Below are positions 1 through 64,000 of a stretch of DNA of 64,000 nt, piece after piece. The notes under the pieces were generated by a model. It saw nothing but the letters and a program-made list of their open reading frames with translations. It made no database searches and was not told the origin of the DNA. Each line of letters begins with the position of its first letter. Position 1 is the stretch's first letter. Source of the stretch: Conexibacter woesei Iso977N (GTDB lineage Bacteria > Actinomycetota > Thermoleophilia > Solirubrobacterales > Solirubrobacteraceae); the NCBI RefSeq assembly GCF_000424625.1, contig NZ_AUKG01000003.1, forward strand, positions 1 to 64,000, read 5' to 3'. The position numbers were made by a program, and so were the translations under genes.

Positions 1-5
1 CGCGC

Positions 6-359
6 ATGGAACACGTGCTCGGCATCGGCGGTCTCTTCCTCCGCGCGCAGGATCCGGACGCGTTGAGCGCTTGGTACCGCGACGCGCTCGGGCTCGACGG
101 CGGCGAGCATGGCATGTGGGAGCAGGAGCTGGGGCCGACGGTCATCGCGACGTTCCCGGCCGACAGCGACTACTTCGCCTCCCGCGAGCAGAAGATCATG
201 TTGAACTTCCGCGTCCGCGACCTCGACGCGATGCTCACCCAGCTCCGCGCCGCGGGCGCCGACGTGGCCGACGACGTCCAGGACATGGACGGCGTCGGCC
301 GCTTCGGCTGGGTCGCCGATCCGGAGGGCAACCGGATCGAGCTGTGGCAGCCTGCGTGA
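6..359 (+). CDS. VOC-fold (glyoxalase/bleomycin-resistance superfamily) protein
   Basis: A 117-residue single-domain protein of the vicinal-oxygen-chelate superfamily. The N-terminal half has the typical strand then helix with AWYRDALGL (about 22-30), and the C-terminus ends in the family hallmark VADPEGNRIELWQP, whose Glu (about 113) is the usual metal or substrate position. Members are isomerases, dioxygenases or binding proteins; nothing here fixes the substrate. The ATG at position 6 gives a complete fold, so the gene appears intact although the upstream region is outside the window. It converges on the M29 peptidase gene. Fold assignment is firm, function unknown. Confidence 0.85.
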   Translation: MEHVLGIGGLFLRAQDPDALSAWYRDALGLDGGEHGMWEQELGPTVIATFPADSDYFASREQKIMLNFRVRDLDAMLTQLRAAGADVADDVQDMDGVGRFGWVADPEGNRIELWQPA

Positions 360-380
360 GGCACAGCCCGGCCAGGGCCG

Positions 381-400
381 CGGACGTGAGTGCGCGTCCG
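381..400. terminator. Weak convergent hairpin
   Basis: CGGACG (381-386) pairs with CGTCCG (395-400) around an 8-nt loop in the 48-bp gap between the converging VOC and aminopeptidase genes. There is no T-tract. It could be a weak bidirectional terminator. Confidence 0.35.
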
Positions 401-407
401 GACCGGC

Positions 408-1535
408 TCACAGCGTGAAGTGGCCGTTCTCCTGGATCGGGACGCCGTCGGCGAGGATGCGGCCGCCGGGGCGCAGGTCGCAGATGAGGTCCCAGTGCAG
501 CGCCGAGATGTTGGTGCCCTTGGTCTCGGGGTAGGAGCGGCCGAGGGCGAGGTGGACCGTCCCGCCGAGCTTCTCGTCGAACAGGATCGCGCCGATCGGC
601 TGAGTGATCCCGTAGTTGGTGCCGATGCCGAGCTCGCCGAGGTACCTGGCGCCCTCGTCGGTCTGCAGCGCGCGCTGGAGGTACTCCTCGCCGCGCGACG
701 CGGTCGCCTTGATGACGGCGCCGTCGCGGAACTCCAGCTCGACGTCGCGGACGTCCACGCCGGAGGGGCTCGACGGGATCGTGAAGCGGATCCTCCCGTT
801 GGCCGAGCGCTCCTGCGGGCCGGTGAAGACCTCGCCGGACGGCATGTTGCGCTTGCCGTCGGAGTTCACCCAGACCCGCTTGGACACGTCCAGCGAGATG
901 TCCGTCCCGTCGGCCTCGATCCTGATGGTCCTGGCCTTCGACACGCGCTCGATCAGCGCGGCCTGGAACTGGCGCAGCTCGGTCCAGCCGCCGACGGGAT
1001 CCGGGCGGTCGAGGAACAGGGCGCCCGCGACGAACCTCGCGAACTCGCCGAGCTCCATGCCCGCCAGCGCCGCGTTGGCGGGCGTCGGCCACAGCGTGCC
1101 GCACCAGCGCTTCCTGAGCATCTGCTCGCGCACGTCGCTGCGCCCGCGGGCGGCGCGCGTCATCAGCGCCGGGTCGATGCCGATCAGCGCGCGCGTGTCG
1201 TCCGGCGCCTGGATGCCGACGGTCGCGTGGATCCGCCTCGCCTCCTCGTAGGCCAACGGCGGGTAGGTGTCGAGTTGATGTTCGCGCGCGTGCCGGTAGA
1301 ACGCCGCCGCCTCGCCGGGCAGCTCGACGCGCAGGAAGCACCAGGCGTCGCGCTCCAGGATCGCGCGCTGCAACTCCAGCAACAACGGGGCGGCGAGCGT
1401 GGTGCTGCGCACCAGGACCTGCTGGGCGGGCTGGACGTCGAGGCAGTAGCCGGTGATGAGGTCGGCGAACGCCGCCGGGTCGAGGTGCTCGGTGACCTCG
1501 GCGAAGTTGTAGGGGTCGGTCACGCCGATGCTCAT
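408..1535 (-). CDS. M29 family (thermophilic-type) aminopeptidase
   Basis: A 375-residue cytosolic metallo-aminopeptidase of peptidase family M29 (AmpS/aminopeptidase T/PepS), which removes N-terminal residues from peptides with a two-metal centre. Family landmarks seen are MPSGEVFTGP (Glu near 234), GTNYGI and the late SALHWDLICDLR block (His near 346), matching the metal-binding positions of the family. The ATG at 1535 is chosen because the protein begins at the expected family N-terminus and the codon overlaps the stop of the upstream aminotransferase (ATGA, 1532-1535), implying translational coupling. The longer open frame upstream is only antisense-free extension into that gene. Confidence 0.9.
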   Translation of the reverse strand: MSIGVTDPYNFAEVTEHLDPAAFADLITGYCLDVQPAQQVLVRSTTLAAPLLLELQRAILERDAWCFLRVELPGEAAAFYRHAREHQLDTYPPLAYEEARRIHATVGIQAPDDTRALIGIDPALMTRAARGRSDVREQMLRKRWCGTLWPTPANAALAGMELGEFARFVAGALFLDRPDPVGGWTELRQFQAALIERVSKARTIRIEADGTDISLDVSKRVWVNSDGKRNMPSGEVFTGPQERSANGRIRFTIPSSPSGVDVRDVELEFRDGAVIKATASRGEEYLQRALQTDEGARYLGELGIGTNYGITQPIGAILFDEKLGGTVHLALGRSYPETKGTNISALHWDLICDLRPGGRILADGVPIQENGHFTL

Positions 1536-2674
1536 GCCCACGCCTCCTCGAGCGCGCGGATCGCCGCGGCCTCGTCGCCGCCGCCGATCCGGGCGACCGC
1601 CCGGACCAGGCGGTCCTGGGGTTCTGGTCGCGCGCCCTCGCCCATGACGCCGATCCGCCACGCCCGGCCCGCGAACGGGCCGAGCCCGCCGCTGACCTCG
1701 ATCCCGTGGTCCTTCAGCAGCGCGCCGCGCGCGGCGGCGTCGTCCAGGCCCTCCGGGATCTGCAGCGCGAGCAAGGACGACAACTGCTCGCCGTCCGGCG
1801 CGAAGCGCTCGAAGCCCAGGACGCCGAGCGCCTCGCGCAGTGCCTCGTGGGCGACCGCGTGGCGTTCCCAGCGTTGTTGTAGTCCTTCTTCCTCCACGAT
1901 CCGCAGCCCCTCGTGCAGCGCGTAGATCATGTTGATCGGCGCGGTGTGGTGGTAGGCGCGCGGGCCGTCGGCGAACCAGTAGTCGACCATCGCCTGCAGG
2001 TCGAAGTACCAGGACCGCTTCTGCAGCCGGTCCAGCGCGCGGTCGCCGACCGTGAACGGCGCGAGGCCCGGCGGGACGTTGAGGCACTTCTGGGTGCCGC
2101 TGAACGCCGCGTCGACCCCGGCTGCGTCGAGGTCCAGCGGATGGCCGGCCAGCGACGTGACGCAGTCGACGAGCAGCAGCGCGTCGGCCGCGCGCGCGGC
2201 GTCGGCCAGGCCGTCGAGCGGCTGCGCGACGCCGGTCGACGTCTCGCCGTGGACGACGAACACCGCCCGCGTCGAGCCGGCGCCGATCTCGGCGATCAGC
2301 CGCTCGGTCTCGATCGCGCGGCCCCACTCCTGCTCGACCCGGACCACGTCGGCGCCCGCCCTTCCGAGCGCGTCGGCCATGCGGCCGCCGAAGGCGCCGT
2401 GCACGCCGCAGACGACTCGGTCCCCCGGAGCGATCAGCGTGTCCACCATCGCCTGCATCCCGCCGGAGCCCGTGGCGCTCAACGGGAACGTGACCTTGTT
2501 GGTGGTCTTCATCACCGCCCGCAAGCGCGCGGCGAGATCGTCCTGCAGGGCGCCGAACGCGGGGTCCAGATGCCCCACGGTCGGGTGGCTCAGGGCCTTC
2601 AGGATCCGGTAGGGCACCGGCGAGGGGCCGGAACCGAGCAGCAGGCGAGCGGGAACCTCTTCGACGGTCGGCAC
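1532..2674 (-). CDS. Class V aminotransferase (alanine-glyoxylate / serine-pyruvate type)
   Basis: A 380-residue fold-type I PLP enzyme of the alanine-glyoxylate/serine-glyoxylate aminotransferase family. The N-terminal LLLGSGPSPV is the family's LxxGPGPS start signature. VDCVTSLAGHP supplies the cofactor-binding Asp, and SGTQKCLNVPPG contains the Schiff-base lysine (about 195). Members move amino groups between small amino acids and glyoxylate or pyruvate; substrate is not determined here. The GTG start at 2674 sits inside a strong hairpin and 7 nt after a TAACGT hexamer, suggesting a leaderless transcript. It forms an operon with the M29 aminopeptidase downstream, so the pair may handle peptide-derived amino acids (inference). 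Confidence 0.88.
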   Translation of the reverse strand: MPTVEEVPARLLLGSGPSPVPYRILKALSHPTVGHLDPAFGALQDDLAARLRAVMKTTNKVTFPLSATGSGGMQAMVDTLIAPGDRVVCGVHGAFGGRMADALGRAGADVVRVEQEWGRAIETERLIAEIGAGSTRAVFVVHGETSTGVAQPLDGLADAARAADALLLVDCVTSLAGHPLDLDAAGVDAAFSGTQKCLNVPPGLAPFTVGDRALDRLQKRSWYFDLQAMVDYWFADGPRAYHHTAPINMIYALHEGLRIVEEEGLQQRWERHAVAHEALREALGVLGFERFAPDGEQLSSLLALQIPEGLDDAAARGALLKDHGIEVSGGLGPFAGRAWRIGVMGEGARPEPQDRLVRAVARIGGGDEAAAIRALEEAWA

Positions 2675-2701
2675 GGGCCGGACGTTACCCGTCCGGCCCG
2701 T
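2673..2701 (-). terminator. Strong hairpin, terminator plus possible promoter
   Basis: A perfect 12-bp stem, ACGGGCCGGACG (2673-2684) with CGTCCGGCCCGT (2690-2701), encloses a 5-nt loop. It lies 11 nt past the stop of the PASTA protein gene and covers the GTG start of the aminotransferase. On the minus strand TAACGT (2687-2682) lies across the loop, 7 nt before that GTG, the same spacing seen at other apparent leaderless starts in this window. It may therefore end one transcript and start the next. Confidence 0.7.
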
Positions 2702-2711
2702 ATCGCACGAC

Positions 2712-4646
2712 CTACTGGTTGGCCGCCTTGGCCTTGACCTTCGGTCCGAGCGTCACGCTGACCTTGGTCCCGGAGGCGAGCCTGGCACCGCTCCTGCGCG
2801 ACTGCTTCCGGATCACGAGGCCCTTGGTCTTCTTGTACTTCTTGGGCGTCGTGACCGTGCCGAGCCTGCAGTGCGCGGCGGCAAGCTTGCGCCTGGCGGC
2901 GGCTGTGGTGAGACCCGCGAGCGACGGCACCTTGCAGGTGACCGCGGCGGGCCTGGCCGGCGGTGCCGGCTTGGGCGTCACCGGCGCCGGGCTCGGCGCG
3001 GGCGCCGGGCTCGTCGCCGTGGTCGTCGTCGTGACGGGCGTCTGCGTCGTCGTGGTCGTCGTGCCCGTCCCCGGGTCCGCGTCGCCGGTGCTCGGCGGCG
3101 GCGGGGCCTGCGCGACCACCACGGTCCGCGTCTCGGTCGCCGGGTCGGTGTTGCCCGAGGCGTCGATCCCCGTCGCGGTCACCGTGTAGGTCCCGCCCGC
3201 CGCGTAGGTGTGCGAGACCGCGTCGCCGTCGGCGGTGTGGCCGTCGCCGAAGTCCCAGCGGACCGTGCCCCAGCTGAGCGCGTCGGACGCCGTGCCCGAG
3301 AACGCCAGCGGCGTGCCGCTCGTGCCCGTGGCCGGGACCGTGACGCTGCCCAGCTGCGGGGCGCCGAGGTCGTAGTAGGACAGCGAGACGCTCGAGGAGC
3401 TGCCTGGCCAGAACATCGCCATGTCGCCGGCCGCGTCGATCCCGCCGACGGCGCCCGGCATGTTGACCCCGGACGAGTAGCCGCCGGTCGTGACCAGCGT
3501 CGCGGGCTCGAAGGTCCCGTCCGCGTCGCGCTTGGCCACGTAGAGCCCGTCGGTGGCGAGCATGAACACCGCGCCGCTGCCGTCGGGCCGGAGCACCGTC
3601 CGGCTGCGGCTGTTGGGGCTCGGGCCGAGCGTCGTGACCGCGCCCACGGGCGTGCCGGCGAGCGTGACCGCCCGCGCGGCGTACCTGCCGATGAAGCCCG
3701 GGCTCCACGAGACGACCGCCGTCCCGTCGCCGGCCATCGCGACGCTCGGGTACGCCGTGTCGTCGCCGGGGGCCGAGACGGCCACCGGGGTGCCGAACGC
3801 GCCGCCGGCCGGCATCGTCGCGACCCGGATCTCGCCATGGTTGCCGGCGGATCCGGTGTAGGCGACGGCGACGTCGCCGGCCGCGTCGATCGCGGTCGAC
3901 GGCTCGAAGTCGGGGACACCGTCGTGCACGTCGGCCGGCGTGCCGAACACGCCGCCCGCGGGCCGGACCGATGCGCGGAGCGCGCTCTGCGCGGGATCCG
4001 TGGCGACTTCGCTCCATCCGACGACGGCGTCGCCGGCCCCGTTCATCGAGACGCTGAACGCCAGCGACCAACCCGCCGTCACCGTGCCCGTCGTCCCGAG
4101 CGTCCCGCTGGTCCCGATCAGTCCCCAGTGCATGGTCCACGGCGACGACGTCCCCGTCTTCCAGGCGACGGCGACCTCGCCCGCGTCATCGATCCCGATG
4201 CGGACGTTGCCGGTGTCGTTCATCCCGTCCTGGTAGGTCGTCGACGAGATGTCGACGGGCGCGCGGAAGGTGCTGCTGCCCGCGGGCCGGACCGCGACGT
4301 GCGCCTCGTCGTTGTCGGCGCCGACCCACGCGACCGCGATCGCGCCGGTGTCGCTGAGCGCCACCTGCGGGTCTCCGGCTCGCGTCGTGTCGGAACCGAC
4401 GACCGTGGTCGTCTCCGGGCCGCCGGCCGGGCGCTCGTAGAGCACCACGTCGCGCTGGTCGGCCGAGATGGTCACCGCGGCCACGTCGCCGTCGGCGTTC
4501 ATCGTGGCGCTCGATCGATAGGCGGTCACCGCGGACGGGAACAGCGCATGCGGCGCGCTCCACGTCGTCGCCCCTGCGGATGCTGCGAGCGCAAGTGCTA
4601 GCGCGGCGGTCGTTGCGACCACCGCGAAAGAACGGATCTTCCTCAC
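2712..4646 (-). CDS. Secreted beta-repeat/PKD/PASTA protein, paralogue 1
   Basis: An exported 644-residue protein. After a basic N-terminus and hydrophobic signal segment cleaved near AGATTW, it has a long region of about 50-residue beta repeats (recurring GEVAVAW, AGDVAVAY, DTGAIAVAW), resembling a propeller. A PKD domain follows (WDFGDGH...SHTYAAGGTYTVTA, about 465-515), then a Thr/Pro/Ala-rich linker and one PASTA domain (CKVPSLAGLT to VSVTLG, about 570-632). PASTA domains bind cell-wall muropeptides or act as extracellular spacers. Two Cys in the PASTA unit (CKVP and HCRLG) are kept in all four paralogues and may form a disulfide. GTG at 4646 is preferred over ATG 4685 because the paralogue at 8323 begins at the same aligned GTG behind AGGGG. 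It is closest to paralogue 3. Confidence 0.85.
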   Translation of the reverse strand: MRKIRSFAVVATTAALALALAASAGATTWSAPHALFPSAVTAYRSSATMNADGDVAAVTISADQRDVVLYERPAGGPETTTVVGSDTTRAGDPQVALSDTGAIAVAWVGADNDEAHVAVRPAGSSTFRAPVDISSTTYQDGMNDTGNVRIGIDDAGEVAVAWKTGTSSPWTMHWGLIGTSGTLGTTGTVTAGWSLAFSVSMNGAGDAVVGWSEVATDPAQSALRASVRPAGGVFGTPADVHDGVPDFEPSTAIDAAGDVAVAYTGSAGNHGEIRVATMPAGGAFGTPVAVSAPGDDTAYPSVAMAGDGTAVVSWSPGFIGRYAARAVTLAGTPVGAVTTLGPSPNSRSRTVLRPDGSGAVFMLATDGLYVAKRDADGTFEPATLVTTGGYSSGVNMPGAVGGIDAAGDMAMFWPGSSSSVSLSYYDLGAPQLGSVTVPATGTSGTPLAFSGTASDALSWGTVRWDFGDGHTADGDAVSHTYAAGGTYTVTATGIDASGNTDPATETRTVVVAQAPPPPSTGDADPGTGTTTTTTQTPVTTTTTATSPAPAPSPAPVTPKPAPPARPAAVTCKVPSLAGLTTAAARRKLAAAHCRLGTVTTPKKYKKTKGLVIRKQSRRSGARLASGTKVSVTLGPKVKAKAANQ

Positions 4647-4693
4647 CAGTTTCCCCTGACTTTCCTTGTCGGACCGGCGGCGCATGGTAGCGG

Positions 4694-4717
4694 CGGCGTG
4701 CCAGTTCTGGCACGCCG
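4694..4717 (-). terminator. Palindromic terminator after paralogue 2
   Basis: An 11-bp perfect inverted repeat with only TT between the arms: CGGCGTGCCAG (4694-4704) and CTGGCACGCCG (4707-4717). It lies 27 nt after the stop of the gene ending at 4744 and before the start of paralogue 1. A terminator is likely, although the near absence of a loop also allows a protein-binding palindrome. Confidence 0.6.
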
Positions 4718-4743
4718 GTGTCAGAGGAACGATGGGCGCGGTG

Positions 4744-6402
4744 CTAGCGCCTGCGGTGCTTGGGCTTCGGCTTCACGCCGAGCGTCACGTGGACCTTGGT
4801 CCCGGAGGCGATCCGGGTGCCGCTCCTGCGTGACTGGGCCCGGATCACGAGGCCCGTGCGGTGCCGGTAGCGCTTCGGCGTCGTGACCCTCCCGAGTGTG
4901 CAGTGCGCGCTGCGCAGGCGCGCGGCGGCGCGGGTCCGGGTCAAGTTGATGATGTTGGGAACCGCGCAGCGCCTGGCCGCCGGCGTCGCGGCCGACGCCG
5001 CGGCGGCGGTCCGGAGCGGCGTCGCCGGTGACACCGGCGCGGCGGCCACGCTCGGCGCGGGATCGCTCGGCGGCGCCGCGCCCGGGTCGCCGTCCCACGT
5101 GCGCCAGCGCTCGGCGCCGTCCTGCCCGGCCCAGGCCCCGAGCGCGTCGCCCTGCGCGTCGAAGGCGACCGACGCATTGCCCTGCGCGGCCTGCCCGTCG
5201 GCCGTCGCCAGCGCCGGGTCGACGAACGCGAACGCCGCCGCGCCGCGCGGCCGGATCGACGTCCACACGCTGCTGCCGTCGTAGAACGACAGGATCCCGG
5301 TGCCGTCGGGCCCGAGCGCGACGTCGATCGCCCGTGCCGAGAGCATCGCCACCTGGCCCGGCGCGCCGAACGTCCCGCCCGCGGTCCCGAGCGCCGCCAT
5401 CGGCAGCTGCCGCGAGTCGTCCTCCACGTAGCCCACCGCCATCTCGCGCCCGCCCGCGCCACCGACCGCGACGTGCGGCAGCGCGTCGTCGAGCGCCGCG
5501 TTGGAGACGTCCTGCTCGCTCGTCCAAGCGCCGCCGGCCCCGGCGCGCGACGACCCGCGGATCACGCCGTCGCCCTCCGGGTCGCTGTCGGCGCGCCACG
5601 CGAGCGCCGCGCTGCCGTCCGGCCCGACCGCGACCGACGGCGGCTCGAGGTGGTGGTTGGGCGACGACACCGTGACCGGTGCGCCGAACGTCCCGCCCGC
5701 CGGGCGCGAGATCGCGCGCACGACGAACGCCGGGTCGCCGCCGTAGGGGCCGACGTTCTCCGGCCAGGCGATCACCGTGTCCCCGCGTGCGTCGGACGCC
5801 ATCTGCGCCTGCCCGAGGATCCAGGCGCCCGCGTCGGTGGACCCGATCGGCCCGAACGTGCTCGCGCCCGCCGCGCGCACCGCCCAGTGGACCTCGATGT
5901 GGCTGCCGTTGTTGGCCATCCACGTGACGACCGTCGCCCCGTCGGCGCCGGTCGCGACCTGCGGGACGTAGTCGAGGCTGCCCGCGACCGCGCTGTCGCA
6001 GCAGGGGTCGCCCGCGACGTACTCGGCCGCCGACGGCATGACCGCGCCCGGCGCGACGCTGCGCAGGTAGAGACGCCCGTCCTCCACGTACGCGGTGCGG
6101 GCGACGCCGTCCGGGCCGATCGCCGCGCGCCCCGTCTGGTGCGTCGTGATCGGCGCCTGGGCCGCGGGCCAGGACGTCCCGGCCGCGCGCGTGGTGAGCA
6201 GGACCTGCTGCTGGTCGTAGGTCGTCAGCGCGATCGCCTGGTCGCCGGCCGCATCGACGGCGACGTCGGTGCCCGTCGCGTTGATCGCGCCCGGCAGCTG
6301 CAGGACCGGGCCCCAGCCGGTGCCGGCGACCGCCGCCGCGGGGGCGGCGGCCGCGAGCAGCGCGGCGGTGAGGGCGGTCAGGAGCGCGCGGTTCGGTTTC
6401 AC
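4744..6402 (-). CDS. Secreted beta-repeat/PASTA protein, paralogue 2 (no PKD)
   Basis: A 552-residue exported protein with an N-terminal signal (MKPNRALLTALTAALLAAAAP). The body consists of beta repeats of the same type as its neighbours (VDAAGDQAIALTT, GPDGTGILSFYD). It lacks the PKD domain of paralogues 1 and 3: an Ala/Pro/Ser linker leads directly to one PASTA domain (CAVPNIINLT to VHVTLG, about 478-542). The Cys pair CAVP/HCTLG is conserved. The tail is strongly basic (KPKPKHRRR). Only 25 bp separates it from paralogue 3, so the two are probably co-transcribed. A peptidoglycan-facing or surface adhesion role is possible but unproved. Confidence 0.83.
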   Translation of the reverse strand: MKPNRALLTALTAALLAAAAPAAAVAGTGWGPVLQLPGAINATGTDVAVDAAGDQAIALTTYDQQQVLLTTRAAGTSWPAAQAPITTHQTGRAAIGPDGVARTAYVEDGRLYLRSVAPGAVMPSAAEYVAGDPCCDSAVAGSLDYVPQVATGADGATVVTWMANNGSHIEVHWAVRAAGASTFGPIGSTDAGAWILGQAQMASDARGDTVIAWPENVGPYGGDPAFVVRAISRPAGGTFGAPVTVSSPNHHLEPPSVAVGPDGSAALAWRADSDPEGDGVIRGSSRAGAGGAWTSEQDVSNAALDDALPHVAVGGAGGREMAVGYVEDDSRQLPMAALGTAGGTFGAPGQVAMLSARAIDVALGPDGTGILSFYDGSSVWTSIRPRGAAAFAFVDPALATADGQAAQGNASVAFDAQGDALGAWAGQDGAERWRTWDGDPGAAPPSDPAPSVAAAPVSPATPLRTAAAASAATPAARRCAVPNIINLTRTRAAARLRSAHCTLGRVTTPKRYRHRTGLVIRAQSRRSGTRIASGTKVHVTLGVKPKPKHRRR

Positions 6403-6427
6403 GCGCTCACTGGTGCCCAGGATCGCC

Positions 6428-8323
6428 CTACCGCACGCGCCTGTGCGACGCCGGGCGCTTCGGCTTGACGCCCAGCGTCACCGAGACCTTCGCGCCCGCT
6501 GCCGTCCTCGTGCCTGCCCTGCGCGACTGCGCCCGGATCACGAGGCCCTTGGACTTCTTGTACCTCTTGGGCGTGGTGACGGTGCCGAGCCTGCAGTGGG
6601 CTGCGGCGAGCTTCTTCTTCGCGGCGGCCGTCGTCAGGCCGGCGAGCGACGGGACCTTGCACTGGGCCGCGGCGTGCGGCGCCGGCTTCGGCGTCGCCGG
6701 CCTGGGCGCCGGGCTCGGCATGGGCGCCGGGGCCGGCGTCCTCGTTTCTTGGCCCGTGTCGCCGGTGCTCGGCGGCGCCGGAGCCTGCGCGACCACCACG
6801 GTCCGCGTCGCGGTCGCCGGGTCGGTGTTGCCCGCCGCGTCGGTCAGCGTCGCGGTCACGGTGTACGTGCCCGCCGCCGCGTAGGTGTGCGAGACCCGGG
6901 CGCCGCCGGCGGTCTGGCCGTCGCCGAAGTCCCAGTCGATCGTGGCCCAGCCGAGCGGGGCGGACGCCGTGGCCGCGAACGCCAGCGGCGTGCCGCTCGT
7001 GCCCGCGGCCGGGACCGCGACGTCGCTCAGGTGCGGCGTGTCGAGGTCGTAGTAGGACAGCGAGACGCTCGACGCGCTGTCCGGCCAGAACACCGCCATG
7101 CCGTCCTGCGCGTCGACCGCGCCCACAGCACCCGGGCCGCCGCTCCCGTTCGTCTCGGCCGCGGCGGTGATCAGCGTCGCGGGCTCGAAGGTCCCGTCGC
7201 TGTTGCGCTCGGCGATGTAGAGCCCGTCGGTGGCGAGCATGAGGACCGCGCCGCTGCCGTCGGGCCGCAGCACCGTCTGGCTGCGGCCGTAGGAGCTCGC
7301 GCTGAACGTCGTGATCGGGCCCGCCGTCGCGCCGGCGAGCGTGACCGCCCGCGCGGCGTACCTGCCGCCGAAGGCCGGGTAGGCCGGGCTCCACGAGACG
7401 ACCGCGGTGCCGTCGCCGGCCAGCGCGACGCTCGGGTTCTCCGTGTCGGCCCCGGCGGCCGAGACGTCCACCGGTGCGCCGAACGTGCCGCCGGCCGGCA
7501 GCGTCGCGACGCGGAGCCCGTTGTGGCCGCCGACCCAGTCGGTGTAGGCGATGGCGACGTCGCCGGCCGCGTCGATCGCCGTCGACGGATCGCCGCCGGC
7601 GGAGCCGCTGTCGGCGGTGGCCGGCGTGCCGAACGCGCCGCCCGCGGGCCGGATCGACGCCCGGACCGCGTCGTCCGCGGCGTTCGAGGAGGTCTGGCTC
7701 CAGCCGACGACGGCGTCGCCGGCCGCGTTCATCGAGACGCTGAACGACAGCGACGAGCTCGCCGAGGCGGTGCCCGTCGTCCCGAGCGCCCCGTCGGTCC
7801 CGATCAGCCCCCAGTGCAGCGTCGAAGCTCCGGTGGCCCAGGCGAAGGCGACCTCGCCCGCGTCGTCGATCCCGATGCGGACGTTGTCCTCGGGGTTCAT
7901 CCCGTCCCCGTAGCGCGTCGCCGCGGCGTCGACCGGCGCGCGGAAGCTGCTGCTGCCCGCGGGCCGGACCGCGACGTGCGCCTCGTCGCCGTTCTTGGTG
8001 TCGACCCAGGCGACCGCGATCGCGCCGGTGTCGCTGAGCGCCACCTGCGGGTCGTCCACACGGGTCGCGGAGCCGACGACCGTGGTCGTCCCCCGGCCGC
8101 CGGCCGGGCGCTCGTAGAGGACCACGTCGCGGTGGTCGTCCGAGAGGCTCACCGCGGCGACGTCGCCGCCGGCGTTCATCGTGCCGCTCTGCCGGTACGC
8201 GGCCATCGCGGACGGGAACAGCGCATGCGGCGCGCTCCAGCCCGTCGCCCCGGCCGATGACGCCGGCACGACGACGAACGCGGCGGTCGCTGCGACCGCC
8301 GCCATTGAACGGATCTTCCTCAC
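6428..8323 (-). CDS. Secreted beta-repeat/PKD/PASTA protein, paralogue 3
   Basis: A 631-residue exported protein, the closest relative of paralogue 1, with long near-identical blocks in the repeats and in the PASTA unit (CKVPSLAGLTTAAAKKKL against CKVPSLAGLTTAAARRKL). Order: signal peptide (MRKIRSMAAVAATAAF), beta repeats to about 430, PKD domain (WDFGDGQTA, SHTYAAAGTYTVTA), Pro/Ala linker, PASTA (about 553-620) and basic tail (ASHRRVR). It starts at GTG 8323 behind AGGGGAGAAC. Paralogues 1 and 3 even share their upstream leader, indicating a duplication that carried the promoter region with it. Confidence 0.85.
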   Translation of the reverse strand: MRKIRSMAAVAATAAFVVVPASSAGATGWSAPHALFPSAMAAYRQSGTMNAGGDVAAVSLSDDHRDVVLYERPAGGRGTTTVVGSATRVDDPQVALSDTGAIAVAWVDTKNGDEAHVAVRPAGSSSFRAPVDAAATRYGDGMNPEDNVRIGIDDAGEVAFAWATGASTLHWGLIGTDGALGTTGTASASSSLSFSVSMNAAGDAVVGWSQTSSNAADDAVRASIRPAGGAFGTPATADSGSAGGDPSTAIDAAGDVAIAYTDWVGGHNGLRVATLPAGGTFGAPVDVSAAGADTENPSVALAGDGTAVVSWSPAYPAFGGRYAARAVTLAGATAGPITTFSASSYGRSQTVLRPDGSGAVLMLATDGLYIAERNSDGTFEPATLITAAAETNGSGGPGAVGAVDAQDGMAVFWPDSASSVSLSYYDLDTPHLSDVAVPAAGTSGTPLAFAATASAPLGWATIDWDFGDGQTAGGARVSHTYAAAGTYTVTATLTDAAGNTDPATATRTVVVAQAPAPPSTGDTGQETRTPAPAPMPSPAPRPATPKPAPHAAAQCKVPSLAGLTTAAAKKKLAAAHCRLGTVTTPKRYKKSKGLVIRAQSRRAGTRTAAGAKVSVTLGVKPKRPASHRRVR

Positions 8324-8367
8324 CAGTTCTCCCCTGACTTCCTTGTCGATGCGGCCAGGCAGGGTAG

Positions 8368-8397
8368 CGCCGACGCGCCGCTCATGGCGCGCCGGCG
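8368..8397 (-). terminator. Hairpin terminator after paralogue 4
   Basis: A 12-bp stem with one A-C mismatch, positions 8368-8379 pairing with 8386-8397 around a 6-nt loop. It lies 20 nt beyond the stop of the gene ending at 8418 and before paralogue 3, so paralogues 4 and 3 are probably separate transcripts. Confidence 0.6.
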
Positions 8398-8417
8398 TCC
8401 GGACACCCTGCGCAGCG

Positions 8418-10307
8418 CTAGCGGGACTTCTTGTGGCTCTTGTGGTGCCTGGCCTTCGGCTTCGGCCTGACGCCCAGCGTCACGTTGACGTGCGCTCCGA
8501 CCACCGGCTTCTGGCCCGCCGGGCGCGACTGCCCGCGGATCACGAGGCCCTTGACGTGCTTGTAGCGCCTGGGCGTCGTGACCCTGCCCAGCCGGCAGTG
8601 CCAGACCGTCAGCAGGCGCCGCGCGTACGCGACGCTGTGGTTGCGCAGCGACGGGACCCTGCAGGTGCTCTTGACCACGACCGGCGTCCTCGGCGCCGCG
8701 ACGACCGTGATCGTCCGGGTGGCCGTTGCGGCGTTGTCGCCGGCGTCGGCCGCACGCCCGGTGAGCGCGTACGTCCCCGGCTGGCCGAGGGTCGCGGTCG
8801 CCGTGCCGTCGGCGCCGACCAGCGGGCCGGCCACCGGCTGGCCGAGGGCGTTGGCGAACGTCACCGCGCGGCTCGCGACGCCCGAGAGCGCGTCGGTCGC
8901 GCCGACCGTCAGCAGGAACGGCCTGCCCGCAGTCACGGTCGCCGGCGCGGTGACCGTCACGGCGGGCGGCGTGGCGTCCCAGACCGACAGGGCGGGGAGC
9001 CACGGCGTCTCCTTCGTGTTCCAGCCCACCGCGACGTCGCCGGCGTCGTCGCTCGCCGCCGTCACGCGGTTCTCGGCGGCCGGCTGCGGGTCGATCGCGT
9101 ACTCGGCCGGCTGCGCCGTGGGGTCGTTGAGCTTCCAGTTGACCGACCGCAACCCGTCGTCCCGCCGCTGGAACAGGGTCATCGTGCCGCCGGCCGCCGA
9201 GAGCACCTGGACGCCCTCGTGCGGCGCGATCGTCTGGCTGCCGTCGAGCGCGTTGTCGTAGGCGTGCTCCGGAAGCACGCCGAGCGGGCCGTCAGCGGGC
9301 GCGACGGCGGTCACGGCCTCGTCGCGGGACGCCGCGCTGCCCAGCCAGGCGACCTGGATGTCGGACCCCGCCGGCCACGCCAGCGCCGGCCTCTGGGTGT
9401 CCTGCCCGGCGGGCGTGACGTACGCCGCGGGCTCGAAGGTGCCGTTCGCGTCGCTGCGGGACAGCTCGACGCGGTTCGGGTCAGAGCCGTCGTCGGAGCC
9501 CTCGAACGCGACCGCCGCACGCCCGTCCGGGCGGACCGCGATCACCGGACCCCCAACGGCCGGCCCCGTGTAGGCGATCCCCGCGGGCGTGATCTGCTGG
9601 ACCGCGCCGAAGTCCTCACCGGCGCGGCGCAGGACGGCGCTGACGCCCAGGTCCCCGGACCACACGAGCGCGGACGGGCCCTGATGGGCCGTGCGCAGTT
9701 CGAAGGCGCGACCCGTGCTCGCATCGGCCGAGGTGTGGACGGTCTGCACCGGCGCGGTCAGCGAGCCGGTCGTGTAGCGCACCGCGTCGGGGTTCGGGAG
9801 CTGGTTGTCGTTCGCATCCGCCCTGGCGGACCACGCGGTCGTGACCTCGCCGGCGTCGTTGACGCCGACCTGGGGCGAGGGGCCGTTGATGTTCTCGCTC
9901 TCGACGCTGTCGGGGAGGTCGACCGTCGGCAGGAAGCCCTGACCGGCGGGCCGGACCGCGATGTGCTGGGTGCCGTCATCCCAGCCCACGACGACGTCGC
10001 CACGCGCGTTGGTCGCGACGTCCACGTTCCACGCGTCTGACGACGAGCCGAGGTGGACCGGCGCGCTCCAGCTGCCGTCCGGGCTGCGCGTCGTGACGAG
10101 CACGCCTCCGCCCTCGTATCGGGTCTGGTCGGCGGCGACCGTGATCGCCTGCGTCTCGCTGATGGCCACGACGGGCGTCCCGTGGATGGGGATGCCGGTC
10201 AGCGCCTGCCAGTGCTGGTCGGCCTGCGCGGCGGGGGCCGCGGCGAGCGCGGACAGCGCGGCGACGGCCGCCGCCGCGGTGGAGAGCTTGTGGATCGTCC
10301 TGATCAT
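8418..10307 (-). CDS. Secreted beta-repeat/Ig-like/PASTA protein, paralogue 4
   Basis: A 629-residue exported protein and the most diverged of the four. It has a signal peptide (MIRTIHKLSTAAAAVAALSALAAAP, shown by its hydrophobic core), beta repeats with GDVVVGWDDG and GDVAVGWNT, then an Ig-like/Big-type domain (about 445-530: DATPPAVTVTAP to TATRTITVV) in place of the PKD domain. It ends in one PASTA domain (CRVPSLRNHS to VNVTLG) and a His/Lys/Arg tail (HHKSHKKSR). The start at ATG 10307 is chosen over an in-frame ATG 28 codons upstream because it directly precedes the signal peptide and has GAAGGCAGG ahead. The Cys pair is retained. Confidence 0.82.
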   Translation of the reverse strand: MIRTIHKLSTAAAAVAALSALAAAPAAQADQHWQALTGIPIHGTPVVAISETQAITVAADQTRYEGGGVLVTTRSPDGSWSAPVHLGSSSDAWNVDVATNARGDVVVGWDDGTQHIAVRPAGQGFLPTVDLPDSVESENINGPSPQVGVNDAGEVTTAWSARADANDNQLPNPDAVRYTTGSLTAPVQTVHTSADASTGRAFELRTAHQGPSALVWSGDLGVSAVLRRAGEDFGAVQQITPAGIAYTGPAVGGPVIAVRPDGRAAVAFEGSDDGSDPNRVELSRSDANGTFEPAAYVTPAGQDTQRPALAWPAGSDIQVAWLGSAASRDEAVTAVAPADGPLGVLPEHAYDNALDGSQTIAPHEGVQVLSAAGGTMTLFQRRDDGLRSVNWKLNDPTAQPAEYAIDPQPAAENRVTAASDDAGDVAVGWNTKETPWLPALSVWDATPPAVTVTAPATVTAGRPFLLTVGATDALSGVASRAVTFANALGQPVAGPLVGADGTATATLGQPGTYALTGRAADAGDNAATATRTITVVAAPRTPVVVKSTCRVPSLRNHSVAYARRLLTVWHCRLGRVTTPRRYKHVKGLVIRGQSRPAGQKPVVGAHVNVTLGVRPKPKARHHKSHKKSR

Positions 10308-10363
10308 TTGCCTGCCTTCAACGCGGTGGGCGCGGCAAGGTAGCGCGAAACCTTCTTGTAGGT

Positions 10364-10738
10364 CTAGGGAACCTGGACGTCCGGGAACCACTCCGCGCAG
10401 TGCTCGCGCAGGACGCCGGTGATCCAGGTGCGCTCGTCGCGGGTCGCCGCGCGGTAGCGGGCCAGCAGCGGCTTGGCGCCTTCGGTCGGGACGTCGTTGA
10501 TCGTCCAGCGCTCGACGAGGCGCTCGAACAGGAACTCCAGCGCGCGGGCGCGGACGTCCTCGACGTTGAGCGCCGCCCTCGCCTGCGCGGGGTCGCTCTC
10601 GCGCGCGTACTGCGCGCGGGACCTGGGCGACAGCATGCCGCGCAGGGTCAGGACCTGCTCGCCGTCGGGCGACGTGTAGTCGGTCGTCGGCGCCTGGAGC
10701 TTGTCGGCGTTCCCGCGCTGGCGGCTGCGGCGTCCCAT
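10364..10738 (-). CDS. Conserved hypothetical protein, 124 aa
   Basis: A small soluble protein with a basic N-terminus (MGRRSRQRGNADKLQAP) and a mostly helical C-terminal two-thirds (LRGMLSPRSRAQYA, ARALEFLFERLVERW, CAEWFPDVQVP). I do not recognise the family with confidence. It begins 2 nt after the stop of the upstream MBL-fold hydrolase and must be in its operon. The much longer open frame through the hydrolase is a shadow. No transmembrane segment or signal peptide is seen. Confidence 0.7.
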   Translation of the reverse strand: MGRRSRQRGNADKLQAPTTDYTSPDGEQVLTLRGMLSPRSRAQYARESDPAQARAALNVEDVRARALEFLFERLVERWTINDVPTEGAKPLLARYRAATRDERTWITGVLREHCAEWFPDVQVP

Positions 10739-10740
10739 CG

Positions 10741-11496
10741 CTACGTCGTCGCCGCCGCGTGCTCGAGCTGGCCCGCGACGTCGCCGGTCACCGGGTTGGC
10801 GTGCCCGGACCACGCGGCCGCGGGCCGCAGCGCGGCGAGCTTGCGGATCGAGTCGCGCGCGACCTCGGTGTTCCAGTTGAACGCGCGGTGCGGCACGCGC
10901 GCCCTCCCGTGCAGGCCGGTCTGGGGATCCAAGGTGTAGAAGGTGTCGCTGACCAGCGCCAGCCGGTCGCTCTCGCGCCACAGGCCGATCAGCCCCGGCG
11001 CGTGGCCGGGCAGGTGCACCACCTCGAAGCCCGCGACGTCGTCGCCCTCGCGCACGGTGTCGGCGACCTTGCGGACCGGCCCGCCGTCCCAGACCGGCAG
11101 CAGCGTGCCGAGCGCGAGCCGCCCGTGCGGGGCCAGCAGCGACAGGTCGAAGTAGTGCGCGCCGCCGTCGCCCTCGGTGTCGGCGACCTCGTCCGGATGG
11201 CACAGCACCGGGACGCCGCTCAGCGCCGGCGCGACGCCGCGGTGGTCGGCGTGGCCGTGGCCGAGCACGATCCGGGTCAGCCCGCCGAGCGACCGCGCCG
11301 CACGCGCGACCGCGCCCGCCATCGACTCGATCCCCGCGTCGAACGCGAGCACGCCCGCGCCGTCCCGGACCAAGTACACGTTCATGGTCCGCGACGGGAA
11401 CCCGCCACGGACGACCCAGACGCCGTCGGCGACCGGCTCCGGCGCGGCGGCCATCAACCTGTCGACCCCCGGACGGGTGCGGATGCGTGAGGACAT
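10741..11496 (-). CDS. MBL-fold metallo-hydrolase
   Basis: A 251-residue hydrolase of the metallo-beta-lactamase fold. GHGHADHRGVAP is the HxHxDH zinc motif, VVHLPGHAPGL carries the next His, VSDTFYTLDP the bridging Asp and WSGHANPV the last His. Such proteins hydrolyse thioesters, lactones, phosphoesters or similar bonds; the substrate here is unknown. Start chosen at ATG 11496 because TAGACT lies 8 nt upstream, matching the leaderless pattern of the window. ATG 11454, behind GACAGG, is an alternative. It is divergent from a second MBL-fold gene at 11525, and the two -10 boxes overlap. Confidence 0.85.
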   Translation of the reverse strand: MSSRIRTRPGVDRLMAAAPEPVADGVWVVRGGFPSRTMNVYLVRDGAGVLAFDAGIESMAGAVARAARSLGGLTRIVLGHGHADHRGVAPALSGVPVLCHPDEVADTEGDGGAHYFDLSLLAPHGRLALGTLLPVWDGGPVRKVADTVREGDDVAGFEVVHLPGHAPGLIGLWRESDRLALVSDTFYTLDPQTGLHGRARVPHRAFNWNTEVARDSIRKLAALRPAAAWSGHANPVTGDVAGQLEHAAATT

Positions 11497-11504
11497 GTCC
11501 GCGC

Positions 11505-11514
11505 AGTCTAGGGT
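11505..11514. promoter_or_regulatory. Back-to-back -10 boxes of divergent MBL genes
   Basis: The 10-bp AGTCTAGGGT contains TAGACT on the minus strand (11510-11505, 8 nt before ATG 11496) and TAGGGT on the plus strand (11509-11514, 10 nt before ATG 11525). The two hexamers share their TA. No Shine-Dalgarno sequence is seen in front of either ATG, so both mRNAs are probably leaderless and polymerase binding is likely to be mutually exclusive. Confidence 0.6.
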
Positions 11515-11524
11515 TGAGCCACGT

Positions 11525-12526
11525 ATGCCGGAGGCCAATCGCAAGCGGGAAGTCGGACGGGGCGAGCGTGTGCTCCCGGGGGTGTGGCGGCTGCGGTTGC
11601 CGTTGCCGTGGCCCGGCGTGCCGCACTGCAACGCCTGGGCGCTGGCCGCCGGCGACGGGATCGTCCTGGTCGACTGCGGCATGCACGAGCCCGGCTCGAT
11701 GGGCCACCTGGAGCGCGCGCTGGCGCAGGTCAACCTGAACCTCGACCTGGTCCGGCTGCTCGTCTGCACCCACGCGCACTCGGACCACTACGGCAACGCC
11801 GCGACGATCGTGGAGCGCACGGGCTGCGAGCTGTGGATGCACCCCAACCACGACCACATGCTCAAGGCCGCCCGCGACCCCGAGGCCGCGTTCGACCGCC
11901 GCATCGAGGTGGCGCTGCAGTCCGGCGTCCCGGAGGAGCCGCTGCGCAGGTACAGCGAGGCGCGCCGCGGGACCGGCTTCGGGATCGCCGGGATCATCGA
12001 GCCCAACCGCAACCTCGTCCCGGGCATCGAGGTCCACACCGACCTCGGCACCTGGCAGGTCTACGAGACGCCCGGCCACGCGCCGTCGCACGTCTGCCTC
12101 TACCAGGAGGAGCGCCGGATCTTGATCTCCGGCGACCACCTCCTCGGCCGCGTGTCGTTGTACTACGACTACGGCTACTCGCCGGATCCGGCGGGCGAGT
12201 TCCTGCACTCGCTCGACCTCGTCCAGGAGCTCGACGCGCGGCTCTGCCTGTCCGGCCACGGACGCACGTTCACCGACGTCCAGGCGCACATCAACGCCAA
12301 CCGGACGCTCGTGCGCGACCGCCTCGCGCGCGTGGAGGAGGTCGTCCGGACCGAGCCGGGGCTGACCGCCTACGAGATCATCCCCGAGGTCTACGGCGCG
12401 GCGATCACGCCGTTCAACGCGAACTGGTGGCTGTCGGAGACGCTGGCCTACCTGCGCCACCTCGAGGTCACCGAACGCCTCGAGCGCGTCGGCGAATCGC
12501 CGGAGCGGTGGGCCGCGAAGCCTTGA
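11525..12526 (+). CDS. MBL-fold metallo-hydrolase (glyoxalase II-like)
   Basis: A 333-residue metallo-beta-lactamase-fold protein. CTHAHSDHYGN (HxHxDH, about 80-90), YETPGHAPSHVC, ISGDHLLGRV (bridging Asp) and LSGHGRTFTDV supply the complete dinuclear metal site. A C-terminal extension of about 80 residues (LARVEEVVRTEPGLTAYEI, then FNANWWLSETLAYLRHLE) resembles the winged-helix-like tail of LACTB2/RNase-Z-like relatives. The substrate is unknown. The ATG at 11525 lies 10 nt after TAGGGT and has no Shine-Dalgarno. It is divergent from another MBL gene and upstream of metF. Confidence 0.87.
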   Translation: MPEANRKREVGRGERVLPGVWRLRLPLPWPGVPHCNAWALAAGDGIVLVDCGMHEPGSMGHLERALAQVNLNLDLVRLLVCTHAHSDHYGNAATIVERTGCELWMHPNHDHMLKAARDPEAAFDRRIEVALQSGVPEEPLRRYSEARRGTGFGIAGIIEPNRNLVPGIEVHTDLGTWQVYETPGHAPSHVCLYQEERRILISGDHLLGRVSLYYDYGYSPDPAGEFLHSLDLVQELDARLCLSGHGRTFTDVQAHINANRTLVRDRLARVEEVVRTEPGLTAYEIIPEVYGAAITPFNANWWLSETLAYLRHLEVTERLERVGESPERWAAKP

Positions 12527-12540
12527 TCTGACTGGGGATC

Positions 12541-12569
12541 TTCAAACCTTGACACGAGCGTGTTAGGGT
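12541..12569 (+). promoter_or_regulatory. Probable metF promoter
   Basis: TTCAAA (12541-12546), a 17-bp spacer and TAGGGT (12564-12569) lie 10 nt before the metF ATG. A TTGACA also occurs at 12549-12554 but is too close to that -10 box. The short distance to ATG and absence of a Shine-Dalgarno suggest a leaderless mRNA. Confidence 0.55.
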
Positions 12570-12579
12570 TTGTACGACC

Positions 12580-13509
12580 ATGCCACGGATCAGCGAGCTG
12601 CTCGGCCGCGACGAGCCGACGTTCTCCTTCGAGTTCATGCCGCCCAGGACGCCCGAGGGCGAGGAGAACTTCAAGCAGGCCCTCGCCGAGCTGGCGCCGC
12701 TGGAGCCGTCGTTCGTGTCGGTGACCTACGGCGCGGGCGGGTCGACGCGCGAGAAGACCGTCGAGATCGTGCGCCACATCAAGGACGCGCACGGCCTCGA
12801 GGCGATGGCGCACTTCACCTGCGTCGGCGCGAGCGTCGACGAGCTGCGCGAGACGCTGGAGGAGATCCGCGAGGCCGGGATCGACAACGTCCTGGCGCTG
12901 CGCGGCGACCCGCCGCGCGGGCAGACGGACTGGGTGGCGAGCGAGGGCGGCCTGGAGTACTCGCACCAGCTGGTGTCGCTGTTGCGCGACAACTACGACT
13001 TCGGCATCGGCGCCGCGTGCTTCCCGGAGACCCACATCCACGCGGTCTCGCCGGAGGCCGACCTGCAGTACCTGAAGGCCAAGGTCGACGCGGGCGTGGA
13101 CTACCTGATCACGCAGTTGTTCTTCGACAACGCGTTGTACTACGACTTCGTCGAGCGCGCGCGGGCGATCGGGATCGAGGTCCCGATCATCCCGGGCATC
13201 ATGCCGATCACCGGCTACGGGCAGATCAAGACGATCACCGGCCTGTGCGGCGCGTCGCTGCCCGAGCATGTGCTCGGCGAGCTCGATGCGCGCGCCGAGG
13301 ACAGGGAGGCCGTCGCGGAGTTCGGCGTCTCCTACGCGACGATGCAGTGCGCCGACCTGCTCGCGCACGGCGCGCCAGGGATCCACTTCTGCACCATGAA
13401 CCGCTCGCCCGCGACGCGCGCGATCCTCAGCGCGCTGCGCCTGTGGCGGCCGTGGGACACGTCGCGCACCGGGCTCGGCGAGCCGCGCCGGCCCGCCGTC
13501 GGCGCGTAG
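12580..13509 (+). CDS. metF: Methylenetetrahydrofolate reductase
   Basis: A 309-residue FAD-dependent reductase converting 5,10-methylene-THF to 5-methyl-THF for methionine synthesis. It has the usual bacterial length and TIM-barrel motifs: FSFEFMPPRTPEGE (catalytic Glu near 18), FVSVTYGAGGSTR, LALRGDPPRG (FAD-binding), FGIGAACFPETH, ITQLFFDNALYYDFV and IPIIPGIMPIT-like PIIPGIMPITGYGQI. The final GIHFCTMNRSPATRAI matches the family C-terminus. The next gene, a methyltransferase, follows after 6 bp and is probably co-transcribed, consistent with one-carbon metabolism context but not proof of a shared pathway. Confidence 0.95.
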   Translation: MPRISELLGRDEPTFSFEFMPPRTPEGEENFKQALAELAPLEPSFVSVTYGAGGSTREKTVEIVRHIKDAHGLEAMAHFTCVGASVDELRETLEEIREAGIDNVLALRGDPPRGQTDWVASEGGLEYSHQLVSLLRDNYDFGIGAACFPETHIHAVSPEADLQYLKAKVDAGVDYLITQLFFDNALYYDFVERARAIGIEVPIIPGIMPITGYGQIKTITGLCGASLPEHVLGELDARAEDREAVAEFGVSYATMQCADLLAHGAPGIHFCTMNRSPATRAILSALRLWRPWDTSRTGLGEPRRPAVGA

Positions 13510-13515
13510 GGCGCC

Positions 13516-14325
13516 GTGGCTTCCGGGCCCGCGACCACCTGGGGCGCGGGCGACTACCCGCTGATGGCCCAGCGCCTGCGCGGCGCGGCCAAGCGGGTGG
13601 TGGAGCGGGCGCGCGTCGCGCCGGGCGAGCGCGTGCTCGACGTCGCGTGCGGGACCGGGAACGCGGCGCTGCTCGCCGCGGCGCGGGGCGCCGAGGAAGT
13701 TGTAGGGGTCGACCTGGAGCCCGCGTTGCTCGACGTGGCGCGGCTGCGGGCCGAGGAGGTCCAGGCGGAGATCGCGTGGACGCTCGGCGACGCGACGGCG
13801 CTGCCGGTCGCGGGCGGCTTCGACGCGGTGCTGTCGGTCTTCGGCGTCATGTACGCCTTGGACGCCGAGGCGGCGGCGCGCGAGCTGGCGCGGGCGTGCG
13901 CGCCCGACGGCGGGCGCGTCGTGCTCGCCGCCTGGCTGCCGGGGTCGTTCATGCCCGCGCTGGGCGCGGCGGTCGCGCCGTTCCTCCCGCCGCCCCCGCC
14001 GGGCGCGGCGCCGCCCTCGCGCTGGGGCGACGAGGAGGCGGTCCGGGCGCTGCTCGGCGGCGCGGGCCTGGACGTCGTCCACGCCGAGCGCGAGTCGCTC
14101 GTCCTCTCGGCCCCCGACCGCATGAACGCCGTCGCGTTCCTGATCAAGACCGCCGGGAACGTCCTCGCCGAGCGCCCGCGACTGGAGCGCGAGGGCCGCT
14201 GGGGCGCGCTGCTGGCCGCGGTCTCCGGCCTCGTCAACGAGCGCAACGCCGGCACGCCCGGCGGCAACGTCGCGCTGGCGTGCGAGTACCTGCTGGTCGA
14301 GGCTACGCCGGGTCGTCGCTCGTGA
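13516..14325 (+). CDS. SAM-dependent class I methyltransferase
   Basis: A 269-residue Rossmann-fold methyltransferase of the UbiE/Methyltransf_11 type. VLDVACGTGNAALLAA (about 41-56) is the SAM-binding motif I, VGVDLEPALLDVA motif post-I, GDATALPVAGGFDAVLSVFGVMY motifs II/III (shown in parts: GDATALPV, FDAVLSVFG). A proline-rich loop (FLPPPPPG) and a small C-terminal lid follow. The substrate is not evident. The start is GTG 13516, 6 nt after metF. Its last 23 bp overlap the convergent 96-residue gene at 14303-14593. Confidence 0.85.
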   Translation: MASGPATTWGAGDYPLMAQRLRGAAKRVVERARVAPGERVLDVACGTGNAALLAAARGAEEVVGVDLEPALLDVARLRAEEVQAEIAWTLGDATALPVAGGFDAVLSVFGVMYALDAEAAARELARACAPDGGRVVLAAWLPGSFMPALGAAVAPFLPPPPPGAAPPSRWGDEEAVRALLGGAGLDVVHAERESLVLSAPDRMNAVAFLIKTAGNVLAERPRLEREGRWGALLAAVSGLVNERNAGTPGGNVALACEYLLVEATPGRRS

Positions 14326-14593
14326 GCTCGAGGCCCTCGGCGACCGCCGGGCGGCCGGCGGCCGTCGTGTAACGGACATCGACCGAGTCGTTCTGGCGAT
14401 ACGTCCCGACGCCCCACGCGCCGAGGAACCAGCGCCAGCCCGACACCTTGTCCTTGCGCAGCGTGCGGCCCTCGAAGACGAGGTCGCGGCCGTCCAGGAC
14501 GTAGTCCTTGCCTTCGACCTGCGGGACGCCCGAGATGTACACCTCGAACGGGCGCTGGACCTGTGATGGAAGTCGTGCGATCGAACGGGCCAC
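14303..14593 (-). CDS. Small conserved hypothetical protein, 96 aa
   Basis: A 96-residue protein with a beta-rich sequence (PFEVYISGVPQVEGKDYVL, DGRDLVFEGRTLRKDKVSG) and a central Trp-rich segment (WRWFLGAWGVGTYR). I do not recognise the family. The turn-rich pattern suits a small beta-sandwich or virion/phage-like beta fold, but there is no phage context. It begins at a GTG 11 nt from the divergent PLP decarboxylase gene and its 3' end overlaps the methyltransferase by 23 bp. Regular amino-acid composition and lack of a better frame support it being real. Confidence 0.65.
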   Translation of the reverse strand: MARSIARLPSQVQRPFEVYISGVPQVEGKDYVLDGRDLVFEGRTLRKDKVSGWRWFLGAWGVGTYRQNDSVDVRYTTAAGRPAVAEGLELTSDDPA

Positions 14594-14604
14594 GGCAGGG
14601 CATC

Positions 14605-16080
14605 ATGGCGGATGACATGGACCCGATCACGTCATCGCCGATCGTCCGGATCCTCAACGAGGACGTCGGCAGGTACACGCGCTGGTGCACGCCCTCGATC
14701 CTGCCGGGGCAGGAGCGGGTGTCCGACTTCTACGAATCGGACGTGTCGATCAGCGCCGGGTTCTTCGGGACCCTGGTCGACCACACCGGCGTGTTCGGCG
14801 AGGCCGAGCGCTTCGCGGCCGCCGCGCAGGGCGCCGACCGGACGATGTTCAGCGTCCACGGGTCCTCCGGCTCCAACTGGGTCGTGCTGCGGATGCTGGC
14901 GATGGAGCGCCAGGACGCGCTGGTCCTGGTCGCGCGCAACATCCATCACTCGATGATGAACGCGATCAAGGCGTTCGACCTGGACTTCCGGTTCCTGCCG
15001 GCGCCGTACGACGCGCGCTTCGAGGCGCTGCTGCCGCCGTCGGTCGACGACGTGACCTCCGCGCTGGATCGCTACCCGGAGGCGCTGGCGGTCATCTACA
15101 CGTCGCCGACCTACGAGGGCCTGGTCGGCAACACGGAGGAGATCGTCGAGGCCGTGCACGCGCGGTCGCCGGACTGCCTCGTGTTCGTCGACGAGGCGTG
15201 GGGCGGGCACCTGCACTTCCACGGCGACCTGCCGTGCAGCGCGATGGCCGCGGGCGCCGACATCTGCGTGCAGTCGACGCACAAGCTCGCGGGCGGGCTG
15301 CAGCAGACGGGGCTGATCCACTGGCGCGAGGCGCGCGTGGACTCCGAGCTGCTGGAGGAGGCCTACCGCGAGTACGTGACGACGTCGCCGTCGTACGGGC
15401 TGCTCGCGAGCGCCGACGCGGCGGTCCGCGCGCTCGCTGCGCGGGGCCCGGAGTTGTTGGGGGTGTCGATCGAGCGGACCGAGCGGCTGAAGGCCGCGCT
15501 GCGGCGCGCGCTGCCGGACCTCGACCACCTCGACGACTCGCGCTGGCTGGAGGCGGTCGCCCGGAACGTGTCCGGCGCCGACCTCGTGAAGACGACGCTG
15601 GGGCTGTCGCGCTTCGACCTGACCGGCTACCAGGTGGCCGAGGCGTTGGTGGAGCGCGGGATCGTCATCGAGAAGGCGGGCGTGCAGACCATCACCTTGA
15701 TCACGACGTTCCAGCTGAGCGACGGCGCGGTCGGCGCGACCGTGGACGCGCTGGTCGACGTCCTCGAAGGCCATCAACTTCCCGGCCGCACGCGCCAGCC
15801 CACGGCGTCCAACCCGTTCGCCGGGCTCGGCGACCGCGCGGTCATCCGGCCCTACGACGCCAAGCGCCTGGCGAAGTCGATCGGCCAGGAGGTCCCGCTG
15901 CGCGAGGCGATCGGCAAGGTCGCCGCCGAGGAGGTCGAGGTCTACCCGCCCGGCATCCCGCTGATCCTCGAGGGCTTCCGCGTCGGCGCCGACGCGGTGA
16001 TGTACCTGGAGCAGGCGCGCGCGTCCGGCGGCTCGATCGTCGCCCGCGACACCTCGCTCCAGACGCTGCGCGTGCTGTAG
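14605..16080 (+). CDS. Orn/Lys/Arg decarboxylase-family PLP enzyme
   Basis: A 491-residue fold-type I PLP enzyme matching the major domain of Orn/Lys/Arg decarboxylases, which release CO2 from basic amino acids to give polyamines. FSVHGSSGSNWVVLRM binds phosphate, TSPTYEGLVGNTEEI and FVDEAWGGHLHFH carry the ring-stacking and Asp residues, and QSTHKLAGGLQQTG holds the Schiff-base lysine (about 227). The C-terminal VPLREAIGKV...YPPGIPLILEG block matches the family's small domain. The N-terminal wing domain of enteric inducible enzymes is absent, as in biosynthetic forms. ATG 14605 is chosen (CAGGG 5 nt upstream). It is followed after 7 bp by a TPR gene. Which amino acid is used cannot be told. 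Confidence 0.87.
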   Translation: MADDMDPITSSPIVRILNEDVGRYTRWCTPSILPGQERVSDFYESDVSISAGFFGTLVDHTGVFGEAERFAAAAQGADRTMFSVHGSSGSNWVVLRMLAMERQDALVLVARNIHHSMMNAIKAFDLDFRFLPAPYDARFEALLPPSVDDVTSALDRYPEALAVIYTSPTYEGLVGNTEEIVEAVHARSPDCLVFVDEAWGGHLHFHGDLPCSAMAAGADICVQSTHKLAGGLQQTGLIHWREARVDSELLEEAYREYVTTSPSYGLLASADAAVRALAARGPELLGVSIERTERLKAALRRALPDLDHLDDSRWLEAVARNVSGADLVKTTLGLSRFDLTGYQVAEALVERGIVIEKAGVQTITLITTFQLSDGAVGATVDALVDVLEGHQLPGRTRQPTASNPFAGLGDRAVIRPYDAKRLAKSIGQEVPLREAIGKVAAEEVEVYPPGIPLILEGFRVGADAVMYLEQARASGGSIVARDTSLQTLRVL

Positions 16081-16087
16081 TGCAGGC

Positions 16088-17020
16088 ATGGCTGACGACG
16101 TCCATCGTGCCGGTGCGCTCGGCGAGGGGTTGCGCGCGCAGGCGGCGCAGCGGTATGAGGAGGCCGAGCGGCTGCTGCGGCAGGCGCTGGAGGGCCACGA
16201 GCCGGACGCCGGCTACTACCTCGGCGAGCTGCTGATCGAGCTGGACCGCTCCGAAGAGGCCGTGCCGATCCTGCGCGAGGCGGTCGACGGCGGCGATCCG
16301 GACGCGCTGATCCCGCTCGGCAACGCGCTGTGGGACCAGGGCGACCTGCAGGGCGCCGAGCAGTCCTACCGCTCCGCCGCCGATCGCGGCGAGCTGGCGG
16401 CGGGCCACAACCTCGGGCTGTTGTTGTATGACACGGAGCGCGTCGAGGAGGCGATCGCGCTGTGGAAGACGACCGTCGCGGTGGGGGAGACCGAGCACCG
16501 GCTGCTCGCCAACGCGCTGGCCGACGTCGGCGACGTCGAGGGCGCCGAGGAGCTGTTCCGGGAGGGCGCGTCGGGCGGCGACCCGCAGTCGCTGGTCGAC
16601 CTGGGCGCGCTGCTGCAGGACGAGGGGCGCCTCGACGAGGCCGAGCTCACGCTGCGCGAGGCGATCGGCGCGGGCGGCGTCGAGGGCTACGCGTTCCTGG
16701 CCTCGGTGCTGCGGCTCCAGGACCGGGTCGACGAGGCGCTCGCCGTCCTGCGCGAGGGCGCGGGCAGGGACGTCGCGACCGCCGAGACGCAGCTGGCCAA
16801 CCACCTGTCGGAGGAGGACCCGGCGTCGGCCGAGGCCGAGGAGCTCTACCGGCGCGCGGCGATGCACGGCGACGACGAGGCCTACAACAACTTGGGCGTC
16901 CTGCTCTGGGACCAGGGGCGGGTCGACGACGCCGAGGTCGCCTTCCGGCTCGGCGCCGAGCGCGGCGACGACCTGGCGATCGCGAACCTCGCGGGACTGC
17001 TCGAAGAACGCGAGCAGTGA
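16088..17020 (+). CDS. Tetratricopeptide (TPR/Sel1-like) repeat protein
   Basis: A 310-residue all-helical protein made of about eight degenerate 34-36-residue repeats, recognisable by A.xLG.LL..xG..xEAE..xRxA (for example YYLGELLIELDRSEEAVPILREA and LVDLGALLQDEGRLDEAELTL, both cut here to their cores). No signal peptide or membrane segment is seen, so it is a cytosolic protein-protein interaction scaffold. It lies in an operon with the PLP decarboxylase upstream and a 123-residue gene downstream, whose GTG overlaps its TGA. Partner unknown. Confidence 0.85.
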   Translation: MADDVHRAGALGEGLRAQAAQRYEEAERLLRQALEGHEPDAGYYLGELLIELDRSEEAVPILREAVDGGDPDALIPLGNALWDQGDLQGAEQSYRSAADRGELAAGHNLGLLLYDTERVEEAIALWKTTVAVGETEHRLLANALADVGDVEGAEELFREGASGGDPQSLVDLGALLQDEGRLDEAELTLREAIGAGGVEGYAFLASVLRLQDRVDEALAVLREGAGRDVATAETQLANHLSEEDPASAEAEELYRRAAMHGDDEAYNNLGVLLWDQGRVDDAEVAFRLGAERGDDLAIANLAGLLEEREQ

Positions 17021-17388
17021 GCGAGACCCATGAGCTGGGCCTCGCGCGGTTCCTGACGCAGCGCCACGCCGCGCGCTGGCGGACGGTCGGCGCGCGCCAT
17101 GACGACCTGTCGCACTTCACCTCACGCCTGGACCTGGCGCGCTCCGAGCGGCTGGGCGGCCAGGCGGCCGACGACGGCGCGGTGGTCGCGCGGCTCGTCG
17201 CGGAGGGCGCGCCGGCCCGCTGCGTGGTGTTCTCGCAGGACATCGGCTGGGGCGTCGAGCGGGAGCTCCGGGAGGCGGTCGAGGAGCTGGCCTGGACGGC
17301 GAACGGTGGGTTCGCGTCATGCATCGCGGGCCGGCTCGCGCTGTACGTGGAGGAGTTCCACGCGTCGGTGGTCCTGCTGCGGCGCTGA
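17017..17388 (+). CDS. Hypothetical protein, 123 aa
   Basis: A soluble 123-residue protein starting at GTG 17017, which overlaps the TGA of the TPR gene (GTGA), so it is translationally coupled. Notable features are FLTQRHAARWRTVGARHDDLSHF at the start, a central CVVFSQDIGWGVERELREAVEELAW, and a compact C-terminus (GRLALYVEEFHASVVLL). I do not recognise the family. The alternating charged/hydrophobic pattern indicates a folded alpha/beta domain. Confidence 0.7.
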   Translation: MSETHELGLARFLTQRHAARWRTVGARHDDLSHFTSRLDLARSERLGGQAADDGAVVARLVAEGAPARCVVFSQDIGWGVERELREAVEELAWTANGGFASCIAGRLALYVEEFHASVVLLRR

Positions 17389-17425
17389 GGGCGTCGGGCG
17401 TGCGGGCTAGCCTGTCGCGCCGACC

Positions 17426-18097
17426 GTGTCCACCGTTCCGTTCGACTACTCCGTCCGCCGCTCCGACCGGGCCAAGCGCGTGCGGGTGCGGGTCGATGCG
17501 CGGGATGGGGCGGTCGAGGTGGTCCTGCCGCGGCGGACGCCGGCGCGCGAGGCCGAGCGGGCGGTCGCGGAGCTGGAGACGTGGATCCTGCGGCGGCGCG
17601 CCGAGGTCGCGCGCAACCGCGCGGCGCGCGCCGCGCGGGCGCCGGGGACGGTGCCGTACCTCGGCAGGACGCTGACGCTCGCGCCGCAGGCGGGGCGGGT
17701 CCGGGTCACGCAGCTCGGGCACGTGCTGCTGGTGCCGGGCGACGAGGCGGCGGCGCGGGTCGCGCTGGAGCGCTGGTACCGGCGGCGGGCGCGGGAGGAG
17801 ATCGCGCCGCGGCTGGACGCGGCGGCGCGCGCGGTCGGGCGCGAGTACACGTCGCTGACGATCCGCGACCAGCGCACGCGCTGGGGCTCGTGCAGCTCGC
17901 GCGGCGGGATGTCGTTCAACTGGCGGCTGCTGCTGGCGCCGGACTCGGTCCTGGAGTACGTCGTCCGCCACGAGGCGGCGCACCTGGCGGTGATGGACCA
18001 CTCGCCGCGCTTCTGGGGCGTGATGGCGCAGCTGATGCCGGGCTACGAGGTCCCGCGGCGGTGGCTGCGCGACCACGGCGGGACGCTGGTGCTGTGA
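17426..18097 (+). CDS. YgjP/SprT-like (M48-type, DUF45) zinc metalloprotease
   Basis: A 223-residue YgjP-like metallopeptidase. The zincin motif HEAAHLAVMDHSPRFW gives HExxH plus the downstream third His typical of this family, and the preceding TRWGSCSSRGGMSFNWRLLL (core RWGSCSS) is the strongest family signature. The N-terminal YSVRRSDRAKRVRVRVDA is the conserved beta-hairpin start. Homologues are cytosolic and poorly characterised; type IIS restriction-system HsdR neighbours and metal-dependent proteolysis have been reported for some. The start is GTG 17426, with TAGCCT 12 nt upstream. Confidence 0.88.
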   Translation: MSTVPFDYSVRRSDRAKRVRVRVDARDGAVEVVLPRRTPAREAERAVAELETWILRRRAEVARNRAARAARAPGTVPYLGRTLTLAPQAGRVRVTQLGHVLLVPGDEAAARVALERWYRRRAREEIAPRLDAAARAVGREYTSLTIRDQRTRWGSCSSRGGMSFNWRLLLAPDSVLEYVVRHEAAHLAVMDHSPRFWGVMAQLMPGYEVPRRWLRDHGGTLVL

Positions 18098-18107
18098 GCG
18101 CCCGCGG

Positions 18108-18422
18108 ATGGCGACCTATGCGTTGAGCGCGCTCACCGGTGACGGGGCGTTCGGGACCGATTCGGTCCTCGTCGCGGGCGTGGAGGTCGACGTCCTTGTC
18201 GGCTCCGCCACCGACCCCGGCGAGACGCTCGACGACGGGCTGCTGGCCGTCGCGCGCCCCGGCCTCGTCGTCCAGACCGAAGGCGCGGCGAGCGGCTCCT
18301 GGCGCAGCGCCGACGGACGCGCCGGCCGCTGGGCCGCCGTCCCCTCCCCCGGCCGCGCCGGTCGACGCCTACGACTGCGGCGACGCGCCCCGTCTGTCGG
18401 CGACTCACCCGTACACTGGTAG
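18108..18422 (+). CDS. Possible small hypothetical protein, 104 aa
   Basis: A weakly supported frame that starts with ATG 18108, 10 bp after the metalloprotease gene. The first 65 residues (MATYALSALTGDGAFGTDS, LVAGVEVDVLVGSATDPG) look like a small beta-rich domain, but the last 30 are Arg/Pro-rich and look like out-of-frame high-GC sequence. It could be a gene with a late frameshift, since an overlapping frame stays open to 18429. No family is recognised. Confidence 0.35.
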   Translation: MATYALSALTGDGAFGTDSVLVAGVEVDVLVGSATDPGETLDDGLLAVARPGLVVQTEGAASGSWRSADGRAGRWAAVPSPGRAGRRLRLRRRAPSVGDSPVHW

Positions 18423-18538
18423 TGATTGATAAGCAATACTAAGCCGCTTGGCTCTGGCTCAGCCATGCGGCCCAGGTGTAGCTTCGCGTGGCGCCGGGGT
18501 TCCGGTGCAGCCAGATGTGACCCAACCCTGGGGGGATC
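18423..18538. other. Lower-GC intergenic leader
   Basis: This 116-bp gap is visibly richer in A/T than its surroundings (for example GTGATTGATAAGCAATACTAAG near 18421, partial). It precedes the secreted protein at 18539, with GGGGGG just before the ATG serving as a Shine-Dalgarno. No tRNA, repeat or clear promoter is seen. The composition change begins here and continues through the next gene. Confidence 0.5.
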
Positions 18539-19153
18539 ATGCGTTCTTGTGTGAAGTTGGTCGTCGGTGTCGCTGTCGTCTTCGCGGCGCTCGTGGCCAC
18601 GGCCGGCGCCACGACCGCGACGGTGACGCCATCGGGTGCCAAGACCCTGACCGCCACGACCGGGATCAAGATGGTCACGACGTCTGGCTCGACCACGAGC
18701 ACCGTGAACTGCACGGGTATGACGCTTAGTGGAACCTGGTCGACCGCAAGTGGGTCATTGCCGTTGACCATCAGCACCAACACCACCCAGAGGTTCACGG
18801 GGTGCACGGTGCCTGGAGGGGTGAGCGTGATGATCACCTGTGACACCGCGAGCTTGCTCGCGGTGACGGGTTTCACGATCTCCGGGGTGACCAGGGGGTG
18901 GAACAGGAACATCAGGTGCCACATCTCCCTCCTGTCCGACCCGACGTGTGGTGCCGATATCACGGGATCCGTGTTTACGTCCCACAACAACGTGACGAAC
19001 CAAGTGACGATCTACGCCGCGGGGCAATCGCTCACGCAATCCAACTCGACGTGCCTGGCGCTCTTCAAGAACGGCTCGACGACGCTCACCAGCCCAACTG
19101 GCGGGGACCTGGTGATTAACGTGACGCCGGGGACGTCGGTCGCCGTCCAGTGA
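18539..19153 (+). CDS. Secreted Thr/Ser/Cys-containing hypothetical protein
   Basis: A 204-residue exported protein. A signal peptide (MRSCVKLVVGVAVVFAALVATAGA, hydrophobic core 6-20, likely cleaved after AGA) precedes a body very rich in Thr, Ser, Gly and Asn with few charges and six Cys (at VNCTG, TGCTV, ITCDT, IRCHI, PTCGA and STCLA), fitting a disulfide-stabilised beta protein. Its base composition and codon use are less GC-rich than neighbouring genes, suggesting horizontal origin or expression-related bias. I do not recognise the family. A strong Shine-Dalgarno precedes ATG 18539. Confidence 0.78.
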   Translation: MRSCVKLVVGVAVVFAALVATAGATTATVTPSGAKTLTATTGIKMVTTSGSTTSTVNCTGMTLSGTWSTASGSLPLTISTNTTQRFTGCTVPGGVSVMITCDTASLLAVTGFTISGVTRGWNRNIRCHISLLSDPTCGADITGSVFTSHNNVTNQVTIYAAGQSLTQSNSTCLALFKNGSTTLTSPTGGDLVINVTPGTSVAVQ

Positions 19154-19174
19154 CGCAGCGGGTACCCGCATGGC

Positions 19175-19912
19175 ATGACCTACCGGGAATATGCGCCGCC
19201 GCCCCGGCTCGAGACGCTCGTCGCATGCGTCTGGGTGTCGCATGGTGACGCAACCAGCGTGTTGCCGGATGCGTGCGTCGACGTCGTCCTGAGCGGCGAG
19301 CGGTTGGCGGTCGCGGGGCCGGCGACGGGGGCGGTCGTGGCGGAGGCGACGCCGGGGATGCACCGGGTTGGCGTGCGGTTCCGGGTCGGCGCCGCGGGTG
19401 CGGCGCTGGGCCTCCCGGTCAGCGAGCTGCGGGATCAAGGTGTAGGACTCGTCGAGCTGTGGGGACGAGACGCCAGGCGCGTTGAGGAGTCGGTCAAGGG
19501 CGCGGCGACGCGGAAGGACGCACTGCTGGCCCTGATCGGCGGGCTCGCGCCGCGGCTGCCCCGGCCGCAGGACCTGGACCACGAGGTCCGGCGCGCGGTC
19601 GTCGCGGTCGCGCGCGGTGAGGATCCCGCCCGCAGCGCCGGGCTCTCCGAGCGCCAGCTGCGGCGGCGGTTCGAGGCCGAGGTCGGCTACGGCCCCGCGA
19701 CGCTCGGCCGCGTCCTGCGCTTCCAGCGCTTCCTGCGCGCCGCGGGCGCGACGCCCGGCGAGCCGCTCGCTCGCCTCGCCGCCGACGCCGGCTACAGCGA
19801 CCAGGCCCACCTCGCCCGCGAGGCCAAGCGGCTCTCCGGCGCGACGCCCAGCGCGCTGCTGGCCCGCGGCGCCGGCCCCGCCGGCGACGTCCGTTTCGTT
19901 CAAGGCGCCTGA
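19175..19912 (+). CDS. AraC-family regulator with DUF6597-like N-terminus
   Basis: A 245-residue transcriptional regulator. The N-terminal domain (REYAPPPRLETLVACVWVS, LPDACVDVVLSG, FRVGAAGAALGLPVSELRD) matches the sensor-like domain found in a subgroup of AraC proteins. The C-terminal HTH pair includes GLSERQLRRRFEAEVGYGP and LARLAADAGYSDQAHLARE. No inducer is evident. The gene lies 26 bp upstream of and in the same direction as a toroid-fold protein, the nearest candidate target. It ends close to the next start, so the two may be one transcript. Confidence 0.88.
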   Translation: MTYREYAPPPRLETLVACVWVSHGDATSVLPDACVDVVLSGERLAVAGPATGAVVAEATPGMHRVGVRFRVGAAGAALGLPVSELRDQGVGLVELWGRDARRVEESVKGAATRKDALLALIGGLAPRLPRPQDLDHEVRRAVVAVARGEDPARSAGLSERQLRRRFEAEVGYGPATLGRVLRFQRFLRAAGATPGEPLARLAADAGYSDQAHLAREAKRLSGATPSALLARGAGPAGDVRFVQGA

Positions 19913-19938
19913 CGCCCCGATCCGGCAGGCTCCGTGCC

Positions 19939-20808
19939 ATGCCCGATCTCGCTGCCGCACGCCAGTTCGTCCACAGCCACGGCCGCCTGCTCGAACGGCG
20001 CCGCTTCGAGCACCTCTACGGCGACGCGCAGGGCGACCCGGAGCCCGTCCTGCGCGCGCTCGAGGCCTACAGGAACTCCGACGGCGGCTTCGGCCTCCTG
20101 GAGCCGGACCTCCGGACGCCCGCCTCGCAGCCGTCGGCCGTGTTGTACGCCTTCGAGGTGCTGGAGGAGATCCCGGAAGCCGCGCGGCCCGTGCCGCTCA
20201 CCACCACCGCCCTCGACTGGATCGCCACCGTCACCAACGACGACGGCGGCATCCCGTTCGTCCTGCCCTCCGCCAAGGGCTTCGACCACGCGCCCTGGTG
20301 GGCGCCGGCCGACCCGGCGCCGTCGTCGCTGCTGATGACCGCCGGCGTCACCTCGGTCGCCCACCGCCTCGGCCTCGCCCACCCCTGGCTGGACACGGCC
20401 AACACCTACATCTGGGACCAGATCGGGACGCTCAAGCTGAGCGACGCCTACGCCTTCCGCTACGTCGTGCACTTCCTCGACGCCGTCCCGGACCGCGCCC
20501 GCGCCGACGCCGAGCTGGACGTCCTGCGCGACCGCGTCCCCGCCGACGGCGTCATCGCCGTCGAGAGCGGCATCGAGGGCGAGACCGTCGGCGTCCTGGA
20601 GACCGCGCCGCACCCCGACAGCGCGGGGCGCCGCCTGTTCCCGGCCGCGCTCGCCGAGCGCGAGCTCGACGAGCTGGCCGCCGCCCAGCAGGACGACGGC
20701 GGATGGGACTTCCCGTGGGCCGCCTGGAACCCCGCCGTCGCCTGGGAGTGGCGCGGCATGGTCACGTTGATCGCGCTCGACCGCCTCCGCGCCAACGGCC
20801 GGCTCTAG
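19939..20808 (+). CDS. Alpha/alpha-toroid (prenyltransferase/squalene cyclase-like) protein
   Basis: A 289-residue helical protein with QW/prenyltransferase-type repeats: [32 protein letters not shown] and [19 protein letters not shown], each holding the DGG(F/W) turn of alpha-alpha toroids. It is about half the length of squalene-hopene cyclases and lacks the DxDD acid motif, so cyclase activity is unlikely. Single-toroid relatives are of unknown function. It lies directly behind an AraC regulator. Its TAG stop overlaps the stop of the convergent aldo/keto reductase (CTAG, 20805-20808). Confidence 0.75.
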
Positions 20809-21668
20809 CCCGCCGCCGCCTCCAGGCGCTCCAGCTCGTCCTCGGTCAGCTCCAGGTCGGCCGCCGCGACGTTCTCCTCCAGGTGCTCGACCGATCCCGT
20901 GCCCGGGATCGGGAGCATCACGGGGGACTTGTGCAGCAGCCACGCCAGCGCGACCTGGCCGGCGGTCGCGTCGTGCGCCCTGGCGATCTCGTCGACCAGG
21001 TGCCCCGGCTTGGCCAGCTCGCCCGCGGCCAGCGGGAACCACGGGATGAAGCCGATGCCCTGCTCCTCGCAGTACTGCAGCACGTCCTCGGACCTGCGCG
21101 TCGTCAAGTTGTACATGTTCTGCACGGTCGCGACCTCGAAGACCTCCTGGGCGGCCTTGATCTCATCCACCCCAACTTCACTCAACCCGAGGTGCTTGAC
21201 CAGGCCCTCGTCCTGGAAGGCCTTGAGCTCGCCGAACTGCTCGGCGGTGTCGGTGCGCGGGTCGATGCGGTGCAACTGGTACAGGTCGATCGTCTCCACC
21301 CGCAGCCGGCGCAGCGACAGCAGCACGCACTGGCGCAGGTACTCGCGCCGCCCCAGCTCCCTCCAGTCGCCCGGCCCGTGCCGCGTGAAGCCGCCCTTGG
21401 TCGCCACGACCATCCCGCCGTCGTAGGGCGCCAGCGCTTCGGCGATGTACTCCTCGCTGTACTCCGGCCCGTAGGAGTCCGCGGTGTCGATGAAGTTCAC
21501 GCCCAGCTCGGGCAGGCGCTTCAGGACCGCCTGGACCTTGTCAGGGTCCTTGGCCGGACCCCAGACGCCGTCGCCGACGATGCGCATCGCGCCGTAGCCC
21601 AGGCGCGTCACCTCCAGGTCGCCGCCGAGCTTGAACGTGCCGGATGCCGCTGCGGAGATCGAAGCCAT
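20805..21668 (-). CDS. Aldo/keto reductase
   Basis: A 287-residue (beta/alpha)8 NADPH-dependent aldo/keto reductase. [21 protein letters not shown] gives Asp and Tyr of the catalytic tetrad, [12 protein letters not shown] the Lys, and [12 protein letters not shown] the His. [14 protein letters not shown] near the C-terminus binds the NADP phosphate. The resemblance is to oxidoreductases of the YajO/IolS kind acting on small aldehydes or ketones. ATG 21668 is used, with TAGCGT 7 nt upstream and no Shine-Dalgarno. It is divergent from the gene at 21703. Confidence 0.92.
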
Positions 21669-21675
21669 GCCCTCG

Positions 21676-21692
21676 ACGCTACCCCGTAGGGT
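21676..21692. promoter_or_regulatory. Divergent leaderless-type -10 boxes
   Basis: TAGCGT on the minus strand (21681-21676) is 7 nt before ATG 21668 of the aldo/keto reductase. TAGGGT on the plus strand (21687-21692) is 10 nt before GTG 21703. The two hexamers are 5 bp apart, so polymerases would compete. Confidence 0.5.
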
Positions 21693-21702
21693 GAGCGCCG
21701 TA

Positions 21703-22065
21703 GTGACCAGCAGCCCGTACACCGTCACCCTGCGCCGCCGCGGAAAGCCCGAGAAGCACGGCTGCGCGACGCTCGCCGACGCCGTCGACCTCCTGGAGCG
21801 CGAGCTGCGCACCGACGCCACGCGGGCCCGCGCGCATCCGCGCGACGAGAAGGGCCTGGGCAGGACCTACACCCCGGAGATGCAGGTCGTCACCCGCGGC
21901 GAGCTGCGCGGGCCGGGCGGGCTGCGGGTCGGGATCGACGTCCGCGGCGACGGCGACGCCCAGGCCTACACGGGCCGGATCCGGAGGCAGCTGATCGACG
22001 TGTTCCCGAGGGAGGACGCCTACCAGGCGCTGCGCCGCACGCTCATCGAGGAGCAGGCGCTCTAG
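21703..22065 (+). CDS. Hypothetical protein, 120 aa
   Basis: A 120-residue soluble protein ([26 protein letters not shown] core at the start, then [19 protein letters not shown] and [20 protein letters not shown]). Beta-strand followed by helices; no recognised family. GTG 21703 is chosen because a TAGGGT -10 box lies 10 nt upstream; a GTG four codons earlier overlaps that box. Its stop lies 3 bp from the convergent GNAT gene (TAGGCGCTA). Confidence 0.65.
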
Positions 22066-22068
22066 GCG

Positions 22069-22575
22069 CTAGGCGACGAGCCGGGCGACCAGCTCGTCCA
22101 CGCCGGACTCGCGGGTCAGCTCCAGGCGCGAGGAGATCTTGCGGAACAGCCGGTGCGACGCGGTGTTCTCCGGCAGCATCGAGGCGGTGAAGCGCTCGAT
22201 CCCGCGGGCGACGGCGGCGTCGGCCAGCTCACGGCCCAGCTCGGTCCCGACGCCGCGACCCTGGAGGTCGTCGGCGATGACGATCGCGATCTCGGCGTCG
22301 CCGGGGTGCTCGGCCGAGCGGATCCAGCGGCCGACGCCGACCACGACGTCCGGCGCCGCAGCGAGCACCGCGACCAAGGCGTAGTGGTCGATGAAGTCGA
22401 CCTCGGTCAAGTACCTCAACTCGCTGCTGCTCAGCCGCGGCTTGGGCGACAGGAAGCGCAGGTACACCGACCGCTCGCTCAACCGGCCCAGCCCGGCGAC
22501 CAGCGCGTCCTTGTCCGCCGGCGTGATGCGGCGGATCAGGAGCTCCGGAACTCCGGGTGAGGGGCGTAGCGTCAT
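22069..22575 (-). CDS. GNAT N-acetyltransferase
   Basis: A 168-residue acetyl-CoA-dependent N-acetyltransferase. LIRRITPADKDALVAGL is the N-terminal strand/helix, VVGVGRWI the central strand, and IVIADDLQGRGVGTELGREL contains the acetyl-CoA pyrophosphate loop (Q/RxxGxG). ASMLPENTASHRLFRKI is the usual motif B. The RFLSPKPRLSSSELRYLTEVD segment resembles the GNAT domain fused to acyl-CoA synthetases (Pat-like protein acetyltransferases), so protein lysine acetylation is one possibility. TAGCAT lies 9 nt before the ATG. Confidence 0.87.
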   Translation of the reverse strand: MTLRPSPGVPELLIRRITPADKDALVAGLGRLSERSVYLRFLSPKPRLSSSELRYLTEVDFIDHYALVAVLAAAPDVVVGVGRWIRSAEHPGDAEIAIVIADDLQGRGVGTELGRELADAAVARGIERFTASMLPENTASHRLFRKISSRLELTRESGVDELVARLVA

Positions 22576-22584
22576 GCAACGGAC

Positions 22585-22590
22585 ATGCTA
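22585..22590 (-). promoter_or_regulatory. -10 box for GNAT gene
   Basis: TAGCAT on the minus strand ends 9 nt before ATG 22575, and no Shine-Dalgarno intervenes. A leaderless transcript is likely. Confidence 0.45.
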
Positions 22591-22613
22591 CGCCGAGGTG
22601 CCGCAGAAACTGT

Positions 22614-22642
22614 GCGGCCGGTCACTAAGGGTGACCGGCCGC
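22614..22642 (-). terminator. gltA terminator hairpin
   Basis: A perfect 12-bp stem (GCGGCCGGTCAC, 22614-22625, with its complement at 22631-22642) around a 5-nt loop, 31 nt after the citrate synthase stop. No U-tract follows, as is usual for high-GC actinobacterial terminators. Confidence 0.8.
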
Positions 22643-22672
22643 AGGAACCGCTTCAGGTGTTGCGCGAGCGCG

Positions 22673-24004
<1,332 letters not shown>

Positions 24005-24083
24005 GATCTGGTGCCCTCTCTCGGGTAAGGGGATCGTCTCTGCATACTAGTGTCCCCGCGCGTCCGGGGACCCACTCGGCGCG

Positions 24084-24467
24084 CTAGCGCCGGTCCCACT
24101 GCTCTCGCGCGCGCTCGCCGGCGCGCTTGGCCCGGCGCGCGGTCGTGGTGTTGCCGAGGATCCGCGCGATCCGGGAGCCGCGGTCGACCAGGTGGATCTC
24201 GCGCTCGGCGGCGGGGAACGTGGTCGTCACGGCGCGCTCGGCGATCCGGGCGACCTCGGGCGCGTCGAGGAAGCGCAGGCCGTCCCGGGTGTCGACGTCG
24301 ATGCCGTCGAAGATGTGCTCGCGCTTGGCTTCGTGGACGCGCCGGACGGTCCCGAGCGCGACGCCGTCGCTGCTGCGGACGGGCGTCCCGCGGCGCAGGA
24401 CCTGGAAGCTGATCGCGTGGCCGTCGTCGTCGGCGGCGGCGGGTACGTCGGGTGCGTGGTCCGTCAC
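24084..24467 (-). CDS. PRC-barrel-like domain protein, 127 aa
   Basis: A 127-residue soluble protein. [29 protein letters not shown] looks like the PRC-barrel/DUF2171 beta barrel (G-x-V-x-x-x-D-G-x-x-x-G-x-V), followed by [21 protein letters not shown] and a basic C-terminal helix. PRC barrels occur in ribosome maturation and stress proteins; no specific role is visible. GTG 24467 is chosen as the first start in front of the domain. It follows the 76-residue membrane protein by 11 bp and is probably co-transcribed. Confidence 0.7.
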
Positions 24468-24478
24468 GCCGTCGAAGG

Positions 24479-24709
24479 CTATGCGGTGATGACGGCGGTC
24501 GCCATCGCGGCGATCACGAAGAGGCCTGTGATCGCGATGACGCCGCGCTTCGCGGCGACGGTGGCCGGGAAGGTCTGCGAGCTCATCCCGATCAGCGAGA
24601 GCACGACGGCCCAGGCGGCGAGGAGGCCGCCGCAGATGTAGAAGGCGGTCTTCGAGGACTCCTCGGCGCCGCTCTCCGCGGCCGTGATCAGGGCGATCAG
24701 CGCGTGCAT
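24479..24709 (-). CDS. Small two-helix membrane protein
   Basis: A 76-residue protein with two predicted membrane helices, [21 protein letters not shown] (about 21-41, core shown) and [19 protein letters not shown] (about 56-74), joined by a short basic loop (TVAAKR). The function is unknown. TAGTGT lies 6 nt before the ATG. It is divergent from ilvD and upstream of the PRC-barrel gene. Confidence 0.75.
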
Positions 24710-24715
24710 GCGGCG

Positions 24716-24753
24716 ACACTATCCGAGGATCGCGCGCGCGTGGGAAGTACAGT
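24716..24753. promoter_or_regulatory. Divergent -10 boxes for ilvD and membrane protein
   Basis: TAGTGT on the minus strand (24721-24716) lies 6 nt before ATG 24709. TACAGT on the plus strand (24748-24753) lies 7 nt before the ilvD ATG 24761. No Shine-Dalgarno is seen before either, and no attenuator or leader peptide is seen before ilvD. Confidence 0.45.
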
Positions 24754-24760
24754 TCGGGGC

Positions 24761-26653
24761 ATGCCTCATCTGCGCTCCCGGACGGTCACGCACGGTCGCA
24801 ACATGGCGGGCGCTCGCTCGCTGCTTCGCGCGGCGGGCGTAGCGAGGGACGCGATCGGCAAGCAGCCGATCGTCGCGGTGGCGAACTCGTACACGCAGTT
24901 CGTCCCGGGACACACGCACCTGTCGCCGGTGGGGCGCGTCGTCGCCGAGGCCGTCGAGGCCGCGGGCGGCATCGCGCGCGAGTTCAACACGATCGCCGTC
25001 GACGACGGGATCGCGATGGGGCACGACGGCATGTTGTACTCGTTGCCGTCGCGCGACCTGATCGCCGATTCCGTCGAGTACATGGTCAACGCGCACTGCG
25101 CGGACGCGCTGGTGTGCATCTCCAACTGCGACAAGATCACGCCGGGGATGCTGAACGCCGCGCTGCGGCTGAACATCCCGACGGTGTTCGTGAGCGGTGG
25201 CCCGATGGAGGGCGGTCAGACGGTCCTGGTCGACGGCACGGTCCGCAAGGGCCTGAACCTGATCACGGCGATCGCGGATGCGGTGAGCGACAGCGTTTCC
25301 GATGACGACTTGGCTCGGATCGAGGAGGCGGCGTGCCCGACGTGCGGGTCGTGCTCCGGGATGTTCACCGCGAACTCGATGAACTGCCTGACCGAGGCGA
25401 TGGGGCTGGCGCTGCCGGGCAACGGCTCGACGCTGGCGACGCACACGGCACGGCGCGATCTGTACGAGGCCGCCGGCCGGACGGCCGTGGAGCTGTGCGC
25501 GCGCTACTACGACGGCGACGACGAGAGCGTGCTGCCGCGCGCGGTCGCGACGCGGGACGCGTTCGAGAACGCGATGACCTTGGATGTCGCGATGGGCGGC
25601 TCGACCAACACGGTGCTGCACCTGCTGGCCGCCGCGCAGGAGGCGGGCGTCGACTTCACGATGAGCGACATCGACGCGATCTCGCGCAGGGTGCCGTGCC
25701 TCTGCAAGGTGGCGCCGAACGGGACGTACCTGATGGAGGACGTCCACCGGGCCGGCGGGATCCCGGCGATCCTCGGCGAGCTGTGGCGTGGTGGGCTGCT
25801 GCACGAGGACGTCCACACCGTGCATGCGGGGTCGCTGTCGTCGTGGCTGGAGGAGTGGGACATCCGCGGCCCGAAGCCGAGCGAGCGTGCGGTCGAGCTG
25901 TTCCACGCCGCGCCGGGGTGCGTGCGGAGCGCCGAGGCGTTCTCGCAGTCCGAGCGCTGGGAGTCGCTGGATGCCGATGCCGCCGACGGCTGCATCCACG
26001 ACGTCGAGCACGCGTACTCGAAGGACGGCGGGCTGGCGATCCTGCACGGCAACATCGCTCTGGACGGCTGCGTGGTCAAGACCGCGGGCGTCGACGAGTC
26101 GATCTGGGAGTTCAGTGGGCCGGCCGTCGTGGTCGAGTCCCAGGAGGCCGCGGTCGACGCGATCCTTAACCAGCGCGTGAAGCCGGGCGACGTGGTCGTC
26201 ATCCGCTACGAGGGTCCGCGTGGTGGGCCGGGGATGCAGGAGATGCTCTACCCGACGAGCTACCTGAGGGGCTTGGGGCTCGGCGCGCAGTGCGCGCTGA
26301 TCACCGACGGGCGGTTCAGCGGCGGGACCTCCGGCCTGTCGATCGGCCACATCTCGCCCGAAGCAGCGAGCGGCGGCGCGATCGCCCTGATCGAAGACGG
26401 CGACACCATCAACATCAACATCCCCCAGCGCTCGATCGACGTGGCCCTCACCGACGCCGAGCTCGAAGACCGCCGCTCCCGCCTGGAGTCCGGCAACGGC
26501 TACAAGCCCCTCGAAGACCGCCCCCGCGCGGTGTCACCCGCACTGCGCGCCTACGCCGCCATGGCAACGTCAGCCGACAAGGGCGCCATCCGCGACGTGT
26601 CGAGGATCGAAGCCCTGCAGGACGCCGCAACCCGCTCCGTCGAGCCCGCCTAA
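24761..26653 (+). CDS. ilvD: Dihydroxy-acid dehydratase
   Basis: A 630-residue iron-sulfur dehydratase that forms 2-oxo acids from 2,3-dihydroxy-3-methyl acids in valine, isoleucine and leucine synthesis. Cluster ligands are visible: [11 protein letters not shown] (Cys near 127) and [19 protein letters not shown] (Cys near 200). [24 protein letters not shown] is the C-terminal substrate-binding signature (core GRFSGGT). The length is that of the E. coli-type long form. ATG 24761 is preferred over an upstream in-frame extension that runs through the divergent gene. No other ilv gene is adjacent. Confidence 0.95.
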
Positions 26654-26660
26654 CTCGGCA

Positions 26661-26687
26661 CGCCGCGGCGCTTCACGCGCCGCGGCG
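26661..26687 (+). terminator. ilvD terminator hairpin
   Basis: CGCCGCGGCG (26661-26670) and the identical self-complementary CGCCGCGGCG (26678-26687) form a 10-bp stem with a 7-nt loop, 8 nt after the ilvD stop. The 137-bp repeat begins 4 bp further on. Confidence 0.75.
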
Positions 26688-26690
26688 ACC

Positions 26691-26964
26691 GCCGTCCTCG
26701 CTACACGCGGTCACCTACGCCGTCGGTTCTGCAGGCGGTCGTGTCCGCGGCCGCACTCCCGCCCGCGCCGACGCTTGGAGTACCGGCGCGTTGTCGGTCG
26801 TAACTCCGCGACCGTTTGGCGGTCTCCGCCGTCCTCGGTACACGCGGTCGTCGGCGCCGCTGGTTCTGCGGGCGGTCGTGTCCGCGGCCGCACTCCCGCC
26901 CGCGCCGACGCTTGGAGTACCGGCGCGTTGTCGGTCGTAACTCCGCGACCGTTTGGCGGTCTCC
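26691..26964. repeat. Two tandem copies of a 137-bp intergenic repeat
   Basis: Unit 1 covers 26691-26827 and unit 2 covers 26828-26964. Aligned by eye they differ at about 8 positions, all in the first 43 bp; the last 94 bp are identical. Shared blocks are TACACGCGGTC, GGTCGTGTCCGCGG, CGCTTGGAGTACCG and a terminal GGTCTCC. The same blocks in the same order and nearly the same spacing recur at 62411-62546. Frames across the units are open but Arg/Pro-rich and I do not call a gene. It fills most of the 322-bp gap between ilvD and the next gene. Confidence 0.85.
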
Positions 26965-26975
26965 GCCGGCGCTGG

Positions 26976-27269
26976 CTAGCGGCTGGTGAGCTCTTGGTCG
27001 CTGGGTTCGTGGCCGAGCTGTGCTCGGAGGCGTTCGCGGTGCTCGGTGTGGCGGCGGAGCAAGGGGAACAGCCAGGTGCGGATGGCTGCGAGCAGTGCCG
27101 TGTTGAAGGCGATGTAGAGCAGGAGGCCGCGTGGCCCGAGGCGCGTCGGCCAGCGCAGCCGGTACGCGAGGCGCGGGAAGGCCGCGACGCCGACGAACCG
27201 CCAGCCCGCCTCGCGCAGAGCCAGGTCCACGATCACGCGCAGCGAGCGGTCGGGCCGCGCCGGCGCCAC
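26976..27269 (-). CDS. Small membrane-associated hypothetical protein, 97 aa
   Basis: A 97-residue protein with one clear hydrophobic segment (GLLLYIAFNTALLAAIRTWL, about 54-73) between a basic N-terminal half (WRFVGVAAFPRLAYRLRWP) and a charged C-terminal tail (RRHTEHRERLRAQLGHEPSDQELTSR, partial). No family recognised. GTG 27269 is the likely start, 8 bp after the stop of the upstream small membrane gene, which suggests an operon. Confidence 0.65.
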   Translation of the reverse strand: MAPARPDRSLRVIVDLALREAGWRFVGVAAFPRLAYRLRWPTRLGPRGLLLYIAFNTALLAAIRTWLFPLLRRHTEHRERLRAQLGHEPSDQELTSR

Positions 27270-27277
27270 GCGGCCGC

Positions 27278-27544
27278 TCAGTGGTCGTGTTCGCGCGCCC
27301 GTACCGGTAGCGGTGTGCGGCGCGAGCGGGGCGGCGAGGGCATCGCCGGGTCGCCGTGGGGGCCGCGCGGGCGGGGCTTGCGGGGTAGGCGGCGGCCGGA
27401 GCCGTGCGGGTAGGTCTTCGTCCCGCCGTCTCCGCCTTCGGATTCGGGCTCGCCGTCCTGATGGATCGCCCACCACACGATGTACAACAACATCGCGATC
27501 GGGATCTTGAGGACCAGCATCAGCCAGATGAACCCCCAGGTCAT
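27278..27544 (-). CDS. Small N-terminally anchored membrane protein, 88 aa
   Basis: An 88-residue protein with one N-terminal membrane helix (GFIWLMLVLKIPIAMLLYIV, about 4-23) followed by WWAIHQ and a hydrophilic, Pro/Arg-rich cytoplasmic tail (KTYPHGSGRRLPRKPRPRG). Short proteins of this shape (helix, WWAI, then basic tail) are common in actinobacteria and uncharacterised. ATG 27544 is chosen because it directly begins the helix. The longer open frame overlapping the subtilase gene is not coding. Confidence 0.68.
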   Translation of the reverse strand: MTWGFIWLMLVLKIPIAMLLYIVWWAIHQDGEPESEGGDGGTKTYPHGSGRRLPRKPRPRGPHGDPAMPSPPRSRRTPLPVRAREHDH

Positions 27545-27612
27545 GGTGAGGTCAACGCTACCCCGACCCGCCCGCGTGTAGGGAATTCCTGGCGCCCGAG
27601 GTCCGCTGAGCG

Positions 27613-29013
27613 CTACTTCTTGGCGCGCTTGGCGGCCAGGCGCTGGGCCCGCGCACGAGCGAGCCGCTTCTTGCGCGCCGCCGCCTTCTTGCGGGCAGCG
27701 GCCGCGCGCTTCCTCTGCGCGGCGGTCAGCTTCTTCTTGACGACCCTCTTCTTCGCGGCCGTCCTCCTCTTCGCCGCCGCCGTGCTCGACCTCACGGAAC
27801 CGCTGCCACTCGACGACGCATACGACGACACCGGCGCCACCGGCGCCGCCTTCCACGCGCTCGCCGGGATCACGGCGTGCAGCGCGGAGCCGATGTCCAG
27901 CGCGCCGCTCTGCACCGGCAGGGACCCATGACGCAGCCCGGAGAACAGCGCGCTCTCCAACCCTCCGCCGTCCAGGTCCGGCCGGACCGACGCCAGCAGC
28001 GCCAGCGCGCCTGTCACCTGCGGCGCCGCCATCGACGTGCCGGTCCGCCACTCGTAGCCGCCGCCCAGCGCGGTGCTCAGGATCTCCTCGCCGGGCGCGG
28101 CGACGTCGGCGCCCGGGCCGTAGTCGCTGACGCTCGACAGCCCGCCGTCGCGCGTCGTCGCGGCGACGCCGATCACGTTGCTCTCCCCGTACGCGGCCGG
28201 GTAGGTCGGCGCGCTCGCCAGGTCGTGGCCGTCGTTGCCGGCAGCCACCACGACCAGGACCCCGCGGGCCTGCGCGTACTGCACCGCGCTCTCGAGATCC
28301 GGCGTCGAGGTCGGCCCGGCCAGCGACAGGTTCACGATCCGCGCGCCATTGTCGACCGCGTAGCGGATCCCCTGGGCGACCGACGTCGTCGTGCCCTGCG
28401 CGTTGGCGTCGAGGACCCGGACGATCATGAGCTTCACGTTCCACGCGACGCCCGCCGTCCCGATCCCGTTGCCGCCGCGCGCGCCGACGATCCCCGCGAC
28501 GTGCGTCCCGTGCCCGTTGGCGTCCTGCGGCGTGCCGTCGTTGTCGACGAAGTCGAAGCCGTGGACGTCGTCCACGTAGCCGTTGCCGTCGTCGTCGACG
28601 CCGTTGCCGGCGATCTCGCCCGGGTTGGTCCACAGGTTCGGGACCAGGTCCGGGTGCGACAGGTCCGCGCCGGAGTCGACGATCGCGACCGTCACGCCCG
28701 CGCCGGTGGTCTGGCGCCAGGCGCTCTCGATCCCCATCGGCTGGTCGCCGTCCAGCGCCCACTGGTCGACCGCGCGCGGGTCGGTCGCCGCCGCCTGCGC
28801 GGCACGCGCCCTCGGCGTCGCCGCCGCGGCGTGCGCGGTGGCGCGGCGCGGCGTGGAGCGCTGCGCGGGCCGGACGACGAGCGGCGTCGCCCTGAGGCCG
28901 TCGGGGGCGCCGATCCGCGGCGTGGCAGCCGACGCACCCGAAACGGGAGCGAGCGCCAGGGCGGCAAGCGTGGACGTGGTGAGTAGGGCGAATCCGCGGG
29001 TGACGAACGGCAT
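27613..29013 (-). CDS. Secreted S8 subtilisin-like serine protease with polybasic tail
   Basis: A 466-residue exported subtilase. Signal peptide (MPFVTRGFALLTTSTLAALAL), short pro-region of about 70 Ala/Arg-rich residues, then a catalytic domain with all three triad motifs: VAIVDSGADLSHPDL (Asp near 112), ANGHGTHVAGIVGA (His near 170) and TGTSMAAPQVTGAL (Ser near 325); AAGNDGHD holds the oxyanion Asn. A VDDDGNGYVDD stretch suggests Ca2+ binding. After the catalytic domain comes a Ser-rich linker and about 60 residues of almost only Lys, Arg and Ala (TAAKKRVVKKKL to AKRAKK), unusual for a free protease and suitable for binding wall polymers. GGAGG precedes ATG 29013. Confidence 0.92.
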   Translation of the reverse strand: MPFVTRGFALLTTSTLAALALAPVSGASAATPRIGAPDGLRATPLVVRPAQRSTPRRATAHAAAATPRARAAQAAATDPRAVDQWALDGDQPMGIESAWRQTTGAGVTVAIVDSGADLSHPDLVPNLWTNPGEIAGNGVDDDGNGYVDDVHGFDFVDNDGTPQDANGHGTHVAGIVGARGGNGIGTAGVAWNVKLMIVRVLDANAQGTTTSVAQGIRYAVDNGARIVNLSLAGPTSTPDLESAVQYAQARGVLVVVAAGNDGHDLASAPTYPAAYGESNVIGVAATTRDGGLSSVSDYGPGADVAAPGEEILSTALGGGYEWRTGTSMAAPQVTGALALLASVRPDLDGGGLESALFSGLRHGSLPVQSGALDIGSALHAVIPASAWKAAPVAPVSSYASSSGSGSVRSSTAAAKRRTAAKKRVVKKKLTAAQRKRAAAARKKAAARKKRLARARAQRLAAKRAKK

Positions 29014-29178
29014 CCCGGCCTCCGTGCCGGTAGCTGTGAAAGTTCGTCCGCGGTCTTCCGTGACTGCGCGGACACCACTACCTTCGGAACCCCGCGGCGG
29101 GATTCGCGCCCCGCTGGCCGGACGTCCGATCGGCCGGAAAACAGGTGTCCAGAACCCGACCGTCCCGCTCAAGGCCAA

Positions 29179-29184
29179 TAAGAT
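29179..29184 (+). promoter_or_regulatory. -10 box for nitronate monooxygenase-like gene
   Basis: TAAGAT lies 9 nt before ATG 29194 with no Shine-Dalgarno between. The rest of the 180-bp divergent gap to the subtilase shows nothing further that I can identify. Confidence 0.45.
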
Positions 29185-29193
29185 CGAACGACG

Positions 29194-30240
29194 ATGCTGG
29201 AACGTCTGGCAGGCCCGATCATCCAGGCGCCGATGGCCGGCGGGCCGTCCACGCCGGAGCTCGCCGCGGCGGTCGCCAACGCAGGCGGCCTGGCCTTCTC
29301 GGCCGCGGGCTACAGGACCCCGGACGCGCTGGCCGCCGACCTCGACGCGACCCGCGCGCTCACGCGCGCGCCGCTGGCCGTCAACGTCTTCGGCGCCTCC
29401 GGCGCGCCCGCGGACCCGGACGTCGTGGCCGCCTACGCGCAGCGCCTGCGCCCCGAGGCCGAGCGCCTCGGCACGCCGCTCGGCGAGCCGCGCTTCGACG
29501 ACGACCACCACGACGAGAAGGTCGCGCTGCTCGTCGCCCGCGCGCCCGACGACGTCGCGGCCGTCAGCTTCACCTTCGCCTGCCCGGACCGCGAGGTCGT
29601 CCGGCGCCTGCAGGAGTCCGGCAAGGGCGTCTGGGTGACGATCACGACGCCGCAGGAGGCGCGCGCGGGCGCGGCGTCCGGCGCCGACGCGCTGATCGTC
29701 CAGGGCACGGAGGCCGGCGGCCACCGCGGCGCCTTCGCCGACACGCCCGACGCCATCAACTACGGCCTGCTCGCGCTGCTGGCGCTGGTCCGCGACGCGG
29801 TCGACGTCGACACGCCGCTGATCGCGACCGGCGGGATCATGACCGCTGCGGGAGTCTCAGCGGTCCTCGCCGCGGGCGCCCGAGCGGCCCAGGTCGGCAC
29901 CGCGTTCATGCTGACGCCGGAGGCCGGGACGTCCGCGCCGCACCGCGCGGCGATCAAGGACCCCAACAACGTCACGACCCTGACCCGCGCCTACACCGGC
30001 CGCCTGGCGCGCGGGATCGTCAACCGCCTGCACGCCGAGCACGGCGCGGCCGCGCCGATCGCCTACCCCGAGCTGCACCACATCACCGCGCCGCTGCGCG
30101 CGGCGGCCCGCGCCGCGGGCGACCCGGACGTCATCAACCTCTGGGCCGGCGAGGCCCACGCGCTCGCGCAGGAGCGGCCGGCCGCAGAGGTCGTGAAGGC
30201 GCTGACCCCCCTAGCTCGGCAAGGTGCCCCGCAGCGTTGA
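29194..30240 (+). CDS. Nitronate monooxygenase / 2-nitropropane dioxygenase family
   Basis: A 348-residue FMN-dependent TIM-barrel enzyme. Family blocks include PIIQAPMAGGPSTPELAAAVANAGG at the N-terminus (core QAPMAGG), VSFTFACPDREVV, VWVTITTPQEARAG, ADALIVQGTEAGGHRG (catalytic/FMN region with His of AGGHRG), PLIATGGIMTAAGVSAVLAAGA and QVGTAFMLTPEAG. Such enzymes oxidise alkyl nitronates or reduce quinones and enoyl-ACP; the exact substrate is unknown. Its TGA stop overlaps the first of two direct repeats upstream of the HTH gene. Confidence 0.92.
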   Translation: MLERLAGPIIQAPMAGGPSTPELAAAVANAGGLAFSAAGYRTPDALAADLDATRALTRAPLAVNVFGASGAPADPDVVAAYAQRLRPEAERLGTPLGEPRFDDDHHDEKVALLVARAPDDVAAVSFTFACPDREVVRRLQESGKGVWVTITTPQEARAGAASGADALIVQGTEAGGHRGAFADTPDAINYGLLALLALVRDAVDVDTPLIATGGIMTAAGVSAVLAAGARAAQVGTAFMLTPEAGTSAPHRAAIKDPNNVTTLTRAYTGRLARGIVNRLHAEHGAAAPIAYPELHHITAPLRAAARAAGDPDVINLWAGEAHALAQERPAAEVVKALTPLARQGAPQR

Positions 30241-30283
30241 AAACGTCCAAAGCGTTGAAAGCGACAGCGAGGGGAGCTAGACT
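30233..30283 (+). promoter_or_regulatory. Promoter with direct repeats for HTH cassette
   Basis: TTGAAA (30255-30260), a 17-bp spacer and TAGACT (30278-30283) form a good promoter whose -10 is only 7 nt from ATG 30291. AGCGTTGAAA occurs twice, at 30233-30242 and 30251-30260, 18 bp apart; the second copy includes the -35 box. The repeats are a natural operator candidate for the HTH protein encoded immediately downstream (autoregulation is inference). Confidence 0.6.
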
Positions 30284-30290
30284 CGGACCC

Positions 30291-30671
30291 ATGGCAGAGC
30301 TTCTGAGCACCCGTGAGCTCGCGCAGGAGCTCGGCGTCGCCGCCAGCACCGTGCGCTACTACCGCTCCTCCGGGCGGATCAGCCCGACGCGCCAGACCCC
30401 GGGCGGCCACGCTCGCTGGTCTGTGGACGAGGTGCGCGGTCAGCTGGCTGAGCGTCAGGCGGCCATCACCGGCCTGACCGAGGAGCGCTTCGCGCCGCTG
30501 GGTGTCAACGACATCGGCGAACGGGGCGCGGCGGGGATACCGCCGGAGATGGTCGCGCTCGGCGTGCGTGAGAGCGCCGCTCTCGCGATCGCCGACGAGC
30601 CGTTCGACGCCGCGCGCCATCGCTGGGGTGGGCGGCTGGTCGGCGCTCGTCGTCCGTACGCCGTCGCGTAG
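30291..30671 (+). CDS. MerR/excisionase-type HTH protein
   Basis: A 126-residue DNA-binding protein. The first 55 residues (LSTRELAQELGVAASTVRYYRSSGRI, then PTRQTPGGHARWSVDEVR) are a MerR/AlpA-like winged HTH. The C-terminal half (ITGLTEERFAPLGVNDIGE to RRPYAVA) is not a typical MerR coiled coil or effector domain; it may be a partner-binding or antitoxin-like region. The stop TAG directly abuts the ATG of the next gene (TAGATG), so the two are one unit. The good promoter upstream contains direct repeats. I infer that it regulates or neutralises the 311-residue partner; this is unproved. Confidence 0.8.
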   Translation: MAELLSTRELAQELGVAASTVRYYRSSGRISPTRQTPGGHARWSVDEVRGQLAERQAAITGLTEERFAPLGVNDIGERGAAGIPPEMVALGVRESAALAIADEPFDAARHRWGGRLVGARRPYAVA

Positions 30672-31607
30672 ATGATCCGTCGCTCGGACGAGGACAAGGC
30701 CGAGATCGAGCAGCTTGCCCAGGGGCTGTGGCAAGGGGATCTGCTCGCGGCGCCGCTGGTCCCGGTGCTGGAGTCGCCGCACAGCACGTTCCTTGACGGC
30801 GTCGACGAGCTCGAGCCGGTTGACGAGCATGGCCTGTGGACGGTCGCCCCGCAGCAGATCGACACCGGCTGGGGCGCGATCGTCACGCAGACCTGCGACC
30901 TGGTCCGCCATCCCGACAAGATGCCGTTCCTGCAGCTCATGCCCATCGTCGAGCTCGACGAGCTGACGTGGAAGGCCGCGCATTACGGCAGTCGCGGCGA
31001 CTACTTCGCGTTGCCGGCGATCGAGACGGCGGGTCTCGCCTTCCCCGCGATCGACAGCCAGCTCAGCTTCCCGGTGTCCAAGGCCGTGCTCGGGCATGCC
31101 GCCATCCCGCGTGCCGCCGCGCCGCTCGACCCGGCTGCGCGCGTGCTTCTGTCCTCGTGGTTGATGCGCCGCGTCGGCCGCTACGCCTTCCCCAACGATC
31201 TGGAGCAGCACGTCCTCAGCCACCTGCGCACCAAGGTGGCGAAGTCGATGGGCAGGAACTCGATGGCCGGACGGTTCGCCGATGCGCTGCTGGGCGTGTG
31301 GTGCTCGACGGAGTGGGCGGCCACCGTGTCGCTGATCTTCATCGTCGACCCCAACCGGCTGGCCTCCGGTGCGGCCATCGACGCCGACAAGGCGATGAGC
31401 GAGATCGTGAACCCGATCCGCAGGCGGCTGGCCGGCGAGGACGTCAAGGCCCAGGTCCTCCCGACGGCGCGAACGCTGGACAAGGTATCCGCGCAGCAGC
31501 TCTTCATCGAGCATCGCCAGGTCGACATGGACGTCCTCCCTACGGACGAGTTCGCCGCCAAGGCCTCGCTCGAGGCCTTGGCGGCGTTGAGCTCCGACGC
31601 CGTGTAG
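30672..31607 (+). CDS. Uncharacterised 311-aa protein with QTCDLV motif
   Basis: A soluble 311-residue protein of unknown function. Distinctive parts: GLWQGDLLAAPLVPVLES at the start, WGAIVTQTCDLVRHPDK (about 76-92), FLQLMPIVELDE, a central basic helix region (NDLEQHVLSHLRTKVAKSMGRNSMAGRF) and a C-terminal half with VSLIFIVDPNRL. Cytosolic, no membrane segment. The (S/T)Q(T/D)CD(L/I) motif with an invariant-looking Cys-Asp pair is, to my memory, shared by hypothetical proteins in accessory and defence-rich loci, but I cannot confirm that here. It starts with zero spacing after the HTH gene. A toxin, nuclease or modification enzyme is possible. Its stop forms the palindrome TAGCGCGCTA with the convergent PfkB gene. 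Confidence 0.75.
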   Translation: MIRRSDEDKAEIEQLAQGLWQGDLLAAPLVPVLESPHSTFLDGVDELEPVDEHGLWTVAPQQIDTGWGAIVTQTCDLVRHPDKMPFLQLMPIVELDELTWKAAHYGSRGDYFALPAIETAGLAFPAIDSQLSFPVSKAVLGHAAIPRAAAPLDPAARVLLSSWLMRRVGRYAFPNDLEQHVLSHLRTKVAKSMGRNSMAGRFADALLGVWCSTEWAATVSLIFIVDPNRLASGAAIDADKAMSEIVNPIRRRLAGEDVKAQVLPTARTLDKVSAQQLFIEHRQVDMDVLPTDEFAAKASLEALAALSSDAV

Positions 31608-31611
31608 CGCG

Positions 31612-32547
31612 CTAGGCGCGCAGGGCGACCGGATCGACGGTGAAGTCCGTCATCCGCTGCAGGTCCGCGACGCGCGCCTGGACCTCGTCGGCCGTCAGGC
31701 GCTCGACGCGCTCGGTGCCGAACTCCTCGACGTTGTAGGACGCCAGCGCCGTGCCGTAGGCCATCGCGCGCGACAGGTGCGCGTGGTCGATCGGCTCGTC
31801 CGGGTGCGCGGCGATGTAGCCGACGAAGCCGCCCGCGAACGTGTCGCCCGCGCCGGTCGGGTCGATGACCTCGGCCAGCGGGTAGGCGGGCAAAGCGAAG
31901 AAGCCCTCCTCGGTGAACAGCGCTGCGCCGTACTTGCCGAGCTTGGCGACGACCGCCTTCGGGCCCCACGACAGGACCTCGGCCGCCGCCTGCTGCAGCG
32001 TCGGCTTCTCGGTCAGCTGCTCCAGCTCCTCGTCGTTGAGGATCAGGCAGTCGACGGTCCCGATGACCTTCTTCAGCGACGCGTTGGCGATCTCGATCCA
32101 CAGGTTCATCGAGTCCATCGCGACGAACCGCGCCTTCGTGCACTGCTCGCGCACGTGCAGCTGCAGGTCCGGCTGGATGTTCGCCAGGAACAGGACGTCG
32201 GCGTCCTGGGACTCCTGGGACAGCTTCGGCTCGAACGACTCGAAGACGTTCAGGTCCGTCACGAGCGTGTCGCGCTGGTTGAGGTTGTTCGAGTAGACGC
32301 CCTTCCAGAAGAACGTCTTGCCGCCCGGGACGACCTCGACGTCGTCGGTCACCGTGCCGCGCGTGCGCAGCGTCGCGAACGACGCCTCGTCGAAGTCCTC
32401 GCCGACCGGGCCGACGGGCCGGACGACGTCGAAGAACGACGCGGCGAGGGCGAAGTGGGTGGCGGCGCCGCCGAGCATCCGCTCGCGCTCCCCGAAGGGC
32501 GTCTTGACGGCGTCATAGGCAAGGGATCCGACGACAGTGAGGCTCAT
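31612..32547 (-). CDS. PfkB-family carbohydrate/nucleoside kinase
   Basis: A 311-residue ribokinase-fold kinase. GGAATHFALAASFF matches the N-terminal GG motif, and VIDPTGAGDTFAGGFVG is the C-terminal PfkB signature with catalytic Asp (about 233) and anion hole. NDEELEQLTEK and AVVAKLGKYGAALF are the usual intermediate blocks. The lid region (FFWKGVYSNNLNQRDTLVTDLN) is characteristic of a sugar kinase group with unassigned substrate. Divergent from the quinone oxidoreductase, with TAGCCT 10 nt before its ATG. Confidence 0.9.
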   Translation of the reverse strand: MSLTVVGSLAYDAVKTPFGERERMLGGAATHFALAASFFDVVRPVGPVGEDFDEASFATLRTRGTVTDDVEVVPGGKTFFWKGVYSNNLNQRDTLVTDLNVFESFEPKLSQESQDADVLFLANIQPDLQLHVREQCTKARFVAMDSMNLWIEIANASLKKVIGTVDCLILNDEELEQLTEKPTLQQAAAEVLSWGPKAVVAKLGKYGAALFTEEGFFALPAYPLAEVIDPTGAGDTFAGGFVGYIAAHPDEPIDHAHLSRAMAYGTALASYNVEEFGTERVERLTADEVQARVADLQRMTDFTVDPVALRA

Positions 32548-32557
32548 ACGGCGGGGG

Positions 32558-32583
32558 AGGCTAGGGGATCAGCTGGGTAGGGT
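32558..32583. promoter_or_regulatory. Divergent leaderless promoters in a 44-bp gap
   Basis: TAGCCT on the minus strand (32563-32558) is 10 nt before ATG 32547, and TAGGGT on the plus strand (32578-32583) is 8 nt before ATG 32592. With only 14 bp between the -10 boxes, each promoter's -35 region lies across the other's start site. Confidence 0.55.
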
Positions 32584-32591
32584 GCCGCGCG

Positions 32592-33554
32592 ATGCGCGCG
32601 ATCCAGCAGGTCGAGTTCGGCGGTCCGGAGGTCCTGGAGCTGGTCGACGTCCCGGTCCCGCAGGCCGGCGACGGCGAGGTCCTGATCCGCGTCAGCCGCG
32701 CCGGGATGAACTTCGCCGACACCCACCAGCGCGAGAACTCCTACGTCCAGAAGCAGCAGCTGCCGCTGATCCCGGGCGGCGAGGTCGCGGGCGTGCGCGA
32801 GGACACGGGCGAGCGCGTCGTCGCGCTCACCGGCCACGGCGGCTACGCCGAGTACGCGGTCGCGCCGCAGGACCGGACGTTCCCGATCCCGGACGGCCTC
32901 GACGACGGCGCGGCGCTCGCGCTGCTGATCCAGGGCCTGACCGCGTGGCACCTCTACCGCACGTGCGCGCGCCTGACCGGCGGCGAGTCGGTCCTGGTGG
33001 TGAGCGGCGCCGGCGGCGTCGGCTCGCTCGCCGTCCAGCTCGCCAGGCCGCTCGGCGCGGGCCGCGTGATCGCGACCGCCTCGTCCGAGGACAAGCGCGC
33101 GCTGTGCCTGGAGCTCGGCGCCGACGCCGCGATCGACGGCGACGCGTCCGACGCCGACACGCTGCGCGAGCGGATCCTGGAGGCCAACGAGGGCCGCGAG
33201 GTCGACGTCGTCCTGGAGATGGCCGGCGGCCCGCTGTTCGACGTCGCGCTGCGCGCGATGGCCGACATGGGGCGGATGGTCGTCTACGGCATCTCCTCGC
33301 GCGAGCAGAACGAGGTCCGGACCGGCCGCCTGCTGAAGCGCTCGCAGTCGGTGATCGGCTTCTGGCTGTTCCACTACCTGGAGCGCCCGGAGCATCTCCG
33401 CGCCCCGCTGGCCGAGCTGTTCGCCCTCGCCGCGGACGGCAGCGTCACCGCCGTCGTCGGCAACACCTACATGTTGTCGGACGCACGGCGCGCGCAGGAG
33501 GACCTCGTGGGCCGCAGAACCCGCGGGAAGTTGCTCCTGGACCCCAGCGGGTAA
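32592..33554 (+). CDS. NADPH:quinone oxidoreductase / zinc-free MDR enzyme
   Basis: A 320-residue medium-chain dehydrogenase/reductase of the quinone oxidoreductase (QOR) group. GMNFADTHQRENSY and PLIPGGEVAGVRED are the substrate-domain blocks, LVVSGAGGVGSLAVQLARPLG the NADPH-binding Rossmann motif (AGGVGS), and SARRAQEDLVGRRTRGKLLL-type C-terminus the QOR ending. The catalytic zinc ligands of alcohol dehydrogenases are missing, as expected for QORs. It probably transfers hydride to quinones or enones. The next gene follows after 12 bp. Confidence 0.9.
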   Translation: MRAIQQVEFGGPEVLELVDVPVPQAGDGEVLIRVSRAGMNFADTHQRENSYVQKQQLPLIPGGEVAGVREDTGERVVALTGHGGYAEYAVAPQDRTFPIPDGLDDGAALALLIQGLTAWHLYRTCARLTGGESVLVVSGAGGVGSLAVQLARPLGAGRVIATASSEDKRALCLELGADAAIDGDASDADTLRERILEANEGREVDVVLEMAGGPLFDVALRAMADMGRMVVYGISSREQNEVRTGRLLKRSQSVIGFWLFHYLERPEHLRAPLAELFALAADGSVTAVVGNTYMLSDARRAQEDLVGRRTRGKLLLDPSG

Positions 33555-33566
33555 CGCAGAAGCGCC

Positions 33567-34259
33567 ATGACGACGAACACGGCCGACATCACGCTCGTCA
33601 CGATCTCCGCCTCCTACGGTGCCGGCGGCAGCGTCGTCGGGCCCGCGCTCGCGCAGCGGCTCGGCGTCCCGTTCGTCGACCGCGCCGTGCAGGCCGCGAT
33701 CGCCGAGAAGATGGGGATCTCCCCCGACGCCGCCGAGCGCCTCGACGAGGACGTCGAGCGCGGCCTGGACCGCGTGCTCACCCACCTCGCGCCGATCAGC
33801 GAGTACTACGGCGACGTGGACCCGGAGGTCCTCAAGCGCTCCAGCCACCACGAGGCCGCCGAGCAGGCGATCCGGGAGCTGGCCGGCGGCGGCCGCGCGG
33901 TCGTCCTGGGCCGCGCCGGCGCCGTCGTCCTGGCCCACGACCCGCGCGCGCTGCACGTCCGCCTCGACGGCCCGCCCGACGCGCGGATCCCGCAGGCCGC
34001 GCGGATAGAGCGCATCGACGAGGACACCGCGGCGCGCCGCCTGAGGTCCACCGACCGCGCCCGCGAGGCCTACGTCAAGCGCTACTACCGCTGCGACGCC
34101 AAGGACACCGACCTGTACGACATCGTCCTCGACTCGACGCGCCTGGGCCCGGAGCTGTGCGTCGACATCATCGCGACCGCCTGCGGCTGCGGCGGCTCCG
34201 ACGCCAGCCACGCCGCGGCTACGCCGCCGTCTTCGAGCTCCCCATCTCCTGCGCCATGA
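33567..34259 (+). CDS. Cytidylate kinase-like family protein
   Basis: A 230-residue P-loop kinase of the cytidylate-kinase-like (Cytidylate_kin2) family. VTISASYGAGGSVVGPALAQRL is the variant Walker A region, PFVDRAVQAAIAEKMGI follows, GGGRAVVLGRAGAVVLA and ALHVRLDGPPDARI are the core strands, and RSTDRAREAYVKRYYRCDAKDTDLYDIVL is the LID/base-binding region. Members are found next to transport or regulatory genes and their substrates are unsettled. The last 14 residues are Ser/Pro low complexity and are encoded where the gene overlaps the convergent LuxR gene by 41 bp. Confidence 0.85.
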   Translation: MTTNTADITLVTISASYGAGGSVVGPALAQRLGVPFVDRAVQAAIAEKMGISPDAAERLDEDVERGLDRVLTHLAPISEYYGDVDPEVLKRSSHHEAAEQAIRELAGGGRAVVLGRAGAVVLAHDPRALHVRLDGPPDARIPQAARIERIDEDTAARRLRSTDRAREAYVKRYYRCDAKDTDLYDIVLDSTRLGPELCVDIIATACGCGGSDASHAAATPPSSSSPSPAP

Positions 34260-37023
34260 GCGACGCGAGCTGGGTGCGGGAGCGCAGGTCGAGCTTGCGG
34301 TAGATCTGCGACAGGTGGTACTCGATGGTCTTCGGCGACAGGAAGAGCTTCGCGGCCACCTGGCGGTTCGTGTCGCCGTAGGCGACCAGGCGCGCGATCT
34401 GCAGCTCGTGCGCGGTCAGCTCCTCCAGCCCCGCGGCGGCGACCGCCTCCCGCTCCGCCGCGCCGCCCTCGGCGGCCGCGCCGCCGGTCGCGCGCATCTC
34501 GACGCGCGTGCGGTCCGCCCACGGCGTCGCGCTGAGGCGCTCGAACGTGTCCAGCGCCTGGGTCAGCTGCTCGCGCGCGTCCGCGCGGCGGCGGTCGCGG
34601 CGCAGGCGCTCGCCGTAGGCGAGCTGGGTCCGGGCGCGCTCGAACGGCTGGCCGTCGCGCTCGTGGTGGCTGAGCGCGGTGATGAAGTGGTGCTCGGCGG
34701 TCCTGTCGGCCAGGATCCCGCGGCAGCGCGCCAGCGCCGCCGACGCCCAGTGCCCGCCGCCCGGCGTGTCGGCGAACTCCTCGAGCGCCTGGAACGCGGC
34801 GTCGGTCCTGCCCGCGCGCGCCAGCGCCTCGACGCGGTCGGCGCCGAACTGGATCAGCCCGCGCTGCATCCGCAGCTTGGTCGCGCTGCGGAACGCGCGG
34901 TCGTAGAGCTCGACCGCGCTCTCGATCTCACCCGCGCCGAGCGCGTCGAAGGCGAGCGCGTTGAGCGCGTAGATCGCCACCGACGTCCCGTCGAGCTCCT
35001 CGGCGAGGTGCAGCGCCTCGCGGGCGTGGGCGCGCGCGTCGTCGCGACGGCCCATCCCGGCCTCGGCGTGCGCGAGCACCGCGAGCGCGAACGTCAGCAG
35101 CGGGCGCAGCGCGGTCTCGCGCGCCAGCCGCGCCGCCTCGCCCGCGTCGGCGAGCGCGTTGGCCCAGCGGCCCTGGCGGTAGTCCATGATCGACTGCGAG
35201 ACCAGCGGGAAGATGAGGTGGTTGATCGCGCTGGCCTGGCGCGCGGTCGCGACGAGGTGGTCCAGGACCGCGGTCGCGCGGTCCCAGCGCTCGTACCAGA
35301 TGCCGCACTGGCCGGCCATCGCCACCAGCTCGCTGGGAAGCGCGAGGACGTACTCACCGGTCAGCAACGGCATCGCGGGATCGAGCAGCGCGTCGGCCTC
35401 GGCCTCGTGGCCGAGCGCGGCGTGCGCCTCGCCGACCAGCACGCCGGCGAGCACCTCCATCGGCGGGTTCAGCCCACCGGCCAGCAGCGCCCGCGCGCGG
35501 TCGCCGGTCCGGATCAAGGCCTCCATGTCGCCGGTCATCATGTGCGCGCCCGCCGCCTCGAGCAGCAGCCACGCGGCGTTGCCCGGATCCTCGGCGGCGA
35601 TCCGCTCGGCCTCGGCGACCAGCAGGTCGTGGGCGACGACCGGCGCGCCGCGGCGCATCTCCACGCGCCCGCGCACGCGCACGACCTCGGTCGTCGGCGC
35701 GGAGTCGGCCGGGACCAGCTCCTGCGCGGCGCCGACCAGCGCCAGCGCGTGGTCGGCCTGGTTGGCCTGCGCGTAGTCGCTCGCCGCCTCCAGCAGGCGC
35801 CGCGCGCGGGCCGCGTCGTCGGTCGAGAGGTTCGCCGCGCGCTCGTACGCGCGCGCCGCGGCCAGGATCCCGCCGCGCGAGCGCGCCTCGGCGGCGGCCT
35901 CCTCCAGCGCCTCGGCGACCTGCTCGTCGGGCGCGTCGGCGGCGGCCGCGAGGTGCCAGGCGCGGCGGCCGGGTGTGGCGACCGTGTCGGCCAGCTCGGC
36001 GAGCGTGGCGTGCACCGAGCGGCGCTGGATCGGGTCGGCCGCGTGGTAGACGGCGGAGCGCAGGAGCGGGTGGAAGAACTCGACGCGGCCGTCGAGGGCG
36101 ATCATCTGCGCGGAGACCGCGGCGTCGAGCGCGCTCTTCGGGACGCCGCGCAGCTCCAGGGCCTTCAGGTAGATGTCGTGGCGGCCGGTCTGCATCGCGG
36201 CGGCGATCAGCAGCGCCTCGCGCGTCGCGGCGGGCAGGTCGGCGAGCTGGCGTGCGAACGCGTCCTCGATCCGGTCGCCGGCCTGCAGCGGGCCGGCCAG
36301 CGGCTCGCGGCCGGCGAGCTGGTCCGGGCTCAGCCCGCGCGGGATCTCGGTCAGCGCCAGCGGGTTGCCGTGCGCGCTGGCGAGGAGGTCGGCGGCGACC
36401 TTCTCGGAGACGTGCGACGGCGCCTCGCGGCGCAGCAGCGCGGCGGCGTCGGCATCGGCGAGCGGCGCGACCGCGCGCGACTCGATGCCCTCGAAGGCGG
36501 CGAGCACCTCGTCGACCGGCCGCGCGGCGAAGACGAGCACGACGCCCTCGGCGCCGAGCCGGCGCGCGACGAAGCTCAGCGCCTCGCGCGACGCGTCGTC
36601 GAGCCAGTGGACGTCGTCGGCGACGACGAGGTACGGCCTCTCCTCGGCCGCGGCGGCCAAGAGCGACAACATGCCGGCGGGGACCGCGAAGCGGTCGAAC
36701 GGCGTCGGCGCCTCCAGCGCCAGCGCGGAGCCGAGCGCGCGCGCCTGGACCTCCGGGATCCTGTCGCGCAGCGGCAGCAGCGGCGTCAGCAGCTCCAGCA
36801 AGCCCGCGAACGGGATGTCGGACTCCGACTCGTAGCCACGCGTCCGGAGCACGCCGAGATCGCGCGCGGAAGCGGCGTCGATGGCAGCCTTCAGCAGCGA
36901 GGACTTCCCGATGCCGGCCTCTCCGTGGAGCAGGACGGCGGCGCTCGTGCCCTCCGTGGCGCCGTTCAACAGATCTTCGATGTGCGCGATCTCGCGCTGA
37001 CGGCCTAGCAGCACTCGGCGCAA
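34219..37023 (-). CDS. Large ATP-binding LuxR (LAL) transcriptional regulator
   Basis: A 934-residue MalT-like regulator. An N-terminal AAA/NACHT-like module has Walker A (LLHGEAGIGKSSLLKAA, about 33-49) and Walker B (YLVVADDVHWLDDASREAL). A long TPR-like helical region (about 300-850) follows, and a C-terminal LuxR HTH (LTAHELQIARLVAYGDTNR, LFLSPKTIEYHLSQIYRKL) ends the protein. LAL proteins are ATP- and ligand-dependent activators. TTG 37023 is the longest reasonable start and a GTG three codons in is equally possible. It converges with the cytidylate-kinase-like gene and is divergent from the DEAD-box gene. No target operon is obvious. Confidence 0.9.
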   Translation of the reverse strand: MRRVLLGRQREIAHIEDLLNGATEGTSAAVLLHGEAGIGKSSLLKAAIDAASARDLGVLRTRGYESESDIPFAGLLELLTPLLPLRDRIPEVQARALGSALALEAPTPFDRFAVPAGMLSLLAAAAEERPYLVVADDVHWLDDASREALSFVARRLGAEGVVLVFAARPVDEVLAAFEGIESRAVAPLADADAAALLRREAPSHVSEKVAADLLASAHGNPLALTEIPRGLSPDQLAGREPLAGPLQAGDRIEDAFARQLADLPAATREALLIAAAMQTGRHDIYLKALELRGVPKSALDAAVSAQMIALDGRVEFFHPLLRSAVYHAADPIQRRSVHATLAELADTVATPGRRAWHLAAAADAPDEQVAEALEEAAAEARSRGGILAAARAYERAANLSTDDAARARRLLEAASDYAQANQADHALALVGAAQELVPADSAPTTEVVRVRGRVEMRRGAPVVAHDLLVAEAERIAAEDPGNAAWLLLEAAGAHMMTGDMEALIRTGDRARALLAGGLNPPMEVLAGVLVGEAHAALGHEAEADALLDPAMPLLTGEYVLALPSELVAMAGQCGIWYERWDRATAVLDHLVATARQASAINHLIFPLVSQSIMDYRQGRWANALADAGEAARLARETALRPLLTFALAVLAHAEAGMGRRDDARAHAREALHLAEELDGTSVAIYALNALAFDALGAGEIESAVELYDRAFRSATKLRMQRGLIQFGADRVEALARAGRTDAAFQALEEFADTPGGGHWASAALARCRGILADRTAEHHFITALSHHERDGQPFERARTQLAYGERLRRDRRRADAREQLTQALDTFERLSATPWADRTRVEMRATGGAAAEGGAAEREAVAAAGLEELTAHELQIARLVAYGDTNRQVAAKLFLSPKTIEYHLSQIYRKLDLRSRTQLASLMAQEMGSSKTAA

Positions 37024-37094
37024 TCATGCCATGGCCACGCGCTCCGCTGCAGGCTTTTGCGCCAGCCGCGCGGCGCATCGCGCGGCCCGCGCAC

Positions 37095-37100
37095 TACCCT
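37095..37100 (+). promoter_or_regulatory. -10-like box for DEAD-box helicase
   Basis: TACCCT ends 10 nt before ATG 37111. AGGGG also lies 5 nt before the ATG and could act as a Shine-Dalgarno, so this start is less clearly leaderless. TACCCT and AGGGGTA form a short inverted repeat. Confidence 0.4.
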
Positions 37101-37110
37101 TCAGGGGTAC

Positions 37111-38532
37111 ATGACCGCCTTCGCGGACCTCGGCCTCAGTGAGCCGACCCTTCAAGCCCTTCAAGACGTCGGCTACGAGCAGCCGAGCCCCATCCAGGAG
37201 CAGGCGATCCCGATCCTGCTGCAGGGCGAGGACATCATCGGCCAGGCCCAGACCGGATCCGGCAAGACGGCCGCGTTCGGCCTGCCGATCGTCGAGCACG
37301 TCGACCCCACCGACGGCGAGGTCCAGGCCCTCGTCCTGACCCCGACGCGCGAGCTGTGCATCCAGGTCACCCAGGCGCTGCGCACCTACGGCGCGCGCAA
37401 GGGCGTCGACGTCGTCGCCGTCTTCGGCGGTGCTCCAATCCGCAGCCAGCAGGCGCAGCTGCGTGCCGGCGGCCACGTCGTCGTCGGGACCGTCGGCCGC
37501 GTGCTCGACCTCCTGTCGCGCGCGTCCCTGCACCTCAGCGACTGCCGCTTCGTCGTCCTCGACGAGGCCGACGAGATGCTCGACCTCGGCTTCCTCGAGG
37601 ACGTCGAGAAGATCCTCAAGCTCTGCCCCAACGGCCGTCAGACCGCGCTGTTCAGCGCGACGATGCCGCCGCCGATCCGGGAGCTGGCCGACCGCTACCT
37701 CTACCACCCGCAGACGGTGAAGGTGAAGTCGGCGAACCTGACCGTCGACACCGTCGAGCAGTTCCGGCTCGAGGTCAAGACGCCCGACAAGCCCGAGGCC
37801 TTGGTGGACGTCCTGCGCGAGGAGCGCCCCGACCAGGCGATCGTCTTCACGCGCACGAAGATCCGCGCCGACCAGCTCTACAAGAAGCTGCGCGACAAGG
37901 GCATGAACGTCAAGGCGCTGCACGGCGACATGTCGCAGGGCCAGCGCGACGGCGTCATGTTGTCGTTCAAGGGCGGGCGCGTCCCGATCCTCGTCGCCAC
38001 CGACGTCGCGGCGCGCGGACTCGACATCTCGACGGTCACGCACGTCGTCAACTTCGACGTCCCTACCTCTCCGGATGTCTACGTGCACCGCATCGGCCGC
38101 ACCGGCCGCGTCGGCCGCTCAGGCCGTGCCATCACCTTCGTCGAGCCCAAGCAGCAGAAGGAGCTGCAGGCGATCGAGAAGCACATCGGCATGGAGCTCA
38201 AGCCGTGGTCGCCGGGCGCGCACACCGCGGCGGCGCCGGTGGTCGAGAAGCCCAGGCGCCACACCAAGCCGCAGCTCTCGCGCAACGGCTCGGAGGAGTA
38301 CCGGCGCGTGCTGGCCTCCGGCGGCGCGGCCGACGGCCTCGAGGTCGCCGACGTGATCCACGCGATCACGAGCGCGGCGGGGCTGGACGGCGAGGCGGTC
38401 CGGGACGTCCGCGTGCTGCAGAAGTTCACGCTGTTCTCGGTGCCCGACGCCGAGGCCGAGGCGATCGTCGCCGCGGTCGACGGCGCGAGCGTCGCCGGGC
38501 ACAGGATCCGGGCCGAGCTGGCACGAAGCTGA
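37111..38532 (+). CDS. DEAD-box ATP-dependent RNA helicase
   Basis: A 473-residue RNA helicase with the full motif set: Q motif YEQPSPIQEQAIP, motif I AQTGSGKT (45-52), motif Ia PTRELCIQV, motif II VLDEADEML (150-153), motif III FSATMPP (about 181), motif V VATDVAARGLDI and motif VI YVHRIGRTGRVGRSG (about 325). After a Lys/Arg-rich linker a C-terminal RNA-binding-like domain (VADVIHAITSAAGLDG to VAGHRIRAELARS) resembles the DbpA/CsdA RRM fold. It acts in ribosome assembly or mRNA turnover in relatives. ATG 37111 is placed right in front of the Q-motif region. Confidence 0.95.
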   Translation: MTAFADLGLSEPTLQALQDVGYEQPSPIQEQAIPILLQGEDIIGQAQTGSGKTAAFGLPIVEHVDPTDGEVQALVLTPTRELCIQVTQALRTYGARKGVDVVAVFGGAPIRSQQAQLRAGGHVVVGTVGRVLDLLSRASLHLSDCRFVVLDEADEMLDLGFLEDVEKILKLCPNGRQTALFSATMPPPIRELADRYLYHPQTVKVKSANLTVDTVEQFRLEVKTPDKPEALVDVLREERPDQAIVFTRTKIRADQLYKKLRDKGMNVKALHGDMSQGQRDGVMLSFKGGRVPILVATDVAARGLDISTVTHVVNFDVPTSPDVYVHRIGRTGRVGRSGRAITFVEPKQQKELQAIEKHIGMELKPWSPGAHTAAAPVVEKPRRHTKPQLSRNGSEEYRRVLASGGAADGLEVADVIHAITSAAGLDGEAVRDVRVLQKFTLFSVPDAEAEAIVAAVDGASVAGHRIRAELARS

Positions 38533-38590
38533 GGAAGGACCGCAACCTCGGTGCGCCGAAGGGCGTTCGGGGTATGGTGGAGATCGTTCG

Positions 38591-39673
38591 ATGACGCTTT
38601 TGCTCAGGGATACCGAGACCAAGACGGCCGAGGCGCCGGCCGGCGACACGCCGGGCGGCGAGACGCCTCCGGAGGCCGCGCCGGTCGCGACCGCGTGCCC
38701 GAAGTGCGGCGCGCCGGTCGAGCCGGGTCAGGACTGGTGCCTGAACTGCGGTGAGGCCCAGGCCTCCCGCCGGCTCGCGCTCCCGGGCAAGAGGGCGATC
38801 GGGACGGTCCTGGCGTTGACCGGCGTCCTCGTCGTCGGTGCTGTCGCCGCCGCCTACGCGGCGCTGGACCAGAACTCGCCGGCCACGCCGGCCGGCACCA
38901 CGCAGGTCGCGCAGGTCCCGGCGCCGCAGCCGTCGGCCGCCGCGCCGGCGCCGGTCGACACGGCGCCCTCGGACGCCGCGCCGAGCAGCACGCTGCCGCC
39001 GACGACCGGGAGCACCGACGTGCCGCCGGCGTCGTCGACCCCGGCGCCGTCGCTGCCGAGGACGACCACGCCGTCGATCCCGACGACGCCGTCGACCGGC
39101 GCCACGGGCTCCACGGGCTCGACCGGGTCCACGTCGACCGGCTCGGACTCGTCGAGCAAGGGCGACACGACGTCCACCACCCGGACGTCCACGACGCCGG
39201 AGCTGCCGGATCCCGTCGCGATCAGGCTCGACCCGACCGCCGCGTCGCTGTACGACCCGTACAGGCGCGACATCGCCGACGCCACGACCGCCGACCCCAA
39301 GAAGGCGCTCGACGGCGAGGCCGGGACGTCGTTCCCGATCACCGTCGCCGACGGCGCGGAGTCGATCGGCGCGGGCCTGGTCATCGACCTCGGCTCCAAG
39401 CAGGGCGTGCGCGAGGTCGACGTGACGACCAAGACGCCGGGCTTCAAGATCGAGCTCTACGCCACCGACGAGACCGACCTGCCGCCCGACATCACCGACA
39501 CGCGCTGGGCGCACCTGAAGGACATCAGGGACGTCGGCACCGACACCGACGGCAAGGTCAAGGTCGACCTCGGCGCCGGCACCACCAAGTACCGCCACGT
39601 CCTGCTCTGGCTGACGACGCCGCCCACCGATGGGTTCACGGCGCGGCTGAGCGAAGTCAGGGTCTTCGGCTAG
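38591..39673 (+). CDS. Zinc-ribbon, single-pass membrane protein with extracellular discoidin-like domain
   Basis: A 360-residue protein with unusual order. A cytoplasmic zinc ribbon (CPKCGAPVEPGQDWCLNCGE, about 36-55) is followed by one membrane helix (AIGTVLALTGVLVVGAVAAAYAAL, core about 71-90). Then come about 115 residues of Pro/Thr/Ser/Ala linker including three GSTGSTG-like repeats, and a C-terminal beta domain (about 210-360: ALDGEAGTSFPITVADG, GLVIDLGSKQGVREVDVTT, LLWLTTPP) like F5/8 type C/discoidin folds that bind glycans. The topology places the beta domain outside, so it could link a wall or glycan signal to the cytosol. It lies between an RNA helicase and a cyclophilin. Confidence 0.78.
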   Translation: MTLLLRDTETKTAEAPAGDTPGGETPPEAAPVATACPKCGAPVEPGQDWCLNCGEAQASRRLALPGKRAIGTVLALTGVLVVGAVAAAYAALDQNSPATPAGTTQVAQVPAPQPSAAAPAPVDTAPSDAAPSSTLPPTTGSTDVPPASSTPAPSLPRTTTPSIPTTPSTGATGSTGSTGSTSTGSDSSSKGDTTSTTRTSTTPELPDPVAIRLDPTAASLYDPYRRDIADATTADPKKALDGEAGTSFPITVADGAESIGAGLVIDLGSKQGVREVDVTTKTPGFKIELYATDETDLPPDITDTRWAHLKDIRDVGTDTDGKVKVDLGAGTTKYRHVLLWLTTPPTDGFTARLSEVRVFG

Positions 39674-39683
39674 CCGCCTGACG

Positions 39684-39707
39684 GCGCGGCGCGAGCGCGC
39701 GCCGCGC
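39684..39707 (+). terminator. Hairpin between discoidin-like gene and cyclophilin
   Basis: A perfect 10-bp stem, GCGCGGCGCG (39684-39693) with CGCGCCGCGC (39698-39707), and a 4-nt AGCG loop, 11 nt after the stop and just before the cyclophilin promoter. Confidence 0.7.
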
Positions 39708-39713
39708 GTTGGC

Positions 39714-39719
39714 TAGGGT
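39714..39719 (+). promoter_or_regulatory. -10 box for cyclophilin
   Basis: TAGGGT lies 7 nt before ATG 39727. No Shine-Dalgarno lies between, supporting a leaderless mRNA and the choice of ATG 39727 over an upstream GTG that would overlap the box. Confidence 0.5.
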
Positions 39720-39726
39720 GGCGGTC

Positions 39727-40185
39727 ATGTCTACCGCCACGATGACGACGAGCGAGGGGCCGATCACGATCGAGCTCTTCGACGCCGATGCGCCGAAGAC
39801 GGTCCAGAACTTCAAGGACCTGGCCGGCAAGGGCTTCTACGACGGCCTGATCTTCCACCGCGTGATCCGCGACTTCATGATCCAGGGCGGCTGCCCGCAG
39901 GGCACCGGCACCGGTGGCCCGGGCTACCAGTTCGAGGACGAGATCAACCAGCACAAGATCGTGCGCGGCGCCCTGGCGATGGCCAACGCGGGCCCGAACA
40001 CGAACGGGTCGCAGTTCTTCCTGGTCACGACGCCCGAGGCGCCCTGGCTCGACGGCAAGCACACGGTCTTCGGCCAGATCACCGAGGGCCTGGACGTCGT
40101 CGACAAGATCGAGGGCAAGCCGACCGACGCCCGCGACAAGCCCAACGACGACGTGACGATCGAGTCGATCACGATCGCCGAGTAG
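39727..40185 (+). CDS. Cyclophilin-type peptidyl-prolyl isomerase
   Basis: A 152-residue single-domain cyclophilin that catalyses cis-trans isomerisation of Xaa-Pro bonds. Active-site blocks are intact: [19 protein letters not shown] (catalytic Arg, Phe, Met, Gln), [19 protein letters not shown] and [13 protein letters not shown]. No signal peptide is seen, so it is cytosolic. ATG 39727 is preferred (see the -10 box). A hairpin follows the stop. Confidence 0.95.
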
Positions 40186-40200
40186 CGCGCGGTCCGCGCT
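40184..40200 (+). terminator. Cyclophilin terminator
   Basis: AGCGCG (40184-40189) and CGCGCT (40195-40200) form a 6-bp stem with a 5-nt loop beginning within the stop codon. Confidence 0.45.
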
Positions 40201-40235
40201 CCTCCGATTCTTCACCTCGGGCGACCGGTGGCGGG

Positions 40236-40253
40236 TATAGTGGTCTAGACCAC
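40236..40253 (+). promoter_or_regulatory. nagA promoter with DasR-type operator
   Basis: A TATAGT -10 box (40236-40241) overlaps the perfect 14-bp palindrome GTGGTCTAGACCAC (40240-40253). The core TGGTCTAGACCA matches the DasR/NagR 'dre' element known from Streptomyces. Overlap of operator and -10 implies repression. The only GntR/HutC gene in the window (44485-45279) is the obvious candidate regulator. Confidence 0.85.
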
Positions 40254-40289
40254 ATGTCCGCTGCCGGTCGTTCGTCTTCTGAGGGTTCC

Positions 40290-41408
40290 ATGCGGTTGGG
40301 CGTGCGCGCCGCGCTGGTCGACGGCGAGCTCGTGCCGGGCGACGTCGTGGTGCAGGACGGCCGGGTGCTGGAGGTCGGCGCCGGCGGTGGGCCGTCCACG
40401 GGTGGCGTCGCCGTCCCGGGGTTCCTGGACCTGCACATCAACGGCCTGGTCGGTGTCGACTTCCTGTCGACCGACCTCGACGGCTACCGCGCGGCGGGCG
40501 TCGCGCTGGCGGGCCACGGGGTGGTCGGCTACCTGCCGACGTTCATCACCTCGCCGGTGGGCGACTACGAGCCCGCGCTGGCGGTCGCCGCCGAGGCGGC
40601 GCAGCAGCTCGTCGGCATCGGCGCGCGGGTTCATGGGGTCCATCTCGAAGGGCCGTACCTGTCGCCGCACTGGCCGGGCGCCCACGACCCGGACTACCTG
40701 CGCGCGCCCGACGTCGCCGAGGCGCTGGCGCTCTGTGTCCCCGGGCTCGTGCGGATGATGACGCTGGCGCCCGAGCTGGACGGCGCGCTGGACCTGGTCG
40801 CCGCGCTGGTCGAGCACGGCGTCGTCGTGAGCTGCGGCCACACCGACGCCGACGCGGCGACCGCCAACGCCGCGTTCGACCGCGGCGCCCGCGCGATCAC
40901 CCACCTCTACAACGCCCACCGCCGCTGGAAGCCGCGCGACCCGGGCGTCGGCGGCGCCGCGCTGGTCCGGCCGGGCGTGACGGTCCAGGCGATCGTCGAT
41001 CATGTACATCTTGCTCCGGAGGCCGCGTACGCGGCGTTCCTGGCCGCGAGGGACCGCTTCTCGCTGGTGACCGACGCGATGGAGGCCGCGGGCCAGGGCG
41101 ACGGGACCTACCGGCTGGGCCGCCGCGAGGTCGCCGTCCACGGCGCGTCGGCGGAGCTGTCCGACGGCACGCTCGCGGGCTCGGTCCTGACGATGGACGC
41201 CGCGGTCCGCAACCTCCACGGCTGCGGCGCGACGTTCGCCGAGGCGATCTGGGCCGCCACCGGCGCCCCCGCCCGCCTGCTCGGCGACCCGGAGCTCGGC
41301 ATCCTGCGCCCGGGCGCCCGCGCCAACATCACCGTGCTCGACGACGACGACCTCACCGTGCTCCGCACCCTCGTCGAGGGCGCCGAGCAGTTCGTCGCGA
41401 TCGCCTAG
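40290..41408 (+). CDS. nagA: N-acetylglucosamine-6-phosphate deacetylase
   Basis: A 372-residue amidohydrolase that removes acetate from GlcNAc-6-P, giving glucosamine-6-P. GFLDLHINGLVGVDF is the first metal-binding block, GVHLEGPYLSP holds the metal-ligand Glu, VVSCGHTDADAATANAAF and ITHLYNAHRRW the His ligands, and FSLVTDAMEAAGQGDG the catalytic Asp. ATG 40290 (behind GAGGG) matches the family N-terminus; ATG 40254 lies inside the operator region. The gene is under a dre-type operator and 3-6 kb from a SIS isomerase/deaminase and a sugar-binding lipoprotein with the same operator, so it belongs to an amino-sugar regulon. Confidence 0.93.
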   Translation: MRLGVRAALVDGELVPGDVVVQDGRVLEVGAGGGPSTGGVAVPGFLDLHINGLVGVDFLSTDLDGYRAAGVALAGHGVVGYLPTFITSPVGDYEPALAVAAEAAQQLVGIGARVHGVHLEGPYLSPHWPGAHDPDYLRAPDVAEALALCVPGLVRMMTLAPELDGALDLVAALVEHGVVVSCGHTDADAATANAAFDRGARAITHLYNAHRRWKPRDPGVGGAALVRPGVTVQAIVDHVHLAPEAAYAAFLAARDRFSLVTDAMEAAGQGDGTYRLGRREVAVHGASAELSDGTLAGSVLTMDAAVRNLHGCGATFAEAIWAATGAPARLLGDPELGILRPGARANITVLDDDDLTVLRTLVEGAEQFVAIA

Positions 41409-41495
41409 CGGGTCGGGCTGCGGTGTCTGGACTGCCGGACTGGTTGGACTATCGGACTGCTGGCGAGGTCATGGAGCTGTTCCGCCGGCATCCAG

Positions 41496-41690
41496 GTGCC
41501 GGACGGCGTCTCGCTGATCCCGACGGCGAGCGGCGATGAGGCGATCTTCCTGGTCGGTCCGGACCAAGCCGCGAGGATGCAGGAGGCGTCGCTGACCGCG
41601 GCGCTGACGGGCCTGTTGGGACGCAAGGTGTGGATCGTCACGAATGCGTCCGGCTGGCGTGAAGCACCGGTTCCGCTCCCGTCGCGTTGA
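41496..41690 (+). CDS. Possible short ORF / gene remnant, 64 aa
   Basis: A 64-residue frame (GVSLIPTASGDEAIFLVG, SLTAALTGLLGRKVWIV) with a composition unlike antisense noise, ending 5 bp from the convergent antiporter stop. It lacks a clear start: GTG 41496 is the first candidate and coherent sequence may extend slightly upstream (SWSCSAGIQ). It could be the tail of a decayed gene. The DNA just before it holds four GGACT units (41429-41458) spaced 8-9 bp apart. Confidence 0.35.
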   Translation: MPDGVSLIPTASGDEAIFLVGPDQAARMQEASLTAALTGLLGRKVWIVTNASGWREAPVPLPSR

Positions 41691-41695
41691 CCGAG

Positions 41696-43423
41696 TTATA
41701 GGAGTCGCCCGCGGAAGCGGGAGACCATCGCCGCCTCCTGGAGGTCGATCTGCTCCAGGAGGTCGCGGGCCGCGTCGTCGTCGAGGCGGTCGTGGATCAT
41801 GCCGTCGACGATCGCGTTGCGCTGGGCGGCGATCACCTCGCGGGTGAGCTGCTCGATCGCGGCGGCGGTCACGCCGCGGTCGTCGAGCGCGTCGAGGGCC
41901 TGGGACTGCGCTTCGCGCTGGCGCTCCAGGCGCTGGGAGGCGCGCTCGACCCACTCCGGATCGATGCCCGCGGGCGGGTCGGCGACGAAGCGCCTGTAGA
42001 CCTCCGACGCCGCCTCGCCGGCGACCACCTCGACCGCGCGGCGCTGCTCCCTCATCAGCTGCGCCTCGCCCGGGTCCTCGACGCCGAGCCGGCTGATCAG
42101 CCACGGCAGCGTCGCGCCCTGCAGCAGCAGCGTCCCGACGGCGACCATGAACGCGATCGCCTGGATCTCCGGCCGCCCTGGGAACGGCTCGCCGTTGTGG
42201 AGCGTCGCCGGGATGCCCGCGGCGGCCGCGAGCGTCACGACGCCGCGCATCCCGGTCCAGGCGACGACGACGCCCTCGCGCAGCGTCAGCGGCTCGGGTG
42301 GTCGCGGCGGCCTGGGCGGCCGGTGCGCGCGGCGTCCGCGCCGCTGCGCGCGTTGCAGGCGCTGCACGCGCCGCGCGTTGTTCTCGTTGAACCGCTGCTG
42401 CATGCGGATCACGCCCGGGTCCTCGGGCGAGTCCTCCAGGACCAGGCCGCTGCCGAGCGTCAAGAACATCCACAACGGCCGGACGACGATCACGACCGCG
42501 AGGATCAGCAGGCCGCTCCACAACACGGTGGTCAGCGACGCGTGGGCATCCTGCAGGTCTTCGATCACGAACCGCAGCTGCAGGCCCATGTAGGCGAACA
42601 CGAAGGCCTCCAACAACACGTCGATGGCGCCCCAGACCTCGCGCTCCTGCAGCCGCGTCTCGTAGTCGAAGCGCACCGACAGCGTGCCGATCACGAACCC
42701 CGCGCTGACGACCGCCAGGACGCCCGACGCCTCCAGCGCCTCGCCCAGCATGTAGGCCGCGAACGGCGTGACGAGGCCGAGCACGGTCTCCAGCCCCGCG
42801 TTGTCGAGCACGCGCCGGACGGTCAGGACGAGCAGCGCCAGCGCGACGCCCGCGACGGTCCCGACGACCGAGGAGTACAAGAACAGCAACACGGGGTTGT
42901 CGATGAACGTGTGGGTGCCGGAGACGCTGGCGACCGCGATCGAGAAGATCGTCAGCGCCGCGGCGTCGTTGACCAGCGACTCGCCGGTGAGGACGCTCAG
43001 CACCCGCCGGCGCAGCCCGAGCCGGCGCCCGATCGCGACCGCGCTGACCGCGTCGGGTGGCGCGACGACCGCGCCGAGGATCAGCGCGGCGCCGCCGGTC
43101 AGGCCCGGGACCAGCAGCTTCCCGGCGAGCCCGACGGCGAGCGCGGTCACGACGACGAGCCCCACGCCCAGAACGAGGATCGGCCCGAGCTTGCGGAAGA
43201 ACGACGAGACGCTGAACCCGACCGCGGCCGAGTACAGCAGCGGCGGCAGGACGACGCCGAGGATGACGTCGGTGTCGAGCTCCAGCCGCGGCACGCCCGG
43301 GATGAACGACGCCGCCAGCGCGACGACCGTGATCACCAGCGCCGGCTGGGCGCCCTTGCGGTCCGCGAACGCGTTGACCGCGATCGCGCCGACGATGACG
43401 AGAACGAGCTGCAGGCCGTTCAC
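41696..43423 (-). CDS. CPA1-family Na+(K+)/H+ antiporter
   Basis: A 575-residue cation/proton antiporter. About 12 hydrophobic segments occupy the first 420 residues; GAVVAPPDAVSAVAIG and LTGESLVNDAAALTIFSIAVA hold the paired Asp positions of the CPA1 ion site (NDA at the second). The C-terminal 150 residues are hydrophilic and helical (VYRRFVADPPAG to QEAAMVSRFRGRLL), a regulatory tail. A proline/arginine-rich cytoplasmic loop (RRVQRLQRAQRRGRRAHRPP) splits the later helices. Its start is 18 bp from the stop of the SIS gene, so it may be the last gene of the amino-sugar operon. Confidence 0.92.
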   Translation of the reverse strand: MNGLQLVLVIVGAIAVNAFADRKGAQPALVITVVALAASFIPGVPRLELDTDVILGVVLPPLLYSAAVGFSVSSFFRKLGPILVLGVGLVVVTALAVGLAGKLLVPGLTGGAALILGAVVAPPDAVSAVAIGRRLGLRRRVLSVLTGESLVNDAAALTIFSIAVASVSGTHTFIDNPVLLFLYSSVVGTVAGVALALLVLTVRRVLDNAGLETVLGLVTPFAAYMLGEALEASGVLAVVSAGFVIGTLSVRFDYETRLQEREVWGAIDVLLEAFVFAYMGLQLRFVIEDLQDAHASLTTVLWSGLLILAVVIVVRPLWMFLTLGSGLVLEDSPEDPGVIRMQQRFNENNARRVQRLQRAQRRGRRAHRPPRPPRPPEPLTLREGVVVAWTGMRGVVTLAAAAGIPATLHNGEPFPGRPEIQAIAFMVAVGTLLLQGATLPWLISRLGVEDPGEAQLMREQRRAVEVVAGEAASEVYRRFVADPPAGIDPEWVERASQRLERQREAQSQALDALDDRGVTAAAIEQLTREVIAAQRNAIVDGMIHDRLDDDAARDLLEQIDLQEAAMVSRFRGRLL

Positions 43424-43441
43424 GCCGTGCAGCCTATGGGT

Positions 43442-44488
43442 CTAGTGCGTCTCGGTGACCTTCGACAGCCCGAACGGGCTGTCGGGGTCGATGCCGCGCA
43501 GCAGCGAGACCTCGCGGGCGAGCTGCTGGGCGCGGACGATCGCGGTGATCCCGGCGAGGCCGTCGGGGACGGAGGCGGGGATCCGGAGGTCGGCGTCCGG
43601 ACCGGTGCCGATCGCCAGGACGCGGCCGCCGCGGGCGCGCGCGGCGTCGGCGAACTCGGCGACGTCGGCCGCGGCGGGGCCGCCGGCGCTCAGCGTCAGG
43701 ACCGGCAGCTCGCGGCGCACGACGGCGATCGGGCCGTGCAGGAAGTCGGCGGCCGAAGCGCCCTCCGCGAGGATCCCGGTCATCTCCTTCAACTTCAGCG
43801 CGGCCTCCAGCGCGGCGCCGAGCATCAGCCCGCGCGCGATCGCCACGAGACCCTGAGCATCCCCTACAACTTCGGCGGCGACCCGGGCGGGCGCGTCGTC
43901 GTCGAGGATCTCCATCACCGCGCGGGGGAGGACCCTCCACGCGTCCAGCGCCCACGGCAGCACGGTCTCGTCGTCGTGGACGAGCGCCTCGGCCAGCAGC
44001 GCGAACGCCGCGAACTGCGCGGTCACGGTCTTGGTCGCGGGCACCGCGCGCTCGCTCCCGGCGGCGGTGTCGATCGTCGCGTCGGCAGCGCCGGCCAGCG
44101 GGCTGTCGCGGTCGTTGGTGATCGCGACGGTCGTCGCGCCCGCGGCGCCGAACGACTCCAGGACGCTGACGATCTCCGGCGTCTTGCCGGACTGCGAGAC
44201 GCCGACGGCCAGCCAGCCGTCGAGCCGGTCCCTGACGCCGTAGCGCGTCACCAGCGACGGCGCGGCCAGCGCGACCGGGCGCCTCGTCGCCAGCTCCAGC
44301 ACGTAGCGGCCGAAGACCGCCGCGTTGTCGGACGACCCGCGCGCGACCAGGACGATCCCGACCGGCGCGCCCGGCAGCGCCTCGCGCACGTGCGCGATCA
44401 GCTCGTCGCGACGGCCGGCGAGCGCGAGGAGCACCCGCGGCTGCTCGGCCATCTCGGCGGTCATCAGGGCTCCGGGTGAGTCGGTCAC
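43442..44488 (-). CDS. Double-SIS sugar isomerase/deaminase (GlmS/NagB-II-like)
   Basis: A 348-residue protein with two SIS domains, like the isomerase half of GlmS. GIVLVARGSSDNAAVFGRYVLE and LAVGVSQSGKTPEIVSVLESF are in the first (SQSGxT phosphosugar loop), LMLGAALEAALKLKEMTGILAEG and GPIAVV in the second. There is no glutaminase domain, so it probably deaminates or isomerises glucosamine-6-P or a similar amino-sugar phosphate (NagB-II/AgaS type), the step after NagA. GTG 44488 overlaps the TGA of the GntR gene (GTGA). A 22-bp palindromic stretch (43463-43484) lies within its 3' end. Confidence 0.88.
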   Translation of the reverse strand: MTDSPGALMTAEMAEQPRVLLALAGRRDELIAHVREALPGAPVGIVLVARGSSDNAAVFGRYVLELATRRPVALAAPSLVTRYGVRDRLDGWLAVGVSQSGKTPEIVSVLESFGAAGATTVAITNDRDSPLAGAADATIDTAAGSERAVPATKTVTAQFAAFALLAEALVHDDETVLPWALDAWRVLPRAVMEILDDDAPARVAAEVVGDAQGLVAIARGLMLGAALEAALKLKEMTGILAEGASAADFLHGPIAVVRRELPVLTLSAGGPAAADVAEFADAARARGGRVLAIGTGPDADLRIPASVPDGLAGITAIVRAQQLAREVSLLRGIDPDSPFGLSKVTETH

Positions 44489-45279
44489 GGGCGGCGCTCC
44501 TGGCGCAGTCGGATCTCGTAGCGGTCGCCGCGGAACAGCGACCACGCGTAGGCGACCGGCCGCTCGTCGGCGTCGATCAAGATGGTGTGGAACTTCAGGC
44601 CGGCGCGGCCGGGGGCGACGCGCAGCAGGTTGGCGTCCTCGCCGACGATCTCGACCGCGACAACTTGCTGGTCGGCGACCGGGAACCTCGCGCCGAAGCG
44701 CTCTTCCAAGGTGGTGAACAACGAGCCTTCCAGCGGCTCTTCCTCGGCGAGCGCGCCGAAGCGGTCGGCGGGCAGGAACGCCTCCTCCAGCGCCATCGGC
44801 TCGCCGTCGGCGGTCCGGACGCGGCGCACGCGCACGACCTGCGCGCCCGGCTCCAGGCCGAGCCGCCGGGCGACGAGGTCGTCGGCGGCGACGGTGCCCT
44901 GGCCGAGCACCTGCGAGCCGGGCTTGAGCCCGCGCGCCCGCATGTCCTCGGTGAACGACGACAGCGCCGCGGCCTGCGCGACGCGCGCCTCGGCGACGAA
45001 CGTGCCGCGGCCCTGGACGCGCTCGACCAGGCCCTCGCCGGCCAGGCGCGTGATCTCGGCGCGCACGGTCATCCGCGCGACGTCGTAGCGCTCAGCCAGC
45101 TCGCGCTCGGAGGGGAGGGGATCGCCGGGCTTCAGCGCGTCGATCAAGTCCTCCAGGATGGTCCGGAGCTGCTCGCCCTTCGGCGAGCGACGGGACAGCT
45201 TGCGGGGGAGCTCCGCGCCGGCGGCGGCGCGCCGGCGCGGAGTCTCCTGGGCCTGCTGCTGCCCGTCCCGCGGGCTCAC
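44485..45279 (-). CDS. GntR/HutC-family regulator, probable DasR/NagR-type
   Basis: A 264-residue transcriptional regulator. The N-terminal winged HTH (LPSERELAERYDVARMTVRAEI, core about 55-75; LVERVQGRGTFVAE) is followed by a UTRA ligand-binding domain (about 105-255: PGAQVVRVRRVRTADGEPMALEEAFLP, PVADQQVVAVEIV, AYAWSLFRGDRYEI). HutC-type regulators of this sort bind amino-sugar phosphates and release TGGTCTAGACCA operators. The two best operators in the window lie in front of nagA and of this operon, so autoregulation and control of nagA are likely. GTG 45279 overlaps the stop of the lipoprotein gene. Confidence 0.9.
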   Translation of the reverse strand: MSPRDGQQQAQETPRRRAAAGAELPRKLSRRSPKGEQLRTILEDLIDALKPGDPLPSERELAERYDVARMTVRAEITRLAGEGLVERVQGRGTFVAEARVAQAAALSSFTEDMRARGLKPGSQVLGQGTVAADDLVARRLGLEPGAQVVRVRRVRTADGEPMALEEAFLPADRFGALAEEEPLEGSLFTTLEERFGARFPVADQQVVAVEIVGEDANLLRVAPGRAGLKFHTILIDADERPVAYAWSLFRGDRYEIRLRQERRP

Positions 45280-46424
45280 GAGATGCCGGCCGCCTGGCAC
45301 GCCTTCGCGTACGAGCCCGTGCAGATGTCGGCGGGCTTGAGGAAGCCGTCGGCGATCACGGTGGACTTGATGTTGTCCTTGGTGATCGACAGCGTCGGGA
45401 CCAGCGCCGACGGGACCTGGCCCGCGCCGTTGTCGGTCTTCTCCGGGGTCAGCGACGCCGGGACCGGCTTGCCCTGGACGAGGTCGACGGCGATCTCGGC
45501 GGAGGTGCCGGCGATCTTCTTCAGCGGCTGGTAGACGGTCATCAGCTGCGTGCCGGCGAGGATGCGCTGGATGCCGTCGACCTGCGCGTCCTGGCCCGTC
45601 ATGAAGAACCTGCTCGAGCTCAGGCCCGCGGACCTCAGGGCGGAGTAGACGCCGGCGGCCATGCCGTCGTTGGCGACGTAGATGCCGTCGAAGCCGGTCT
45701 TGCCAAGCGAGGTGATGGTCTGGTCCATCTCCTGCTGGGCCTTGTCGGCGGCCCAGTCGGGCGTGTCGTAGGACTTGACGATCTTGGCGCCGGCCCTGTT
45801 GTACACCGACAACGCGCCCTTCTTGTAGGGGGCGGAGTTCGAGTCGGTGGGGGAGCCGTTGATCATCACGATGCGCGGGTTCGCCTTGCCGGCGGCCTTC
45901 AACGCGGCGAGCTGCACCTGGGCCTGCTGCTGGCCCACCTTGTAGGGGTCGATCGACACGTAGTAGTCCAGCGGCGCCTTGGCGACGAGACGACCGTAGC
46001 TGACGACGGGGACCCTCTGCTGCTTGGCCTGGTTGACGATCCCGGCCGCGGAGGCGACGTCCACGGCGTCGATGACGAGGACCTTGGCGCCCTGGGTGAG
46101 CGCGGCTTCGGCCTGCTGCTGCTGCTTGGCGGCGTCCTGGGTCGCGTTCTCGTAGACGACCTCGCAGGACGGGCACAGCTCCTTCACCTTGTTGATGAAG
46201 AACGGCTTGTCCTGGTTCTCGTAGCGAGCGGTCTGGTTCTCGGGCAGCAGGAAGGCGATCTTGCCGCCCTTGCCGCTGCTCGCTGAACCGGACGCGGCCG
46301 TGCTGCTGCCGTTGGACGACGTGTTGCTGTTGTCGTCACTGGACCCGCAACCGGCGCCGACCGCGGCGAACGCGGTCACCAGCAGGACACCGGCGGTGGC
46401 CCGTGGGTTGAACTTCGGGAACAT
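45276..46424 (-). CDS. Sugar ABC transporter substrate-binding lipoprotein
   Basis: A 382-residue type I periplasmic-binding-protein-like lipoprotein. Lipobox VGAGC with Cys26, then a Ser/Asn/Gly linker, then a two-lobed domain of the XylF/RbsB class: GGKIAFLLPENQTARYEN, VLVIDAVDVASAAGIV, PRIVMINGSPTDSNSAPY, GFDGIYVANDGMAAGVYSAL, FFMTGQDAQVDGIQRILAG and QLMTVYQPLKKIA. It captures a sugar outside the cell for an ABC importer. No permease or ATPase gene is adjacent. GAGGAGGAG precedes ATG 46424. Promoter and operators are described separately. It is the first gene of an operon with GntR and SIS genes. Confidence 0.92.
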   Translation of the reverse strand: MFPKFNPRATAGVLLVTAFAAVGAGCGSSDDNSNTSSNGSSTAASGSASSGKGGKIAFLLPENQTARYENQDKPFFINKVKELCPSCEVVYENATQDAAKQQQQAEAALTQGAKVLVIDAVDVASAAGIVNQAKQQRVPVVSYGRLVAKAPLDYYVSIDPYKVGQQQAQVQLAALKAAGKANPRIVMINGSPTDSNSAPYKKGALSVYNRAGAKIVKSYDTPDWAADKAQQEMDQTITSLGKTGFDGIYVANDGMAAGVYSALRSAGLSSSRFFMTGQDAQVDGIQRILAGTQLMTVYQPLKKIAGTSAEIAVDLVQGKPVPASLTPEKTDNGAGQVPSALVPTLSITKDNIKSTVIADGFLKPADICTGSYAKACQAAGIS

Positions 46425-46457
46425 CTACTCCTCCTCGGCAAGGGTACGTGCCGGGCG

Positions 46458-46507
46458 AGCGTAGCACTGGTGGTCTAGACCAGCAAGGGGAAGTGGACTA
46501 CACCAGT
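46458..46507 (-). promoter_or_regulatory. Promoter with two DasR-type operators
   Basis: On the minus strand TTGCTG (46486-46481), a 17-bp spacer and TACGCT (46463-46458) form a promoter. The spacer contains the operator core TGGTCTAGACCA (46471-46482). A second, degenerate copy, AGTGGACTACACCAGT (46492-46507), matches the dre consensus at 13 of 16 positions and lies just upstream of the -35. The two sites are about two helical turns apart, compatible with cooperative binding. Confidence 0.8.
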
Positions 46508-46544
46508 TGGGGGCGCGTCTCCGCCGCTGACCGGCCACGCGTCG

Positions 46545-47078
46545 TCAAGGCGTTCCGACCGAGCCGTCGGGCGTGGCCTGGTTCGGGATCGTGACGCCCG
46601 AGTCGGGCTGGGCCGAGTCGGTCTGCGGGGTCGTCGTCGCGGCCGAGCCGGAGCCGTCGTCGCTCGGCACCGCGGGCGTCGTGCCGGTGTCGGTCGGCGG
46701 CGTGGTGTCGTCCGGGACCGTCGGCGTGTCGTCGCCGGGGACGGTCGGCGTGGTCGCGCTTCCGCCCCCGCCCGACGACGACGGCCTGCGGGTCGAGGCG
46801 GCGCGGTGGGCGGGCGTCGCCGCTCCCGAGGACGAGGCGGTCGAGGTCGTCGAGGACGTCGTCGCTCCACCGCCCTGCGCGTGGTGGCCGTGCGGCGAGA
46901 AGTGGTGGCCGCGCAGCTTCACGTTGGGCGCGGGCTCGCGCGCCGCGGTGGTCACCGCGGCGGGGGAGGGGGCGGAGGCGGCGTCCGGCTGGGGCGCGTT
47001 CCTGCCGGACCTCACGAGCAGGACGACCGCCAGGGTGACCACCGCACCGGTCACGAAACAGAGCAGATTGCGACGCAT
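46545..47078 (-). CDS. Membrane-anchored Ser/Thr/Pro-rich extracellular protein
   Basis: A 177-residue protein with a short basic start (MRRN), one membrane helix (LLCFVTGAVVTLAVVLLV, about 5-22) and a disordered outer part rich in Ser, Thr, Pro, Gly and Asp, with repeated DDTPT/TTPP segments and a His cluster (GHHFSPHGHHAQGG). No enzymatic domain. It could be a wall-spanning spacer or metal-binding stalk. It lies between the amino-sugar operon and an aldehyde dehydrogenase, divergent from the latter. Confidence 0.75.
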   Translation of the reverse strand: MRRNLLCFVTGAVVTLAVVLLVRSGRNAPQPDAASAPSPAAVTTAAREPAPNVKLRGHHFSPHGHHAQGGGATTSSTTSTASSSGAATPAHRAASTRRPSSSGGGGSATTPTVPGDDTPTVPDDTTPPTDTGTTPAVPSDDGSGSAATTTPQTDSAQPDSGVTIPNQATPDGSVGTP

Positions 47079-47185
47079 CACGACGTTCTTCGCAACGATT
47101 GTGACGCCACAAAGGTGACGCGGTCGTCATCGCGGACATCAGCCGGTATGTTTGACACCCCGTCGAGCGATCAGGAGAGGGACGG

Positions 47186-48721
47186 ATGGCAGCCACGGAA
47201 CAGCCGGTGCAGGAGACCGCTTCCGGCAAGCAGGAGTTCGCGGTCGAGAACCCGGCCACGGGCGAGGTCATCGCCCACTGCCCGGACCTGGGCGCGGCCG
47301 ACATCGCCGCCATGGCCAGGCGCGGCCGCGAGGTGCAGCCCGCGTGGGACGCGCTCGGCTTCGAGGGCCGCGGCCGCATCCTGCGCCGCATGCAGAAGTG
47401 GGTGATCGACCACCAGGACGAGATCATCGCGGTCATCCGGTCGGAGACCGGCAAGACCTACGAGGACGCGCTCATCGCGGAGATCTCCTACGGCGCCGCC
47501 GCCTTCGGGTTCTGGGCCGTCAACGCGCCCAAGTACCTGGCCGACGAGAAGGTCAAGTCCTCGGCCGTCCTGGTCAAGGGCAAGAAGCTGATGCTGCGCC
47601 ACAAGCCGCTGGGCCTGATCGGCGTCATCGGCCCGTGGAACTACCCGCTGACGAACTCGTTCGGCGACTGCATCCCGGCGCTGGCCGCCGGCAACAGCGT
47701 GATCCTCAAGCCGTCGGAGATCACGCCGCTGACGTCGCTGAAGCTCGCCGAGGGCCTGCGCGAGTGCGGGATCCCGGAGGGCGTCTTCCAGGTCGCCACC
47801 GGCCTCGGCGCCACGGGCGCCGCGCTGGTCGACCAGGTCGACATGATCATGTTCACCGGCTCCACCGCGACCGGCAAGAAGGTCATGCAGAAGGCGGCCG
47901 AGACGCTGACGCCGGTCTCGCTCGAGCTCGGCGGCAAGGACCCCATGATCGTCCTGGCCGACGCCGACGTCGACCGCGCCGCGAACACCGCGCTGTACTA
48001 CGGGATGTTCAACGGTGGGCAGACCTGCATCTCGGTCGAGCGCGTCTACGTCGAAGCGCCGGTCTACGACGAGTTCGTCGCCAAGGTCACCGACAGGGCG
48101 CGCGCGCTGCGCCAGGGCGACGGGCCGTCGGGCTCGGTCGACGTCGGGTCGATGACGTTCCCGCCGCAGGTCGACATCGTCGAGCGCCACGTCGAGGACG
48201 CCAAGGCCAAGGGCGCCAAGGTCCTGGTCGGCGGCGCTCGCGGCGAGCACGACGGCGGCTACTGGTACGAGCCGACGGTCCTCGTGGACGTCGACCACAC
48301 CATGTCGGCGATGATGGAGGAGACGTTCGGGCCGACGCTCCCGATCATGAAGGTCCGCGACGAGGAGGAGGCCATCAAGATGGCCAACGACTCGCCCTAC
48401 GGCCTCGGCGCCTCCGTGTTCGGCAGGGACACCAGGCACGCCGAGGCGGTCGCCCGCCGCGTCGAGGCCGGCGCGGTCTGCGTCAACGACGCGCTGATCA
48501 ACTACTCGGCGCTGGAGCTGCCGATGGGCGGCGTCAAGGCCTCCGGGATCGGCTCGCGCCACGGCGCCGGCGGCATCCGCAAGTTCACGCAGCAGCAGGC
48601 CCTCCTGGTGACGCGCTTCGCCACCAAGAAGGACCCGCACATGTACCCCTACAGCGCGAAGATGACAGCCCGCCTGGGCAAGTTCTTCGGCTTCCTGTAC
48701 GGGCGCGGCAAGCGCGACTAG
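47186..48721 (+). CDS. Aldehyde dehydrogenase family protein
   Basis: A 511-residue NAD(P)+-dependent aldehyde dehydrogenase. IGPWNYPLTNSFGD gives the oxyanion Asn, ILKPSEITPL the cofactor Lys, FTGSTATGKKVM the G-x-x-x-G loop, SLELGGKDPMIV the general-base Glu (about 247) and NGGQTCISVERVY the nucleophile Cys (about 280). Overall it resembles the long-chain/succinate-semialdehyde-type group; the substrate is not determined. GGAGAGGG precedes ATG 47186. Its TAG overlaps the stop of the convergent sigma factor gene (CTAG). Confidence 0.95.
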   Translation: MAATEQPVQETASGKQEFAVENPATGEVIAHCPDLGAADIAAMARRGREVQPAWDALGFEGRGRILRRMQKWVIDHQDEIIAVIRSETGKTYEDALIAEISYGAAAFGFWAVNAPKYLADEKVKSSAVLVKGKKLMLRHKPLGLIGVIGPWNYPLTNSFGDCIPALAAGNSVILKPSEITPLTSLKLAEGLRECGIPEGVFQVATGLGATGAALVDQVDMIMFTGSTATGKKVMQKAAETLTPVSLELGGKDPMIVLADADVDRAANTALYYGMFNGGQTCISVERVYVEAPVYDEFVAKVTDRARALRQGDGPSGSVDVGSMTFPPQVDIVERHVEDAKAKGAKVLVGGARGEHDGGYWYEPTVLVDVDHTMSAMMEETFGPTLPIMKVRDEEEAIKMANDSPYGLGASVFGRDTRHAEAVARRVEAGAVCVNDALINYSALELPMGGVKASGIGSRHGAGGIRKFTQQQALLVTRFATKKDPHMYPYSAKMTARLGKFFGFLYGRGKRD

Positions 48722-49944
48722 CGCGCGGCACGGCGGGTCAGCAGCTCCCGCTCACGTTCGTTGCGGGTGAGGTGCGCGGCGGCCAGGAAGGCGTCGCGTG
48801 CCTCCTCGTTCCGGCCGGCCTTCGACAGGAGGTCGCCGCGGACGGAGTGGGCGAGGTGGAAGTCGGGTGGTGCGCCCGCCGCCTCCAGCACCGCCAGGCC
48901 GGCCTCCGGCCCGAAGGCGAAGCCGACCGCGACCGCGCGGTTGACCTCCAGGACCGGCGACGGCGCGATCGTGCCGAGCGCCTCGTAGAGCGCGGCGATC
49001 TTCACCCAGTCGGTGTCGTCGGCCCGCGCCGCGCGCGCGTGGCAGGCCGCGATCGCCGCCTGCAGCGTGTACGGCCCGGCCGGCCCGGGCAGCGCCAGCG
49101 CACGATCGAGCGACGCCAGCCCGTTGTGCATCAACAAGCGGTTCCACCTCGTGCGGTCCTGGTCGAGCAGCAGGATCGGCGCACCGCCCGGGCCGACCCG
49201 CGCCCCGATCCGCGACGCCTGGATCGACAACAGCGACAACAACCCGTGCGCTTCGACCTCACGCGGCGCCAGCGCGACGAGCGTGCGCGCCAGCCGCAGC
49301 GCGTCGAAGCACAGGTCGGGCCGCAGCCAGTCGTCGCCCGCGGTCGCCGCGTAGCCCTCGTTGAAGATCAGGTACACCACCTCGAGCACCGACCGCATCC
49401 GCGCCGGCAGCTCGTCGCCGTCCGGTACGGCGAAGCCCACGCCGGCGTCCGCCAGCACCCGCTTGGCCCGCACGATCCGCTGCTGGATCGCGGCCGTGCT
49501 GGTGAGGTACGCCCGCGCGATCTCGTCGGTCGTCAGCCCGCCCAGCGCGCGCAGCGTCAGCGCCACCCGCGCGTCCACCCCCAGCGCCGGATGGCAGCAG
49601 GTGAACATCAGCGCGAGCAGGTCGTCGTCGCCCGCTCGCTCGCCGGCCGGAAGCGGCCGGGCGGCGGCGAGCTCGGCGCCGATGGCCTCCAGCCGCGCCG
49701 CGCGCCGGAACCCGTCGATCGCGCGGCGCTTCGCGGTCGCCATCAGCCACGCGCCGGGGTTGTCCGGCACCCCGTCACGCGGCCACGTCTCCAGCGCCGC
49801 GACCAGCGCGTCCTGGGCGAGGTCCTCGGCGCGGCCGACGTCGCGCGTCATCCGGGCGAGCCCCGCGACCAACCGCGGTGACTCGATCCGCCAGACCGCG
49901 TCGACCGTGCGCCGCGCCGAGTCCCCCGAGCCCAAGACGACCAA
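48718..49944 (-). CDS. ECF sigma factor with C-terminal TPR-like extension (ECF42-like)
   Basis: A 408-residue RNA polymerase sigma factor. Sigma region 2 (MTRDVGRAEDLAQDALVAALETW, WLMATAKRRAIDGFRR) and region 4 (LRALGGLTTDEIARAYLTS, AAIQQRIVRAKRVL) are followed by about 220 residues (VYLIFNEGYAATAGDDWLRPDL to ERELLTRRAAR) of the DUF6596/TPR-like extension typical of the ECF42 group. ECF42 genes are known to sit beside DGPF/YCII genes, as here (gap 3 bp). The extension, not an anti-sigma factor, is thought to control activity in that group. TTG 49944 is the likely start. Confidence 0.92.
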   Translation of the reverse strand: MVVLGSGDSARRTVDAVWRIESPRLVAGLARMTRDVGRAEDLAQDALVAALETWPRDGVPDNPGAWLMATAKRRAIDGFRRAARLEAIGAELAAARPLPAGERAGDDDLLALMFTCCHPALGVDARVALTLRALGGLTTDEIARAYLTSTAAIQQRIVRAKRVLADAGVGFAVPDGDELPARMRSVLEVVYLIFNEGYAATAGDDWLRPDLCFDALRLARTLVALAPREVEAHGLLSLLSIQASRIGARVGPGGAPILLLDQDRTRWNRLLMHNGLASLDRALALPGPAGPYTLQAAIAACHARAARADDTDWVKIAALYEALGTIAPSPVLEVNRAVAVGFAFGPEAGLAVLEAAGAPPDFHLAHSVRGDLLSKAGRNEEARDAFLAAAHLTRNERERELLTRRAAR

Positions 49945-49947
49945 GAC

Positions 49948-50361
49948 CTACAACGTGCTCGCCGGCTGCTCCGGCGGGTTCTGGTCCTCGAACATGGCCT
50001 GGACCTCCTCCGGGAAGTCCGACATCTCGAAGATCTGGCGCAGCTCGACCGCGACCTCGCCGGCGTTGACCGGCACGCGCGAGGCCCACTCGATCGCCTC
50101 CTCGCGCGTCTTGGTCTGGATGATCCAGTAGCCGCCGATGATCTCCTTGGCCTCCGTGTACGGCCCGTCGACGACCGTCGGGCCGCCGCTGCCGAACTCG
50201 ATCCGCGCGCCCGCCGACTCCGGCTGCAGCCCGTCGAGCGCCAGCAGCGCGCCGGCCTTCTCCAGCTCGTCGTTGTAGCGGCCCATCCGCTCGAAGTCCT
50301 CCGGCCTCTGCTCGGCGTCGTAGAGGTCCGGCTGGATCTTGATGAACATCATGAAACGCAT
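49948..50361 (-). CDS. YCII-related (DGPF-type) protein
   Basis: A 137-residue protein of the YCII/DGPF superfamily, a dimeric alpha/beta-barrel-like fold. MRFMMFIKIQPDLY is the family start, VDGPYTEAKEIIGGYWIIQTKTREEAIEWA the core with DGPY in place of DGPF. The biochemical role is unknown; a signal or target role for ECF42 sigma factors has been proposed from genome context. It is first in a two-gene operon with the sigma factor. Confidence 0.9.
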   Translation of the reverse strand: MRFMMFIKIQPDLYDAEQRPEDFERMGRYNDELEKAGALLALDGLQPESAGARIEFGSGGPTVVDGPYTEAKEIIGGYWIIQTKTREEAIEWASRVPVNAGEVAVELRQIFEMSDFPEEVQAMFEDQNPPEQPASTL

Positions 50362-50460
50362 GGCGGTGAGTCTCCCTGGTGGTTGGTGGTGCGTTCAACC
50401 AGGGCGACGAACGGCGCACACGCGGGATCGACAACGCGCGCCGAGCTGGCGCGTAGGCGC

Positions 50461-50826
50461 TCAGCCGAGCTCGTCGACCAGCCGCAGCAGGTCGAGCGGC
50501 GAGAACGGCTTGGTGAGGAACAGGTCGGCGCCGGCCGACCGGGCGCGCGTCTCGTTCTCCTGCGCGCCCGCGGCGGTCAGCATCACGATCGTCGCCTTCG
50601 CCGCGCCGTTGTCGAGGTCGCGGATCCGCCTGCATGCCTCGATGCCGTCCATGCGCGGCATGTCGATGTCCAAGAACACCAACTCGGGGTGGACCTCGGT
50701 CGCGCGCTCGACCGCCTCGATCCCGTTGGCGGCCTCGTGCAGCCTGAAGCCCGCGACGTCCTCCAGCGTGGTCGAGACGAGCTTGCGGATGAACGGGTCG
50801 TCGTCGACGATCAGGACGCTACGCAT
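50461..50826 (-). CDS. Single-domain response regulator (receiver)
   Basis: A 121-residue stand-alone receiver. VLIVDDDPFIRKLV holds the acidic pair, LVFLDIDMPRMDG the phospho-acceptor (Asp53), MLTAAGA the Thr, and LFLTKPFSPLDLL the Lys. There is no output domain, so it passes a phosphate or binds a partner. Its start overlaps the end of the HD-GYP gene by 8 bp and it is the last gene of the kinase-HD-GYP-receiver operon. Confidence 0.93.
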   Translation of the reverse strand: MRSVLIVDDDPFIRKLVSTTLEDVAGFRLHEAANGIEAVERATEVHPELVFLDIDMPRMDGIEACRRIRDLDNGAAKATIVMLTAAGAQENETRARSAGADLFLTKPFSPLDLLRLVDELG

Positions 50827-51568
50827 CGCCGACCTCGACCTGGATCTCCTCCAGGCGGGTGGCCGGGATCTCCAGGAACGCGTCGACCACCTCGGGGTCG
50901 AAGTGGGTGCCGGAGCTGTCCTCGATCATGGCTCGCGCGTCCACCACCGTGCTCGGTGCCCGGTACGGGCGCACCGTAGTCAGCGCATCGAGGACATCGG
51001 CGACCGCGAACACCCGCGCGGAGAGCGGGATCACCTCGCCGGCCAGCCCATCCGGGTAGCCCGCGCCGTCCCAGCGCTCGTGGTGGTGGCGCACGACGAG
51101 CTTGGCCTCGCCGAGGAAGTCGATCTCGCGCAGGATCTCCCAGCCGACGAGCGGATGGCGCTCCATCAGCGAGCGCTCCTCGGGCGTCAGCGGCTCCGGC
51201 TTCCACAGGATCGAGTCCGGAACGGCGACCTTGCCGACGTCGTGCAGCAGGAAGCCGAACTCGACCTCGGGGTCGTCGGCGAACGGCGCGTCGAGCACGC
51301 GCGCGATCTCCATGCCGTACGCGGCCACACGCTCGGCGTGCTTGCCCGTGTAGGCGTCGCGCGCCTCGACGGCGTTGCAGAGCGCGCGCACGGTCGCCAT
51401 GTAGGAGCGGCGCAGCTCGTGGCGGCGCTCGCGCTCGCGCTTGAACGTCTCGCGCAGATCGGCGGCATAGCGCTCGAGCTGCTGCTCCTTCTGCGCGGCG
51501 CCGCGCTCGACATCGGCCAGGCGTTCCTGCAGCGCGGCCGTGTCGATATCAGTCCCCTTGCCAGACAT
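50819..51568 (-). CDS. HD-GYP domain phosphodiesterase
   Basis: A 249-residue HD-GYP protein with an N-terminal coiled coil (ALQERLADVERGAAQKEQQL, continuing to about 50) instead of a receiver. Motifs: GKHAERVAAYG, FLLHDVGKVAVPDSIL (HD), MERHPLVGWEIL, VVRHHHERWDGAGYPDGL (HHExxDGxGYP form) and FAVADVLDALTTVRPYR. HD-GYP proteins hydrolyse cyclic-di-GMP. Start at ATG 51568, 15 bp after the hybrid kinase gene. The missing sensor suggests control by the neighbouring receiver or kinase. Confidence 0.93.
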   Translation of the reverse strand: MSGKGTDIDTAALQERLADVERGAAQKEQQLERYAADLRETFKRERERRHELRRSYMATVRALCNAVEARDAYTGKHAERVAAYGMEIARVLDAPFADDPEVEFGFLLHDVGKVAVPDSILWKPEPLTPEERSLMERHPLVGWEILREIDFLGEAKLVVRHHHERWDGAGYPDGLAGEVIPLSARVFAVADVLDALTTVRPYRAPSTVVDARAMIEDSSGTHFDPEVVDAFLEIPATRLEEIQVEVGDA

Positions 51569-51582
51569 CGTCGCCGCCGACC

Positions 51583-54021
51583 TTACAAGTCCGCCGCCGG
51601 CATGGGGTCCAACAGTGCAAGGACGGCTGCACCGGCCTCCTCCACCGGGATCGGCTCGGCGTCCAGCCGGGCCAGCCCGGGGATGCCGTCGCCGTCGGCG
51701 GAGACGACCACGACGGAGCGCCGCAGGCGCCGCCCGCGCAGGTCCAGGCCGGCGATCGCGGCCTCGACGTCGGGCAGCCCGGCGTCGACCAGCGCGACCT
51801 CGAAGCGCCGCGTCGCGCACAGCCGCGCGGCCTCCAGCGGCGTCGACGCCCACTCGTGCTCGATCGCCAGCTCGTCGAGCGTGCGGCGCAGGTTGGTCCG
51901 GATCCCGGAGCGCCCGACGGCGAGGACGCGCACGCGCCCGGCCATGACCGCGGAGCCCAAGGCATCCGCCAGCTCCTCGGCGTCGATCGGCTTGGAGATG
52001 ACCCACTCGCCGCTGAGCGCCTCGCGGCCGGAGAACACGGAGACGACGACGACCGGCAGCTCTGCGAGCCGCGGGTCGGCGCGCAGCTCGCGCAGCACCT
52101 CGAAGCCGCTCACGCCCGGCATCAGGACGTCGAGCGTCATCGCGTCGAAGTCCTCGGCGCGCAGCCGCTCCAGCGCGGTCGCGCCGTCGTGGACGAGCTC
52201 GCACTCGACGCCGAACGGCTCCAGCCGCTCGGCGATCAGCCGCGCGGTCTCGGGCTCGTCGTCGAGCACCAGCACGCGACGGCCGCTGAGCGCGTCGCTC
52301 GGCCTCGTCACGACGCCCGGCTGCGGCGCGGCCGGCAGCGTGATCGCGAACGTCGTGCCCTCGCCGGGCGTCGAGGCGACGTCGATCGTCCCGCCGTGCA
52401 GGTCGACGAGCGACTTCACGATCGACAGCCCCAGGCCGGTGCCCGGCGTGCCGGTCGAGCCCGCGCCGCGCGAGAAGCGCTCGAAGACGTGCTCCAGCTC
52501 GTCGGGCTCCATCCCGCGGCCGGTGTCGGCGACCTCGATCCGGACGCCCGCCGCGTGCCTGCCCGCGCGCAGCGTCAGCGTCCCGCCCTCGTCGGTGTAG
52601 AGGTGCGCGTTGGTCACCAGGTTGGTGAGCATCTGGCGCAGGCGCGTGGCGTCGGCCAGGACGCGCGGCGTGTCGGGCGCGACCTCGACGACCACATGCT
52701 GGTCCTTGGTCTGGATCCGCCCGCGCAGCAGCGTGACGACATCGTCCAGGACCTCGGCGACCTCGACCGGGCGGCGGTGGACCTCGACGCGCCCGGCCTC
52801 CAGGCGCGCGACGTCGAGCAGGTCGTTGACGAGGTCGACCAGGCGGTTGGTCGAGACCAGGACGATGTCGAGGAACTCGCGCTGGCGCTCGTCGAGCCCC
52901 TCGCCCGCGCGCAGCAGCTCGACGAAGCCCTTGATCGACGTCAGCGGCGAGCGCAGCTCGTGCGACGCGGTCGCGACGAACTCGCTCTTCAGGCGCTCCA
53001 GCCGCGCGCGCTCGGTCGCGTCGCGCAGCGTCCAGACCACGCCGCCGCCGTCGTGGCCCTCTTCGAGGCGCGCCGCGGTGACCGCGAGCGTGCGGCCGTC
53101 GTGCTCCAGCAGGACCTCGACGCCGAGCGCCTCGTCGACCGCCGGCAGGACGAGCCCGCCGACCTCGGGGGGGTGGCCGACCCTGAGCTCCGGCGCCAGC
53201 CTCAGCGCGCGCGGGTTGGCGGAGGCGACGAGGCCCTCGTCGTCCACGATCAGCAGGCCGTCGCCGAGCGACCGGACCGTGACGGCCAGGCGCCGCCGTT
53301 CGGCTTCGAGGCGCACGTTGGCCTCCTCGAGGTCGGTCGCCATCGCGTTGAAGGACTTGCCGAGCTGGCGGAACTCGTCCGGGCCCGCGTCCTCGTCCAC
53401 GCGCGCCTTGAGGTCGCCGCCGGCGAGGCGCTCGCTGGCGTCGACCAGCGACTCCAGCGGCCGCCGGACGCTCGCGAGCAGCAGCGCGACGAGCGCGATC
53501 GCGCCCGCCAGCGCCAGCCCGCCCGCGGCGGTGATCGCCGCCAGCGCCTGGCGCGAGTCGTCGCGCGCGGAGTCGTCGGCCTGCGCGAGGCGGTCGTCCT
53601 GGCGCCTGGACAGCGCGTTGATCGGCGAGCGCGCGGCGAGCGCGGCGCCCGCGGGCGCGCCGGGCCTGCGCAGCTTCTCCTGCGCCGCGCCGGCCTCGTC
53701 GACGAGCCTGACGGACTGCGGGTCGTCGGCCGCGCGGCGGCGCGTGTCGGCCAGCGCGGCCGCGTAGGCGGCCTTCGCGCGCCGCTCGGCCTGCCTGTCG
53801 CGCTGGTCCTCCGGCGCGCGCAGCGTCGCCTCCTCGACGACCGACGCCGCAAGCAGCTTCCCGGACGCCGCCTTGACCTCGAACGCGTGGGCGAGACGGT
53901 CCTCGTAATGCTGGCGGGAGGAGTACAGCGCGCCCACGCCGAAACCCGCGATCGCCGTGAGAGCGATCGTCAACCCCAAGAGCGCCAGTTGGACCGAGCG
54001 CGCGATGGATAGCCGCCGCAC
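51583..54021 (-). CDS. Membrane hybrid histidine kinase
   Basis: An 812-residue sensor kinase. Two membrane helices (LALLGLTIALTAIAGFGVGAL, about 12-32; and LALAGAIALVALLLA, about 165-182) bracket a helical extracellular sensor of about 130 residues. Then HAMP, a PAS-like domain (LLIVDDEGLVASANPRAL), HisKA (SHELRSPLTSIKGFVEL, His near 353), HATPase_c (NLVTNAHLYTDEGG, VADTGRGMEP, GTGLGLSIVKSLV), a receiver (VLVLDDEPETARLI; LDVLMPGVSG, Asp near 628) and a second degenerate receiver-like C-terminus. GTG 54021, with TACCGT 7 nt upstream. It probably signals to the downstream HD-GYP/receiver. Confidence 0.92.
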   Translation of the reverse strand: MRRLSIARSVQLALLGLTIALTAIAGFGVGALYSSRQHYEDRLAHAFEVKAASGKLLAASVVEEATLRAPEDQRDRQAERRAKAAYAAALADTRRRAADDPQSVRLVDEAGAAQEKLRRPGAPAGAALAARSPINALSRRQDDRLAQADDSARDDSRQALAAITAAGGLALAGAIALVALLLASVRRPLESLVDASERLAGGDLKARVDEDAGPDEFRQLGKSFNAMATDLEEANVRLEAERRRLAVTVRSLGDGLLIVDDEGLVASANPRALRLAPELRVGHPPEVGGLVLPAVDEALGVEVLLEHDGRTLAVTAARLEEGHDGGGVVWTLRDATERARLERLKSEFVATASHELRSPLTSIKGFVELLRAGEGLDERQREFLDIVLVSTNRLVDLVNDLLDVARLEAGRVEVHRRPVEVAEVLDDVVTLLRGRIQTKDQHVVVEVAPDTPRVLADATRLRQMLTNLVTNAHLYTDEGGTLTLRAGRHAAGVRIEVADTGRGMEPDELEHVFERFSRGAGSTGTPGTGLGLSIVKSLVDLHGGTIDVASTPGEGTTFAITLPAAPQPGVVTRPSDALSGRRVLVLDDEPETARLIAERLEPFGVECELVHDGATALERLRAEDFDAMTLDVLMPGVSGFEVLRELRADPRLAELPVVVVSVFSGREALSGEWVISKPIDAEELADALGSAVMAGRVRVLAVGRSGIRTNLRRTLDELAIEHEWASTPLEAARLCATRRFEVALVDAGLPDVEAAIAGLDLRGRRLRRSVVVVSADGDGIPGLARLDAEPIPVEEAGAAVLALLDPMPAADL

Positions 54022-54314
54022 GCGCGTGACGGTACCGCTCCGACCCGACGGGCGCGCAAGGCTTCTGCGAACGACGCTCCCGCTGGTGCTCGCCGGGATC
54101 GCCCTGACGGCCGTCGCGACAACCGGCGACGGCGGCGGGATGGCACGCGCGCACTACCTCCGGCAGCTCGTCTTCGGCCCCGCGGGACCCGGGATGGTGC
54201 ACGCCTCGCCGGCCGCCGACGCACGCGTCCTGGACCTCGACTCCGTGCCGGCGATCCCCTCCGCGCGAGGGGGTGCGGCAGGGACCGAGCGTGCGGTGAC
54301 AGGATCCGGCGCGC
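54022..54314. other. Intergenic, divergent control region
   Basis: A 293-bp region between the kinase gene and the DMT transporter. TACCGT on the minus strand (54034-54029) lies 7 nt before the kinase GTG. A plus-strand frame from 54005 has a hydrophobic stretch (TTLPLVLAGIALTAVATT) but becomes Arg-rich, and I do not call it. A short palindromic stretch near 54254-54275 (CCCCTCCGCGCGAGGGGG) could be a small hairpin. Confidence 0.45.
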
Positions 54315-55157
54315 ATGGCCATCGCGCTCGCACTCGCCGCCGCGGCGTCCTGGGGCACCGCCGACTTCCTGGCGGGGCTCGCCAGCCGTAGGCTCAGCGT
54401 CCCGGTCGTCCTGCTGCTCGTCGAGGGCGGCGGGCTGGTCGTGATCGCGCTCGTCGCGATCCTGGGCGGGGCGCACTTCTTCGACCACCCGCAGGACGCG
54501 CTCAGCGCGATCGGCGGCGGGCTGGCCGGCATGGTCGGCCTCGGTTGCTTCTACCGCGCGCTCGCGATCGGGACGATGAGCGTGGTCGCGCCGATCAGCG
54601 CGGCGGGCGTCGCGCTGCCGGTCGTCGTCGGCGTCGCGACCGGCAACCGGCCGTCGGCGCTCACCGCCGCCGGGCTGGCGGCGATCGTGGCGGGCGTCGT
54701 CTTGGCCTCGCGCGAGGAGCACGACTCCGCGCAGGCCGCCGCGGCCGGGCGCGCCGCGCTGGTGCTGGCACTGATCAGCGCGGTCGGCTTCGGCGGCTTC
54801 TTCGCGCTGACCGACGCGCCCGCCGACGCGTCGGTGCCGTGGACGCTCGTGCTCTCGCGCGCCGCGCCGATGCCGTTCGTCGCGGCGATCATCGCCTACA
54901 ACAAGCCGGCGTTCCCGGCGCCGCGCCTGGGCTTGGCGATCGCGTGCGTGGGCTGCGTCGACCTGCTGGCCACGACGCTGATCGCGATCGCCAACACGAG
55001 GGGCGAGCTCAGCGTGGTGAGCGTGCTCGGCGGGATGTACCCGGTCGTCACGGTCCTGCTGGCCGCCGCGGTCCTGCACGAGCGCGTGCGCCCGCCGCAG
55101 GTCACCGGGATCGTCCTGGCACTCGGCGGCGTGGCCTGCGTGGCGGCGGGCGCATGA
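54315..55157 (+). CDS. EamA/DMT-family transporter
   Basis: A 280-residue membrane protein with ten hydrophobic segments in two EamA repeats (AIALALAAAASWGTADFLAG at the start; ALVLALISAVGFGGFFALTD opening the second). DMT transporters export or import metabolites. Substrate unknown. ATG 54315 is chosen. The TGA stop overlaps the ATG of the CtaG gene (ATGA, 55154-55157), implying coupling. Confidence 0.9.
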   Translation: MAIALALAAAASWGTADFLAGLASRRLSVPVVLLLVEGGGLVVIALVAILGGAHFFDHPQDALSAIGGGLAGMVGLGCFYRALAIGTMSVVAPISAAGVALPVVVGVATGNRPSALTAAGLAAIVAGVVLASREEHDSAQAAAAGRAALVLALISAVGFGGFFALTDAPADASVPWTLVLSRAAPMPFVAAIIAYNKPAFPAPRLGLAIACVGCVDLLATTLIAIANTRGELSVVSVLGGMYPVVTVLLAAAVLHERVRPPQVTGIVLALGGVACVAAGA

Positions 55158-56032
55158 GCCTCACGTTCTCCCCGGAGCAGCTGGCACCCGCGGCGATCAG
55201 TGCGTTGTTGTACGCCAAGCGCGCGCACACGCTGTCGGGCACGCCGCGCGCGGTCCCGGGCTGGCGCCAGGCGTGCTTCTACTCCGGCGTCGCGCTGATC
55301 GTGGCGGTGCTGGTCTCGCCGCTGGCGACCCTCGCCGACGAGCTGTTCTGGGTGCACATGGTCGAGCACCTGACGATGAGCGACGCGGGCGCGCTGCTGA
55401 TCGTCCTCGGCCTCACCGGCCCGCTGATCGCGCCGATCATGCGGATCGGGCTGTTCGACCGCCTGCGCGTCCTGGCGCACCCGCTCGTCGCGTTGCCGCT
55501 GTGGGCGATCAACCTGTACGCCTGGCACGTGCCCGCGCTGCACGAGGCCGCGCTGCGCCACGACGGGCTGCACGCGCTGGAGCACCTGAGCTTCATCTTC
55601 TTCAGCGCGAACATGTGGATGTGCCTGTTCGGGCCGCTGCCGCAGCCGGCGTGGTTCGGCACGGGGTGGAAGGCGGGCTACATCGTCGCCGTGCGGCTGC
55701 TCGGCGCGATCCTCGCCAACGCGCTGCTGTTCGGCTCGGTCTTCTACACCGCCTACGCGCCCGGCGAGGCAGCGCACCACATCAGCGCCAAGAGCGACCA
55801 GGCGATCGCCGGCGGGATCATGGACATCGAGGCGCCGCTGCTGACGGTCTGCCTGTTCTGCTGGCTGTTCCTGAAGTTCGCGCGCGAGAACGACGAGCGC
55901 CAGGAGCTGCTCGACCACGCGGCGGCCCGTGGCGTGCCGCTGACGCAGGAGCGCGCGGGGCGCGCGGTCTCAGCGGGCCGGGCGGACGAGCTCCGCGCCC
56001 GGATCGACCGGGACGCCGGCGACGTCGGCTGA
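55154..56032 (+). CDS. ctaG: CtaG-type cytochrome c oxidase assembly protein
   Basis: A 292-residue protein of the CtaG (caa3_CtaG) family with about seven membrane segments. Conserved blocks: LFWVHMVEHLTMSDAGALL, LWAINLYAWHVPALHEAAL, GLHALEHLSFIFFSANMWM. The His/Met-rich motifs HMVEH and HALEH are the presumed copper-related sites. Members assist CuA/CuB insertion into caa3-type oxidases. No oxidase genes are in the window. Its start is coupled to the DMT gene. Its 3' end overlaps the convergent GGDEF gene by 63 bp. Confidence 0.9.
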   Translation: MSLTFSPEQLAPAAISALLYAKRAHTLSGTPRAVPGWRQACFYSGVALIVAVLVSPLATLADELFWVHMVEHLTMSDAGALLIVLGLTGPLIAPIMRIGLFDRLRVLAHPLVALPLWAINLYAWHVPALHEAALRHDGLHALEHLSFIFFSANMWMCLFGPLPQPAWFGTGWKAGYIVAVRLLGAILANALLFGSVFYTAYAPGEAAHHISAKSDQAIAGGIMDIEAPLLTVCLFCWLFLKFARENDERQELLDHAAARGVPLTQERAGRAVSAGRADELRARIDRDAGDVG

Positions 56033-57067
56033 CAGCGCCTCGTCCTCGGCGACCACGATCCGGTTGCGGCCCTTGCGCTTGGCGCAGTAGAGCGCGGTGT
56101 CGGCGCGGTGGTACAGCGTCTCCCAGCTCACGTCGCAGCCGCTGGCGGACGCGACGCCGCCGGAGATCGTGATCGGCACGCCGCCCGGGCGCGCCTCCTC
56201 GATCGACTCGCGCTGGCGCTGGGCGATCTCGAACGCCTCGGCGACGCCGACGCCGGGCAGGACGACCGCGAACTCCTCGCCGCCGAGGCGGTAGACGAGG
56301 TCGAACGCGCGCAGGTGGCGGCGCAGCAGGTGCGCGGTGTCGCGCAGGACCGCGTCGCCGCGGTCGTGGCCGAGGTCGTCGTTGACCGACTTGAAGCAGT
56401 CGAGGTCGTAGACGACGAGCGCGATCGAGCCGCCGGTCGCGTGCGCCTGCGACCTCAGCTCGGCGAAGCGCGGCTGCAGCGACGCGCGGTTGAGCAGGCC
56501 GGTGAGGTGGTCGAAGCGCGCGTCGGCGCGCAGCGCCATCTCGGTGTCGCTCAGCGAGAGCGTGAAGATCACGACGCCGACGATCGTCGCGGAGGCGACC
56601 ATCACCATCACGGGGTCGTCGAGGAACGACTGCGGGTCGACGGCGATCGAGCCGCCCCACGTGATCAGCAGCGTGACCGCGAGGCCCGCCAGGACGACCG
56701 GGCGCCGGAAGCGGTTGGCCATCAGGATCGCGGGCAGCGCGATGAAGAACAGCAGCGGAGACTGCGGGCCGCCGGAGGTCGCCGCGCCGCACGAGGCGAA
56801 GAACGCGGTCGAGAGGAAGGACGCGGCGACGTAGCGCTCAGGCCGCGCGGACTTCGTCGTCCGGCGCTCGAGCGTCCCGACCTGGATCGCGGTCAGCGCG
56901 CCGAAGAGCGTCGGCCACCAGCCGATCCAGGGGCCTGCCGCCGCGGTCGCGATCGCGACGAGCAGCGAGACCCAGACGCGCGTCCATCGCACGAGCGATC
57001 CCGCCTCGAGCATTCTGGCGCGGTCGGACTCGGTCGGAACAAGCCATGACCCGGTCTCCTTCTCCAT
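55970..57067 (-). CDS. Membrane GGDEF diguanylate cyclase
   Basis: A 365-residue protein with five or six membrane helices (for example VWVSLLVAIATAAAGPWIGW and PLLFFIALPAILMANRF) and a C-terminal GGDEF domain (about 185-350: DHLTGLLNRASLQ, VVYDLDCFKSVNDDLGHDRGD, YRLGGEEFAVVLPG). The active-site motif is GGEEF, so cyclic-di-GMP synthesis is expected. No inhibitory RxxD was noticed. ATG 57067 is used, following the GGGTGGTGGG purine-rich stretch; an ATG-like start at 57148 would add 27 residues. Together with HD-GYP at 50.8 kb it suggests local c-di-GMP signalling. Confidence 0.9.
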   Translation of the reverse strand: MEKETGSWLVPTESDRARMLEAGSLVRWTRVWVSLLVAIATAAAGPWIGWWPTLFGALTAIQVGTLERRTTKSARPERYVAASFLSTAFFASCGAATSGGPQSPLLFFIALPAILMANRFRRPVVLAGLAVTLLITWGGSIAVDPQSFLDDPVMVMVASATIVGVVIFTLSLSDTEMALRADARFDHLTGLLNRASLQPRFAELRSQAHATGGSIALVVYDLDCFKSVNDDLGHDRGDAVLRDTAHLLRRHLRAFDLVYRLGGEEFAVVLPGVGVAEAFEIAQRQRESIEEARPGGVPITISGGVASASGCDVSWETLYHRADTALYCAKRKGRNRIVVAEDEALSADVAGVPVDPGAELVRPAR

Positions 57068-57153
57068 CCCACCACCCGAGATCGGCAGTATTTGCAACGG
57101 CTTGAGTCCCACGGTTTGGGGATGATCGGGTACGGGGACGTTCCTCATTGACG

Positions 57154-57330
57154 ATGACGACGCCCTTCCTCAAGCAGGTCCGCAGGCTGGCGCGCTCGCC
57201 CGAGGGCAAGCGCGTCGCCGACGAGGCACAGCGCCTGGCGCACGACCCGCGCGTCAAGGCCCGCATCGACGAGGCCCGCAGGCGCGTGGCGCACCCGCGC
57301 AGCCCCGGGACCTCCCGCCGCCCCGCCTAG
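57154..57330 (+). CDS. Small basic helical protein, 58 aa
   Basis: A 58-residue protein, highly charged and helical (FLKQVRRLARSPEGKRVADEAQRLAHDPRVKARIDEARRRV, core only), similar in style to small uncharacterised actinobacterial proteins with SPEGKR motifs. No enzyme signature. The TAG stop overlaps that of the convergent HAD gene (CTAG, 57327-57330). A TTG two codons upstream is an alternative start. Confidence 0.65.
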   Translation: MTTPFLKQVRRLARSPEGKRVADEAQRLAHDPRVKARIDEARRRVAHPRSPGTSRRPA

Positions 57331-57968
57331 CGCAGCGGCACGCCCAGCAGGACCTGGAGGCGGCCGATCGTCGCTTCGGGGTCGTGGTGCAGGACGGTCG
57401 CCATGCCGAGCTCGGCGGCCGGCTTGAGGTTGAAGGGCAGGTCGTCGACCATCACGCAGTCGGCCGGCTGGAGGCCGAGGCGCTCGGCGCCGAGCGTGTA
57501 CATGCGGGTGTCGGGCTTGCGGAAGCCCTCCTTCCCGGAGATGACGGTCGCGTCGAACAGCTCGGCGACGACCTCCTGCGGGTAGCGCAGCTCGCCCCAG
57601 GAGTTCGAGACCATCGCGACCCTGATGCCCGCGGCCCTCGCGCGGCGGACCATGTCCACCATGTCGGACTCGACGCTGGCACCGGCCATCATGCGGTCGA
57701 GCAGGCCCTCGGCCCGCTCGTGCGGGAGGCCGAGCGCCCTGGCGAGGTGCGACGCGAAGAGGTCGTCGTTCATCCGCCCCTCCTCGAACGCGATCAGCGC
57801 GTCGCGCGTCTCCTCGTCGTGGCGGAACGCCTCGCGCAGCAGGTCCGGCGCGACGCCCTCGGTCGCGCAGAACGCGCCGAAGGCGGCGAACAGGTTGGTG
57901 GTCATCACGCCGCCCCAGTCGAGCAGCAGTCCCTTGTGGTCCTTGCGGACCGCGTCATCACTCGCCAC
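57327..57968 (-). CDS. HAD-superfamily hydrolase
   Basis: A 213-residue HAD-fold protein. GLLLDWGGVMTTN is motif I, though the usual DxD reads DWG, as in the epoxide-hydrolase N-terminal/ACAD10-like HAD subgroup. VAMVSNSWGELRYP gives motif II (Ser), FRKPDTRMYTLGAERL motif III (Lys) and CVMVDDLPFNLKPAAELGM motif IV (Asp pair). The ACAD10-like subgroup is commonly encoded next to APH-like kinases and acyl-CoA dehydrogenases, as here. Start overlaps the APH gene by 11 bp. Confidence 0.88.
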   Translation of the reverse strand: MASDDAVRKDHKGLLLDWGGVMTTNLFAAFGAFCATEGVAPDLLREAFRHDEETRDALIAFEEGRMNDDLFASHLARALGLPHERAEGLLDRMMAGASVESDMVDMVRRARAAGIRVAMVSNSWGELRYPQEVVAELFDATVISGKEGFRKPDTRMYTLGAERLGLQPADCVMVDDLPFNLKPAAELGMATVLHHDPEATIGRLQVLLGVPLR

Positions 57969-59037
57969 GGGTCAGCGCCTCCGCGCGGTCGGCCAGCTCG
58001 ACGACGCCGTCGCCGAAGGCCGCCAGGTAGGGGTCGTCGCTCATCCCGGCCGACGCCCGCTTGAAGTTGCCCTCCATGAACACGATCGACTTCCACAGCG
58101 CGAGCGTCTGGTACCAGCGGATGTCGGTCATGGAACGCCCGGACCGCTCCTCGTAGCGGGCGACCAGCTCGGCGCGCGTCGGCCAGCCCTCCTCGCGGGT
58201 CACGCTCGACAGCTCGAACTTCCCGACCCTCGGGTCGTCGCGCTCGACGTAGAGCGTGCAGAAGTAGCCGAGGTCGGCGAGCGGGTCGCCGATCGTCGAC
58301 ATCTCCCAGTCGAGCACCGCGGCGATCCGCGCCGGCGACTGCGGCGCCAGCAGGACGTTGCCGAGCCGGTAGTCGCCGTGGACGATCGTGGCCGCGGGCG
58401 AGTCCGGGAGGTTGTCCTTCAGCCACGCGCCGACGTTCTCGACCGCGGGGATCTCGCGCGTCTTGTTGTGGTCCCAGAGCCCGAGGAAGCGGCGCAGCTG
58501 GCGCTCTAGGTAGCCGTCGGGCTTGCCGAAGCCCTCCAGCCCGGCGGCGCGCCAGTCGACGCCGTGGATCTCGACGAGCGCGTCGATCAGCTCGAAGGCG
58601 GTCGCGCGGCGCTGCTCGGGCGTGTCGAGCGGCTCGGGCATCGCCGACGTCACGACCCAGCCCTCGACCATCTCCATCACGTAGAACGGCGCGCCGATGA
58701 CGTCGGTGTCCTCGCAGACCGCGAGCACCTGCGGGACCCGCGCGCGCCCGTGCAGCCCGGAGAGCACGCGGGCCTCGCGGAGCATGTCGTTGGCCGACGG
58801 CGGGATCGGCGGCCGCGGCGGGCGGCGCAGGACGAAGCGCGCGCCGCCGCGCTCGAACAGGTACGTGGCGTTGGAGTGGCCGTCGCCGATCGGGGCGATC
58901 TGCGGCTCCCCGTCGCCGAGGCCGTGCTCGTCGAGGAACGCGAGCAGCGGCTCCAGGACCAACAGCGGCGGGCGCTCGTTGGCCGCGGCCTCGTCGTGGG
59001 TGGCGACGATGTCGTCGGGGGCGATGTCGAAGGGCAT
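57958..59037 (-). CDS. APH-like phosphotransferase (ACAD10/11-associated type)
   Basis: A 359-residue kinase-fold protein. IGDGHSNATYLFERGGARFVLRRPP is the N-terminal nucleotide-binding region with the Lys/Arg, TIVHGDYRLGNVLL holds the catalytic Asp (HGDxxxxN) and AAVLDWEMSTIGDPLADLGYF the metal-binding Asp. It resembles the kinase domain of ACAD10/11, which phosphorylates 4-hydroxyacyl-CoA so an acyl-CoA dehydrogenase domain can process it. It lies directly between an acyl-CoA dehydrogenase and a HAD gene. So 4-hydroxy acid degradation is plausible (inference from domain family). Confidence 0.9.
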   Translation of the reverse strand: MPFDIAPDDIVATHDEAAANERPPLLVLEPLLAFLDEHGLGDGEPQIAPIGDGHSNATYLFERGGARFVLRRPPRPPIPPSANDMLREARVLSGLHGRARVPQVLAVCEDTDVIGAPFYVMEMVEGWVVTSAMPEPLDTPEQRRATAFELIDALVEIHGVDWRAAGLEGFGKPDGYLERQLRRFLGLWDHNKTREIPAVENVGAWLKDNLPDSPAATIVHGDYRLGNVLLAPQSPARIAAVLDWEMSTIGDPLADLGYFCTLYVERDDPRVGKFELSSVTREEGWPTRAELVARYEERSGRSMTDIRWYQTLALWKSIVFMEGNFKRASAGMSDDPYLAAFGDGVVELADRAEALTRGE

Positions 59038-59044
59038 GTGGTTC

Positions 59045-60274
59045 CTAGGCGAGGTCGCCGGTGGCGGCCTTGGTCGATTCTCCGGTCATCGCGAGCTTCA
59101 GCAGCTCGCGGGCGATCGTCATGCGATGCACCTCCGACGCGCCGTCGTAGATGCGGGCCGCACGGGCATCCTGGTAGATCCGGGACACCGGGAGGTCCAT
59201 GGCGATCCCGGCGGCGCCGTGGATCTGCACGGCGCGGTCGGCGATCCGGCCGAAGGCCTCCGACACGAACGTCTTGGTCATCGCGACCTCCTGGCGGTGC
59301 GGCAGGCCGTGCTCGAGCTTCCAGGCGGTGTGCAGGACCATCAGGCGGCTCGCGTAGAGGTCCATCGCGCAGTCGGCGATCATCGCCTGCAGCATCTGGT
59401 GGCGGGCCAGCTCCTTGCCGAACGACCTGCGCGTCAGCAGGCGCGTCGTGGCGAGGTCGAGCGCGCGCTGGGCCATGCCGATCCAGCGCATCGCGTGGGC
59501 GAGGCGGCCGCCCGCGAGGCGCTTCTGAGCGATCACGAAGCCCTCGCCCTCGGCGCCGAGCAGGTTGGTCACCGGGACGCGGGCGTTGTTGATGTTGATG
59601 ATCGGGTGCCCGCCGGGCGAGTGCGAGCCCATCCACTCCGGGTCGCGCTCGACCTCCCAGCCGGGCGTGTCGGTCGGGACGAGGATGAGGCTGTAGTTGC
59701 GGTGCCCGCGGGTCTCGTCGTCGCCGGTCTTCGCCACGACGATCGCGAACGCCGCGCCGTTGGCGCCGGTGATGCACCACTTGCGGCCGTTGATGATGTA
59801 CTCGGTCCCGTCGTCGCTCTTGACGGCCGTCGTCTCCAAGTTGGTGGGGTCGCTCGACGCGACGTCCGGCTCGGTCATCGCGAAGCACGACCGGATCGCG
59901 CCGTCGGCCAGCGGGCGCAGCCAGCGGTCCTTCTGCTCCTCGGTCCCGGCGATCAGCAACGTGTGCATGTTGCCCTCGTCGGGCGCCATGCAGTTCATGC
60001 CCAGCGCGCCGAGCGGTGCGGTCCCCAGCTCCTGGGAGATCAGCGCCATGCCGAGCGACCCGATCCCCAGGCCGCCGTACTCCTCCGGCAGGTGCGGCGT
60101 GTAGATGCCGCGCTCGCGCGCGCGGTCGCGCAGGCGCTCGATGACGGGCCAGTCCTCGAGCACGTCGTCGGGGTTGGTGATCTCGGCCTCGGCCGGGAGC
60201 ACGTCCTCCTTGATGTAGGCCTTGACCCGGTCGAGGAGGTCGTTCAGCTCGGGCGGGATGGTGAAGTCGATCAC
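59045..60274 (-). CDS. Acyl-CoA dehydrogenase (ACAD10/11-like)
   Basis: A 409-residue flavoenzyme. HLPEEYGGLGIGSLGMALI, AMTEPDVASSDPTNLETTA (FAD-binding), RKWCITGANGAAFAIVVAKTG, TRRSFGKELARHQMLQAMIAD and VQIHGAAGIAMDLPVSRIYQDARAARIYDGASEVHRM (core YDGASEVHR) are the expected blocks. The long-chain/ACAD10-11-like group is the best match. It removes hydrogens from acyl-CoA. GTG 60274 overlaps the TetR stop (GTGA). Forms an operon with TetR, APH and HAD genes. Confidence 0.93.
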   Translation of the reverse strand: MIDFTIPPELNDLLDRVKAYIKEDVLPAEAEITNPDDVLEDWPVIERLRDRARERGIYTPHLPEEYGGLGIGSLGMALISQELGTAPLGALGMNCMAPDEGNMHTLLIAGTEEQKDRWLRPLADGAIRSCFAMTEPDVASSDPTNLETTAVKSDDGTEYIINGRKWCITGANGAAFAIVVAKTGDDETRGHRNYSLILVPTDTPGWEVERDPEWMGSHSPGGHPIININNARVPVTNLLGAEGEGFVIAQKRLAGGRLAHAMRWIGMAQRALDLATTRLLTRRSFGKELARHQMLQAMIADCAMDLYASRLMVLHTAWKLEHGLPHRQEVAMTKTFVSEAFGRIADRAVQIHGAAGIAMDLPVSRIYQDARAARIYDGASEVHRMTIARELLKLAMTGESTKAATGDLA

Positions 60275-60855
60275 AGGAGGTCCTCCAGAAGGGAACGGAA
60301 CTTGGCGGCCCAGCGGCGCTGCTGGGTTGCGGGCTCGAGCTGCTCGGTCAGGAAGCCGGTCAGCGCGGCGTTGACGGTCAGGCCGACGGCCTCGGGGTCG
60401 AGGTCGCCGCGGATCGACCCGTCCTGCTGGCCGGTGCGGACCAGGTCGATCATGAACTCGCGCTGGTTGCGCTGCATGCGGCGGGCGATGTCGGCGAGCG
60501 CGGGGCGGTCGGCGGCGGCGCTGACGTGCAGCGCGACGAGCACGCGGTAGAACGCGCTGCGACTGGTGTACAGGCGGGTCGACGCGTCGACCAGCGCGAG
60601 CAGCCGCGTGCGCCCGTCGCCCACGGCGCTGGCGTCCATCGCGCGGTCGGCGTGGCGGCGGATCGCCTCCTTGTAGACGGCCTCCACCAGCCCGTCCTTG
60701 GACCCGAAGTGGTGGTAGAGCGCGCCCTTGGTGACGCCGACGTCGGTGGCGACCGCGTCGAAGGACGCGCCCAGCCCGTCGGCCGCGAAGCGCTCGATCG
60801 CGGCGTCGATGAGGCGGGTGCGGGTGACCTCCGCGGCGGCGGCTCTGGTCGACAT
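60271..60855 (-). CDS. TetR-family regulator of the acyl-CoA dehydrogenase operon
   Basis: A 194-residue TetR protein. HTH: LIDAAIERFAADGLGASFDAVATDVGVTKGALYHHFGSKDGL (core TKGALYHHFGSK). The C-terminal helices (RLYTSRSAFYRVLVALHVSAA) form the ligand pocket. It is the first gene of the operon, and a perfect inverted repeat lies over its own start codon, so autorepression and control of the operon are likely, probably released by an acyl-CoA or similar ligand (inference). Confidence 0.92.
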   Translation of the reverse strand: MSTRAAAAEVTRTRLIDAAIERFAADGLGASFDAVATDVGVTKGALYHHFGSKDGLVEAVYKEAIRRHADRAMDASAVGDGRTRLLALVDASTRLYTSRSAFYRVLVALHVSAAADRPALADIARRMQRNQREFMIDLVRTGQQDGSIRGDLDPEAVGLTVNAALTGFLTEQLEPATQQRRWAAKFRSLLEDLL

Positions 60856-60873
60856 ACCTACTCGAAGGTATGT
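60852..60873 (-). promoter_or_regulatory. TetR operator over start codon and -10
   Basis: ACATACCT (60852-60859), a 6-bp spacer and AGGTATGT (60866-60873) form a perfect 8-bp inverted repeat. It covers the TetR start codon (60855-60853) and TACCTT (60870-60865), a -10 box 9 nt before it. TTGCGT (60893-60888) is 17 bp further upstream as -35. The bound regulator would block both promoter and start. Confidence 0.75.
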
Positions 60874-60939
60874 GAAACCCCGTCACAACGCAACCCTCAT
60901 GCGCTCCTCACAGAAGGGCCACGCAACTTCGCTCGCCGC

Positions 60940-60945
60940 TAGCGT
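60940..60945 (+). promoter_or_regulatory. -10 box for secreted glycosidase-like gene
   Basis: TAGCGT lies 10 nt before GTG 60956 (13 nt before ATG 60959). No Shine-Dalgarno is apparent. Confidence 0.4.
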
Positions 60946-60955
60946 GTCCCTCTTC

Positions 60956-62371
60956 GTGATGACTGCCCTACGACGCCTTCCCGCCCTCGCCCTCCTCGCC
61001 GCCCTGCTGGCCGCCGTGTTCGCGCATGCTCCCGCCGCGCACGCCAGCACCTCGCAGGAGGTCACCTTCGAGGCCCCGCGCGACCTCTTCGACCCGGCCC
61101 AGCGCGAGTCCGCGTTCGGCGAGATCGACGCGCTCGGCGCGCACGCGCTGCGGATCGTCCTGTACTGGAAGGACGTCGCCCCCGACGCCGACTCGCGCGT
61201 CAAGCCGAAGGCCGACATGACCGACCCGTCGGTCTACGACTGGTCGCGCTACCAGCCGGTGCTCGACGAGGCCAAGGCGCGCGGCTGGACCGTGCAGGTC
61301 ACGGCGTCCGGGCCCGTCCCTCGCTGGGCGACCAACGGCGCGCTCGACAACGTGACGCGGCCGTCGCCGAACGAGTTCCGCATGTTCATGACCGCGTTGT
61401 CGAAGCACTTCGGCAGCGAGGTCACGCGCTGGTCGATCTGGAACGAGCCCAACCACCCGGACTTCCTGCAGCCGCAGTACGACTCGCGCAAGCGGCCGGC
61501 GTCGCCGAAGATCTACCGCGGGCTCTACGCCGCCGCGCTGCGCGGCCTGGCGGCCGCGGGCGACACCAGGCCGGTCCTGATGGGCGAGACCGCGCCGACC
61601 GGCACCGGCAAGGACGTGGCGCCGCTGACGTTCCTGCGCGGCGCGCTGTGCCTGAGCGACTCCTACAAGAAGGTCGGGAGGTGCGACAGGCTGCGCGTCG
61701 ACGGCTACGCGCACCACGCCTACACCAACAAGGCGGGCCCGCTGTACGTCTCGCCCGGTCCCAACAACGTGATGATCGGGACGCTGTCGCGGCTGACGAG
61801 CGCGCTCGACAAGGCCGCGAAGGCCGGCGTCGTCAAGAAGGGCCTCGGGATCTACCTGACCGAGTTCGGCATCCAGTCGGTCCCGGACCCGATCGTCGGC
61901 GTGTCGCTGGCCAAGCAGTCCGACTACCGCTCCTTCGCCGAGCGCACGGCCTACTACAACCCGCGCGTGAAGTCGTTCTCCCAGTACCTGCTCCGCGACG
62001 ACCTCCCGAGGGAGGGTCCCAAGGAGCAGAAGTACTCCGGCTTCGAGTCCGGCCTGCGCGACGCCGACGGCAAGGCGAAGCCCTCGCTGGACTCCTTCCG
62101 CCTGCCCCTGGCCGCCAAGTTCACCGGCAGCTCCACGAAGGTCCAGCTCTGGGGCCTGGCACGCCCGGCCAAGGGCGTCACGAAGGTGACGATCCAGCAG
62201 GCCTCCAACGGCACCTCGTTCACGACCCTGCGCACCGTGACCACGAACTCCCACGGCTACTGGACCTCCTCCGCCACCCGCGGCACCTCCAAGCGCGCCT
62301 GGCGCGTGAAGTGGACCGATCCCTCGGGCAAGACCTGGACCGGCCCCGCAACCCACGCGATGGGCAAGTAG
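60956..62371 (+). CDS. Secreted glycoside-hydrolase-like (TIM barrel) protein
   Basis: A 471-residue exported protein. Signal peptide (TALRRLPALALLAALLAAVFAHAP, core), then a (beta/alpha)8 fold of the clan GH-A type: HALRIVLYWKDVAPDAD, WTVQVTASGPVPRWAT, VTRWSIWNEPNHPDFL (acid/base Glu of WNEPN), and IYLTEFGIQSVPD (nucleophile Glu of TEFG). A C-terminal beta domain of about 95 residues (VQLWGLARPAKGVTKVTIQQ, WRVKWTDPSG) may bind sugar. It probably cleaves extracellular polysaccharide; substrate unknown. The start could be GTG 60956 or ATG 60959. Followed by a strong terminator and repeat elements. Confidence 0.85.
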   Translation: MMTALRRLPALALLAALLAAVFAHAPAAHASTSQEVTFEAPRDLFDPAQRESAFGEIDALGAHALRIVLYWKDVAPDADSRVKPKADMTDPSVYDWSRYQPVLDEAKARGWTVQVTASGPVPRWATNGALDNVTRPSPNEFRMFMTALSKHFGSEVTRWSIWNEPNHPDFLQPQYDSRKRPASPKIYRGLYAAALRGLAAAGDTRPVLMGETAPTGTGKDVAPLTFLRGALCLSDSYKKVGRCDRLRVDGYAHHAYTNKAGPLYVSPGPNNVMIGTLSRLTSALDKAAKAGVVKKGLGIYLTEFGIQSVPDPIVGVSLAKQSDYRSFAERTAYYNPRVKSFSQYLLRDDLPREGPKEQKYSGFESGLRDADGKAKPSLDSFRLPLAAKFTGSSTKVQLWGLARPAKGVTKVTIQQASNGTSFTTLRTVTTNSHGYWTSSATRGTSKRAWRVKWTDPSGKTWTGPATHAMGK

Positions 62372-62383
62372 CGCCGAGCCACT

Positions 62384-62408
62384 GCGGCGGCCGCCCCGCG
62401 GCCGCCGC
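62384..62408 (+). terminator. Terminator after glycosidase-like gene
   Basis: A perfect 11-bp stem, GCGGCGGCCGC (62384-62394) with GCGGCCGCCGC (62398-62408), and a CCC loop, 13 nt after the stop. A copy of the dispersed repeat begins right after it. Confidence 0.75.
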
Positions 62409-62410
62409 TT

Positions 62411-62608
62411 CTCGGTACACGCGGTCTCGGAAACGCTGCGGTGGCGCGGCCGGTCGTGTCCGCGGCCTCACCCGCGGTGCCGCGGGCGCTTGGAGTACCG
62501 ATGCGTGAATCGAGCCCGCGCTTCGGAGCGGTTGCCGGTCTCCGCCGGCGCCGCTTCTCGGCACGCGCGGTGTCGCTCGCCGGGTTCCGCCGGTTGCGGG
62601 TCTCCGCC
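62411..62608. repeat. Diverged copy plus partial copy of the 137-bp repeat
   Basis: CTCGGTACACGCGGTC (62411), GGTCGTGTCCGCGGCC (62452), CGCTTGGAGTACCG (62487) and GGTCTCCGCC (62537) repeat the blocks of the 26.7-kb element in order, with spacings of 41, 35 and 50 bp against 40, 35 and 49 there. A shorter copy follows (CTCGGCACGCGCGGTG at 62557, GGTCTCCGCC at 62599) that lacks the middle blocks. Sequence between the blocks differs. The element fills the 262-bp gap between two genes. Confidence 0.75.
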
Positions 62609-62620
62609 CGCGCGGCTCAT

Positions 62621-62626
62621 TAGGCT
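62621..62626 (+). promoter_or_regulatory. -10 box for SixA-like gene
   Basis: TAGGCT lies 7 nt before ATG 62634 with no Shine-Dalgarno, just beyond the partial repeat copy. Confidence 0.45.
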
Positions 62627-62633
62627 GCGCGGC

Positions 62634-63104
62634 ATGTCGATCCAGCTGTGGCTCCTGCGCCATGGAGAGGCTGAGCCTTATGAGGCGAAGGCCGATGATG
62701 CTCATCGGGAGCTGACCGAGCGTGGGCGTGAGCAGGCGCGGGTGGCGGGGCGGGCGTTCGCCGTGCTCGGCTTGACGTTCGAGGCGGTCTACACGAGCCC
62801 GAAGGTGCGGGCTCGGGACACCGCGCTGCTCGCGTGTGAGGCGCTCGGGGAGGAGCCGATCGTCACGCCGGTCCTCGCCAGCGACTTCACGGTCGCCGAT
62901 GCGCGCGACCTGCTGCTCGGCGTCGAGCCCGACGGGCGCGTGCTGGTCGTCGGGCACAACCCGGACTTCGCGCAGGTCGTGTTCGACCTCACCGGCGCGC
63001 GCGTCGACTTCAAGAAGGGCGGCGTCGCGTGCGTCCGGCTCGAGGGCACCGCGAACGAGCTGCTCACGCTCCTGCGCCCGCGCGAGCTGGCCGCGATCGC
63101 CTAG
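62634..63104 (+). CDS. sixA: SixA-type phosphohistidine phosphatase (histidine phosphatase superfamily)
   Basis: A 156-residue histidine phosphatase. LWLLRHGEAEPYEAKADDAHRELTERG (core LRHGEAE) has the RHG catalytic motif, VYTSPKVRARDTALLACEAL the second Arg, and VLVVGHNPDFAQVV the second His. The short size and GHNPD form are typical of SixA, which removes phosphate from phosphohistidine in His-Asp relay or PTS proteins. Cytosolic. ATG 62634 directly precedes the first strand. Confidence 0.88.
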   Translation: MSIQLWLLRHGEAEPYEAKADDAHRELTERGREQARVAGRAFAVLGLTFEAVYTSPKVRARDTALLACEALGEEPIVTPVLASDFTVADARDLLLGVEPDGRVLVVGHNPDFAQVVFDLTGARVDFKKGGVACVRLEGTANELLTLLRPRELAAIA

Positions 63105-63215
63105 CGGCGCGCGCGAAGCGGTACGCGCGATCCCGGTAAACGCAGGAAGACCTACCTCATCGTTGCGTTGAGCGATCGGCGATCGACGCGTATGTTGCGT
63201 CGTGCAACCGGTCTT

Positions 63216-63824
63216 ATGCTCGATTCCGCGAACGTCACCCCACTCGACGGTCGCGTCGCTCGATCGCGCCGCACTCGCGCCGCGATCGTCGAGGCGCTCG
63301 TCTCCCTCCTCGAGGAGGGCAACCCGCAGCCCACGGTGGAGGAGATCGCGGCGCGCGCGTCGGTCGCGCCCCGGACCGTGTTCCAGCACTACGCCGACCG
63401 CGAGGCGCTGTTCGCCGCGGTCAGCGAGCACCGCGAGGCGCAGCTGCGGACGCTCATGGGCCAGATCGACCCGGCCGCGCCGCTGGCCGTCCGGATCGAC
63501 GAGATCGTGGCGCAGCGCGCGCGGGTCTTCGAGTGGATCGCCGCGGTCCGCCGCGGCGCGCTGCTGATGGAGCCGTTCAGCGCGTCGGTGCACGCGGCGC
63601 TGGAGGGCTTCCGGGCCGAGAAGCGCGCCGAGCTGGAGCGCGTGTTCGCGCCCGAGATCGGCGCACGCCCCGAGGGCCCGGACCGCGCCGCGCTGGTCGC
63701 GGCGCTCGGCGTCGCGGGGTCCTGGTCGACGTGGGACGCGCTGCGCGGCCAGCAGGAGCTGGACATCGAGCAGTCGATGGCCACGCTGCGGCTGACGCTG
63801 ACCGCGCTGCTGCTGGCCAGCTGA
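63216..63824 (+). CDS. TetR-family regulator
   Basis: A 202-residue TetR protein. HTH: AIVEALVSLLEEGNPQPTVEEIAARASVAPRTVFQHYADREAL (core APRTVFQHYADRE). The C-terminal part (IVAQRARVFEWIAAVRRGALL) is the usual helical ligand domain. Several upstream starts exist (63168, 63192); ATG 63216 best fits family length. GTTGC(N5)GCAAC at about 63194-63208 is an inverted repeat that could be its operator. The next gene starts 34 bp downstream. Confidence 0.85.
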   Translation: MLDSANVTPLDGRVARSRRTRAAIVEALVSLLEEGNPQPTVEEIAARASVAPRTVFQHYADREALFAAVSEHREAQLRTLMGQIDPAAPLAVRIDEIVAQRARVFEWIAAVRRGALLMEPFSASVHAALEGFRAEKRAELERVFAPEIGARPEGPDRAALVAALGVAGSWSTWDALRGQQELDIEQSMATLRLTLTALLLAS

Positions 63825-63858
63825 AAGCTCCGGTCGCGGCTGCGGCACACTGGAGCGC

Positions 63859-64000
63859 ATGGATCGGGTGCGCGTCCGGGCTCCGGAGCTGGACGGAGAC
63901 GGTGGGTGGATCGGGGTCGACGGGCTGTCGCTCGCGCAACTGCGCGGCAAGATCGTGCTGCTCGACTTCTGGACGCTCGCGTGCGTCAACTGCCAGCGGG
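63859..64000 (+). CDS. Thioredoxin-like / NHL-repeat protein, 5' part only
   Basis: Only the first 47 residues are inside the window. LSLAQLRGKIVLLDFWTLACVNCQR is cut at the edge; its core DFWTxxCxNC is the thioredoxin-fold motif of NHLRC2-like proteins, in which a redox domain precedes NHL beta-propeller repeats. The rest of the protein is outside the window, so the propeller is inference. ATG 63859. Confidence 0.8.
   Translation, partial: MDRVRVRAPELDGDGGWIGVDGLSLAQLRGKIVLLDFWTLACVNCQR

What the first reader, a model, noticed from the sequence alone, without database searches (positions are those of the whole stretch)
26691..26964. Tandem 137-bp intergenic repeat behind ilvD
Two adjacent 137-bp units, identical over the last 94 bp, fill the gap right after the ilvD terminator. 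The identical part argues for recent duplication or gene conversion. No CRISPR, IS or REP type that I know fits: the units are long, contiguous, without spacers. Each contains CGGTAC/GTACCG-like inverted sequences about 70-80 bp apart, so a folded RNA or a MITE-like element is possible.
Basis: seen in the sequence. Interest (0 to 1): 0.6.

Follow-up and report, generated by a model that had tools for sequence, protein, structure and literature searches.

The report
Repeat arrays pointing away from oriC
The paired 137-bp repeat behind ilvD belongs to a family of about sixty short repeat arrays that sit mostly at the ends of genes in this actinobacterium and point the way the DNA-copying machinery moves, which suggests a direction-reading or replication-coupled element that I did not find described.

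Summary
In detail: window 26691-26964 holds two contiguous 137-bp units, identical over their last 94 bp, between ilvD and a convergent ORF. The unit is not unique. A sequence profile finds 93 matches in 61 arrays of 1-4 units in the own genome and 20 matches in one congener; 149 other relatives, searched with stricter filters, gave no convincing copies.

Orientation in the own genome is uniform within each chromosome arm. 90 of 93 matches are on contigs placed by dnaA or synteny, and all 90 point away from oriC. In the congener 19 of 20 do; the exception is the weakest hit. 52 of 54 arrays overlap no called gene, 30 lie between convergent genes, and most start shortly after a leading-strand gene.

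I found no Rfam match, no covariation, and no terminal inverted repeat of 12 bp or more. The unit is a loose dimer with four conserved boxes among variable spacers. No compared units from different arrays exceed 83% identity, so recent hopping is not evident.

Best reading: binding sites for a protein that reads chromosome-arm polarity (0.42). Main rival: an old non-autonomous element inserted strand-specifically at replication forks (0.30).

The parts
26661..26687 (+).
   Evidence: sequence
26696..26832 (+). unit 1 of the array (boxes A 26697-26710, B 26741-26752, C 26780-26791, D 26821-26830)
   Evidence: (E 4.1e-22)
26833..26969 (+). unit 2 of the array (boxes A 26834-26847, B 26878-26889, C 26917-26928, D 26958-26967)
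   Evidence: (E 5.2e-22)
62410..62548 (+). a second array of the same family in the window: one full unit after a co-directional gene ending at 62371
   Evidence: (E 1.3e-18)
62557..62608 (+). half-unit (box A variant plus box D) directly after the unit at 62410-62548
   Evidence: sequence; by eye
24803..26653 (+). ilvD, the gene upstream of the array
   Evidence: relatives
26976..27269 (-). short convergent ORF downstream of the array (weak coding score, 21)

Best explanation
The 137-bp unit belongs to a lineage-specific family of directional DNA elements. Shown: 61 arrays of 1-4 units in this genome and about 18 in one congener, nearly all intergenic, enriched in convergent gene junctions, and oriented from oriC toward the terminus wherever the contig could be placed. 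Also shown: four conserved boxes (A CTCGGTACACGCG, B GTGTCCGCGG, C GTACCGATGCGT, D GGTCTCCGC, as in subfamily I) in two related half-units with variable spacers. Inferred: the boxes are double-stranded binding sites for a protein whose bound array has a direction, for example a DNA translocase, a replication-fork factor or a condensin/nucleoid factor. Wrong-way copies would be selected against, so the arrays mark arm polarity much as KOPS do for FtsK. Convergent gaps would be used because an insert there harms no promoter. Tandem units would come from local duplication and raise occupancy.
For: Polarity (tallied): C1 left of dnaA 5 '-', right of dnaA 20 '+', C2 44 '+', C3 12 '+', C4 9 '-', C5 3 '-'; no exception among 93. 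dnaA lies at C1:557293, between copies at 470823 (-) and 654517 (+). C2, C3 and C4 were placed on G001's arms by one syntenic anchor each; C5 was not placed. GC skew of the array loci has the expected sign in all six G000 groups. G001: 19 of 20. Outside the set used for model building, 25 further arrays were examined: 24 in G000, uniform with their contig, and one in G001 that fits its arm. Orientation follows replication rather than the gene: given the polarity, in the 30 convergent gaps and the 13 the array points from the leading-strand to the lagging-strand gene, and arrays between two lagging-strand genes (5 and 5) keep the same polarity. Constraint: in subfamily I, columns invariant in half of the 14 arrays mismatch 7.0% in the other half, against 34% for the other columns; 33 of 144 columns are at least 95% conserved, against 4% expected under uniform decay. 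At two junctions shared with G001, boxes C and D are largely kept while spacers differ (by eye). No recent copying among the arrays compared: maximum inter-array identity 0.81 and 0.83.
Against: No binding protein is known, and none was looked for. The family was found in only 2 of the 7 genomes of the genus (three of the other five are fragmented); a core chromosome function would be expected more widely. Only 2 of 17 G001 arrays share a gene junction with G000, so sites turn over quickly. A unit of 137 bp is long for a polarity signal. By eye the arrays spread along the arms rather than crowding toward the terminus. Of 13 box words counted outside the arrays, most show no strand skew (GTCTCCGC 23:8 and GGTCTCCG 30:14 are the exceptions; 21 of the 23 are in coding sequence). 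In G001 the GC skew of array loci is uninformative: -0.004 on the left arm, and -0.021 in the single right-arm locus examined, the wrong sign. One G001 match breaks the polarity.
Confidence: 0.42

Rival explanations
1. Old non-autonomous mobile element. Copies were inserted by an enzyme acting in trans on one strand of single-stranded DNA at the replication fork, as IS200/IS605 or group II intron machinery does. Polarity is then the record of strand-specific insertion, and the boxes are recognition sites of that enzyme.
For: Polarity, presence in only two of the genomes searched, junction turnover (2 of 17 shared) and a convergent junction of about 5 bp in G001 where G000 has four units. Three subfamilies, by eye. 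IS608 and ISDra2 insert into the lagging-strand template (PMC6006769, abstract and passages).
Against: No compared pair of arrays exceeds 83% identity, while boxes are far better conserved than other columns. No conserved terminal helix, and mean fold z of -0.7 to -0.9 on both strands. The single Y1 transposase gene found in G000 and in G001 has no copy of the repeat within about 1.5 kb, and G003, G005 and G006 have Y1 genes but no repeat matches. Other transposase families and reverse transcriptases were not searched.
Confidence: 0.3
2. 3' end element acting in RNA: a transcription terminator (for example Rho-dependent, the sense strand being pyrimidine-rich) or an mRNA-stability element for the upstream gene.
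For: 47 of 54 arrays follow a gene of the same orientation, the first unit starting a median of 23 bp after its stop codon; 20 of 25 further arrays, median 49 bp. The sense strand of the 57 model units is C 0.40, G 0.32, T 0.18, A 0.10.
Against: A gene-end function should also follow lagging-strand genes in the opposite orientation; none of 93 matches in G000 has that orientation. No covariation and weak folding.
Confidence: 0.12
3. Neutral minisatellite: a decayed repeat that expands and contracts by slippage, with no function.
For: Units within an array are more alike (mean 78%) than units of different arrays (58%), and the nearest relative is in the same array for 34 of 49 units.
Against: Single-unit arrays (17 of 37 in G000 and 15 of 17 in G001) are polarised like the others, dispersal to 61 sites is unexplained, and the boxes are conserved.
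Confidence: 0.08

Closest known systems
BRE, Beta-proteobacterial repeat element (PMC3110155; section 14 read in full)
   Same: Short GC-rich repeat (about 90 bp), scattered mostly in intergenic regions, 1-8 head-to-tail copies with no or few bases between, loci differing between related species, function unknown
   [quoted passage not shown] here 93 of 93 matches are uniform within their arm. Sequences were not compared.
KOPS, FtsK-orienting polar sequences (PMC2680272; abstract and passages)
   Same: Orientation from origin to terminus in each arm
   Different: KOPS are 8-bp words; this unit is about 137 bp with four boxes, tandem, and about one array per 93 kb
REP/BIME/REPIN elements (PMC6006769; passages)
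   Same: Multi-copy elements, isolated or in clusters
   Different: BIME/REPIN pair two REP copies in inverted orientation and REPs are tied to a TnpA-REP gene; this unit is a direct tandem and is not linked to the Y1 gene found
MIRU of mycobacteria (recalled; named in PMC3110155)
   Same: Tandem intergenic units in an actinobacterium (recalled)
   Different: Shorter (recalled); polarity to replication not known to me; no sequence comparison made
IS200/IS605 single-strand transposons (PMC6006769; abstract and passages)
   Different: They encode a transposase and have subterminal secondary structures; no conserved helix is seen here

Membership tests
MITE | terminal inverted repeats | tested here: not met
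   no inverted pair of 12 bp or more at the unit or array ends (shorter ones not tested)
MITE | target-site duplication | tested here: inconclusive
   one clear empty junction (L270 against L124) shows no obvious duplication, by eye
REP/BIME | short palindrome, paired inverted copies | tested here: not met
   direct tandem, not palindromic
REP/BIME | linked TnpA-REP (Y1) gene | tested here: not met
   one Y1 gene each in G000 and G001, no copy of the repeat or of the palindrome in L376 and L377 (about 1.5 kb on each side)
Known RNA family (Rfam 15) | covariance-model match | tested here: not met
   Searches (whole window, gathering score; five loci, E up to 5): none on the units
CRISPR | unique spacers between short repeats | tested here: not met
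   contiguous units, no spacers
KOPS-like polar sequences | orientation from ori to ter | tested here: met
   90 of 90 placed matches in G000 (3 more on unplaced C5, uniform), 19 of 20 in G001
KOPS-like polar sequences | recognition by FtsK or another directional protein | not testable with these tools
   needs binding and translocation assays
BRE | BRE sequence | not tested
   sequence not fetched
IS200/IS605-derived element | subterminal secondary structures at the ends | tested here: not met
   no conserved helix, weak folding

The most novel reading that the evidence does not exclude
A chromosome-wide set of long, tandem, directional DNA addresses, placed in the seams between convergent genes and read by a dedicated protein that distinguishes ori-to-ter from ter-to-ori. 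It would be a polarity system different in size and architecture from KOPS, Chi or Ter, and restricted to a few species of one genus.
Probability: 0.35. Interest if true: 0.85.

Novelty: new variant of a known kind. Interest (0 to 1): 0.66.

Why it matters
Interspersed tandem repeats are common in bacteria, but uniform polarity to replication across 61 arrays is not a property of the closest published element I found (BRE), as its authors describe it. If the arrays are read, they would reveal a new way in which a cell tells the two directions of its chromosome apart. If they are insertions, they would be a clean fossil record of strand-specific insertion at forks. Either outcome can be tested with ordinary genetics. 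The placement at convergent junctions also raises the question whether they act where leading-strand and lagging-strand transcription meet.

Tried and rejected
Structured RNA: Rfam, RNAalifold on 26 units (7 pairs, covariation term -0.03), all-pair covariation on 73 units (I read the top pairs as subfamily signal, since they do not stack into helices), fold z-scores of 40 of 58 near-full units (-0.73 and -0.75 with RNA parameters, -0.87 and -0.82 with DNA parameters). The window's own second unit scored -0.87 on the + strand and -1.90 on the - strand. Rejected as the main explanation.

Coding repeat: the units of 133-137 bp are mostly not multiples of three and differ by single-base indels. 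Open frames do run through the array, but the codon-usage caller places no gene there. 52 of 54 arrays and 24 of 25 further ones overlap no called gene by more than 40 bp; the exceptions are L097, L099 and L368. Rejected.

Box words as short KOPS-like words on their own. Not followed further.

Transcription orientation as the cause of polarity: rejected, because the polarity also holds in convergent gaps and between lagging-strand genes.

Other lineages: (R2, 151 genomes, stricter filters above 40 genomes) lists 13 genomes at E <= 1e-3; apart from G000 and G001 each has one or two matches. The best outlier, G070, lies in a called coding sequence. G075's hit was not confirmed by nhmmer. The other nine were not inspected. 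A 400-kb sample of congener G006 has none. Exact two-box patterns found nothing in genome contigs (records of the own genome may be left out) or viral contigs.

Rows dropped: L063 and L267 (judged false positives). Loci L096, L134, L135 and L136 were fetched for weak hits, gave no unit by nhmmer, and are not in the array counts. The G001 match at 5682720 is counted as an exception and was not fetched.

Literature: nine searches (two searches returned nothing). I judged from titles and the starts of abstracts, and opened three papers in part. I saw no repeat polarised like this. That covers only the held open-access papers and these terms.

Full report
What is there. The window (G000:C3:1-64000) carries two contiguous 137-bp units between ilvD and a short convergent ORF, identical over the last 94 bp. 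A second array of the same family, one unit plus a half-unit, lies at 62410-62608. The GC hairpin at 26661-26687 lies between ilvD and the first unit.

How many. DNA search of the own genome gave 22 matches at E <= 1e-3. Iterated nhmmer on the fetched loci gave 73 units in 44 loci, and with further G001 loci 85 units in 54 arrays. A sequence-only profile, R2, built from 57 units, gave 93 matches at E <= 0.01 in G000 and 20 in the congener G001. The 93 fall into 61 arrays when matches within 600 bp are joined. R2 on 151 relatives, with stricter filters, gave more than two matches only in G000 and G001.

Anatomy. By eye there are three related subfamilies of about 133-137 bp that share box A at the 5' end, a box C of the ACCGATGCGT type and a box D of the TCTCCGC type at the 3' end. 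A profile self-alignment shows that the second half of the unit resembles the first (score 16.6 against a maximum of 13.8 in 200 permutations), so the unit is a loose dimer A-B/C-D. Units of one array are more alike (mean 78%, 39 pairs) than units of different arrays (58%, 2397 pairs, maximum 81%). That points to local duplication and to no recent exchange between the arrays compared; the 25 arrays found later were not in this comparison.

Polarity. dnaA lies at C1:557293 in G000 and at 1.1 kb in G001. In G000 all 5 matches left of dnaA on C1 are '-' and all 20 right of it are '+'; C2 (44) and C3 (12) are all '+', C4 (9) and C5 (3) all '-'. One anchor each places C2:577 kb on G001's right arm at 1.70 Mb in the same direction, ilvD of C3 at 0.70 Mb and C4:316 kb on the left arm at 3.49 Mb. 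If the contigs are collinear, these signs all mean 'away from oriC'. C5 was not placed; the skew of its one locus has the expected sign. GC skew of the array loci has the expected sign in all six G000 groups, but in G001 it is near zero on the left arm (-0.004) and of the wrong sign in the single right-arm locus examined (-0.021). In G001, 11 matches on the right arm are '+', 8 on the left arm '-', and one weak match at 5.683 Mb (E 0.005, the weakest G001 row) is '+' against the rule. The G001 terminus was not located; it is assumed opposite dnaA, between the last '+' (2.40 Mb) and the first '-' (3.30 Mb). The search reads both strands, and weak hits in other genomes are of mixed strand.

Gene context. 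Genes were called with a codon-usage script of mine, not with a standard gene finder. Of 54 arrays (37 G000, 17 G001), 47 follow a gene of the same orientation; 30 lie between convergent genes, 17 between co-directional leading-strand genes, 5 between lagging-strand genes and 2 between divergent genes. Two of the 54 overlap a called gene by more than 40 bp (L097, L099). Other gaps in the same loci are convergent in 42 of 342. Convergent gaps are generally tiny here (median 6 bp, n = 69, arrays included, in a 400-kb sample of C2). For the 47, the first unit begins a median of 23 bp after the stop codon (range -5 to 184). The 25 arrays outside this set repeat the picture: 20 with the upstream gene in the same orientation (median 49 bp), 13 convergent, 6 co-directional, 5 lagging-strand pairs, none divergent, one with no downstream gene called, one overlapping a gene. 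An array in a convergent gap could point either way and always points with the fork, so the direction is set by replication rather than by the gene.

History. At the junction of the four-unit array of C4, G001 has about 5 bp between the two stop codons. ilvD's 3' side in G001 has no copy. Two of 17 G001 arrays sit at the same gene junction as G000 arrays (L130/L102, L265/L123) and a third nearby (L266/L101). So the family probably predates the split of the two species, but most sites differ.

Constraint. In 14 subfamily I arrays, columns invariant in one half mismatch 7.0% in the held-out half, the rest 34%. If boxes decayed as freely as spacers after insertion, two copies of one master should be about 87% identical; no pair compared reaches that. 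This argues for constraint after insertion. It is not proof: many different active masters could give a similar picture.

Function. The weights I give are: directional protein-binding arrays 0.42, old strand-specific insertions 0.30, RNA-level gene-end element 0.12, neutral minisatellite 0.08. Shown: copy number, polarity, placement, anatomy, one empty junction, lack of detectable RNA structure. Inferred: any protein, any selective reason for polarity, any mechanism of spread.

Comparison. The closest described element I found is BRE of Bordetella and relatives (PMC3110155, section 14 read): tandem, intergenic, GC-rich, site turnover, but stated not to be co-orientated with the fork. KOPS share the ori-to-ter orientation (PMC2680272, abstract and passages) but are 8-bp words. 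IS608 and ISDra2 act on the lagging-strand template (PMC6006769, abstract and passages), a precedent for the rival reading; they carry a transposase and subterminal structures, which were not seen in the units. MIRU are recalled, not compared.

Limits. The own genome is a 9-contig draft. Search filters miss weak copies, so 61 is probably a lower bound. Gene calls and array borders are approximate. Genes flanking the arrays were not annotated.

Noticed in passing
L124:3522-3568, L100:4005-4051, L110:4329-4375 and others: A second repeat, a near-perfect palindrome of about 47 bp (GTCAACGGTGCATTTTGGTTC..GAACCCAAATGCACCGTTGAC), gives 31 pattern hits at about 22 places in G000; about 10 of the places lie within about 400 bp of an array, all on the array's 3' side (places counted by hand).
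   Followed up: partly
L276:15111-15427 (congener G006): An intergenic tandem repeat of 104 bp, three copies, in a congener where the present family was not found; could be an unrelated family with a similar habit.
   Followed up: no
L007, about 1477-1525, and window 62557-62608: Partial or half-units (box A plus box D) beside full units, suggesting gain or loss of half-units; read by eye.
   Followed up: partly
G000:C2:303556-303885: A single Y1_Tnp gene; G001 has one at 1466926, roughly where synteny would put it. No array or palindrome within about 1.5 kb.
   Followed up: partly
window 26976-27269: The short convergent ORF next to the ilvD array has only a weak coding score; not checked in relatives.
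   Followed up: no
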